In this document: positions 1-33,631 of the stretch, in pieces | Position numbering within the stretch: position 1 is the first letter of the stretch | Layout: each line of letters begins with the position of its first letter | Virus record (IMG/VR): IMGVR_UViG_3300011116_000353 | Span: 1-33,631 of that record | DNA: 33,631 bases | Source: a virus | Reading direction: 5' to 3' (one strand) | Program-made: the position numbers and the translations under genes | Notes under the pieces: generated by a model | Told to the model about the DNA's origin: nothing | The model's input: the letters and a program-made list of their open reading frames with translations, nothing else | The model's database searches: none

Positions 1-207
1 AGCCTGGCTGCGGTACGGTGCAATGTAGCCAAATAGTGGGAACGTCGATCGACAAGTCGCCGCTGCCCTGATTACGTCATTGATAGCCGCTACAGTCTTG
101 CCTGCTCGTCTATGGGCTACAAGACAACCCCAACGCTGCGTTCTTGCATGGAACGGTAAGAATGCTTTCCTCGGCGCGTAGGGGAGGATTATTTCGGATC
201 GGCCCAT
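1..207 (-). CDS. Terminase large subunit, N-terminal fragment cut by window edge (copy A)
   Basis: The first 69 codons of a large terminase, open to the window edge. It shares the start context and the Walker A-type segment HRRAGKT with the complete gene at 31044-32375, with several substitutions elsewhere (for example around residues 14-24). In the cell this subunit is the ATPase and nuclease that packages DNA into the prohead. The start overlaps the end of the small terminase gene by 19 bases, as in the complete copy. The truncation is a contig-edge effect, not a pseudogene. Confidence 0.85.
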   Translation of the reverse strand, partial: MGRSEIILPYAPRKAFLPFHARTQRWGCLVAHRRAGKTVAAINDVIRAAATCRSTFPLFGYIAPYRSQA

Positions 208-428
208 CGGATCACCATTTCCTGCGGCCCGCCCTCATTACCTACGTTTTCAGTCCTTGCCAGGTCAGGAACAACTTTTTTCAGCAGGATATCCGCTGCT
301 TTGACCTGCGTGCTAGATAGCTCAATCTCGCCCTCAACGTGTTTGAGTAAGCGATTCATGATCTGACTAGCTTGGATTTTCTCTCTCCAAGCATCAGACA
401 ACACAACTTTCCGTTTTCTAGCTGCCAT
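189..428 (-). CDS. Small terminase subunit (copy A)
   Basis: A 79-residue protein that differs at a single residue (S/G at position 39) from the one at 32357-32596. It is basic at the N-terminus (AARKRK) and predicted mostly helical, with a segment containing QVKAADILLKKVVPD that recurs in very short phage TerS-like proteins. It lies directly upstream of and overlaps TerL, the usual place of the DNA-recognition subunit of the packaging motor. It is much shorter than P22 gp3 (about 160 residues), so assignment rests mainly on position and resemblance. Confidence 0.7.
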   Translation of the reverse strand: MAARKRKVVLSDAWREKIQASQIMNRLLKHVEGEIELSSTQVKAADILLKKVVPDLARTENVGNEGGPQEMVIRWADPK

Positions 429-465
429 GTGATTGATTTGTAACAGAAATTGTTAGCATACTTAG

Positions 466-633
466 TTAATGTTTACTATCCATTCGCTTCATGGCTTCGG
501 CTAACTTTTTGCCTTTGTCAGCCTGGTTGAATTCTTTGGCTACTTTGACCGGAACGCCGACCTTCTTGGCGAATTTAGGGTCGTGTGCAGCCGCCGCCAT
601 AAGCCTAGCCTGCTGTGGCGATGTGCTAGGCAT
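466..633 (-). CDS. Small basic phage protein, 55 aa (copy A)
   Basis: Short lysine- and alanine-rich protein with the core AKKVGVPVKVAKEFNQADKG. Its ATG overlaps the stop of the upstream DUF5856 gene in TAATG, indicating translational coupling. Proteins with this FAKKVGVP..VAKEF..ADKG pattern are common, uncharacterised phage proteins near terminase or structural genes. The copy at 33013-33177 has the same core but different N- and C-terminal ends; copy A ends in RMDSKH. No function is known. Confidence 0.75.
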   Translation of the reverse strand: MPSTSPQQARLMAAAAHDPKFAKKVGVPVKVAKEFNQADKGKKLAEAMKRMDSKH

Positions 634-1001
634 TATTTCAAGAACCTGAGTTTGTAGAGCGTCGAATCAATCTGATCCGCGATTTCGTCCACGATGTTCT
701 GAAGCTGGCTTTCGCTTGGCAGGTCTTTGCGGAGATCGTCAACAAAGTCTTTGATCTGCGTCAGGTACTTGACCGGCTCTGAGGCCAGGTGAAAGTCTTT
801 AGGGTAGTTCGTGATTATGTCGTAACACCCCTGATAAGCCTCTGCCCACTTGTCTGCAAGTTCGACAATTGCGTCGTAATACTCGCCTAGCGCCATGTGC
901 TGCGCAAATGACTTGGTTTGCAAGTGCATGAAGTGCGTAACGGTTGCCGAGTGAAACAGCACACTAACAAACGCTGCCGCTGATTCGTTGTATTTCGCCA
1001 T
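633..1001 (-). CDS. DUF5856-type ferritin-like phage protein (copy A)
   Basis: A 122-residue, predicted all-helical protein with His/Glu/Asp spaced along long helices (HSATVTHFMHLQTKSFAQH, then EYYDAIVELADKW), resembling the Dps/ferritin-like DUF5856 family found in many phages. Its role is unknown. It is the first gene after a strong promoter (1029-1057), with an AGGG ribosome-binding site before ATG. The other copy at 33177-33545 differs at only a few residues, such as SFAQHMAL versus SYAQHVAL. Confidence 0.75.
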   Translation of the reverse strand: MAKYNESAAAFVSVLFHSATVTHFMHLQTKSFAQHMALGEYYDAIVELADKWAEAYQGCYDIITNYPKDFHLASEPVKYLTQIKDFVDDLRKDLPSESQLQNIVDEIADQIDSTLYKLRFLK

Positions 1002-1028
1002 TTTTCACCCTTTTTCAGCAATTTCACA

Positions 1029-1057
1029 ATGATAATTGCAATTTTTTAGGCTGTCAA
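1029..1057 (-). promoter_or_regulatory. Sigma70-type promoter upstream of DUF5856-terminase genes (copy A)
   Basis: On the minus strand TTGACA (1057-1052) is followed by a 17-base spacer and TATCAT (1034-1029). The -35 overlaps the stop codon region of the VRR-NUC gene. The first downstream gene starts about 28 bases after the -10 box. The same element is conserved at 33573-33601. It is the best candidate on sequence for a start point of packaging and structural gene transcription. Confidence 0.65.
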
Positions 1058-1350
1058 GCGCGTAATTTGACCATTTGAGCAATCATGATTTCGACCGTAT
1101 CTTTGACTCCTTGCTTGTCGCGCACGATTGCCCTGCACCCCGTCCATTGCAGCGCAAACTTTTGTTGATCCTCGGTTTCCTTACCCTTTGGCGCTTTGAC
1201 TTCGACGAGCCATGTAACGCCCCCGAAAGCCACCAGCAAATCGGGAACGCCTCTACCCATCGGGGCAAGAGATAAGACCGCACAGCCGCGCATTTTGAAC
1301 TCTGTAACGATCTCTTGATGATTCGCATCGACTTTAGCAGCGCGTCTCAA
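1054..1350 (-). CDS. VRR-NUC domain nuclease
   Basis: A 98-residue stand-alone VRR-NUC protein of the PD-(D/E)XK superfamily. Visible family features are an N-terminal KVDANHQEIV segment, GRGVPDLLVAF with the catalytic Asp, and WLVEVKAPKG with the Glu-x-Lys pair, followed by a DQQKF helix. Phage VRR-NUC proteins act as structure-specific, often Holliday-junction-like, endonucleases; here it may replace RusA/RuvC-type resolution before packaging. The start is TTG overlapping the previous stop (ATTGA) behind GAGAAAG; an internal ATG would delete the conserved N-terminus. Confidence 0.85.
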   Translation of the reverse strand: MRRAAKVDANHQEIVTEFKMRGCAVLSLAPMGRGVPDLLVAFGGVTWLVEVKAPKGKETEDQQKFALQWTGCRAIVRDKQGVKDTVEIMIAQMVKLRA

Positions 1351-1577
1351 TGGGATGCTTTCTCGATGGCTTTGGCTGTCTCAATCTCGGCAATAACTTC
1401 TGGGCCGGTCTCAATCGTGATCCGCATATCCTTGACTAACAACTCCATGCAAACGCCTTCTGAAAGTTCTGTTTCGTTGTAATCGCTTTCAGCCTGGCCA
1501 AACTCAAGGAATGCTGTGCAAATCCCATGCAGCACCCGCAAAGCATCTTCCTGGCTTACTTTTGGAAACTGGCACAT
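1347..1577 (-). CDS. Hypothetical acidic protein, 76 aa
   Basis: An acidic protein (many Glu and Asp, few basic residues) without a recognised domain. It overlaps the end of the Ref-like gene by about 22 bases and its stop overlaps the TTG start of the VRR-NUC gene, so it is part of the same translated run. Acidic composition next to recombination and nuclease genes would fit an accessory or DNA-mimic role, but nothing specific supports that. Function unknown. Confidence 0.6.
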   Translation of the reverse strand: MCQFPKVSQEDALRVLHGICTAFLEFGQAESDYNETELSEGVCMELLVKDMRITIETGPEVIAEIETAKAIEKASH

Positions 1578-1849
1578 AGCTCTGTTGTCCTTTGTAACAA
1601 TTCTTGCTCTGTCCCGTAACGCTTCTCAAATTCTTTGCGCCAGGGATGCCGACTGACGTACTCAGGGGTATTTTTGCCGCTCCTATGATGCGTTGGACAC
1701 AAGCAAATCACAAACATTTCACCCGCTCGCTTGCTGCCGGACAAAACGTGATGGATATCGCCCTCGGAACGTTCCATGTGAAACAACCTGCAAACGATGC
1801 AACCCAAGTCTCTAACCTTGGCTTGCCACTGTTGTTCAAGTTTTGTCAA
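1556..1849 (-). CDS. ref: Ref-family HNH recombination enhancement nuclease
   Basis: A 97-residue protein matching the C-terminal nuclease core of phage P1 Ref: GCIVCR near residues 16-21, the DIHHV motif around residue 32, and CLCPTHHRSG near residue 50 form the zinc-stabilised HNH site, followed by the family-typical EFEKRYGTEQELL. P1 Ref is a RecA-dependent endonuclease. This short form lacks the long basic N-terminal extension of P1 Ref, like many lambdoid homologues. It lies directly after the NinB-like gene, as in other phage nin-type regions. Confidence 0.8.
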   Translation of the reverse strand: MTKLEQQWQAKVRDLGCIVCRLFHMERSEGDIHHVLSGSKRAGEMFVICLCPTHHRSGKNTPEYVSRHPWRKEFEKRYGTEQELLQRTTELCASFQK

Positions 1850-2135
1850 TGTCCACTCCCATTTCTACGGAAGCCGCAGTCAACCATTCCAGCCATTCAC
1901 TAAACTTTTCTTTCGAGTATTTACTTGTTCTTCTGCCTAGCATCACAATGCCCCCATAAAGCCCAGGAGCGAGCCTAGGAGCGACTTCGCCCTCGTAGGT
2001 AGCTGTGAGTATGTCCTTCCAGTCGTTTTCGTGCAGGAACGTCTTTTGACCGTTTATTAGCCATTCTTTCTGCTTTGCCCAAGCCTTGAGGATTCGCCAC
2101 TGCGCCGCGTTTTGGTCAAAAGTGCGGTCATTCAT
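1836..2135 (-). CDS. ninB: NinB/Orf-family recombination mediator
   Basis: A 99-residue protein with the family signature RTFDQNAAQWRILKAW at the N-terminus, a central DWKDILTATYEG segment and a C-terminal GGIVMLGRRTSKYSKEKFSEWLEWL. Lambda NinB (Orf) binds single-stranded DNA and helps load the phage annealing protein or RecA; lambda Orf is about 146 residues, and shorter forms like this are common. It sits next to the Ref-like gene and in the same genome as an Erf annealase, so a role in phage recombination is consistent. The start overlaps the upstream stop (TGAATG context). Confidence 0.85.
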   Translation of the reverse strand: MNDRTFDQNAAQWRILKAWAKQKEWLINGQKTFLHENDWKDILTATYEGEVAPRLAPGLYGGIVMLGRRTSKYSKEKFSEWLEWLTAASVEMGVDIDKT

Positions 2136-2389
2136 TCATTTACCCAAAATTTGTCTTGGATGTTGGAGTAAACAATTTCCATGCCGTAAGCGACATCACG
2201 ATCTCTAACACTTCCTTGATACCGTCTAGCGATTCGATCTTTAAAATCACCGAGACACTCTTTTACAATCAACTCGGCAAACTTTTCCAGTTCATCTTGG
2301 GTCATAAAAATAGCAGGGTTACTACCAAGCCATTGACTAGATTCTGCTTTAGCCTGTTCAGCCAATCTTCTGATGCGTTCAGTATTCAT
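2132..2389 (-). CDS. Hypothetical phage protein, 85 aa
   Basis: N-terminal MNTERIRRLAEQA followed by ELEKFAELIVKECL resembles a frequent but uncharacterised phage protein type built on a helical ELEKFAELIV segment. No catalytic motif is visible. The gene overlaps the GNAT-like gene upstream by 11 bases and the NinB gene downstream by 4, so it is co-translated in the early operon. Function unknown. Confidence 0.65.
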   Translation of the reverse strand: MNTERIRRLAEQAKAESSQWLGSNPAIFMTQDELEKFAELIVKECLGDFKDRIARRYQGSVRDRDVAYGMEIVYSNIQDKFWVNE

Positions 2390-2792
2390 AGTTCACCGTT
2401 GTTTTGTTGACTTGCAGCACCTTTGCGCCGTTGCGTAAATGAAAGTCTCGCGCCATGTCAGTCTTGGGTGACATAGTAATGATGCGACAGTAAGATTCTT
2501 TTCTGATTTTTTTAATCATTGCTCGCACTAGCTTAGTTGCTGATCCTTTTTTGTATGACCACACAGAATAAAAAACAATGGTGCTAGGCCAACCCCAATC
2601 TTTTTTAAACAAGTCTTTTTCTGTTTTTGGTATTGAATTCTCGTGACTCATACATACCACCGCGCAAATTTGTCTGTCCTCTACCCATGCATAGACATGT
2701 TTGCCACCTTCAATGCGCCGTTTGGGGCTAATGCTCGGACGCACAGGGTCATCGCGCAAGATAGGATCGGGGTCAAGCAGTTGCACTAGCAT
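2379..2792 (-). CDS. GNAT-like acetyltransferase
   Basis: A 137-residue protein with a GNAT-like arrangement: central beta strands (KHVYAWVEDRQICAVVCMS), a strand-turn-helix at STIVFYSVWSYKKGSATKLV consistent with the acetyl-CoA pyrophosphate loop, and a C-terminal ARDFHLRNGAKVLQVNKTTVNYEY typical of the last strands. Phage proteins of this shape are often annotated as acetyltransferases with unknown substrates. It overlaps genes on both sides. Fold assignment is fairly secure, activity is not. Confidence 0.6.
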   Translation of the reverse strand: MLVQLLDPDPILRDDPVRPSISPKRRIEGGKHVYAWVEDRQICAVVCMSHENSIPKTEKDLFKKDWGWPSTIVFYSVWSYKKGSATKLVRAMIKKIRKESYCRIITMSPKTDMARDFHLRNGAKVLQVNKTTVNYEY

Positions 2793-3073
2793 CCGTTCTT
2801 CTCCCTCAACTTGGCTTCAATAGCTTTGGCAAATTCTTCGATACCATCGATATACCAAAGGCTACATTGACAACCTCCGACCTGAACATCATTTAGTCGG
2901 TTAATTTCCTTATCCGTCAGCCCAACCCATTCGCGCTGTTCAATATATTCCCGCAACTCGTCGATTTCTTCGTGCAACCGTTGTTCGATCATGCTGTAAG
3001 TAATCATGCCGGTTTGATGGTCGGGGTGTTCTTCGCATCTTTGCTTAAACATTTTTATGTCTTTGTATTTCAT
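2786..3073 (-). CDS. Hypothetical phage protein, 95 aa
   Basis: Start chosen at the ATG at 3073 behind GGAG; an upstream in-frame extension would lie inside the preceding gene and lacks such a site. The protein has a charged helical centre (EQRLHEEIDELREYIEQREW), then LTDKEINRL and a C-terminal IEEFAKAIEAKLREKNG. The last segment resembles the AIEA tail of the upstream mosaic protein (FARAIEAAHGIKE), suggesting a shared short module. It contains CQC but no full zinc site. Function unknown. Confidence 0.6.
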   Translation of the reverse strand: MKYKDIKMFKQRCEEHPDHQTGMITYSMIEQRLHEEIDELREYIEQREWVGLTDKEINRLNDVQVGGCQCSLWYIDGIEEFAKAIEAKLREKNGC

Positions 3074-3075
3074 GG

Positions 3076-3855
3076 CTACTCCTTGATGCCGTGGGCGGCT
3101 TCGATGGCTCGGGCAAATGGTTTTAATCGCATCAAAATGTCGCCCTTGCTTTGTGCCCATGCCTTTGCAATCTCCTCATCCGTCAGCGGCTTGCGCTGTG
3201 GTGGGGTGGTGTAAAGAGGATCAACCCATGATGCGTACTTTGTGCCGTTGCATTTTATGTATTCATCACGATAACTTTCGTTTGCCTCATACTCCAGAAA
3301 ATCGTAATTGCCCTCGCCATCGAAGGTGCGCCACGCCACCGGCTCTTGCTCCGGCTGTGCCAAACTGCCCGACAAAGAAGCGTACGCCGCCTTCAGGGTG
3401 TCGAGATCAATCTCGTTGGCTTTAAGAATGTCAAGCACAGTGCCGCCGGTTGGCAATATTGCCTTTGACCAACGCCCTTTCAATATGGGCTGTTCATTCC
3501 AAAACTGTGTTGCTCTGTAAACAACTTTGATTCGTTCAAGATGCACATTGGAGCGGACTTGCTCCATAGCGGATAGTTTCATCCATTGATAAACAGTCTG
3601 CCGCGTGGTTTGAAATACATCAGCCAGATCGCTGACATTGAGGCCAAAGGCTTTGCGTGTCATCTCCAAGACGGAAGCGGGAGACACTATGCCTTTGCCC
3701 TTGTATGCCACCGGCTCTTGCTCCGGCTGTGCCAAGATTTCTTTGCCCACTTTGAGCACATATTGCGCCCCGCTGTCATTGCTCCAAGGGCCATACTCAT
3801 CCACATAATCTTGCAACGCTTCAAGCGCCAGTTTCAATGCTTCGTCTTTAGTCAT
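3076..3855 (-). CDS. Mosaic phage protein with internal HTH module between two QPEQEPVA repeats
   Basis: A 259-residue protein beginning MTKDEALKLALEAL, the usual start of a widespread, uncharacterised phage family, and ending PLYTTPPQRKPLTDEEI..AIEA. The motif LAQPEQEPVA occurs twice, about 124 residues apart, and a helix-turn-helix-like segment (NVSDLADVFQTTRQTVYQWMK) lies between. Start chosen at 3855 because ATG overlaps the upstream stop in ATGA behind GGTGCGG; two further upstream ATGs are less likely. The HTH suggests DNA binding, but no target is known. See the repeats at 3335-3363 and 3707-3735. Confidence 0.7.
   Translation of the reverse strand: MTKDEALKLALEALQDYVDEYGPWSNDSGAQYVLKVGKEILAQPEQEPVAYKGKGIVSPASVLEMTRKAFGLNVSDLADVFQTTRQTVYQWMKLSAMEQVRSNVHLERIKVVYRATQFWNEQPILKGRWSKAILPTGGTVLDILKANEIDLDTLKAAYASLSGSLAQPEQEPVAWRTFDGEGNYDFLEYEANESYRDEYIKCNGTKYASWVDPLYTTPPQRKPLTDEEIAKAWAQSKGDILMRLKPFARAIEAAHGIKE
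3335..3363. repeat. 29-bp perfect direct repeat, copy 1
   Basis: Identical to 3707-3735, with starts 372 bases (124 codons) apart and therefore in frame. It encodes the LAQPEQEPVA motif of the mosaic protein. Recombination between the copies would cleanly remove the HTH module and keep the reading frame. Confidence 0.9.
3707..3735. repeat. 29-bp perfect direct repeat, copy 2
   Basis: Second copy of the 3335-3363 repeat, beginning GCCACCGGCTCTTGCTCCGG on the plus strand. It encodes the first QPEQEPVA motif of the protein, upstream of the HTH module. Confidence 0.9.
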
Positions 3856-4160
3856 TTCCGCACCCATACGCGGCACATACGGCCACTCGCGCCTTTCTTC
3901 TTGCCATCAGTAAAAACCAAATCCATGCGCTCTAGTTCGCTCATCCTGCGAGCAACAGCGTTGTGATCTAGGTCAGTCCTTGCAGCTATGTCGTAGATCG
4001 TGCCAGGCTGTTCTAATGCTGCGACGATGATTAAATGATGCTTGTTTGCCAAGTCATCAGCCTGATCCGCTGCCATGCGGCTCGTATCGGGATCGGTGTT
4101 ACGTACACGGGGAAACTGCAAGTTCGGAAAGTACCTGTTCAGTATCATTTTTTTATCCAT
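3852..4160 (-). CDS. Winged helix-turn-helix phage protein
   Basis: A 102-residue protein. The C-terminal two thirds read as a winged HTH: HHLIIVAALEQPGTIYDIAARTDLDHNAVARRMSELERMDLVF, with recognition-helix-like HNAVARRMSEL, followed by a basic wing (DGKKKGASGRMCRVW). The N-terminal TDPDTSRMAADQAD is seen in related phage proteins. Such proteins regulate transcription or serve replication initiation. It lies one gene below the replication-like gene, so either role is possible. Confidence 0.65.
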   Translation of the reverse strand: MDKKMILNRYFPNLQFPRVRNTDPDTSRMAADQADDLANKHHLIIVAALEQPGTIYDIAARTDLDHNAVARRMSELERMDLVFTDGKKKGASGRMCRVWVRK

Positions 4161-4426
4161 TCATAGAAAAGGTTATTTTCTGTTGCCCTCACTTCAACTA
4201 CTGAAAACTCAGCCGCAAACGCCCTCACGATCTCGGCTGATTCAGGCATAGCTGCTGCCCGTTCTTCTCGCGTCATTCCTTGCACGCGCACTGCTGTTGC
4301 AACTCTTTCGCGCCAAGTTACGCTGCCCGTAACCGCAGTCGATATTGAGTCATGTCCTCGCCCGGTCGAGCCGGTACTCCGATCTTGCGACCGTAGTCCA
4401 TCGTTAGCTGATCGCTTGTCCACCAC
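4145..4426 (-). CDS. Hypothetical protein with uncertain start
   Basis: An open frame that fills the otherwise empty 158 bases between the replication-like gene and the wHTH gene. The longest form starts at GTG 4426 behind AGAAGG and overlaps the upstream gene by 109 bases. A shorter form could start around residue 51 (MTREERAAAMPESAEIVRAF), where protein-like character is clearest. The first half is Arg/Ser/Thr-rich and low in hydrophobic residues, as expected for an out-of-frame stretch, so the shorter form may be the real one. Confidence 0.4.
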   Translation of the reverse strand: MVDKRSANDGLRSQDRSTGSTGRGHDSISTAVTGSVTWRERVATAVRVQGMTREERAAAMPESAEIVRAFAAEFSVVEVRATENNLFYEWIKK

Positions 4427-4662
4427 GCTACGACCTTCTTCTCAGGCATCGAAATTTCATCGTCGAATCGCTCGCCGTTGAGCCAGCTTGCAGGGTGTGG
4501 GATGTATTGCTTATCCCTTCCTTCAGCAGTCCACATCCGCACATGATCGTCGATTGCCTGTAAAGCTTTCTGCTGCTGCTCGGCAGTCAGCTTTGACCAT
4601 GCTTTGACTGCATCCTTGCGTGCTACTTTTTTGGGGTACTTGGAATAGAAGTCGTCGAACAT
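4318..4662 (-). CDS. Replication-protein-like (lambda O C-terminal type) short protein
   Basis: Start at ATG 4662 behind GGAGG gives 114 residues. The segment FDDFYSKYPKKVARKDAVKAW followed by YIPHPASWLNGERFDDE is characteristic of the C-terminal part of many phage replication initiator or helicase-loading proteins. In those relatives an N-terminal HTH domain of 100-200 residues precedes it; here it is a separate short gene. It may work with a neighbouring DNA-binding protein or only recruit host helicase. Assignment to replication is by family resemblance. Confidence 0.6.
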   Translation of the reverse strand: MFDDFYSKYPKKVARKDAVKAWSKLTAEQQQKALQAIDDHVRMWTAEGRDKQYIPHPASWLNGERFDDEISMPEKKVVAWWTSDQLTMDYGRKIGVPARPGEDMTQYRLRLRAA

Positions 4663-4802
4663 TTTGCCTCCATCTCTCTGATATCCATCGCTGCATCTGC
4701 TACACCGTGCCAATCTTCTTGCCGAATTTTTAGGAACAGATAATCAATCATCACTTCTTTGTCAGTCATTAAGCATGGAAGGATTAGTTCTTTATCAGTC
4801 AT
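4623..4802 (-). CDS. Small hypothetical protein, 59 aa, with MTDKE repeat
   Basis: ATG at 4802 lies behind AAGGA with good spacing. The protein begins MTDKELILPCLMTDKEVMID, a tandem repeat of MTDKE at the protein level and of a 17-base stretch at the DNA level, and continues with a helical, acidic part. Its 3' end overlaps the next gene by 40 bases in another frame and contains that gene's ribosome-binding site. Without it, 4663-4811 would be empty. Function unknown. Confidence 0.55.
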   Translation of the reverse strand: MTDKELILPCLMTDKEVMIDYLFLKIRQEDWHGVADAAMDIREMEAKCSTTSIPSTPKK

Positions 4803-4811
4803 TGATTGTCC

Positions 4812-5477
4812 TTACGCAAACAAAAGTTGTTGAGTAGCCACCACACCACCGGCATCATATTTTTTTGTTTCGCCTTTTGGATATGGTTCTACTTGATATT
4901 TGAGATCGTTTAGCATCTGACGTTTTTGGTATTTGTTGCCACAGAAGAAAATGTATCGGTGTTTGCGTGATCGTTCTTCGATGTAAAAATCATTTCCAAA
5001 CTTTGCTTTAAACCAAGCTACTCTATCTTCTTGTCCCTTTGCCATATCGTTAATGGTTTGACTGTGCAAATGCTCCATGCCACGAATTTTGTAATCTTGA
5101 TTTTTTGCGCTTAACCCTGTGTAAATAAAATTTGTTGCTTGGTAGATATAGCCAACATGACCCATTGCTAAATCAGCATAACTAACAACAATGGTTGGGT
5201 GCGGAAGATGCTTAAGCGAATTTGCAACAAGAAAACTCGCATAATTTTTTCCTTCATTGCATACAAGTCGGTTTAATTCCAAAACGTTGTTCTTCCATTG
5301 ATCGCCACATATTCCGCTACGCAAGGAAGAAGATGATGGAACACCGTAAGTCACCACTCCAACAAGATCAGGCGCAAACAATCCAAACGCATAAGAGATA
5401 GGAGGCATCCTTCGTGCGTAGTGCTTTTGCAGTAACCAAGGACTAACTTCTTGTGGTTTAAGAGACAGTATCTTCAT
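4812..5477 (-). CDS. mom: Mom-family adenine modification protein
   Basis: A 221-residue protein resembling phage Mom-like DNA modification enzymes, which have a GNAT-like fold and in phage Mu convert adenine to N6-(methylcarbamoyl)adenine, protecting DNA from restriction. Recognisable segments are WLLQKHYARRMPPISYAFGL near the N-terminus, VLELNRLVC, IVVSYADLAMGHVGYIYQAT, the GMEHLHSQTI region, and RSRKHRYIFF near the C-terminus. The start at ATG 5477 has an AGGA site. It lies directly downstream of the C4-like RNA/Ash-like region, which may control it. Mu mom is under tight control because it is toxic; the same pressure may apply here. Confidence 0.8.
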   Translation of the reverse strand: MKILSLKPQEVSPWLLQKHYARRMPPISYAFGLFAPDLVGVVTYGVPSSSSLRSGICGDQWKNNVLELNRLVCNEGKNYASFLVANSLKHLPHPTIVVSYADLAMGHVGYIYQATNFIYTGLSAKNQDYKIRGMEHLHSQTINDMAKGQEDRVAWFKAKFGNDFYIEERSRKHRYIFFCGNKYQKRQMLNDLKYQVEPYPKGETKKYDAGGVVATQQLLFA

Positions 5478-5850
5478 TCTTTTCCTGATAGTATCTATCT
5501 GCTCTTTGGTGAGCGCACGTAGCCTTAGCCAGTACGCCCTTTAGTCTGCTCTTCGGAGCCGCGACACGCGACAGTCTTTCGGTCAGAGGCACTATCTTCG
5601 CCACCTCTCTGCGTGCTGTTGCAGACCTTAGCCACCAGTAGCACTTTCCACTCGCATCGCTGTTGCTCTCATTGCCCAATGCGGTGTAGCCCAAAAGAAA
5701 AAACCCCTTGGCATGGGTTTCAGGTCGCGGTGGAAGGGAGCAGCAGAACAAACTCCGAACAACCGAAACCCATGCGAAGGGGTTCTTCGTTCTGCTATTC
5801 GCGCTTCCACACGCGGCCGATCTTTCTCTCGGACAAACATAGAATGGCAC
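5458..5850 (-). CDS. Ash/Icd-like reading frame over a C4-type RNA region
   Basis: This frame gives KNPFAWVSVVRSLFCCSLPP, RPETHAKGFFLLGYTALGNE and YWWLRSATARREVAKIVPLT, the pattern I associate with the Ash (P4) and Icd-like (P1) proteins of enterobacterial and related phages. A shifted frame (5628-5840) also yields a family-like string (MPRGFFFWATPHWAMRA). Part of this conservation probably reflects constraint on the RNA, since the C4-like structure lies inside it. P1 Icd inhibits host cell division; no such activity can be claimed here. Start unresolved: the 5' part overlapping the RNA may not be translated. The 3' end overlaps mom by 20 bases. Confidence 0.4.
   Translation of the reverse strand: MPFYVCPRERSAACGSANSRTKNPFAWVSVVRSLFCCSLPPRPETHAKGFFLLGYTALGNESNSDASGKCYWWLRSATARREVAKIVPLTERLSRVAAPKSRLKGVLAKATCAHQRADRYYQEKNEDTVS
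5702..5784 (-). repeat. Inverted repeat: 20-base arms, one mismatch, with trailing U-run
   Basis: Arms at 5765-5784 and 5702-5721 are complementary at 19 of 20 positions, separated by 43 bases. Read on the minus strand, the second arm runs into a T-run (TTTTTTCTTTT, 5703-5693), so the long pairing looks like an intrinsic terminator with a large loop. The first arm can alternatively fold locally (see ncRNA 5742-5796). This two-state layout matches the known complementarity of C4/CI RNAs with their target mRNA. Confidence 0.8.
5742..5796 (-). ncRNA. C4/CI-type antisense RNA candidate
   Basis: On the minus strand an outer stem AGCAGAACGAA / UUUGUUCUGCU (5796-5786 with 5752-5742, one G-U) encloses a hairpin AACCC-CUUCGCAU-GGGUU followed by a short spacer. 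The inner arm is complementary to a downstream segment at 5702-5721. P1 C4 and P4 CI RNAs have this logic: a small folded RNA whose loops pair with the leader of the downstream icd/ant or replication genes and block expression. Location directly after cro and before an Ash-like frame supports the call. Exact RNA ends are unknown. Confidence 0.6.
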
Positions 5851-5869
5851 AGTTAAGCCACCTTGTCAA

Positions 5870-6091
5870 CTACTGCTGCGGGACGATTTCAGCCACCATC
5901 TGTTCAATCGGCACATAGTCACTAGGATTGACCTTCAGAACGCCGTTTGTGACCACCTGAAGCTTGTATGCCATCCCCTCGGGGATTTGCCCACGCTTCG
6001 CCCACTGGCTCACTGCCTGGCTTGTAATGCCCAATGCCTCGGCTAGTTTGCGACGGTTGCCAAAGTGCTGCTCTGCCTCTGCAATTTTCAT
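5870..6091 (-). CDS. cro: Cro-like helix-turn-helix repressor
   Basis: Start chosen at ATG 6091 behind GGAGAG; the upstream in-frame ATG at 6124 lies at or before the predicted transcription start. The 73-residue protein reads MKIAEAEQHFGNRRKLAEAL then GITSQAVSQWAKRGQIPEGM, a clear Cro/DicC-type HTH with recognition helix SQAVSQWAKRG, followed by KLQVVTNGVLKVNPSDY. Cro-type proteins repress divergent early promoters. Operator-like repeats lie next to it at 6122-6231. No CI-type partner gene is present in the window. Confidence 0.85.
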   Translation of the reverse strand: MKIAEAEQHFGNRRKLAEALGITSQAVSQWAKRGQIPEGMAYKLQVVTNGVLKVNPSDYVPIEQMVAEIVPQQ

Positions 6092-6121
6092 GCTGCTCTC
6101 CATAGGGTTAAAGATAACTTG

Positions 6122-6231
6122 CAAAGTATCCTAACCTGTGTCAAGCTATCTTGTCAAGCGGCATTGATTTAGTTAAGAATACTTTACAATTTTCCTTTGC
6201 AACAATGCTTGACATTGTGCCATTAGCTAAG
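6122..6231. promoter_or_regulatory. Cro-type operator region with three related sites
   Basis: Between cro and the plus-strand operon are CAAAGTATCCTAACC (6122-6136), the imperfect palindrome GTTAAGAATACTTTAC (6172-6187, about 12 of 16 positions symmetric) and AGCTAAG (6225-6231). The first two match each other as inverted copies (AAAGTATyCT.AAC). The first overlaps the minus-strand -10 and the third lies just before the plus-strand -10, as expected for a repressor controlling divergent promoters. Confidence 0.55.
6128..6157 (-). promoter_or_regulatory. Sigma70-type promoter for cro and the early minus operon
   Basis: On the minus strand TTGACA (6157-6152), an 18-base spacer and TAGGAT (6133-6128). 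The start of transcription would fall near 6121, about 30 bases before the chosen cro ATG. A second TTGACA inside the spacer has no well-spaced -10. An operator-like repeat overlaps the -10. Confidence 0.65.
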
Positions 6232-6237
6232 TAAAGT
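6209..6237 (+). promoter_or_regulatory. Sigma70-type promoter for the plus-strand operon
   Basis: TTGACA (6209-6214), a 17-base spacer and TAAAGT (6232-6237). The first gene starts at 6279 behind AGGAG. The operator-like AGCTAAG directly abuts the -10, consistent with repression by the Cro-like protein. Confidence 0.7.
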
Positions 6238-6278
6238 CCGTCTTGCAGTAACCAATTGACAACAACAGGAGCAACAAC

Positions 6279-6470
6279 ATGACTTCACAACACCAAACCA
6301 TAGCTATTTTGTATCAAGCATTGAGTGAAATTAACCAAATCGGTACTCATTACCCGCCGCACTGGGAAACATTTTCTCAGGCAGAAAAAGAGCAATGGCC
6401 TCCGGTTCAAACCAAAGAGGCGAAAATCGCAGCCCAAGCGTTACTTAAAATTAGCACGGAGGCCGCATGA
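6279..6470 (+). CDS. Hypothetical protein, 63 aa
   Basis: First gene of the plus-strand operon, with AGGAG well placed before ATG. A small soluble protein with a helical N-terminus (TIAILYQALSEINQIG), a Trp/Pro/Tyr-containing centre (YPPHWETFSQAEKEQWPPVQ) and a helical end (EAKIAAQALLKIS). It overlaps the next start by 4 bases (ATGA). No family recognised with confidence. Being first under the Cro-controlled promoter, it is an early gene. Confidence 0.65.
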   Translation: MTSQHQTIAILYQALSEINQIGTHYPPHWETFSQAEKEQWPPVQTKEAKIAAQALLKISTEAA

Positions 6471-6760
6471 ACCTCTGCAAAGACTGTGCATCATTCAATC
6501 TAAACGCCGACAACCCCGAAGCAAGTACCTGCCATCGCAAGGTTGTTATCTCAGCGGTAACTGGCAAATTCCTCGACATCTTTTGCAACACCGAACGTCT
6601 TGCATGGGGCACTTGCAAGCCGGAAGGTATCCACTTTCGCGCTCGCGCTACACAAGAAGAACTTGATGCCGACCGCGAAATGAAGTCCCGCGAATGGGAG
6701 CGTTGGGTTGGCCCTGGCGATACTGATTACGAACGTTTCAACAGGAAGCTCGGAATATGA
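6467..6760 (+). CDS. Cys-rich putative zinc-binding phage protein
   Basis: A 97-residue protein starting MNLCKDCASF and containing further Cys at STCHRK, IFCNTERLAWGTCKPEG. CxxC followed by spaced Cys/His suggests a metal-binding fold; small proteins with this MNLCKDC...C...C.TERL..G.CKPEG order occur in many phages of Proteobacteria, without known function. The C-terminal part is highly charged and helical (EELDADREMKSREWERW). ATGA overlaps on both ends. Confidence 0.7.
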   Translation: MNLCKDCASFNLNADNPEASTCHRKVVISAVTGKFLDIFCNTERLAWGTCKPEGIHFRARATQEELDADREMKSREWERWVGPGDTDYERFNRKLGI

Positions 6761-6831
6761 ACGGCGACCGCGCAGTAGCTATCGGCTTCACAATCATTTT
6801 CTTACTGATTATCACGGGGGTACTAGCATGA
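6757..6831 (+). CDS. 24-residue single-pass membrane peptide
   Basis: ATG at 6757 overlaps the upstream stop (ATGA) and its stop overlaps the Erf ATG (ATGA), so both neighbours couple to it. The peptide is MNGDRAVAIG followed by a run of hydrophobic residues ending in VLA: one transmembrane helix preceded by a short charged head. The region would otherwise be a 67-base gap. Real translation is likely from the precise overlaps; function is unknown. Confidence 0.55.
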   Translation: MNGDRAVAIGFTIIFLLIITGVLA

Positions 6832-7442
6832 ACAAATCCGAATCCATTACTAACTTGGCCACCGCGCTTGCAATGGCACAGATGAACATCAAGGGCGCAA
6901 TCAAAGACAGCGCCAATCCATTCTTCAAAAGCAAATACGCTGACCTGTCCTCGGTCGTTGAGGCCATTCGTCCTGCCTTTGGTCAATGCGGACTAAGCTA
7001 CATTCAGCGGATCGAGCCATCCGACAAGGACGAAGTGCGTGTTGAGACAATCTTGCTACACGCATCCGGTGAGTGGCTGTCTTGTGGCGTGCTTAACCTG
7101 CCGGTCAGCAAGGCAGATGCACAGGGTTTCGGATCAGCTTTGACGTATGCCCGCAGGTACAGCCTTGCCGCTGCTTGCGGTGTTGCGCCGGAAGATGATG
7201 ACGGTAATGCGGCCACCAAATCCGCACCCAAGTCGATAGCTGTGTCTGTTTGGGACACCATGCCCGCCGACGAACAAAAATTCTTGTCTGACATAGCCCA
7301 GGAGGTTGTTGCTCAAATCAATCTAAACGATATTGAAAGTGCAAAAAAATACATAGACGATCAAAACCTTGATGCTGACGAAAAAACGGCATTGTGGTCA
7401 AGATTTGACAGCAAACAACGCGCAGCATTGAAGAAAGGTTAA
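6828..7442 (+). CDS. erf: ERF-family single-strand annealing recombinase
   Basis: Start at ATG 6828 behind GGGGGT. The 204-residue protein shows the ERF core: LATALAMAQMNIKGAIKDSA, NPFFKSKYADLSSVVEAIRP, then a central GLSYIQ...VETILLHASGEWLSCG and the family hallmark AQGFGSALTYARRYSLAAACGVAPEDDDGN. P22 Erf is a ring-forming protein that binds single strands and anneals homologous DNA, used for circularising terminally redundant phage DNA. The C-terminal part is helical and less conserved. It is followed by a small gene with an SSB-like tail. Confidence 0.92.
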   Translation: MNKSESITNLATALAMAQMNIKGAIKDSANPFFKSKYADLSSVVEAIRPAFGQCGLSYIQRIEPSDKDEVRVETILLHASGEWLSCGVLNLPVSKADAQGFGSALTYARRYSLAAACGVAPEDDDGNAATKSAPKSIAVSVWDTMPADEQKFLSDIAQEVVAQINLNDIESAKKYIDDQNLDADEKTALWSRFDSKQRAALKKG

Positions 7443-7690
7443 TGATGGCTTACATACCGAAACCCGGCAGTTTTACGCTGTTCAAGAACGCCAAGAAGGA
7501 AACCGACAACCACCCAGACTATCGCGGCGATGGGCTTGATTTGTTAGGCGAACCTGTGTGGGTTAGCGCTTGGATCAGAGAAGGCGCAAAGGGCAAATTT
7601 ATGAGTTGCTCTATGCAGCACAAAAACAAAGACCAGCCTAAGAAAAAAGCTGGCGATATGTCTGACTTGGATAATGACATTCCGTTCTGA
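7442..7690 (+). CDS. Small protein with SSB-like acidic C-terminal tip
   Basis: An 82-residue protein beginning with two adjacent ATG codons; the first overlaps the Erf stop as TAATG. It has a small beta-rich body (SFTLFKNAKKETDNHPDYRG, GEPVWVSAWIREG, FMSCSMQHKNKD) and ends DMSDLDNDIPF, closely resembling the DDDIPF tip by which bacterial SSB proteins dock replication and repair partners. This suggests a role on single-stranded DNA with Erf, or interaction with host SSB partners. It is too short for a standard SSB OB fold. Confidence 0.6.
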   Translation: MMAYIPKPGSFTLFKNAKKETDNHPDYRGDGLDLLGEPVWVSAWIREGAKGKFMSCSMQHKNKDQPKKKAGDMSDLDNDIPF

Positions 7691-7734
7691 TCTAAAAGGG
7701 GAAAGCTGCGGCAAGTACCCTACAAAGGCACACT

Positions 7735-8103
7735 ATGGACGAAGAAGCCCAAACGGGCGCTTGCACTCAACTACTAGCAAACGTTGTATCGCTTGCAGTG
7801 CTTGATGCTTGCCTCAAGCCGGTCAAACGTAAAGATTCATCAAGGCACAAAGTGCCCGTTTCGCAAGACAAAGCAATGGATGCAATGATGTTCTTGATGG
7901 AGGGAGCAAAACACTACGTTGAAATGATCGGCATGGATGGCGATAGATTTAAAAAGCAATTGATAAAAGCCATGTATGACGACACTCAAAACTACTTTAC
8001 GCATCACATCACATCAGAGCAACGCCGTAACTTTCGATTCAATCTTTACTTTTGGCAAAACAACCCTGCACGCCGCAGATTCTTACCGGAGGACGAAGAA
8101 TGA
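7735..8103 (+). CDS. Hypothetical protein, 122 aa
   Basis: A mixed helical protein without recognised motif. ATG at 7735 lies behind AAAGG after a short 44-base gap, the largest intergenic space in this operon. Contains a Met-rich helix (DKAMDAMMFLMEGAKHYVEMIGMDG) and a basic, aromatic C-terminus (RRNFRFNLYFWQNNPARRRF). The stop overlaps the next ATG (ATGA). Function unknown. Confidence 0.65.
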   Translation: MDEEAQTGACTQLLANVVSLAVLDACLKPVKRKDSSRHKVPVSQDKAMDAMMFLMEGAKHYVEMIGMDGDRFKKQLIKAMYDDTQNYFTHHITSEQRRNFRFNLYFWQNNPARRRFLPEDEE

Positions 8104-8363
8104 GACTAGCCGATGCAATCAATTGGATGATGACCTACGACGCGCTACAACCTGATTTGATCGACGTATCGAACTGGAAGCCGCACGATCCACGACGCTA
8201 CGACGAACAACGCAAACAGTGCATCAAGTACCTGCGGGAAAGAAATCTCTACATTCTTGACGGGCATTTCACGCCGACAAAATCTAGTCATACAGACGTT
8301 AGCGTTATTTTTAACCGCGCCCGCCAGCAACAGGGCGAAACTTTAATACAGGTAGCCAAATGA
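8100..8363 (+). CDS. Hypothetical protein, 87 aa
   Basis: Start at ATG 8100 behind GGAGGACG and overlapping the upstream stop (ATGA); a longer in-frame extension to 8052 lies inside the preceding gene and is unlikely. The protein is rich in charged and aromatic residues (WKPHDPRRYDEQRKQCIKYL) with no membrane segment or catalytic motif seen. Its stop overlaps the lipoprotein start. Function unknown. Confidence 0.6.
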   Translation: MRLADAINWMMTYDALQPDLIDVSNWKPHDPRRYDEQRKQCIKYLRERNLYILDGHFTPTKSSHTDVSVIFNRARQQQGETLIQVAK

Positions 8364-8623
8364 AAACCTTACTTTGCTTTGCAGTCATCATTTTTAGCGG
8401 ATGTGCATCATTGCAGCCTACCGCAAGCAACACCGTTCCCGAAGCTATCTCTAGCCTGCAAGTGGAAAAAGAAGTGCCGCCGCTGTCTAGGCTTGAAGTT
8501 ATCAACGGTATCGGTGAATGCGAAAAAGCCGGTATGCGCCCTGTAGTCATTAGCACAAAGCGCAAAGTCAATAATCAGCTAGTGCCGTCTGTGGTGGATG
8601 TAACGTGCCTTCCCAAACTCTGA
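8360..8623 (+). CDS. Small predicted lipoprotein
   Basis: An 87-residue protein with a lipoprotein signal: short basic start MKT, hydrophobic LLCFAVIIF and lipobox F-S-G-C with Cys15 as the predicted lipidated residue. The mature part has two further Cys (GECEKAG, VDVTCLPK) that could form a disulfide. Outer-membrane spanin subunits and superinfection-exclusion lipoproteins both fit this size; it lies in the early operon away from the endolysin, which favours a role other than lysis, but an o-spanin cannot be excluded. Confidence 0.7.
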   Translation: MKTLLCFAVIIFSGCASLQPTASNTVPEAISSLQVEKEVPPLSRLEVINGIGECEKAGMRPVVISTKRKVNNQLVPSVVDVTCLPKL

Positions 8624-9015
8624 AACCCCGCGCCCGTCAAATCATCGAAGGGATGCAGGAGGTTCTGCGTAGGGAAATGGAACTCACCGCCACCAACATC
8701 GCCCTTGTTCTTAATGATGATGCTGGAAATATCACCCGTTACATGACAGGCATGGTGCGCGATGGTCTAGTGTTACGCATGGGTTTGCAGCTTCAGTGGA
8801 ACAGCAAAACCCGCGCCAAACACATGATATGGCGCATCAATTACAAGAAACTGAAGGAATTGGAAAATGAGGAAGCAGCGACGCTGGCGGCTGAAGGAAC
8901 ACCCGGCACAATGCACGAAATGCCAAGAGATGAAGCCGCCCAACGATTTCAACTTGACCGAATACAAAACGCTCTCGTCTTGGTGCAAAGAGTGCCACCG
9001 CGTGCTATGCCGTGA
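8605..9015 (+). CDS. Hypothetical protein with HTH-like region
   Basis: GTG start at 8605 overlaps the lipoprotein end by 19 bases. The first 90 residues look like a real protein, with an HTH-like stretch (LTATNIALVLNDDAGNITRYMTGMVRDGLVLRMG) resembling a winged helix. The last 50 residues lie opposite another coupled gene in a different frame (8867-9046) and look less protein-like, so the functional part may be the N-terminal portion. The target, if it binds DNA, is unknown. Confidence 0.5.
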   Translation: MPSQTLKPRARQIIEGMQEVLRREMELTATNIALVLNDDAGNITRYMTGMVRDGLVLRMGLQLQWNSKTRAKHMIWRINYKKLKELENEEAATLAAEGTPGTMHEMPRDEAAQRFQLDRIQNALVLVQRVPPRAMP

Positions 9016-9046
9016 GCGTTACCATCTTACAAAGGTGAAAAAATGA
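8867..9046 (+). CDS. Small zinc-finger-like protein, 59 aa
   Basis: ATG 8867 lies behind AAGGA. The protein has CTKCQEMKPPNDFNLTEYKT then SSWCKECHRVLCRERYH: two CxxC pairs about 25 residues apart, a treble-clef or HNH-like zinc core without an obvious catalytic HNH, and a basic C-terminus. Related small proteins are common in phages. It overlaps the end of the preceding frame by about 150 bases, but its stop overlaps the next ATG (ATGA), a strong sign that it is translated. Confidence 0.6.
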   Translation: MRKQRRWRLKEHPAQCTKCQEMKPPNDFNLTEYKTLSSWCKECHRVLCRERYHLTKVKK

Positions 9047-9213
9047 TCTTTTGGGGAGGCTTGTTTATGATTGCAGTATCGTTTGCTGTGTTCATTGCGT
9101 TTTGTGATCCTATCAACGACAAACGCACATGGCTTGAAGATTCCTGCGCTGCTGTGATGATGATGGGACTAGGCATTGCCATCATTGGCGCTATTGTATG
9201 GATCGCAACATGA
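9043..9213 (+). CDS. Small two-pass membrane protein, 56 aa
   Basis: ATG 9043 overlaps the upstream stop. Two hydrophobic segments (FMIAVSFAVFIAF and VMMMGLGIAIIGAIVWIA) are separated by a charged loop (CDPINDKRTWLEDS). A holin-like size, but located in an early operon far from the endolysin gene, so not called a holin. Its stop overlaps the next ATG (ATGA). Confidence 0.55.
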   Translation: MIFWGGLFMIAVSFAVFIAFCDPINDKRTWLEDSCAAVMMMGLGIAIIGAIVWIAT

Positions 9214-9407
9214 AAGACTACTCAGAAAGCATTCTTGAAGTCGATAGGCTACGCAAGGAAATACACAATGCTGCGCTTTCTAAACAATGGTGGAAAGCCT
9301 CTGCCTTGACTAATGATCTTCTCGTGGCAGTCGCTGAACTGAAGATCGAATTTCACGACAAGCAAAAGGATCAAAATGGAAAATTACGAACGCTGCAAAG
9401 TGTGTGA
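9210..9407 (+). CDS. Hypothetical helical protein, 65 aa
   Basis: Start at ATG 9210 chosen because it overlaps the upstream stop in ATGA; an ATG 12 bases upstream is in frame but lacks that coupling. Protein is almost all helix: ESILEVDRLRKEIHNAALSK, WWKASALTNDLLVAVAEL, charged throughout. Function unknown. Confidence 0.55.
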   Translation: MKDYSESILEVDRLRKEIHNAALSKQWWKASALTNDLLVAVAELKIEFHDKQKDQNGKLRTLQSV

Positions 9408-9546
9408 CGTTGCTTTCAAAACCGGCGATAAAGTCATGTGGTGCAAAGTCAATTCATGCCCCGAGACTGAACAGCGGGTTATGAGTGAACAGCAGTATCG
9501 TTGGGTAATGAAGAAAAAAGCCGCGCCTCATCAGTTCGACGCTTGA
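9376..9546 (+). CDS. Small Cys-rich protein, 56 aa, converging on the endolysin
   Basis: ATG 9376 lies behind AAAGGA. The sequence MENYERCKVCDVAFKTGDKV then WCKVNSCPETE has CxxC and CxxxxxC pairs suggesting a small zinc ribbon; the rest is basic. Its last 68 bases overlap the 3' end of the endolysin gene on the other strand, so the two operons converge without an intergenic terminator. Function unknown. Confidence 0.5.
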   Translation: MENYERCKVCDVAFKTGDKVMWCKVNSCPETEQRVMSEQQYRWVMKKKAAPHQFDA

Positions 9547-9979
9547 CCAACCCTGGCAGGACTTTGCCGCCTGCCTTGGTAAACTTCATGAACTCAGCCG
9601 CAGCCGCCTCATAATCCCGGCGCAGCACCTTTTGACGGAGGGTGCTGCGCTGTAGTGTTCCCAAACCAAGATTGAAAGCAAAGCACACGAGAGCATCAAA
9701 TTTACTTTGGGTAAGCTCGCCGCAATACTGGGTAACGCCGCGCTCAAATCTAGCCAAATCGCTTGCAAGAATTGCATAGACCTCCTCCTTGCTCCACACC
9801 CTATTATCTTCGGGGTGTAAGTCTACTTTCAGCCGGTCAGCCATTGTCAATTTAGCCTGATCGGGATACATGACATGCCCAACACCAATAGTCCACAAAT
9901 TTGCAGGGCATCGGTAAGGTTTGTAACGCACGCCCTCATGGTGTTCTATGAGCTTGAGGCACAGCGGCGAAACTTTCAT
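9479..9979 (-). CDS. Endolysin, GH24 phage lysozyme
   Basis: A 166-residue muramidase. The catalytic pattern E-8-(C/D)-5-T is visible: Glu15 in IEHHEGVRYKPY, Cys24 in RCPANLW and Thr30 in WTIGVGH. A C in the middle position is common in lambdoid lysozymes. FDALVCFAFNLG matches the helix lining the GH24 cleft. No signal peptide or anchor is seen, so it should be released by the holin encoded just upstream (overlap 9976-9979). Last gene of the late block. Confidence 0.93.
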   Translation of the reverse strand: MKVSPLCLKLIEHHEGVRYKPYRCPANLWTIGVGHVMYPDQAKLTMADRLKVDLHPEDNRVWSKEEVYAILASDLARFERGVTQYCGELTQSKFDALVCFAFNLGLGTLQRSTLRQKVLRRDYEAAAAEFMKFTKAGGKVLPGLVKRRTDEARLFSSLPNDTAVHS

Positions 9980-10500
9980 CGCTTAAAAGCCTGGCCGCCA
10001 AAGTAAAAAGCAATGATGCTGCTGAAAATGATCTGCGAGTCGTCATCCCACAAGTTGTTGAGCGCAACATCAAACGCCACGCCCGTTTTGAAGGCATACA
10101 GGAAGCCGAATACATCCACAAACACCAACAGCAGAAACATGCCATAGGCGATGCCAGGACGCACCATAGCGCGTGCATTGACCACCCATTGACTAGCACC
10201 CTTCGCGCTGTCCGTGTCGTGCTGTAGGAGGGCGATTTTCTCGGTTACCGCGACTTGCTGCGACTGAACGGCTAATTCCTCGGTACGGCTTTGCGCCTGC
10301 ACCTTGATCTGCTCGGTCTTGATTTCCTCAATTTGCTTCTCAAGCTCAAAACCGGCTTTCTTTAGCTCCAGTTCCCGCTCAATCTGCATTTGCGCTAAGG
10401 CAATTTCGTGCTTTTTGTCGGCTCGGTCTTGGAAGAACGACAAGATCGACGGCAAACCACCCATTAGGAACGAAAGAGAACTTGAGATAAGAGATAGCAT
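9976..10500 (-). CDS. Holin, three-TM type (GTA holin-like)
   Basis: Start at ATG 10500 with GGGG upstream and only short overlap with the previous gene; a longer frame to 10560 is unlikely. The 174-residue protein has an N-terminal hydrophobic segment (LSLISSSLSFLMGGLPSILSFF), a long charged coiled coil (KKHEIALAQMQIERELELKK...), then two membrane helices (GMFLLLVFVDVFGFLYAF, IIFSSIIAFYFGG) after an R-P-x-x-Y-like RPGIAYG. This arrangement matches the 3TM holin family also found in gene transfer agents. Overlaps the endolysin start by ATGA. Confidence 0.75.
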   Translation of the reverse strand: MLSLISSSLSFLMGGLPSILSFFQDRADKKHEIALAQMQIERELELKKAGFELEKQIEEIKTEQIKVQAQSRTEELAVQSQQVAVTEKIALLQHDTDSAKGASQWVVNARAMVRPGIAYGMFLLLVFVDVFGFLYAFKTGVAFDVALNNLWDDDSQIIFSSIIAFYFGGQAFKR

Positions 10501-10501
10501 T

Positions 10502-11035
10502 TCAGCCCCTAAAGTAGATTGCAACGAATACGATGATGCCGCCAATGCCGAGGAATACAAAAATTCCCGCAGTCATCAAGGCTTGCTCAAATTCTTCTTT
10601 TTTCCTTGCAGCGCGATCTTTGGCTAACCTGGCTTTACGGATAGCCTCTCGATTTGCTTCGTCCTGCTCGCCGCTAATCCTGTCACGTTCTTGGCACAGC
10701 TCTCGATATAATTCAAGCTCGGCTTTCATCGCGAAAATATCGTGCAGCTCGCGCTCAAACTCCCTTGCTTGCTTGCGCTGCATGACAATGGTGAAAGCCT
10801 GAGACAAAGCACTTTCTTGCGCTGCTGCCTCTTTAGGATCATCAGGCTTTGGGGATGCTTTTGCCGCCTCGACTTGTTTGGCAGCTTTTTCAATCTGACC
10901 TTGCGCCGTAAAAAACTTAGACAGTTCACCGTAGCAATCACGGATTTCCTTGCCCATGTTGATCGCCTCTTTGACAAAGGCGACCGAAGTTTTAGCTACG
11001 GCAAACGCTGCTCCGATGCTTACAGGGTCGATCAT
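10502..11035 (-). CDS. Coiled-coil protein with C-terminal membrane anchor
   Basis: A 177-residue protein: N-terminal PVSIGAAFAVAKTSVAF, long charged helical middle rich in Ala, Lys and Glu (ARLAKDRAARKKEEFEQAL), and one C-terminal TM helix (AGIFVFLGIGGIIVFVAIYF). Located between the holin and other small membrane genes, so a lysis-module or virion accessory role (for example spanin-like bridging) is possible. No specific family motif identified. Overlaps upstream gene by ATGA. Confidence 0.6.
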   Translation of the reverse strand: MIDPVSIGAAFAVAKTSVAFVKEAINMGKEIRDCYGELSKFFTAQGQIEKAAKQVEAAKASPKPDDPKEAAAQESALSQAFTIVMQRKQAREFERELHDIFAMKAELELYRELCQERDRISGEQDEANREAIRKARLAKDRAARKKEEFEQALMTAGIFVFLGIGGIIVFVAIYFRG

Positions 11036-11301
11036 TTTGCATAAATCCTCGCTCTTTCTTCCATTAGCTTAATTCGGACTTGCAAATCATGTATGTCTTT
11101 GTAAATTTCTTCTTTCAATCTGTGCCGCGCTTCAGCAGAAATTGGGCTGTCAGTCGGCGTACCGGCTGGCGTAATCAAAGCAGGCATTGATCCTTCTATC
11201 TTGGTTAAGCGAGTCGAAAATTCAGACACTTGCCCTAACAGCCATGCAAGCGCTGCCACCACAATAGGAATAATCGCTTTGAGAACGTCTTGCCAGTTCA
11301 T
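11032..11301 (-). CDS. Small membrane protein, 89 aa
   Basis: N-terminal TM helix (VLKAIIPIVVAALAWLLGQV) followed by a short coiled coil, a Pro/Thr-rich linker and a second helical segment (LKEEIYKDIHDLQVRIKLMEERA). N-in anchor plus helical domain is the shape of inner-membrane spanins and of several phage lysis accessories. It sits directly upstream of the other lysis genes. Assignment remains open. Confidence 0.6.
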   Translation of the reverse strand: MNWQDVLKAIIPIVVAALAWLLGQVSEFSTRLTKIEGSMPALITPAGTPTDSPISAEARHRLKEEIYKDIHDLQVRIKLMEERARIYAK

Positions 11302-11466
11302 TTAGCTTCCTGCTTTAGTGACCAAGTGCAGCAGTAAAAGAATGATTGAGCCAGCACAGGCTAACAGAATGGATTCCAACCGCTTGATGCGAAGGATGGA
11401 TTCTTTCCATCGCTCCGCGCAAACGGCTTCATGAGCAAGAAACTTTGAGGCGAGATCAGGCTCCAT
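11302..11466 (-). CDS. Small membrane protein, 54 aa
   Basis: ATG 11466 overlaps the preceding gene by 11 bases; the stop ends directly before the next ATG. The protein has a charged helical N-terminal half (EAVCAERWKESILRIKRLE) and a C-terminal TM helix (SILLACAGSIIILLLL-like stretch). Typical of unnamed small lysis-module proteins. The stretch 11305-11455 would be empty without it. Confidence 0.55.
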   Translation of the reverse strand: MEPDLASKFLAHEAVCAERWKESILRIKRLESILLACAGSIILLLLHLVTKAGS

Positions 11467-11656
11467 TTATCATTTCCATGATTTCATCAATGGATTCTTG
11501 CACCTCCCAAGAATTGCCATTCATGCCGAATGCTACTGAAACTTTTGTGCCATCTTCTTGTTGATTCTCAAAGAACGACATCATCGCCTCGGTGTTCAAA
11601 ATCAAGCCTTCACCGATGCGGCCCTTGGTAGCGTTGGTCAGACGAATCAGCTTCAT
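11456..11656 (-). CDS. Small FlbD-like phage protein, 66 aa
   Basis: Start at ATG 11656 because it overlaps the stop of the upstream gene (ATGA); a longer frame to 11689 would run back into that gene. The pattern MKLIRLTNA...GLILNTEAM...GTKVSVAFGMNGNSWEVQESIDEIMEMI resembles FlbD-like small beta proteins in which a strand-turn repeat is followed by a helix with V.ES..E....I. Phage versions are of unknown function and usually lie near tail-fibre genes. Confidence 0.5.
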   Translation of the reverse strand: MKLIRLTNATKGRIGEGLILNTEAMMSFFENQQEDGTKVSVAFGMNGNSWEVQESIDEIMEMINGA

Positions 11657-12009
11657 GCTTGCACCCATGACGTAGTAGCTTCGTCCCACGAATACCGCTT
11701 GTCATCAGTCGGCATCGGAACTGGCGCATTCCATAGGCAAGTGTCCTCATTTAGCTGCCAGGACGGGTACGGCTGCGGAGGAATAAACGCATCGCGCTGT
11801 GCGTCATAGGTATAGCCCAACCCCGCGTAGTTTTTGCGGAATGGCGTACCGCCGAGGGCGTGAACACCGCCGTGGGTGTTATAGGAAGTCTGCTTGTAAA
11901 CATCGCCAGTTCGGGCAGTCAGTTCTGCCTCTTTGCCGTCATCCTCGTCACGACCTACAGTAACGAAAATTACGACATTGTTCTCATCAAGTTTTGCAAA
12001 GTGTGCGAT
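11653..12009 (-). CDS. Tail-fibre-associated protein with predicted AUC start
   Basis: A 118-residue frame without ATG, GTG or TTG near its beginning. It reads (I)AHFAKLDENNVVIFVTVGRD ... GDVYKQTSYNTHGG ... FRKNYAGLGYTYDAQRDAF, then IPPQPYPSWQLNED and WNAPVPMPTDDKRYSW, the pattern of a phage family that normally begins MAHFAKLDENN. The codon at the Met position is ATC (12009-12007), 8 bases after GGAG. The upstream stop TAA of the adhesin is in the same frame, so readthrough is another option. Related genes lie next to adhesin/fibre genes in T4-like phages. Confidence 0.7.
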   Translation of the reverse strand: MAHFAKLDENNVVIFVTVGRDEDDGKEAELTARTGDVYKQTSYNTHGGVHALGGTPFRKNYAGLGYTYDAQRDAFIPPQPYPSWQLNEDTCLWNAPVPMPTDDKRYSWDEATTSWVQA

Positions 12010-12027
12010 TTTAAAATCTCCGTTTGA

Positions 12028-12915
12028 TTAGTTAAATGTCACAGTTTCGCTAGTTGTCGATGTAGCAGTCACAGTATAAATTTTAAACCCGCCGCTAGTA
12101 GTAGATGTCTGCGTCACACCACCGGAGAAAGTTGCGGTATAGGTATTAGGAATTTTGATGATGACTACGCCCGATCCACCGCTGCCGCCGTTTCTAAAAC
12201 CACCATCATAGCCGCCGCCGCCGCCACCCCCGCCGGTGTTGGCAGTTCCATTATTGCCTGGCCCGTTGGTCGTTGCTCCACCGCCGCCCGTTCCTGCTGT
12301 GCCTGGACTGTAGTTTCTAATGTCCGAGCCACCACCGCCGCCGCCTGCGTAAATGCTACTTGTAATTGTGGACGTGCTGCCATCGCCGCCATTTCCCGCA
12401 CCGCCTGCGCCGCCCGACGTGCCAACAGCCGACGCACCACCGCCACCACCTTGCTGAATAGTTCCGCTTTTTAATCCTGTGTTTGCCCCGCCGTTGTTAC
12501 CTTGGCTTGGGCTAGTTGAAGGCGTGTTTCCTGATCCACCAGCGCCGTTTGTGGTTGGGTTGTCGCCGAATGCGCCACCACCGCCCGAACCGCCATTTGC
12601 GCCATTAGCAATTGAACTGCTTGTTGGGTTTCCGTATGAACCACCGCCACCGCCACCTGCCGATGTAATGGTATTGAACACGGAATTAGAGCCTGATCCA
12701 GCGCGAAGGCTTGCGCCGTTGGTTGTTCCTCCAGCGCCAACTGTTACTGTATACGCAACGCCAGCAAGCAACGATTGGGATAACAATTCTCTAAATCCAC
12801 CCGCACCACCGCCGCCACCAGTATTGCCGCCAGCACCACCCCCGCCAACCACCAAAAAATCAGCAGAAAAAGACCTAGGGCCACCCGCCAACAAAAAGTT
12901 TTTTGCTGCAAACAT
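12028..12915 (-). CDS. Glycine-rich receptor-binding adhesin
   Basis: A 295-residue protein of which roughly residues 20-255 are dominated by glycine tracts (GGGGAGG, GGGGGGGSYG, GGGGGGGGYDGG) joined by Asn/Ser/Thr-rich variable loops, ending with GGSGGSGVVIIKIPN and a beta C-terminus. The adhesin gp38 of T4-like phage S16 folds its Gly-rich motifs into a polyglycine-II sandwich with exposed variable loops that contact the receptor. The resemblance and the position after the fibre gene support a tip adhesin. Glycine-rich repeats make the region prone to recombination. Confidence 0.75.
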   Translation of the reverse strand: MFAAKNFLLAGGPRSFSADFLVVGGGGAGGNTGGGGGAGGFRELLSQSLLAGVAYTVTVGAGGTTNGASLRAGSGSNSVFNTITSAGGGGGGSYGNPTSSSIANGANGGSGGGGAFGDNPTTNGAGGSGNTPSTSPSQGNNGGANTGLKSGTIQQGGGGGASAVGTSGGAGGAGNGGDGSTSTITSSIYAGGGGGGSDIRNYSPGTAGTGGGGATTNGPGNNGTANTGGGGGGGGYDGGFRNGGSGGSGVVIIKIPNTYTATFSGGVTQTSTTSGGFKIYTVTATSTTSETVTFN

Positions 12916-13901
12916 TATGGAGTGTATCCTTGAGCAATGCTGCCGTACCAGTTCGTTCCGTCAGCGATGAAGGTCAGAATGTCCATTTTTCCAGCGGTTG
13001 CGGTAATCGTTGGAGCGCCCGCAGTACCCCACTTCACGCCAGTAAATGTCGCAGTACCATTGCCCGTCGACGCTGCTTGCTTAAGTAACAAGACAAAAGA
13101 CTTGCCAGCAGTAGCAGTTGGCATGGTAAACGTGCAAGCTGTGGACGCGGTTAGCGTAGCAGTCTGAACAGTTCCGTTAGTCAGCGCGATAGTGTTGGAC
13201 GATGTAACAGTGCCAATTGCGACAACGCTTTCGACATAGTTGGTAACGGTCGGATTATTTACCGTCGGGCTAGTATCCAACATCATTTTGCCAGTGCCAG
13301 TTACTGCGCCGGTCAGCGTCACACCGCCATAGGTCAACGTTCCGCCGATAGTCTCATTGCCTGAAACATTCAGATTCGTAAAGCTGTTACCGTTCAGCAG
13401 TTGAAAGCGCGTTCCGTCATACTCAATTAGCGCAACTTGACCGGCAACCATGTCGCCAGCAACTAGCGCCGTTGATCCTGTGCGCGTGATGGATTTAGCA
13501 CCATTGCCGTCAATGTTGATCGTTACCGCGCCGGTATTCGTATTGGCTACAACAAACGAAAATTGATTGCCCGCAGCGTAAGCCGTGAGCGCGGGAGTCA
13601 TCGAGCCAGTAAGGGTATCCGTACCCGTTACAGTCACCAGCTTATCTGCGCCGCCTTGAATCTGCGAATAGCGAACCGCATCAGTCCCAACTGTAGCAGC
13701 ACCAAGACCTGTGATCTTGAAGCCACTCATAGGGATGTTGTTTGTTACAGTCGTTTGACCGTCTTTCGTGATTGCAGTCGAGAGACCGTTTGCCAAGTCC
13801 GAAGTCAGCGCATTAAACGCCGTCGAGGAAATGACTGTGCCAGCTACAACAGGCTGCCCCGTTGTATTGATTTGAAAAGTACCGCTGCCGTTGTAGCTCA
13901 T
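12915..13901 (-). CDS. Tail fibre protein
   Basis: A 328-residue beta-rich protein with low-complexity Thr/Gly/Asn content. The N-terminal SYNGSGTFQINTTGQPVVAGT and ISSTAFNALTSDLANGLSTA are typical of phage fibre virion-attachment regions; the middle contains ITGLGAATVGTDAVRYSQIQ, found in many fibre proteins; the end (WGTAGAPTITATAGKMDILTFIADGTNWYGS) resembles C-terminal fibre domains. It directly precedes the adhesin gene, suggesting a fibre shaft plus tip pair. Confidence 0.75.
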   Translation of the reverse strand: MSYNGSGTFQINTTGQPVVAGTVISSTAFNALTSDLANGLSTAITKDGQTTVTNNIPMSGFKITGLGAATVGTDAVRYSQIQGGADKLVTVTGTDTLTGSMTPALTAYAAGNQFSFVVANTNTGAVTINIDGNGAKSITRTGSTALVAGDMVAGQVALIEYDGTRFQLLNGNSFTNLNVSGNETIGGTLTYGGVTLTGAVTGTGKMMLDTSPTVNNPTVTNYVESVVAIGTVTSSNTIALTNGTVQTATLTASTACTFTMPTATAGKSFVLLLKQAASTGNGTATFTGVKWGTAGAPTITATAGKMDILTFIADGTNWYGSIAQGYTP

Positions 13902-15862
13902 TGCTGTGCCCCTTGCGTAGTTGCTTGTCCTGTTGCTGCGCCCGTAATACCCGCACGCCTTGCGCGTTGTGCGTTAATTTGCTGAATGAACCGATCAAGG
14001 TCTTGCAGTTCCATCTTTGCTGCTGGCCCTTGCTTCATTAACAGTTCAGCAAGTTTATTGCGCGTTGGTTCGGGCATTTGCCTAGCCGACAACGCATTGC
14101 CAAAGTTCTGCATCGCGCCCATAAGATTCCCGCGTGTAACATCCATCGCACCGCGCCCAAGGTCGCCCGCTGCGCCCAATTCCTCTGCCGCTGCTAATCT
14201 TGATGCTGTCTGCGATCCTCGTCCGACACTTTCCATCTGCTTTAACTTGCCTTCTTTTGCAATCTCAGCAGAAAACCGTCGGAAATCATCGCCAAATGCC
14301 ATGCGTAGCGGATCGCTTGTTTTGGATTCTTTCCACATCTTCAACAGAGTAGTTTGCCCGCCCTCTGTGCCCGCTTTGTCGCGGATTGCTTGAATCGTTC
14401 CAATCCTAAAGGCTTCTAGCTCGCCAGGAGACATTCCCTTAATGATTGACGGCAAGTCGACCACATCTTCGCGGAATATTTCTCGACCACGCTGCAATGC
14501 TGCTTGTGCTTCAGCAGGGCCTGCAAACGCATCCCGCGCCATTTTGTAAATTGAATTGCCGTTTTTGTCTTTTGGCGACAGTTCGTCAAGTTTGCGCGTC
14601 AGTTCATTGCGTAGACTGTCAGTCGCTCGGCTTTCTGCTGTAGCTTTGAAATTGACTTTCTCTTTTTCGCCAATAGTCCACAATGCTTTTTTCAGCGTAT
14701 CCAATGCCTCAAACGATAGGTCATCGCCCGGCTTGATTTTGAACAAATCTAGCGGGGTTTTGCCTTCACGACGAGCCAAATCCTGTGCAGCCTTCCAAGA
14801 GTCCGGCGCACGTTGAATCAGTTTAAAAAGACTGTCATCAACCCGAACCGACATTCCTTGCAGTTGCTGATACAGCGGCGCTGCTTTTGCTGCTTGCTCT
14901 GCAATAAATGCTTCCTCGGTTGCCTTGAAACCTTGGCCTAATCCTGTGGCTTCTTCTGCCGCACCTACGATCCTGCCCGGTCGTCCGGCTTGACGCTCAC
15001 GGATAGCCCGCTCCATTGTCTCTTTAGCCTTGCCAGGAAGGGTCGCCAGCACATCAGCAAGGCGGGTCGTACTCTGACCACCCACATCAGCGATACGAGC
15101 CTCAGGCCCGAGCGTTTCAAGCCTTGCCATGCCTCTAGTGGCCGGAGTGCTTAACGATCCAGGCTGCTCAAAGACTGAACCGCGAGGCACGTCCCTAAAC
15201 AACGCTTCAGCAAGCCGCATTCTGGCTGCGTCTTGTGCTACTGGCGGCATCATGCGTTGCGCAATTTGACCGCCAACAGCACCCAAAGCCCCGCCCGTTG
15301 CTTGACCTGCCGCGCCCAAGCCGCCGCCTATTGCCGCGCCTTGTGCTACATCGCCAGCCATGCCGCTTACGTCTTTAGCTGTAGATTCTCCCAATCCACC
15401 AACCGCACCGGTAATTGCGCCGCCTTTCAAGGCTTGAGCAATTCGCGCCGCAGGAGTCATCATGGTAGCCGCTTGCGGTGCAGCACCTAGCGGAATCAAT
15501 GCCGTGGGCGCTGCTGTCATGCCTCGCGTGATTGCGCCAGTAATAGGGTATTCCTTGCCAAATTGCTCAGTCATGCCGCGAACGTAGTCTCGGGCAGACT
15601 TGTACCGCTCACCCATCGACTTATCGCTAAATGGCGCACCAAACGCCGCCGCACCTGCGCCCGCAAGCTCGTCAAGGAAGCCAAACGTAGGCCCTTGCAT
15701 AGCAGAAGCAATTGCCGCAATATCGCGCCCGCCTTCTGATTCAATCGATGCACGCCCTGCACGCATAGAGGGCGATTCTTCCCTATCTGCGCCAGTTACC
15801 ATTATGTAACCTTCGGGCAACTTGGACTGCTCTACAAGTTCAAACCCCGGTGGCAAAGGCAT
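13898..15862 (-). CDS. DNA ejection / internal virion protein
   Basis: Start at ATG 15862, which overlaps the upstream stop as TAATG behind AAGGAG; an in-frame ATG at 15889 is less likely. A 654-residue protein with a Gly/Ala-rich hydrophobic stretch (about residues 115-205: GGAITGAVGGLGESTA, GAAIGGGLGAAGQATGG) that could insert into membranes, then long charged helices. This is the shape of podovirus ejection proteins that enter the cell with the DNA. Its place between tail hub and fibre genes supports this; exact P22 counterpart (gp16/gp20) is not assigned. Confidence 0.65.
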   Translation of the reverse strand: MPLPPGFELVEQSKLPEGYIMVTGADREESPSMRAGRASIESEGGRDIAAIASAMQGPTFGFLDELAGAGAAAFGAPFSDKSMGERYKSARDYVRGMTEQFGKEYPITGAITRGMTAAPTALIPLGAAPQAATMMTPAARIAQALKGGAITGAVGGLGESTAKDVSGMAGDVAQGAAIGGGLGAAGQATGGALGAVGGQIAQRMMPPVAQDAARMRLAEALFRDVPRGSVFEQPGSLSTPATRGMARLETLGPEARIADVGGQSTTRLADVLATLPGKAKETMERAIRERQAGRPGRIVGAAEEATGLGQGFKATEEAFIAEQAAKAAPLYQQLQGMSVRVDDSLFKLIQRAPDSWKAAQDLARREGKTPLDLFKIKPGDDLSFEALDTLKKALWTIGEKEKVNFKATAESRATDSLRNELTRKLDELSPKDKNGNSIYKMARDAFAGPAEAQAALQRGREIFREDVVDLPSIIKGMSPGELEAFRIGTIQAIRDKAGTEGGQTTLLKMWKESKTSDPLRMAFGDDFRRFSAEIAKEGKLKQMESVGRGSQTASRLAAAEELGAAGDLGRGAMDVTRGNLMGAMQNFGNALSARQMPEPTRNKLAELLMKQGPAAKMELQDLDRFIQQINAQRARRAGITGAATGQATTQGAQQ

Positions 15863-17322
15863 TACTGTGCTCCTTGTACGGGTTGCCATGTTTGACCGCC
15901 ATCGGTCGAGATAATCTCTTGACCTGTTGACGGATTCCTGGCTCGCATTGGTTGCTGCGTTTGTTGGCGCATTTGCTGCATTCGTTGCATTCCTGGCCCT
16001 GCTTGAACCGCCATACCTGCAATCGCTGTGCGTCGGTTTGCCGCTTTTTGAGCAATTGTTTCCGCATCTTCTCCAGGTTGCGGGAAATACTGTCTTTGCG
16101 CGCTTGCAAATTCAGAGGGGCTAATTGATGCGCCGGATTCTTGACGAAGGATTGCATTTACAAAGTTGCGTTGCGCTTGTTCTACGCGCCGTTGTTCAGA
16201 ACTTTGCGTTGCGTTTAATACAGTGCCCAACCCCTCACCAATGAAAGGAATTGATTCTGCTGTACGTTTTATCAAGCCGGGTTGAACTTTGCCGCCTTGT
16301 CCGACGGTGTTAAGAATTTCATCTGCTTCAGCAGCGCGAGTTGCAAACGTTGTTGCTTTGCCTTGGCTTTCGGTTAATGATTTGCCACTTTGCAAGGGCG
16401 TGCCAGAAGGCGTCAAAACAGGCGTTGCTGTACCTGTGCGTGGATTGAATGCAACTGCACCGCTTTCTGTCTCGTGATAACCCATGGCAGGGTTTTGCGC
16501 TTGCCATTGCCGCAGCTTCAAATCTTCAAGGCTGATTCCAAGTCGTTGCGCGTCTTGTCTTGCTTGTTGCTGCTGTGAAGCAGAAAGGCTGTTAAACGCT
16601 CGATCTGCAAGTGACTTTTCTTGCGTCAATCGCGCTGCTGTATCAGGCGAAATAACTTGCTGTGCAGGGCCGAGATTTTTACGTTCGCCGGATTCTGTAA
16701 TGCCAAACAAAGTCGGCACACCGTTTTCGTCGAGAATCTTTGTTTCCCTGATCTTGTCGGGCTTTGGCATATTAAATACCGGTTTCAGCGTGCGCGGATC
16801 AATCAGCGTTTCGCCTTCTTTGACTGCTATCGGTGCTTTCGGGGTCATCTGTGAAAGCAACTGCGACATAGCAAGCTGCCGCGCTTGCGGATCACGCAAA
16901 CTAGCCAACAAACTGGGGTCAACCGTTCCAGGCGCACGCGCAGCCACTGCCGGTTGATTCGGCATGAAGTTTCCTTCATCGTCATGCGGCGTTGCTGGCG
17001 CACGTTCGGGCAATGCTTCTTGCCCTTTCATGTGGGCAAATAGCGTGGTCAAATCGGACGCATTTTGTTGTTGTGCTTTTTCGCCTAGTGTTTTCTGTTC
17101 TTCAATTAAATCTTTTTGCGTCTTAGCGGCTACATAGCCTTGCAGCATCTTTGCAAGCCCCGTTAGCGGCGAAGTGCGAGCCTGTATGCCGCCATAGCTA
17201 AACGTCTCAGCAGGCTGGAATGCTTGCTGCTGCATAATCTCAGCCATCTTTTGACGACGCGCAATATCGGCCTGTTCCGCTTGATACGGATTTGGCAAGG
17301 TGAAGCTAATTTGTTCAGCCAT
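15862..17322 (-). CDS. DNA ejection-type virion protein
   Basis: A 486-residue, mostly helical, Gln/Ala-rich protein starting AEQISFTLPNPYQAEQADIARRQKMAEIMQQ, a start shared with uncharacterised proteins of P22-like podophages. Later segments include SPLTGLAKMLQGYVAAKTQ and a C-terminal NFVNAILRQESGASISPSEF, which recurs in phage virion proteins. High Gln content and lack of Cys fit ejection proteins. The stop overlaps the next ATG (TAATG). Confidence 0.6.
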   Translation of the reverse strand: MAEQISFTLPNPYQAEQADIARRQKMAEIMQQQAFQPAETFSYGGIQARTSPLTGLAKMLQGYVAAKTQKDLIEEQKTLGEKAQQQNASDLTTLFAHMKGQEALPERAPATPHDDEGNFMPNQPAVAARAPGTVDPSLLASLRDPQARQLAMSQLLSQMTPKAPIAVKEGETLIDPRTLKPVFNMPKPDKIRETKILDENGVPTLFGITESGERKNLGPAQQVISPDTAARLTQEKSLADRAFNSLSASQQQQARQDAQRLGISLEDLKLRQWQAQNPAMGYHETESGAVAFNPRTGTATPVLTPSGTPLQSGKSLTESQGKATTFATRAAEADEILNTVGQGGKVQPGLIKRTAESIPFIGEGLGTVLNATQSSEQRRVEQAQRNFVNAILRQESGASISPSEFASAQRQYFPQPGEDAETIAQKAANRRTAIAGMAVQAGPGMQRMQQMRQQTQQPMRARNPSTGQEIISTDGGQTWQPVQGAQ

Positions 17323-17335
17323 TTTTTAACCTCAA

Positions 17336-18295
17336 TTAGAAACCAAACAAACCTTTAACAGCAGTCGGATTGTAAGAGTAAGCGCCAAGTCCCGCACCAA
17401 GAAGCTCAGTTAATCCTGCTTGGTTTGCATTGGCTTGCGATTGTTGGATGCCATATTGATTCATAGCCGCTTGCCCTGCTGCTTGCGCTCCTGCCATGAT
17501 TGGAGCGGGCGCAACTTGGGCGGCTTGATAGCCTTGGAATTGCGGCATCTGAATTTGAGAACCCGATAACAGTCCGGTAATTTCATTCAACGGTTGTTGA
17601 CGCATTGCCAACTGCCGAGATAGTTCTTGCTGCTGTGCGGCATTCTGTGCTGCCATTTGTGCTTGCTGCTCATTGAATCCTTGAGCGCGTGCGCCTGTGT
17701 CAAGGCTAATCCCTTGCAATGCAGCTTGGCTCAACAAGTCGTTACGGTTCTGCGCTTCTTGCGTCTGTGCAGTCCGATAGGCTTCTGATCCTGGCGTGAT
17801 GCCCTGATTGATTAACTGATTCTCTAATGATGCTTGTCTGCGTTGCAGTTGCGGCTCAAGCCTCGCCATGATTGCCTGCTGGCCTGTAGTGCCCGCATTG
17901 ACAGGCATCTGCGCTAGGTTGGACAAATCAAGACGGGTTTGCAATCCTTGTCCTGCCGTACCAGTTGGCGCAAAAGCGTTGCTGATAACGTTTTGTGCTG
18001 TTTTGCCGCCCGTTTCACCAAGGCTTGCCAACAGCTTTTGAACCCGTTGTTGCGTTTCAAATGTTTCTTGTGCAGTTGGAGTGAGCGTCTGCCGAATTGT
18101 GGGCTGTTGATTCTCGCCAAACGTGACAATTTGCGAACCCGCAGGCGTGTATACATTCGGATTGTTGATATAGCCTTGCAGCTTTGCAGTAGCTTCATTG
18201 GCAGCGCCTTGTTCTCGCGCCGCTCCTGCATAATCAGGAACTGCCGGTGCTGCCGGTTGCGAACCACCAAAAATGCTGCTTACTATGCCGCCCAT
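17336..18295 (-). CDS. Ejection/tail-associated protein (gp7-like position)
   Basis: Start at ATG 18295 behind GGAGG gives 319 residues; a longer frame reaches back into the acetyltransferase gene. N-terminal GGIVSSIFGGSQPAAPAVPDYAGAA is a common start of phage virion proteins in this genomic place. The rest is Gln-, Ala- and Asn-rich helix (QLQRRQASLENQLINQGI, QQELSRQLAMRQQPLNEITG). It occupies the first of three consecutive ejection-protein slots, as gp7-gp20-gp16 in P22. Confidence 0.6.
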   Translation of the reverse strand: MGGIVSSIFGGSQPAAPAVPDYAGAAREQGAANEATAKLQGYINNPNVYTPAGSQIVTFGENQQPTIRQTLTPTAQETFETQQRVQKLLASLGETGGKTAQNVISNAFAPTGTAGQGLQTRLDLSNLAQMPVNAGTTGQQAIMARLEPQLQRRQASLENQLINQGITPGSEAYRTAQTQEAQNRNDLLSQAALQGISLDTGARAQGFNEQQAQMAAQNAAQQQELSRQLAMRQQPLNEITGLLSGSQIQMPQFQGYQAAQVAPAPIMAGAQAAGQAAMNQYGIQQSQANANQAGLTELLGAGLGAYSYNPTAVKGLFGF

Positions 18296-18726
18296 ATAGC
18301 CTCCAGTTTCTTCATGTAGCGCGGCTGAATCCATTTTTCAGCATCGCTTTTCATCAATCCATAAATGCACAAATCGCCATGTTCGCCAGCATCACGCATC
18401 ACACCCTCCAACTTTGCACCTAAGTGATGAGCGAACCGCCGAGATTTTTTGTTTCGCTTGTCAATGATTCCTGTGACACGCTTACAGTTGTTTTTTACAA
18501 AAGCATAGTGCATTACCGTCGAAATAAAGCCTGGTGTAATTGCATCCGCTGAAATGTGCATCATGATGTTCGGCGCAATATAACCATTGAACACCACGCC
18601 AGCTATCAATTCCTCGTCATCATTGACTAGCCCAAACGCAACGAACAAGCCCCAATCCGCAGAGCGCCCCTGTTTGCTTGCAACATAGCGCCCGATGAGT
18701 TCTTTCGGCTCGGTAATGATCTTCAT
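18283..18726 (-). CDS. GNAT-family acetyltransferase
   Basis: Start at ATG 18726, which overlaps the tail-hub stop (ATGA); an ATG 12 bases upstream is in frame. A 147-residue GNAT-like protein: N-terminal strands (DWGLFVAFGLVNDDEELIAG), central strand with VVFNGYIAPNIMMHISADA, helix ISTVMHYAFVKNNCKRVTGI and the family-typical NKKSRRFAHHLGAKLEGVMRDAGEHG in which the substrate-side helix ends at a Gly. Phage virion-region GNATs may modify capsid or host proteins. Substrate unknown. Confidence 0.75.
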   Translation of the reverse strand: MKIITEPKELIGRYVASKQGRSADWGLFVAFGLVNDDEELIAGVVFNGYIAPNIMMHISADAITPGFISTVMHYAFVKNNCKRVTGIIDKRNKKSRRFAHHLGAKLEGVMRDAGEHGDLCIYGLMKSDAEKWIQPRYMKKLEAIWAA

Positions 18727-20288
18727 ATACCTGCCCATCCGGTTTGATACACAACGTCAGTTGATGCCCATTCAATTTGAATGCCACCGCTTGCGCTTTT
18801 CATCTGAATGCCGCCGCAGTAACCTATGCCGGTAATGCCTTGCCAGTTGTTTGTAATCGTTGAATCCGAACCCCACAAGCCAACATCCCATAGCGATGTG
18901 CCCCAAACACCATAAGTCTGCGGGCTATAAGAAAGCGCAGCGGTCGTATCTTGAATGTCGAAATCGACGTTCATGCCGACAAAAATTCCAGGTTGTCCAT
19001 TCGTGAAAATGCTAGGTCTTGCGCGGGTGAAATACTTCTTAACGCCACGCGAACCGTAATAGTTGAATGCTTGCAGGGTGTTTGCTTGGATGTTTGCTGA
19101 ATTGTCCTGATAGTCCAGCGTCCACGCCTTACCTACAAAACCATTCCCACCGAAGTAAGGGTCATCGTTGAAGATTTCCCAACAGTTAGAATTCCAGTTT
19201 GTAAAGTTGCACCATGATTTTGTAATGTTGTTCATTACATACTGCTGCTGCTGAGAGCCTTCGGATACCGGCACATTGACAAACAACGCATTGTTTTTTG
19301 CGTTGTACAAAATTTGCCAGCCGAAGTTGTTTTGATATGTCCTAGTTGCAGCCGCAAATGCGCCCTGTATCTTGTCAGATAGCGCAATCCTTGGATCAAG
19401 CCGCGAACTTTGCACCGCAGACGCAAGCGGATACAAACCGTCGAGGGTCAAAATCAGCAGATCGCCCGAATACTTGAACATGCAACGCTTACCAATCGGA
19501 GTGCCTAGCTTCCACACACCGATCAATGCCCATGTTGAGGCCGAAGCCGGATCAGTTCCGCGATAAGCAACCACCTCGCCTGTGCTAGTGACAAACACCA
19601 AATTGTCATCAGCGCCATAACCAGCGTCAATTGTCCATGTGCCGATTGATACAAGATAGCCACCAAAGCGACAAATTGAACTTAAGTCAAACTGCTCAGC
19701 AGCGCCACCAACTGAAGAAGTCGGCAAGTACCATGCTTTGAGGGTGTTCTTTTGAATGAACCACACTCGATTCTTAAACAGCGTCACATCGTCAAGCGTT
19801 GTCGTTGTAACGCCCGTGATTGCAGGAGTCGAAGCCCCTGTAATCGAAGTCCATGTCGTGCCGTTGTATAGCAAGGGCGCATCGACGCCATTTGCAGCAT
19901 ACATAAACGAACCGCCAGGCGTAGAGACGTTGACGTACTCCCACCGGCTGTTAGTCAGTCCTGAGACAACAGCAGCGCCAACAGCACCGCCTGCGGTAAC
20001 GTCATAAATTTTGCCGCCAGCGACTGCAAACAGTTTTTCAGCCGAGCCGCCCGAATAGTTAAACAGGCTTTCGACTTGCCCTGTGATTCCCGTTGCAAAC
20101 TGCTGATAGCCGCCCCGCAGATTGACGCTTGAAACAGTCGGGAACATATTCGTAAGCTGTACCGCGTCGGTTGGCTCCATGTTGGCAAGCGAATCGCGGG
20201 CATTCCAACCACCGATAGGCGCAGGCAAGGAAGCCACTTGCGCGGCTGTGCCTTGCACCATCATCCTGCGGCGTGCGCTGATTGCCAT
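18723..20288 (-). CDS. Tail hub / packaged-DNA stabilisation protein (P22 gp10-like)
   Basis: A 521-residue beta-rich protein. The N-terminal PAPIGGWNARDSLANMEPTDAVQLTNMFP followed by VNLRGGYQQFATGITGQVES is the start of the gp10-like family, and many WxY/GxxF strands follow (KLFAVAGGKIYDVT, NRVWFIQKNTLKAWYLP), consistent with a propeller-like fold. In P22, gp10 closes the portal channel below gp4. It follows the adaptor-like gene as expected. Confidence 0.7.
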   Translation of the reverse strand: MAISARRRMMVQGTAAQVASLPAPIGGWNARDSLANMEPTDAVQLTNMFPTVSSVNLRGGYQQFATGITGQVESLFNYSGGSAEKLFAVAGGKIYDVTAGGAVGAAVVSGLTNSRWEYVNVSTPGGSFMYAANGVDAPLLYNGTTWTSITGASTPAITGVTTTTLDDVTLFKNRVWFIQKNTLKAWYLPTSSVGGAAEQFDLSSICRFGGYLVSIGTWTIDAGYGADDNLVFVTSTGEVVAYRGTDPASASTWALIGVWKLGTPIGKRCMFKYSGDLLILTLDGLYPLASAVQSSRLDPRIALSDKIQGAFAAATRTYQNNFGWQILYNAKNNALFVNVPVSEGSQQQQYVMNNITKSWCNFTNWNSNCWEIFNDDPYFGGNGFVGKAWTLDYQDNSANIQANTLQAFNYYGSRGVKKYFTRARPSIFTNGQPGIFVGMNVDFDIQDTTAALSYSPQTYGVWGTSLWDVGLWGSDSTITNNWQGITGIGYCGGIQMKSASGGIQIEWASTDVVYQTGWAGI

Positions 20289-21196
20289 CAGTTTGTACCG
20301 TAGCCCGAATCGGGAATGTTGTCGTAACCGATCAGGACTGTGCCTGGACGCGGTGCGAGCGACAGATTAGCCGACGACATATCAAGCGCTTTCGCGGCTT
20401 CCATTTCCGTCAGGAAATTACGCATCATCGCTGTAGTGTCAAAGCCTTTAGCCTCAAAATACTTCAGCTTAGTAGCGTTGACCATCAACCGATCAGGATA
20501 GATGCAAGTGTCGCTGTCAGCAGTGAATGAGTTCTTGACTGTGCCATCAGCAGCAGCCGCCCAACCCTTGCTGCGATACTCAAAACCTAGATATTCAGCC
20601 GTAGACATACCCGGCCAAATTTGGAAATACGCACCTAGCAAACGCCAACGGATGCGCGGGCCAGTCGAGATATAGCCCGACAGCAACCATTCCCATTGCT
20701 GTGCATCTTCAGGGCCTAGCATTTCCCAATGCTTGGATTTGTCCCACATCGTGCGCGGGACAAGGCTTTCGTAATCAGAGGGAAGCGAGTATTTGATTTT
20801 CTGAAAGTACGCTGTAGCACCTGTGGCGCTTGCAGAAAAGTCTTGATTGACTGTGACTTGCGTTCCTGAGTCTACAGAAACGATATAGGTGTTCTGATTG
20901 ATGCCTGTGCCTTGAACCTGATACGTCGTATCAAGTCCCGCAGTCGATGCCATTGTGATCGTGCGGGCGGCGGTCGTCCAAGTGCCGGTTGTCGTAATGT
21001 ATTGCGTATAAAACGTGTGCTGCTTTGTCAGTTCCCGCCAAGCGTGGCGACGGAGAAACTCGTATCCGTTTGCGTTCATCAACGCAAGAATTTGGATAAC
21101 GTCTTGGTTCGTGTTTCCTGCTACGCTTGTCGGGGTTGCAACGCCAAGCTCGTTAGTTACTTGCTGCACTAACTCCAGCATCGTTGTCGTTGACAT
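20288..21196 (-). CDS. Head-to-tail adaptor protein (gp4-like position)
   Basis: A 302-residue protein. The N-terminal helical part (MLELVQQVTNELG ... QILALMNANGYEFLRRHAWRELTKQ) resembles adaptor proteins of P22-like phages. A beta-rich insert at about residues 70-130 (TITMASTAGLDTTYQVQGTG) is followed by KYSLPSDYESLVPRTMWDKS and a region with RLLGAYFQIWPG and GFEYRSKGW. Adjacent to the gp10-like gene. P22 gp4 also has a muralytic role; that is not evident here. Confidence 0.65.
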   Translation of the reverse strand: MSTTTMLELVQQVTNELGVATPTSVAGNTNQDVIQILALMNANGYEFLRRHAWRELTKQHTFYTQYITTTGTWTTAARTITMASTAGLDTTYQVQGTGINQNTYIVSVDSGTQVTVNQDFSASATGATAYFQKIKYSLPSDYESLVPRTMWDKSKHWEMLGPEDAQQWEWLLSGYISTGPRIRWRLLGAYFQIWPGMSTAEYLGFEYRSKGWAAAADGTVKNSFTADSDTCIYPDRLMVNATKLKYFEAKGFDTTAMMRNFLTEMEAAKALDMSSANLSLAPRPGTVLIGYDNIPDSGYGTN

Positions 21197-21719
21197 TCTC
21201 TTTCCTCGGTCGGCCAGGCTTGCGCTGCTCTAAGAGCATCGCCATCTGCGCCTTAAGTTCTTCAAGCTGTGCGCGGGTTGCTTCCAACTCGCTACTCGAA
21301 ACGCTTTGATTCTTGTTTAACAAGTAATTGCGGGCACGTTCGCGCAGTCCCACGCCACCCATGCCGATCCGTTGAAGCTGATTATCGCTTGCCGTTGCAA
21401 CTTGTTCAACCGTCTGAAACTTCAGAATCTGCAATTCAGCCAGTTGGTTGTCCGTCAATTCGTCCGGACGATCTTGAAACCAATCTTTCAGCGGCGTGCC
21501 AATAACCGGCCCATCGTTGTTTTGCATTTGGAAATGCAGCCACTGGCGCGGAAACCTTTCTTTATGGTCATCCCGCACCGGCTGATCAATAACCGTGGTT
21601 TTGTCGCCAGGCACAATGATTCGGACAAACGGCCTTCCCTTGTAGGGGTCTTTTTCGGACGTATAAAACTCAACGTAAAGCTGCGAGTCTGCATTGTTGA
21701 TATCTGAATCGAGTGGCAT
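21153..21719 (-). CDS. Virion-region protein with coiled coil and AT-hook-like tail
   Basis: A 188-residue protein. The first half is beta-rich (QLYVEFYTSEKDPYKGRPFV) and contains RFPRQWLHFQMQ; the second half carries helical motifs (DELTDNQLAELQILKFQTVE, with LRERARNYLL) and a coiled coil (ELEATRAQLEELKAQMAMLLEQ), ending with RKPGRPRKENVN, which resembles an AT-hook. Homologues occur between capsid and tail genes of several phages, and a role in head assembly is possible. Overlaps the adaptor gene by 44 bases. Confidence 0.55.
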   Translation of the reverse strand: MPLDSDINNADSQLYVEFYTSEKDPYKGRPFVRIIVPGDKTTVIDQPVRDDHKERFPRQWLHFQMQNNDGPVIGTPLKDWFQDRPDELTDNQLAELQILKFQTVEQVATASDNQLQRIGMGGVGLRERARNYLLNKNQSVSSSELEATRAQLEELKAQMAMLLEQRKPGRPRKENVNDNDAGVSAASN

Positions 21720-21737
21720 TTTTCTCTCCTGTGGGGA

Positions 21738-22103
21738 TTAGGTTTTCGTGCCGTTGATGCTGTACCAAAGGCTATTACTTACTGCAAAAAAAATGCTTGT
21801 GTGATCTTTGCTGATACTTGCTGAAGTACCCTGATTCATTGTTGACGTTGATTCATAGGGATAAACTTTCAACGTACTAGCGCCGGAATTGGCAACAAAA
21901 ATTACAGCGCCCATTTCGGTCGGGGGAAGCCTTACGCCCGTTCCTGCTGTTACAGTGTCAACAGAATTATAGACCGCTGTTAATTGCGTTGCATCGCTGC
22001 GCGTTGATCCCGCAGCTACAATGTCATCCTTGCCGTCGCCGCAAATTGAGACAGTCGAAAGTTGGCTTACGCCTGATCCTAAAACGCGGCTTGGGATGCT
22101 CAT
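21738..22103 (-). CDS. Small beta-rich virion protein
   Basis: A 121-residue Ser/Thr/Gly-rich protein with probable beta structure (VSQLSTVSICGDGKDDIVAAG, GAVIFVANSGASTLKVYPYE, IFFAVSNSLWYSING). Composition and position near capsid genes suggest a head fibre or decoration protein. It overlaps the methyltransferase stop by 4 bases. No defined family identified. Confidence 0.5.
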   Translation of the reverse strand: MSIPSRVLGSGVSQLSTVSICGDGKDDIVAAGSTRSDATQLTAVYNSVDTVTAGTGVRLPPTEMGAVIFVANSGASTLKVYPYESTSTMNQGTSASISKDHTSIFFAVSNSLWYSINGTKT

Positions 22104-22576
22104 TTAAACCCCAAAACGCGCAAATCACGCTGCGGCACATGAAAAAATGGTTCTTCAAAACGCACCATTTTGTAACCCGCTTCCGTCATTAAGTTTCCGA
22201 TTTGCTGCTTAGAGTAGCACCAATGATGCCGCATCGTATCAGGTTCGGGCATTCCGAACAACGCTCGCCCTATCAGGTCATCGTTTCTTACGCCCTGATT
22301 CCATAACGCGACGATGTTATCCAAACAAGGCATTTCGAGCGACAACTGACCATTCGGCTTTAGCACCCGCAGCCATTCAAGTAAGGTTTGTTTCACTTTT
22401 GGCGTGGGAATATGCTCAAACAAATGGATAGCTGAAATCTCGTCGGCATAGTCATCCGGCAAGTCAAGTTTCGTTACATCCGAGATTAAATCCTGATCCC
22501 CAATGCAATCTACATTGATCCAGCCAGGCCAAGACCTGTCACCCGCGCCTAAATGGAGTCGAACACGCTTTTCCAT
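22100..22576 (-). CDS. SAM-dependent class I methyltransferase
   Basis: A 158-residue protein with motif I LHLGAGDRSWPGWINVDC, an acidic second strand (DQDLISDVTKLDLPDDYADE), motif post-I/IV-like ISAIHLFEHIPTPKVKQTL and LRVLKPNGQLSLEMP. This is the compact Methyltransf-11/type-12-like fold that usually works on small molecules or glycans. It lies downstream of a glycosyltransferase and a DUF115 protein, so a glycan or lipid-linked substrate is inferred. Confidence 0.8.
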   Translation of the reverse strand: MEKRVRLHLGAGDRSWPGWINVDCIGDQDLISDVTKLDLPDDYADEISAIHLFEHIPTPKVKQTLLEWLRVLKPNGQLSLEMPCLDNIVALWNQGVRNDDLIGRALFGMPEPDTMRHHWCYSKQQIGNLMTEAGYKMVRFEEPFFHVPQRDLRVLGFK

Positions 22577-23385
22577 TTGCGCCCCAAGGTTTCCGGTGAA
22601 TAGTGCTGCTGGATGTATTGCTGCCCCGCCCTTACAAAGGCGTTTAATTCGCTCTTGTAGGCATCAACGAACTGCAAACCACCCTTAACAGGCCCAAGGT
22701 AACAAAAGTGCCTAAATTCCTTGTTTATATCAATCTTACTCGCTATTACAAAGCAACCCGCCATGATCGCATTGATGAGCCGGTTCGCGCTTTTGTAGGT
22801 TTGTTCTTTACTTGGCAAGATAACAACATTGCGTTGCCGTAACAAATCTTCCTGCGCTGCTGACGACCAAGGGATGTATTCCATTACCTCATTCGGGCCG
22901 GTGCAGTAAGCCATGTCGTAACGCTTCAACATTGGCACATAGGGCAGAATTTCCGGCAAGTTTAGTTGATGCCCGAGCCACAAGAATTTGCCGCCCTCGG
23001 CATGGGGTTGTCCGCTGTTCTCCCAAGTGTCGGGTATTACTTGGGCATCCCTTTCCGCAACCTGGCGAATTCGTCGCGCCATTTCCGCAGTCGGACACAC
23101 CACTGCATCAGCTTTTCGCACCATTTCAACATAAATTTCCCCTAGCTTGGGGTGCGAAAAATGATCGTCGCAAATATCTACGACTGCTTTTGCGCCCCTA
23201 GCTTGCACCTGCTCAAACATCACTATTTCATCGGGCTGCGGTTTGGAAAAAACCGTGATATCCGCGCCCCTAGCATTCAGTCTTGAGTGATAACCGCAAT
23301 ACGCTGAAGGCATTGCCGCCCTCAGTCTGTACGATGCCATGTCAGCACCGCCAGCATGAATAAACGTCACGCGGCGATTTTCCAT
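22549..23385 (-). CDS. Glycosyltransferase-like protein
   Basis: A 278-residue protein resembling GT-B (GT4-like) enzymes of phages: N-terminal VTFIHAGGADMASYRLRAAMP, a strand-turn VVDICDDHF, ADAVVCPTAEMARRIRQV with a V..T..m...i pattern, then GGKFLWLGHQ, and a C-terminal NVVILPSKEQTYKSANRLINAIMAG with the donor-site-like SKSAN segment, followed by VIASKIDINKEF. Donor and acceptor are unknown. Overlaps both neighbours. Confidence 0.7.
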   Translation of the reverse strand: MENRRVTFIHAGGADMASYRLRAAMPSAYCGYHSRLNARGADITVFSKPQPDEIVMFEQVQARGAKAVVDICDDHFSHPKLGEIYVEMVRKADAVVCPTAEMARRIRQVAERDAQVIPDTWENSGQPHAEGGKFLWLGHQLNLPEILPYVPMLKRYDMAYCTGPNEVMEYIPWSSAAQEDLLRQRNVVILPSKEQTYKSANRLINAIMAGCFVIASKIDINKEFRHFCYLGPVKGGLQFVDAYKSELNAFVRAGQQYIQQHYSPETLGRKWKSVFDSI

Positions 23386-24143
23386 TCGCTCCTAACCCGC
23401 AGGATTTCGGCTATCAGCCCATCCCCCCGCGCTTCTATCGTAATGTCCGGCATGACAGTAAACACAAGTTGGAACTCGTTTGCCTGTTGCGCCATTGCCA
23501 TGTTGCTTACAAACCGCTTACGGTGCGGCGCTTCGCCGACAAAGATTTCAATAGTCTTGCCTGCTTTCTCGCCCGTGAATCTTTTTGTTCCATCTTCACG
23601 GATGCACGAGTCATAGCCATACAGTATGAACTTGCGAAAGCCTAGCAAGTAACCAATGTTTATAGCTCGTAGGCCGGAAGTCGTACCGCCGCCTACTGCA
23701 AGCCTTTTGCCTATCGCTTCACATTCAGCATCTTGTGACCAAGAGTGCCATAGCAGCACGTTCTTATCAGCCAACCAATCAAACATCACCGGCGGGCAGC
23801 GCGAAGCTACCATGTAAACCGTGTGATCGTTCTTTTTCTGAATGCAATTAGTTCTGTCTCGTGGATCAAGATCTACCCACAAATCAGGCTCTATGCCGTT
23901 GTCGCATAGGAAATCGTGTGCGCCCTTGATAGCGCAAATAGTCCTGCCTTGCTCGCGTTGTTGTCGTATCTCATCAACAAACTCGGGCATGGATGGCCCA
24001 CTCCCGACGAGCACAAGTGTTCCATCGTGCCGAGCGGGAGCGGGTTGTAGCTCCGGAAGTCCCCGCGCAAGCGCAGAGCGGATATACGCTGAATTTTCGT
24101 CAGGCGTACCAGCAGCCTGCACAGAGATTTCCAGTTTGTGCAT
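23367..24143 (-). CDS. DUF115/MAF-like protein
   Basis: A 258-residue protein with a Rossmann-like start TLVLVGSGPSMPEFVDEIRQ, then TICAIKGAHDFLCDNGIEPDLWVDLDPRD, and GGGTTSGLRAINIGYLLGFRKFILYGYDSC. This is the DUF115 (6-hydroxymethylpterin pyrophosphokinase MptE-like) fold, shared with bacterial motility accessory factors that take part in transfer of nonulosonic acids to flagellin. In a phage it may act on a surface sugar together with the adjacent transferases. The substrate is unknown. ATG overlaps the upstream stop as TAATG. Confidence 0.75.
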   Translation of the reverse strand: MHKLEISVQAAGTPDENSAYIRSALARGLPELQPAPARHDGTLVLVGSGPSMPEFVDEIRQQREQGRTICAIKGAHDFLCDNGIEPDLWVDLDPRDRTNCIQKKNDHTVYMVASRCPPVMFDWLADKNVLLWHSWSQDAECEAIGKRLAVGGGTTSGLRAINIGYLLGFRKFILYGYDSCIREDGTKRFTGEKAGKTIEIFVGEAPHRKRFVSNMAMAQQANEFQLVFTVMPDITIEARGDGLIAEILRVRSEWKIAA

Positions 24144-24622
24144 TAAGTACCTGCGATGCCTGAAGCGATGTGCGGGTAACCTGCAATGCAGGTAACAGCA
24201 GTCGCGTTAGAAATCGAGGAAGTTGCAACGAGGCCAAACACCGCGCCACCCGAAACAACAGCGTCATCCAGCACGCCAGCGGTTGCCGTGGTGTAGAGCG
24301 GCACGTTCGGAGCGCAGTTAGCAGCCAGGTTAACCATCACCTTGCCGCCCAGTTGCACCCAGCCGTAATAGCCCGAAGCGATTGAAGTCTGAGCGAAACC
24401 AACGCGCTTGCAAGTTGCTGCGAGCGTGGTGGTCATCATCTGCGCCTTTTGGGTGTCATAGACTGCGACAGCCGCATAGGTGCTGATTTCAGACAGAGCT
24501 TGGACATATACGGCTTGACCGCCGTCGGACAGGTTAACAACCGTACCGGTCGTGAATTGCGAAGTCGAATCCACGTTCGTCAGGGTCACACCTGCGGTAT
24601 TACTTACGCTGAAAGTAGGCAT
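24143..24622 (-). CDS. Capsid decoration-like protein
   Basis: A 159-residue Ala/Thr/Val-rich beta protein directly downstream of the major capsid gene, with GGAGAA upstream of ATG (TAAGGAGAAAATAAC). Features: N-terminal TNVDSTSQFTTGTVVNLSDG, centre CKRVGFAQTSIASGYYGWVQLGG and end GLVATSSISNATAVTCIAGYPHIA. Small proteins in this slot that have this composition commonly stabilise the mature shell or carry head fibres. Exact family not identified. Confidence 0.65.
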   Translation of the reverse strand: MPTFSVSNTAGVTLTNVDSTSQFTTGTVVNLSDGGQAVYVQALSEISTYAAVAVYDTQKAQMMTTTLAATCKRVGFAQTSIASGYYGWVQLGGKVMVNLAANCAPNVPLYTTATAGVLDDAVVSGGAVFGLVATSSISNATAVTCIAGYPHIASGIAGT

Positions 24623-24634
24623 GTTATTTTCTCC

Positions 24635-25555
24635 TTAAGCAATCAGCACGCCGCAGAACTGCGGGCCGCTAGAGGTGAGGTTGCCTGCCCACCCGATAAG
24701 TTTAACAATGGCGTCTTGGTTCACAGCCTGGCGCTCGCCACCGATAGGAACAAAGTTACGATCAGCGTGCGGACGGAACATCAGATATTTGGTGTTCAGG
24801 AAGAACATATGGTTAGCGGTTGCAGAAGAACCGATACCACCATCCAGCACCACATCTGAAGCCATACCAGCGCCAAAGTATTTCAGCGAGGCAAAACCAG
24901 CACCAGCCATCGACGAACCGCTATCGGTAATACGCTGGATCGCTTGCAGCGATTGCAGGTACAGACGATAGTAATTGTTGTCAGCCACGATCAGATCAGG
25001 CTTATCAGTACCACGGATCAACTGAACCGCAACCGCATCCATGTATTGCTGGATGTTGGAAGCCGAAACAGCCGCGCCGCCATTCGACACGCCGGAATAA
25101 GCAACCGAGCGCCAAAACGACCAAGTAGCACGATCAATGCCGCCGTAAGTACCGGTTGACGGGCTATCAGGCACAGCAGCGCCCAAGCCGGTCAGGTTCT
25201 TACCTGCGTTACCAGTGCCGTCAAGGTACAGGTCGCCGCTGATACGGTTAGCGATTTGAGCCTCGGCAACAGCCATACGACCATCCAGCAGGTCGATGAT
25301 TGCTTCTTTGCCGCTGTTCTGAATCATTTCTAGGCCGCTGATCGAAACTGCCGATGCGTACTGAGTGATTGAGAATTGCGCCGCAGAGATCGGGCTGTTT
25401 TGCGACACGTTCAACACTTCATAGCCGCTATAGCTGTTCGTGTTGTTGGTAGCCGAGTCGTTATACATAATTTCTTGCAAAATTACGTTACCGCCCGAGA
25501 AGGTCTTGACGTTTCCGCGTTCCTTCAATCGGCGCAACAGGGCGTTGTTATTTGT
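24635..25555 (-). CDS. Major capsid protein, exon 2
   Basis: Main part (306 codons) of the coat protein. In the unspliced strand an ATG at 25567 opens this frame with MNKR, but those 4 codons are intron. Joined to exon 1 (26258-26338) the protein is 333 residues: ...GELADNV + TNNNALLRRLKERGNVKTF..., continuing FSGGNVILQEIMYND, ..AQFSITQYASAVSISGLEM and later FRPHADRNFVPIGGERQAVN and GWAGNLTSSGPQFCGVLIA. Position (after scaffold, before decoration protein) and typical segments support capsid identity. Correct capsid expression requires intron removal. Confidence 0.9.
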   Translation of the reverse strand, partial: TNNNALLRRLKERGNVKTFSGGNVILQEIMYNDSATNNTNSYSGYEVLNVSQNSPISAAQFSITQYASAVSISGLEMIQNSGKEAIIDLLDGRMAVAEAQIANRISGDLYLDGTGNAGKNLTGLGAAVPDSPSTGTYGGIDRATWSFWRSVAYSGVSNGGAAVSASNIQQYMDAVAVQLIRGTDKPDLIVADNNYYRLYLQSLQAIQRITDSGSSMAGAGFASLKYFGAGMASDVVLDGGIGSSATANHMFFLNTKYLMFRPHADRNFVPIGGERQAVNQDAIVKLIGWAGNLTSSGPQFCGVLIA

Positions 25556-26257
25556 CCTTTTGTTCATGTCCTTGGCTCTTTATCCAAGGCTCCTGCATAT
25601 TTTCTTCTATGCAGAGCAGACTATCTCATCGTAAGTTTTTCGCTTGCTTGGTAGCGCTAATCTTTGCGCCATGACCTTTCGGTTTTCCAAGCTGCGCCAA
25701 TCTGCGTTTCAAGTTGCTTTCTGCGTTCGGTCGGTAGCCATTCGCTACACGCGCCGCCGCTGCCTTTTTTGGCGCATCCGCAGGGGGTCTAAACGACAAT
25801 TCATTTTCGTTTAGCAATAAATCTTGCACCCTGTAATGCTTCATCCAAGACAACTCACGCTCGCGCTTCTCAATCACTAATACATCTGCTGGCATCGTTT
25901 CAAGCACTTTCATTTGAAACAAACCGGCGTGATCGTTCCACGCTTCTTGCAACCGTCTAGAAGTATGTTTTCCGGCTTTCAACAGGCTTCGATGCTCGCG
26001 CATCCTTTTACCTATCTTGCCCGAAGTGCAGCCAACATAAGCTGCGCCGGTACTCGTATCTTCTAATCCGTAGATCGTTACCATTTGGGATACCCCTCTG
26101 TGGTTAATACTTACGCTCCGCGCTCGTGGGACTTAGCTTCCGCTTTGTCCTAGTCGTTACACCTTCCGCAACCCTTGGTTATCCTTTGCGGCTTGGCTCG
26201 GTGTTGGCATCTCAGCTTTTCACCGAATTCACGGAGTTTTATAACGTCTATATGTTA
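25556..26257 (-). ncRNA. Group I intron (td-like) in the major capsid gene
   Basis: A 702-nt intron. P1: exon 1 end AACGUU pairs with the guide GACGUU at 26248-26243, giving the required U-G at the splice site. P4: UUCGGUG (26227-26221) with CACCGAG (26203-26197). P6: CCGCAA (26191-26186) with UUGCGG (26171-26166). P7: GACUA (26155-26151) with UAGUC (25623-25619). P9 hairpins: CUGCAU/AUGCAG (25598-25593, 25614-25609) and CCUUGG/CCAAGG (25589-25584, 25575-25570). The 3' part AGATAGTCTGCTCTGCAT is close to the T4 td intron. The last intron base is G, and the endonuclease frame sits between P7 strands (P8 region). Phase 0. Confidence 0.93.
25626..26084 (-). CDS. Intron-encoded GIY-YIG homing endonuclease
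   Basis: A 152-residue protein. GIY-YIG domain at residues 1-90: TIYGLEDTSTGAAYVGCTSG contains IYG and YVG, KRMREH carries the catalytic-type Arg27, and VIEKRERELSWMKHY a candidate catalytic Glu at 72 or 75. The basic C-terminus (YRPNAESNLKRRLAQLGKPK) probably binds DNA, like NUMOD-type tails of I-TevI relatives. Such enzymes cut intronless copies of the host gene to spread the intron. The start lies in GGGGTATCCC, a short hairpin that may hide the ribosome-binding site. The stop TGA lies within the conserved 3' intron core. Confidence 0.9.
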   Translation of the reverse strand: MVTIYGLEDTSTGAAYVGCTSGKIGKRMREHRSLLKAGKHTSRRLQEAWNDHAGLFQMKVLETMPADVLVIEKRERELSWMKHYRVQDLLLNENELSFRPPADAPKKAAAARVANGYRPNAESNLKRRLAQLGKPKGHGAKISATKQAKNLR

Positions 26258-26338
26258 AACGTTGTCAGCGAGTTCACCAGTACGACTTTGGATGTTGGTC
26301 GCAATGATATCGCTGATAGCACTATTGGCGAAAGCCAT
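26258..26338 (-). CDS. Major capsid protein, exon 1
   Basis: First 27 codons of the coat protein: MAFANSAISDIIATNIQSRT then GELADNV, behind AGGAGA. Immediately after the GTT codon the intron begins with TAA, so without splicing the frame would end here. Exon 2 continues in phase with ACA at 25555. The joined segment DNV-TNNNALLRRL is natural for coat proteins of this type, which often begin MAFANSAISDIIATTI. Confidence 0.9.
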
Positions 26339-26357
26339 TATGTTCTCCTATCAGTTT

Positions 26358-27350
26358 TTAGAGTCGATCCGCTACGCTGTCAAATTGTTCAGCAAGCAAA
26401 GACCGTCGATCTTGCGCTTTGGTAGCCGTTGTCGCACCGGGTGCGGCGCTTCTGACACTAACCGCTGCCGCTCTAGCCTTCTTCGCAGCTTGATTCGCTA
26501 CGACCTTTTGCTGAGTTTCAGCCTGGGCTTGTCGGCTCTGCTGAACTTGCTGATAAAGGTTGTCGTCTAGGCGTATTGCTTTTTCATACGCTTCCTCTAA
26601 CGTCGATGCCACACCGCTTTGCAGCAGCGAAATCATTGTCGGTCGCGCTTCTTCAAAATGCTCAGCCTTCAAAGCGAAACTGTTAATTTCGCCCATCAGA
26701 GACTGATTTTGCATCTGCTCTTGCTGCTCTTTCCAACTCATCACCTCGCCACGAACTCGATTGAGTTCTTGTTGAAGTGCTGAGATATTCGGGTCAAACG
26801 GTTGTTGTTGCAACTCGCCGCCCAAAGTCACACCATACTGCTGTGCAAGCCGCATAAAAAGTTGTTGCTTTTGCTGCGGATCGCTAAAACGAAGTGCATG
26901 ATCGGCTTCCATCAAAGCCTTAACTGCTTGCGTCGGCTCAATGTTTAGCCCACGGATGGTGTCCATGTACGGATTCAGAACCTCTTGGAACTGATCCGCA
27001 ATCCTTGCTTTTTCCATCAGGGGCTGAACCCCTGCTTTCATTTGTTCTTCGCGCTGCCAGGCGTATTCCTTCATCCTGTCGTCGGCAGTCTGCCACACAT
27101 CGTGATAGTCTTTTTTCCACGATGCCGGAGGGCGTTTCCAAACCGGTTCTTCTGCTTGTTCAACAGGCTGTTCTGCCTGCTGCATCATTGTCTGTTCGGG
27201 TTCTTTCGCCGCAAACTTACCTTGCTCGTCGCGGGGAACATCTTCGCGGACAGTCTCACCTGCGGGTGCGCTTTCAACTTGCTCAAATTGTTCCAGCAGC
27301 TTTTCTCTGCGGGTATCTTCTACGGGTGCAATAGCGTTCAGATCGGACAT
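26358..27350 (-). CDS. Scaffolding protein
   Basis: A 330-residue, very hydrophilic, mainly helical protein with high Gln/Glu content and no Cys (VESAPAGETVREDVPRDEQG, PEQTMMQQAEQPVEQAEEPV). A centre with WKRPPASWKKDYHDVWQTAD is shared by scaffolds of P22-like uncultured phages, and the C-terminus is basic and helical (NQAAKKARAAAVSVRSAAPG), as required for coat binding in P22 gp8. It lies between portal-associated genes and the coat gene. Confidence 0.8.
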   Translation of the reverse strand: MSDLNAIAPVEDTRREKLLEQFEQVESAPAGETVREDVPRDEQGKFAAKEPEQTMMQQAEQPVEQAEEPVWKRPPASWKKDYHDVWQTADDRMKEYAWQREEQMKAGVQPLMEKARIADQFQEVLNPYMDTIRGLNIEPTQAVKALMEADHALRFSDPQQKQQLFMRLAQQYGVTLGGELQQQPFDPNISALQQELNRVRGEVMSWKEQQEQMQNQSLMGEINSFALKAEHFEEARPTMISLLQSGVASTLEEAYEKAIRLDDNLYQQVQQSRQAQAETQQKVVANQAAKKARAAAVSVRSAAPGATTATKAQDRRSLLAEQFDSVADRL

Positions 27351-27692
27351 TTATCTCTCCCTGTGGGGGTTGCGGGTAAATCGTGCGTCATCGCGCAGCT
27401 TGTTCAAAATCCTGTTTGCTTCTGCGTGCGTAATATTTGCTAGTTGCTGCCTTAAGACTTCCCTGCGGTTATCTTTAACCGGCGCAACTTTTGTTTCCAT
27501 CTTTTCGTTGCCGACTTCGATGCAGCCATGCGCTTGCAGGTGTTCCCTGTGTCGGCTGCGGCTCGTAATCATTGAGCCATCAATCATTGACTGATAAGGC
27601 TGAATGTCAGGCATTACATGATGCACAGCAGTCGGTTGGTACTCGCCAACTTCTATTGCTTCACCGTCTACATAAATCCAGCGTTTTCTCAT
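27351..27692 (-). CDS. Conserved structural-module protein, 113 aa
   Basis: N-terminal RKRWIYVDGEAIEVGEYQP, then MPDIQPYQSMIDGSMITSRS and RHREHLQAHGCIEVGNE, resemble a small protein found between portal and scaffold genes of many podophages. The C-terminal half is charged and helical. It overlaps the upstream gene by ATGA-like coupling and ends directly before the scaffold ATG. Function unknown; head assembly accessory is likely from position. Confidence 0.65.
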   Translation of the reverse strand: MRKRWIYVDGEAIEVGEYQPTAVHHVMPDIQPYQSMIDGSMITSRSRHREHLQAHGCIEVGNEKMETKVAPVKDNRREVLRQQLANITHAEANRILNKLRDDARFTRNPHRER

Positions 27693-28036
27693 AGAAGTAG
27701 TAGAATTTCCTCGTCATCCGTTTCGATATGCTGATTCCATATCTGTTCAGCATTCTTAAGATCGGCAATCAATTTATCAAAATTAAGATTGCTTGTCAAA
27801 ATCTGTTGTTTGGTTATGTATTTCAGCGGCTCGACAACTTCGGGGATATCTTCCTTGCCTTCAACAATTCTTTCATACAAGGCAAGAACTTCTTTGCGGC
27901 GCTCCTCCCGAACCGCTTTTTCTCTTGCAAAGCGATCTTTCAGTTTATCGCCGTCATGGGTATCAATATCGACGATTACGGGAACAAAGTCCCACGTCGC
28001 AGAATCCCATGTACCGGTATCCCATCCCCCGTTCAT
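27689..28036 (-). CDS. Conserved structural-module protein, 115 aa
   Basis: Short Trp/Asp-rich N-terminus (NGGWDTGTWDSATWDF), then a charged helical part (KDRFAREKAVREERRKEVLA) and an acidic end. The WD-repeat-like start is seen in small proteins encoded next to podophage portals. ATG overlaps the portal stop (ATGA). The function is unknown. Confidence 0.65.
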   Translation of the reverse strand: MNGGWDTGTWDSATWDFVPVIVDIDTHDGDKLKDRFAREKAVREERRKEVLALYERIVEGKEDIPEVVEPLKYITKQQILTSNLNFDKLIADLKNAEQIWNQHIETDDEEILLLL

Positions 28037-30306
28037 ACGGCGATTTCAACTCCGACAGCCTTACCATCAGGCCCGCGAATGATACGTTTTGGCGCAGCCA
28101 TGACATTTAGCAAGTTGTCGATCTTGCCCGCAGTCTGATCGTGCAACGCCGCCATGTCTTGCTGTAGTTTCTCGACGTTTTGCAGCGCCATCTGCACGCC
28201 CGTTCCTAGCTCGGCAGTCATACGTTCAGCGGATGCAGTTGCAGCCTCAACAAGCGGGATATCCACGCCAGGATTAGCCCCAATCCTTGCCACGGTAACT
28301 TTTGTTGCTGCGTCAAGTTCGGTTTTCCAGCGGTTGTATTGTTCTTCCATCTCCGCTTTCTGCCGCTCAAAGTCCAGTTTCTGAGCCTCCATCTGCGCCC
28401 GCATCTGCTCGATTTCGACTTCGCGCTGCGCTTTTGCTTGCTCAAGCTGCAATTTGGCCTGCTCAACCTGCATGTTTGCTTGCATCTTGGCTTGCTCAAG
28501 CTGCCCTTCTGCTTGCATTTTCGCCTGTTGCAATTGCTGATCGGCTTGCATCTTCATCATTTCGGGATTTTGCTGCGGTTGCGGCGGCGGTCTGTTGACG
28601 ATTTGATTGATGCCTTGGTCAATCGCACCTTCCAATTGACGCGCACCCTTGAACGAGGCAACCATGAATTTCATCGTCTCGCCAATCATCGGCACAAGTT
28701 CCGGCGCTTGCGTACCAAGCGGCAAGGCTTCGCGTAGGAATGATCCCAAAGCCGAAATAAACTCGGCTCGATCCCGCTTCATTTGCTGTTCGTCAAGCTG
28801 AACGAGCGAGTCAGCAGCCACTTCAACGCGGAAATTGCGTAGCGGCTTGTCTTTCAGCAATGCCAACGCTTGCGGGACAAGCTGCTGATCTTGTGGCTCA
28901 AGCTGATCCGCTGCTGCGTACATGAGAATTGTTTCGGGCTGGAACTTAGTGCAAATTACCTGCGCCTTGAGCCTGAGAAGCCCCGTAGCAAACAGCGCCA
29001 CATCCTCCTGCATTGAGCGCAGCCGGATGGAGGCGTATTGCCCCTTAATTTGTTGTGCAGTAGCCGTTTCAGACGCGAAGGATGATCCTCGAATAATGTC
29101 CGAAAGACCTGTGATTTCATAGATTTGGTTTTTGATTTCAGTCCGCGCCTGATAGCATTGGATCAGCGTCTGAGCAATCATGTCAATGGGCAGAAAGTCA
29201 ATCGCGCCTTTTAGACCGCCTTTCTCACCAAACGCCATCCAGGTATCAACCGGCAGCAAAGCATTGTTCTCGCCCTCAGTCATCAGTCGCTGCAATGCGG
29301 GCTGTGAAGCGTCATACACGCCCCTAACGCGCAAAGCCTTCACCAAGCCATCTATACGGTCGCTGAGAATATCAAGCTCGTTAGCCTGATCCTGATACAG
29401 CACAAAGTCAGGAACAGGAACAAGGGTGTCGCTCGTCATCGTCGCAAACAGCGGTTTCGGGCAAGGGAAAAACCCTTCCAACTCAAGCGGGTCGTCGCGT
29501 TCGTCAATGATGTTAGGCATTGACTTGCTAAACCAGTAAACCTTACCCGTTTCCTTGTCCCAATATTCGCAAATCTTTGCGCGGGTGTGTTCCTTGGTGC
29601 TTTGCCCGTACTGCTTAAGCGTGTCAGGGCCTGCGTCAAAAGGAATTCTGCTGCCGACTTCCTCACCGAAACGCTCAATCAACGCCTCGCGGGTCATGTA
29701 TACCCAACGCCAAACAGCCGTTACTTCCTCCCATGTACGCGCTACTGCATGGCCAAAGTCTTTCCAGTGAACATAGTCAACGGGAGCGCATTCGTACTCA
29801 ATCTGTTCCATCGGTTCTTCACCGGCCAGCGCTTGATTTCCGGCTTCCGGCTCGTCAATGTCCTCGGTGACTTCTAGCCCATCCTCGGGCATATCAATCG
29901 CTTGAACGTGCGGCTCATAGCGCACCCATGACGTACCACGCCCGCCAAGGAAACGATCCTCGACGCAATGCTTCATCGTGCTGCGAAAGTCGCTGTAATG
30001 CTCAATTTCGTAGTCCAGCGCCCGCTCAATCAGCAAAGAGGCTACTCGTCCGACTTGATCGTTGTCGCCAAAGCGACGCGATACGTCTGCTTTTGGTAGA
30101 CGCGCATAAACCGCAGGAATCAAGGTCTGAACGTTGCTCCATAGGATGTTGAACTTAGCCGTCTCGTTCGTATTTTGGCTGCGGTTGTCATCCCGATAAC
30201 GCTTGATAATCTTTTGTGCGCGGGCTTCCCACTTCTTGAAGTCGTTATCGTAGGCTGCAACGTTATGCAGCAGCTTCTGCAAGCCTGTGCTCTGTTCTTC
30301 GCTCAT
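28033..30306 (-). CDS. Portal protein (P22 gp1-like)
   Basis: A 757-residue protein. The N-terminal half has portal-type motifs: IKRYRDDNRSQNTNETAKFN, WSNVQTLIPAVYARLPKADV, VEDRFLGGRGTSWVRYEP, and the ITGLSDIIRGSSFASETATAQQIKGQ region. From about residue 570 it ends with a long Gln/Glu-rich coiled coil (QADQQLQQAKMQAEGQLEQA...), comparable to the C-terminal barrel helix of P22 portal. Twelve copies form the DNA channel at one capsid vertex. It overlaps genes on both sides. Confidence 0.92.
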   Translation of the reverse strand: MSEEQSTGLQKLLHNVAAYDNDFKKWEARAQKIIKRYRDDNRSQNTNETAKFNILWSNVQTLIPAVYARLPKADVSRRFGDNDQVGRVASLLIERALDYEIEHYSDFRSTMKHCVEDRFLGGRGTSWVRYEPHVQAIDMPEDGLEVTEDIDEPEAGNQALAGEEPMEQIEYECAPVDYVHWKDFGHAVARTWEEVTAVWRWVYMTREALIERFGEEVGSRIPFDAGPDTLKQYGQSTKEHTRAKICEYWDKETGKVYWFSKSMPNIIDERDDPLELEGFFPCPKPLFATMTSDTLVPVPDFVLYQDQANELDILSDRIDGLVKALRVRGVYDASQPALQRLMTEGENNALLPVDTWMAFGEKGGLKGAIDFLPIDMIAQTLIQCYQARTEIKNQIYEITGLSDIIRGSSFASETATAQQIKGQYASIRLRSMQEDVALFATGLLRLKAQVICTKFQPETILMYAAADQLEPQDQQLVPQALALLKDKPLRNFRVEVAADSLVQLDEQQMKRDRAEFISALGSFLREALPLGTQAPELVPMIGETMKFMVASFKGARQLEGAIDQGINQIVNRPPPQPQQNPEMMKMQADQQLQQAKMQAEGQLEQAKMQANMQVEQAKLQLEQAKAQREVEIEQMRAQMEAQKLDFERQKAEMEEQYNRWKTELDAATKVTVARIGANPGVDIPLVEAATASAERMTAELGTGVQMALQNVEKLQQDMAALHDQTAGKIDNLLNVMAAPKRIIRGPDGKAVGVEIAV

Positions 30307-30590
30307 TTATTTCGCTCCGAGATAGCGCGAGCCTTGGCGCGGGCATCCTCTTTACTGGACGCACCCCACGCCTTCAAAGCCAACGCCAACCGTGTGGGTT
30401 CGCCGTTCTTTTCCATCGGGCCAGGCATATTTCCCATGCGGGCAAGGAAAGAAGCTCGACGCGGGTTATCGCCAGCCTTTACGGGAGGCTTTAGCGTGCC
30501 GCCAGTTTCAGCGTGATAACTCGCTCGTCCCTTGGCGTTCAGTCCACCCTCGGGATTCTTGCCTTCTTTCTTTTGCCATGCAGCGCTCAT
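30303..30590 (-). CDS. DUF6321-type protein
   Basis: A 95-residue basic protein: WQKKEGKNPEGGLNAKGRAS, GGTLKPPVKAGDNPRRASFL, ARMGNMPGPMEKNGEPTRLA, then LALKAWGASSKEDARAKAR. This arrangement is the DUF6321 family, frequent in podophage and uncultured phage genomes next to portal genes. Basic and Gly-rich, probably nucleic-acid contacting, but no function is established. It overlaps both neighbours by 4 bases. Confidence 0.75.
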   Translation of the reverse strand: MSAAWQKKEGKNPEGGLNAKGRASYHAETGGTLKPPVKAGDNPRRASFLARMGNMPGPMEKNGEPTRLALALKAWGASSKEDARAKARAISERNK

Positions 30591-30742
30591 TTTTTCTCCG
30601 GCTTTGCAGTCTTAGCAGCTTCGCGGAAGTCTTTAGCAGTCGGTGCGCCGGGATCGCCTGGCTTACGCATACGCTCGCCCGAACCGGCCTTGATCCGCTC
30701 TTGCTTCGCTAGGATGTTGGCGTACAACCCTGCCTTGTTCAC
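30587..30742 (-). CDS. Small basic phage protein, 51 aa, GTG start
   Basis: Start at GTG 30742, which overlaps the upstream stop as GTGA and matches the beginning of related phage proteins (NKAGLYANILAKQERIKAGS). A longer frame to 30796 would lie inside the preceding gene. The remainder, GERMRKPGDPGAPTAKDFRE, is a familiar, uncharacterised small basic protein in phage head modules. Confidence 0.7.
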   Translation of the reverse strand: MNKAGLYANILAKQERIKAGSGERMRKPGDPGAPTAKDFREAAKTAKPEKK

Positions 30743-31047
30743 GAGAATACGCCCACGCCGATCACAGTCGCACCTGCGCCGGTAGTGACTTTCCACGCAC
30801 CATTAGCCGAACACATATTCATTTCGACGCTATACACGCCGGGAACGAGGGTCGCTGAACCCGTCAGCAACGGGATTGAAGTCGCGCCATCCAGCAGGGT
30901 CACAGAAGCCGTGGCAGCGGTGTTCACGCTGATAATCAGCCGGTGCAGATAGTCGCCGGTTGCGCCAGTTGCACCTAGAACTTGTGCAGTTTGGCTGGCC
31001 GCTACGGTTTCATACGCATAACGGTACGGATAATTAACGCCGCTCAT
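30739..31047 (-). CDS. Small beta-rich virion protein
   Basis: Start at ATG 31047 overlapping the TerL stop (ATGA), behind GGAGAGC; a longer frame to 31080 is less likely. A 102-residue protein without charged clusters: SGVNYPYRYAYETVAASQTA, HRLIISVNTAATASVTLLDG, VPGVYSVEMNMCSANGAWKV. A single jelly-roll-like domain that could be a capsid decoration or head-fibre protein. Function inferred from composition and position only. Confidence 0.55.
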   Translation of the reverse strand: MSGVNYPYRYAYETVAASQTAQVLGATGATGDYLHRLIISVNTAATASVTLLDGATSIPLLTGSATLVPGVYSVEMNMCSANGAWKVTTGAGATVIGVGVFS

Positions 31048-32375
31048 ATTCTTGCTCTCCTGGGTTGTTGTGTTGACCACATATCATTAAGACTGACTGT
31101 GTTCGTCGGGCCTACCATCAAAGGCTTGTCTCTATCCGGCGCTTTGACTACCGGTTCTTGCCTCCATGCAATAGCCATCATACGAAAAGCATCCGCAGGG
31201 TGGCTAGTCCAATCGTGTCTTGGGGTCTGCCTAAAAGCCTTCTTGTCCTCGTCATACTCGCGTTGGTACTGTTTCAACGCCTCAATGCCCTCGTAACACT
31301 TGTTGTCAAACCACACCCGAGGGAGCATGTGCCTTACTGCTTGAATGCCGTCTTGCACCGACAGATCAGGGACGATAGCCAATGACGTAATGCCAAGGTG
31401 CTGAGCGAGTTGCTCAATGACGCTTTTTCCACCGCTGGCAAGTGTCTTGGCTTTCGCGTCGTGCGGTAACCAGTGCTTACCATAGCGATAACCTCGATCC
31501 GAGATAACTTGTGCAAGCTCCTCAATGTTTGCGCCCGATACCGCGTAGAAGTCGATAACATGTATCTCTCCCCGTACGACCTGATACCACCAAATTGCGG
31601 TATCGTCCCGAAAACCCAAATCCCATGCAGTGTGGACGGGTAGGTTAGGATCGACTGAAACGCTTGTTACTCTGCCTTCTTGTTCAGCTTCCCTCAATTC
31701 TTGACCGTAAAAAGCTCCGAGGATTGCAGCTTCAAATGAGCATTCGTATTCCTGCAAATACTGATCCTCGGACAATTGCGCCCTTGCTGCCGAAAGCTCG
31801 GATGGTGGCAACAAGCCCGACGAAGAGGCGGGGAGGCGCAGCAGAAACCATTCGTGAGGGTTACGAATGGCGTTTTCATACACTGACCAAAACTGATTCT
31901 TTCCTTTAGGCGTACCACCAAAGACCGCCCAACCCTGCTTATCAGACAATGCTGGACGGATGACGTTGCCCCATACGCTAGGCTTAAAGTCGCCATACTC
32001 GTCCATATAGATACCATCAAAACCTAGACCGCGAATCGCATCAGCGTTATCAGCTCCAAATAACCTGATTTTCGCATCGTTCATTAGAGTAACTGTCAGT
32101 TCGGCCTCGTTGCTATCCGCAATAATCGGTTGCGCAAAGTTCTTGAGATAGTCCCAAACGACTGACTTCGCCTGGCTGCGATACGGTGCAATGTAGCCAA
32201 ACAGCGGGAACGTCGATTTACAGGTAGCCGCTGCCCTGATTACGTCATTGATAGCTGCTACAGTCTTTCCTGCTCGTCTATGGGCTACGAGACAACCCCA
32301 ACGCTTCGTCCGCTGATGGAACGGTAAGAATTCTTTCCTCGGCGCGTAGGGGAGGATTATTTCGGATCGGCCCAT
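31044..32375 (-). CDS. Terminase large subunit
   Basis: A complete 443-residue packaging motor. ATPase: Walker A-type HRRAGKT (32-38), Walker B GIYMDE (D125, E126), coupling motif FGGTPKGKNQ (152-161). Nuclease: acidic residues D252 in AWDLGFRDDTAIWW, D275 in HVIDFYAV and D395 in HPADAFRMM form the expected RNase H-like site. Length and motif spacing are of the short headful/P22-like to T7-like range. Start ATG 32375 overlaps TerS by 19 bases. Confidence 0.95.
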   Translation of the reverse strand: MGRSEIILPYAPRKEFLPFHQRTKRWGCLVAHRRAGKTVAAINDVIRAAATCKSTFPLFGYIAPYRSQAKSVVWDYLKNFAQPIIADSNEAELTVTLMNDAKIRLFGADNADAIRGLGFDGIYMDEYGDFKPSVWGNVIRPALSDKQGWAVFGGTPKGKNQFWSVYENAIRNPHEWFLLRLPASSSGLLPPSELSAARAQLSEDQYLQEYECSFEAAILGAFYGQELREAEQEGRVTSVSVDPNLPVHTAWDLGFRDDTAIWWYQVVRGEIHVIDFYAVSGANIEELAQVISDRGYRYGKHWLPHDAKAKTLASGGKSVIEQLAQHLGITSLAIVPDLSVQDGIQAVRHMLPRVWFDNKCYEGIEALKQYQREYDEDKKAFRQTPRHDWTSHPADAFRMMAIAWRQEPVVKAPDRDKPLMVGPTNTVSLNDMWSTQQPRRARI

Positions 32376-32596
32376 CGGATCACCATTTCCTGCGGCCCGC
32401 CCTCATTACCTACGTTTTCAGTCCTTGCCAAGTCAGGAACAACCTTTTTTAGCAATATGTCCGCTGCTTTGACCTGCGTGCCTGATAGCTCAATCTCGCC
32501 CTCAACGTGCTTCAAGAGGCGATTCATGATCTGACTAGCTTGGATTTTCTCTCTCCAAGCATCAGACAACACAACTTTCCGTTTTCTAGCTGCCAT
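32357..32596 (-). CDS. Small terminase subunit (copy B)
   Basis: The TerS partner of the complete TerL. Differs from the copy at 189-428 only at residue 39 (Gly instead of Ser). Basic N-terminus, helical core; 79 residues. The start is preceded by a non-coding 37-base stretch ending the 128-residue gene. It recognises phage DNA for packaging by analogy with other TerS in this position; a pac site was not located. Confidence 0.7.
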   Translation of the reverse strand: MAARKRKVVLSDAWREKIQASQIMNRLLKHVEGEIELSGTQVKAADILLKKVVPDLARTENVGNEGGPQEMVIRWADPK

Positions 32597-32633
32597 GTGA
32601 TTGATTTGTAACAGAAATTGTTAGCATACTTAG

Positions 32634-33020
32634 TTAATCTTTAGGTATCGGGTAACGCAGTTCATCCTGCTGTGCAAATGGGCTTTTTCCACGCTTTAGC
32701 CTGTCCATTGCAAACTGTTCTGCCTTTGAGTAAATTTCGGGAGTCGGCTCATTCCCTGCCGTCAAATGCCGCAATTCTTGTGCAGTCAATGTCGGCACAA
32801 TCAGCGGATGCTCTACTTGTTTGCCTTCATGCTCAAAGATAGACGAAAGTTCTGTTGCTACGCCGTCCTGTGCTGGCAGTTGCCCAAAATATCCTTTACC
32901 TTTTGCTGTGAAAGGATTGTTTACTGCTTGCTCGTTGCCGTGGCGCATTCCATAAGGCGCAAGCGTCTGTTCAGACGGGTACGCTCTCAATAAAGCTGCC
33001 AAGCGTTCACGATCAGGCAT
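32634..33020 (-). CDS. Strain-variable phage protein, 128 aa, present only in copy B
   Basis: Sits between TerS and the small basic gene and is absent at the matching place in copy A. N-terminal PDRERLAALLRAYP, then NNPFTAKGKGYFGQLPAQDG, ATELSSIFEHEGKQVEHPLI, VPTLTAQELRHLTAG and RLKRGKSPFAQQDELRYP. Proteins with the pattern GTG(Y/F)FG.L....G..TELS..........PLIVPTLT...... KSPFA are widespread in phages near head genes, of unknown function. Its ATG overlaps the upstream stop. Confidence 0.75.
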   Translation of the reverse strand: MPDRERLAALLRAYPSEQTLAPYGMRHGNEQAVNNPFTAKGKGYFGQLPAQDGVATELSSIFEHEGKQVEHPLIVPTLTAQELRHLTAGNEPTPEIYSKAEQFAMDRLKRGKSPFAQQDELRYPIPKD

Positions 33021-33177
33021 GATGCATTTTTTTCATCGCTTCGGCTAACTTCTTGCCCTTGTCAGCCTGGTTGAATTCCTTGGCTACTTTGACCGGCACG
33101 CCGACTTTCTTGGCGAATTCGGGGTTATGTGCAGCCGCCGCCATCATGCGGGCTTGAGCGGGTGAATGGCTAGGCAT
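33013..33177 (-). CDS. Small basic phage protein, 54 aa (copy B)
   Basis: Homologue of 466-633: the same AKKVGVPVKVAKEFNQADKG core, but an altered N-terminus (MPSHSPAQARMMAAAAHNPE) and a C-terminus ending KKMHHA. The C-terminal change marks one border of the inserted gene, whose ATG overlaps this stop by a few bases. ATG overlaps the DUF5856 stop as TAATG. Confidence 0.75.
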   Translation of the reverse strand: MPSHSPAQARMMAAAAHNPEFAKKVGVPVKVAKEFNQADKGKKLAEAMKKMHHA

Positions 33178-33545
33178 TATTTCAAAAACCTCAGTTTGTA
33201 GAGCGTCGAATCAATCTGATCCGCGATCTCGTCCACAATGTTCTGAAGCTGGCTTTCGCTTGGCAAGTCCTTGCGGATATCGTCAACAAAATCTTTTATC
33301 TGCGTTAAGTACTTGACCGGCTCTGAGGCCAAATGAAAGTCTTTGGGGTAATTCGTGATGATGTCGTAACAACCTTGGTACGCCTCTGCCCACTTATCTG
33401 CGAGTTCGACAATTGCGTCGTAATACTCGCCCAATGCTACGTGTTGCGCGTAGCTTTTTGTTTGCAAGTGCATGAAGTGCGTAACGGTTGCCGAGTGAAA
33501 AAGAACACTAACAAACGCTGCCGCTGATTCGTTGTATTTCGCCAT
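33177..33545 (-). CDS. DUF5856-type ferritin-like phage protein (copy B)
   Basis: A 122-residue helical protein, nearly the same as 633-1001 (differences include SYAQHVAL for SFAQHMAL and DDIRKD for DDLRKD). Mostly synonymous or conservative changes between the copies indicate purifying selection, so this uncharacterised gene is functional in both strains. Confidence 0.75.
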   Translation of the reverse strand: MAKYNESAAAFVSVLFHSATVTHFMHLQTKSYAQHVALGEYYDAIVELADKWAEAYQGCYDIITNYPKDFHLASEPVKYLTQIKDFVDDIRKDLPSESQLQNIVDEIADQIDSTLYKLRFLK

Positions 33546-33572
33546 TTTTCACCCTTTTTCAGCAATTTCACA

Positions 33573-33601
33573 ATGATAATTGCAATTTTTTAGGCTGTCA
33601 A
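33573..33601 (-). promoter_or_regulatory. Sigma70-type promoter upstream of DUF5856-terminase genes (copy B)
   Basis: Same TTGACA (33601-33596), 17-base spacer and TATCAT (33578-33573) as in copy A. Both boxes and spacer are unchanged between copies that differ elsewhere, supporting function. Confidence 0.65.
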
Positions 33602-33631
33602 GCGCGTAATTTGACCATTTGAGCAATCATG
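33598..33631 (-). CDS. VRR-NUC nuclease, C-terminal fragment at window edge (copy B)
   Basis: The last 10 codons plus stop of the gene complete at 1054-1350 (IAQMVKLRA before the stop). Cut by the window edge. Confidence 0.7.
   Translation of the reverse strand, partial: MIAQMVKLRA

Follow-up and report, generated by a model that had tools for sequence, protein, structure and literature searches.

Between the cro gene and the replication genes of phage lambda lies a Rho-dependent terminator, tR1. From a single promoter of the Salmonella prophage Gifsy-1 come both a short terminated RNA, IsrK, and a longer mRNA made by read-through, on which IsrK acts in trans, affecting translation of orf45/anrP (PMC4825925). 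In P4, as the same source describes it, CI is a processed antisense RNA that pairs with seqA and with seqC, which are separate sequences (PMC4825925), and in the C4 antisense RNA of P1/P7 the a' specificity region varies (PMC5320573). The locus described here is on the minus strand of an environmental phage contig, IMG/VR record IMGVR_UViG_3300011116_000353, the whole 33,631-nucleotide stretch of which is referred to as the window. Directly downstream of its cro gene is the sequence of a structured RNA that, judged by comparison with listed families and phages, is a phage RNA family unlisted so far. A sequence-only reading of the window had placed a structured RNA of the phage immediately behind cro and ahead of mom, and this placement was borne out by the family matches of the two genes (PF14549, PF25680). 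The features of the locus, in the direction of transcription, are the following.

5870-6091, minus strand: cro, P22_Cro family (PF14549, 2.9e-19), directly upstream of the RNA element
5872-5870, minus strand: stop codon of cro; the -35 hexamer of the putative RNA promoter starts on the next base
5864-5869, minus strand: putative -35 hexamer TTGACA, present in 33 of 34 distinct upstream sequences
5841-5846, minus strand: putative -10 hexamer CATTCT, spacer of 17, weak match to the consensus
5693-5834, minus strand: structured RNA of 142 nt, 129.9 bits with its own covariance model, both ends predicted
5817-5832, minus strand: hairpin A, CCGA-GAGAAAGA-UCGG, invariant columns in alignment A1
5800-5815, minus strand: hairpin B, CGCGU / GCGCG, with the loop GUGGAAG (5810-5804) that pairs with a bulge (P0)
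5786-5797, minus strand: linker, which is the 5' arm of the hypervariable helix P1, UAGCAGAACGAA
5759-5785, minus strand: 5' arm of terminator hairpin T, GAACCCCUUCGCAUGGGUUUCGGUUGU, 27 nt
5756-5753 and 5740-5737, minus strand: apical stem of T, GGAG / CUCC, which closes the apical loop
5741-5752, minus strand: apical loop of T, which is the 3' arm of P1, UUUGUUCUGCUG
5730-5736, minus strand: one-sided bulge CUUCCAC in T, near its top, the P0 partner of the hairpin B loop
5702-5727, minus strand: 3' arm of terminator hairpin T, CGACCUGAAACCCAUGCCAAGGGGUU
5693-5701, minus strand: U-run UUUUCUUUU, directly 3' of the 3' arm of T
5566-5686, minus strand: RF02932 (Betaproteobacteria-1 RNA), a separate module, 76.5 bits against a gathering score of 49.4
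4812-5477, minus strand: mom-like DNA modification gene (PF25680, 2e-35; phrog_1384), the first gene downstream

The element reads, from 5' to 3', hairpin A (in the close relatives defined below, among which it is the most conserved sequence in alignment A1), hairpin B, linker, hairpin T and U-run. The boxes ahead of it resemble a promoter of the sigma-70 type, from which transcription would start; the placement of TTGACA-17-CATTCT predicts G5834 as the 5' end of the RNA, and the 3' end is predicted within the U-run. In the 33 upstream sequences that have it, TTGACA begins 35 or 36 nt 5' of the first base of the RNA, a position that is kept even where a gene other than cro lies upstream or the spacers are unrelated DNA. 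The -10 hexamer in relatives is TACTGT, TAGGAT, TAATGT or GAGTCT, and most versions of the distant set have TATAAT-like boxes. A consensus scan that requires four of six matches in the -10 hexamer did not call the promoter of the window. All versions have the form of an intrinsic terminator, a GC-rich stem and then a U-run, and in the window the stem is followed at once by UUUUCUUUU, as had been claimed; the span of 5690-5800 previously assigned to the RNA does contain the pairing and the U-run, but the unit begins upstream of that span, at G5834 and not at 5800.

An open reading frame that overlaps the element (5850-5458), earlier called an Ash-like gene, matches nothing in Pfam, NCBIfam or PHROG and has no tblastn hit, and a protein-coding reading was rejected on these grounds and because the reading frames are interrupted in relatives. 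Stop codons occur in all three frames across the relatives and the lengths of the element differ by all residues modulo three; thus, the element is not a conserved open reading frame. Among approximately 40 of the open reading frames of the window, scanned with PHROGs and Pfam, there was no CI-type repressor or integrase. Two genes of phrog_858 ("starvation-inducible transcriptional regulator") are located near both ends of the record (633-1001 and 33177-33545, both on the minus strand). A candidate group I intron (25593-26267, minus strand; RF00028, 32 bits, E 1.3e-4, below the gathering score of 50) contains an open reading frame with a GIY-YIG domain (26084-25626; PF01541), and another open reading frame that starts near 26340 stops at the edge of the candidate intron, as though a structural gene were split.

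At least 53 distinct versions of the element are found in IMG/VR contigs of environmental phages. The close set of 31 was collected from cro homologues in IMG/VR and by a pattern search built on the conserved 5' end; a covariance model built on it matched weakly to DNA directly upstream of RF02932, and inspection of contigs that had been fetched for RF02932 alone gave the distant set of 22 further versions, which share almost no sequence with the close set and have the same plan. The element had no match in 50,697 records of named phages and only chance fragments in the plasmids searched, no family of Rfam 15 covers it, and a literature search that reached few subscription journals found no paper describing it or RF02932.

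A stretch of 111 nt from the locus folds with an energy of -52.8 kcal/mol, compared to a mean of -29.7 kcal/mol for shuffled sequences (z -6.8; 0 of 200 shuffles). The long-range pairing that the sequence-only reading described as a 20-base complementarity to 5702-5721 is present; on the minus strand it joins 5785-5759 with 5727-5702 and ends in UUUUCUUUU. Also present are the outer stem (UAGCAGAACGAA at 5797-5786 with UUUGUUCUGCUG at 5752-5741) and the inner AACCC/GGGUU hairpin. Lack of covariation of the arms among relatives had been named as evidence against the proposal, and covariation was found: paired changes in relatives maintain the outer stem as well as the long pairing, and both thus exceed chance. 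In the predicted T fold the outer stem, which the sequence-only reading took to be part of a competing fold, is the link between linker and apical loop, so that it need not compete with T.

The partners of each pairing were compared by energy within and between versions. The two arms of T had a mean energy of -37.8 kcal/mol with their own partners versus -24.1 kcal/mol with swapped partners in the close set (a difference of 14), and -33.9 versus -15.6 kcal/mol in the distant set. The loop of hairpin B paired with the bulge of T at -7.3 kcal/mol, versus -2.9 when swapped and -3.0 when shuffled (32 distinct pairs), and the linker with the apical loop at -4.7 versus -1.1 kcal/mol (42 distinct pairs, from versions with long enough linkers). 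Loops and bulges were taken from a fold program that is unable to contain pseudoknots and predicts both to be unpaired. The complementarity of B loop and bulge spans approximately 7 nt and holds in nearly all versions, although the letters differ (GUAGGAA/UUCCUAC, AGUCGUGU/ACACGAC, GUGAUGU/ACAUCAU, GUGGAAG/CUUCCAC and others); version L335, whose loop and bulge are identical to those of the window, has a contact of -10.0 kcal/mol, and so has the window. Pair counts were made only on the two alignments of distant versions, A2 and A3, because the MAFFT alignment of the close set, A1, misplaces the columns of T and P1 owing to paired 2-bp insertions; the close set was tested by own versus swapped partners instead. 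In A2, 96.0% of cells were paired, with double-sided change in 17 of 47 pairs, and in A3 the values were 85.0% and 20 of 41; none of 500 shuffles was as high for paired cells, double-sided changes or covariation score, and a control in which partners were slid lowered the paired cells to 32-57%. The helix of B loop and bulge taken alone had double-sided change in five of six pairs (A2) and five of seven pairs (A3).

An alternative fold, in which P1 is nested together with P0 and T is open, overlaps in topology with the predicted one and by standard energies is only 0-22 kcal/mol worse (5.8 kcal/mol in the window), so that the working form could possibly be a switch in the versions that have P1. 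Short versions without P1 keep the contact of B loop and bulge, which is sensible there only if T is closed, and for this reason the contacts probably sit mostly on the closed T hairpin. The same short versions, which have only the contact of B loop and bulge, weaken an initial assumption that outer stem and long hairpin are mutually exclusive.

P1 is the fastest-changing part of the RNA, and changes faster than the other pairings in the manner of recognition tags. In ten pairs of close versions the RNAs are identical except in P1, where they differ at 7-22 bases, with the changes paired, and their flanks (300 nt on each side) are mostly 55-85% identical, a few being unalignable. For one such pair, L330 and L377, all seven differences are within 24 of the 142 columns (p ~4e-6 under equal rates). 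The arms of P1 in the close set pair at -15.5 kcal/mol with their own partners, -5.2 when swapped (a difference of 10) and -5.6 when shuffled; thus, the arms of differing versions recognize one another no better than shuffled arms do. By sequence, P1 looks like a specificity element or a site of rapid exchange, its variability being compatible with a specificity role without demonstrating one.

RF02932 lies directly 3' of the element here and in many relatives, its match in the window beginning 6 nt 3' of the U-run, and yet it is a separate module. Its covariance model matches outside the element (5686-5566) and not over the element itself; RF02932 is absent downstream of several elements, and no element was seen at approximately 20 copies of RF02932 examined in bacterial genomes. 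Pairing in trans between the element and RF02932 was rejected, as the energies with own and swapped partners (-69.5 and -67.8 kcal/mol) gave no signal. Downstream of at least 19 of the 31 close versions comes RF02932 or a recognizable copy of its start, the full core following 16 of them, always 90 nt beyond the end of the element; other close versions have a primosomal or replication gene within a few nucleotides, or other unlisted conserved stretches, and the U-run is directly 5' of a replication gene in several relatives. The gene ahead of the distant versions encodes a Cro/repressor-like helix-turn-helix protein or a primase. From the families of the genes that flank close and distant versions, the element is judged to be placed before, or within, the replication part of the early operon.

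RF02932 itself occurs in early or replication operons of environmental phages (in the window, at L403 3322-3616 and at many other loci), and an unannotated stretch that resembles it follows the primase gene of Acidovorax phage AP1. Its model seems too short, as conservation extends past its end, through a stretch GCUC..AAGAGCAGAU found in both the window and AP1, and segments of the GGUGC/GCACC type in its consensus resemble an unmodelled pseudoknot. Two other conserved non-coding stretches occupy its spot, one in L324 and L396 and one in L329 and L334; the stretches that replace RF02932 are of a GGGGGCAUAACCCACCCC type and a GGAUCGUGCCCACCGCGUUAGCAAUG type, and may be further unlisted RNA modules.

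The element is probably a terminator or attenuator that, from its own promoter after cro, yields a stable small RNA and gates the replication and mom genes. The sigma-70-like promoter just past cro would start an RNA of approximately 142 nt, which would fold into the 5' hairpin B and the long intrinsic-terminator hairpin T, with the loop of B docked on the bulge of T and the linker paired with the apical loop of T. Most transcription begun here, and probably most that comes from the cro promoter, would end at the U-run; termination would leave a compact, stable small RNA and bar RNA polymerase from the downstream genes, which are RF02932, mom and replication genes here and, directly, a primosomal gene in several relatives. 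Read-through, governed by the speed or occurrence of the closure of T, would gate those genes, in analogy to a tR1-type terminator converted to an attenuator, and the tertiary contacts could speed or slow the closing of T and protect the RNA. The position of the element alone is what points to gating.

A plain constitutive terminator between cro and the next genes, similar to tR1, unregulated and with the RNA as a by-product, would agree with the long GC-rich hairpin and U-run of all versions and with the position after cro, as in lambdoid phages, but is improbable because it would require no promoter of its own, no covarying contact of loop and bulge and no hypervariable helix. It is likewise doubtful that the element is a trans-acting or decoy small RNA against a host RNA or protein, with the terminator merely as its 3' end: the predicted promoter and defined 3' end and the fact that sequence outside P1 can stay identical while flanking genes diverge are in its favor, but there is no recurrent match elsewhere in the phage flanking DNA that was searched and few unpaired bases remain as a seed. 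The C4 or P4-CI antisense RNA of the sequence-only reading shares with the element an early-operon position after cro and a structured RNA with two complementary regions, and is nevertheless very unlikely; this identity was rejected for want of a model match and a target. The Rfam C4 covariance model (RF01695) has no match at E<=10 in the window or in 5400-6100, no recurrent complementarity was found in 3-33 kb of flanking DNA, including no recurrent antisense match of at least 10 nt in the flanks of the 31 versions, and the 150 nt downstream gave no signal of own versus swapped pairing (1 of 38 fell in the best 5%); co-evolution with RF02932 was likewise not seen. The complementarities lie within the molecule: compared to the layout of P4 CI, there is a single pair of T arms inside the element, and no second copy was found.

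A role for P1 as a tag leads to an unlikely reading in which the RNA controls itself, the finished small RNA pairing in trans through P1 with other copies of its leader as they are transcribed, and altering their termination. It would work in the manner of P4 CI or IsrK, but by self-pairing, and P1 would be the tag that confers specificity on copy-number control or on immunity to superinfection. The sequence-only reading had suggested that the RNA may be the main immunity determinant and act in trans. The rapid change of P1, including the ten pairs that differ solely inside it, the failure of P1 arms of different versions to recognize each other (-5.2 versus -15.5 kcal/mol), the position ahead of replication genes and the precedent of IsrK, in which a short terminated RNA acts in trans on the longer transcript from the same promoter (PMC4825925), are consistent with it; the short versions without P1 and the satisfaction of both P1 arms within the molecule in the T fold argue against it, and the fast paired change could reflect phage recombination or relaxed constraint. 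That such RNAs constitute a new class of phage RNA for immunity or copy control that works without an antisense gene, in which the leader recognizes its nascent self by P1 and so sets termination before replication, is a slightly more speculative proposal; if it were true, P1 would define compatibility groups of co-infecting phages. The locus adds a structured RNA family missing from Rfam 15 to the region from cro to the replication genes of environmental phages, which in lambdoid phages is the place of the first decision. As an intrinsic terminator found in nature whose tertiary contacts covary, it would be a useful test case for the way RNA folding adjusts termination. A hypervariable helix carried by a conserved scaffold yields a testable prediction on how specific co-infecting phages are towards one another, and the constant distance from RF02932 supplies a context for an orphan Rfam family.

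Compared to the known systems, the element resembles IsrK in having a predicted promoter of its own in a phage operon, a short RNA predicted to end at an intrinsic terminator, putative partial read-through into the next genes and a second stable RNA directly downstream, but IsrK acts on translation of orf45/anrP and here no pairing with the downstream RNA is seen; there was no IsrK match among the Rfam results for the window. It resembles the P4 CI/SeqA region, as the same source describes it, in being a leader before replication genes, where in P4 termination decides expression (PMC4825925), and differs from CI as described there in that its complementary arms are within one unit of approximately 142 nt with no further copies found. 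With C4 (RF01695) it shares the character of a phage regulatory RNA with short recognition segments, but has no match to the covariance model, no three-stem form of approximately 77 nt and no downstream a/b target. The position of the terminator between cro and replication genes is that of lambda tR1, from which the element differs in appearing to be intrinsic, in its predicted promoter and in its pseudoknotted fold. A phage terminator or attenuator small RNA would be of a known kind, and the predicted combination of a pseudoknotted terminator and a hypervariable helix appears to be unusual.
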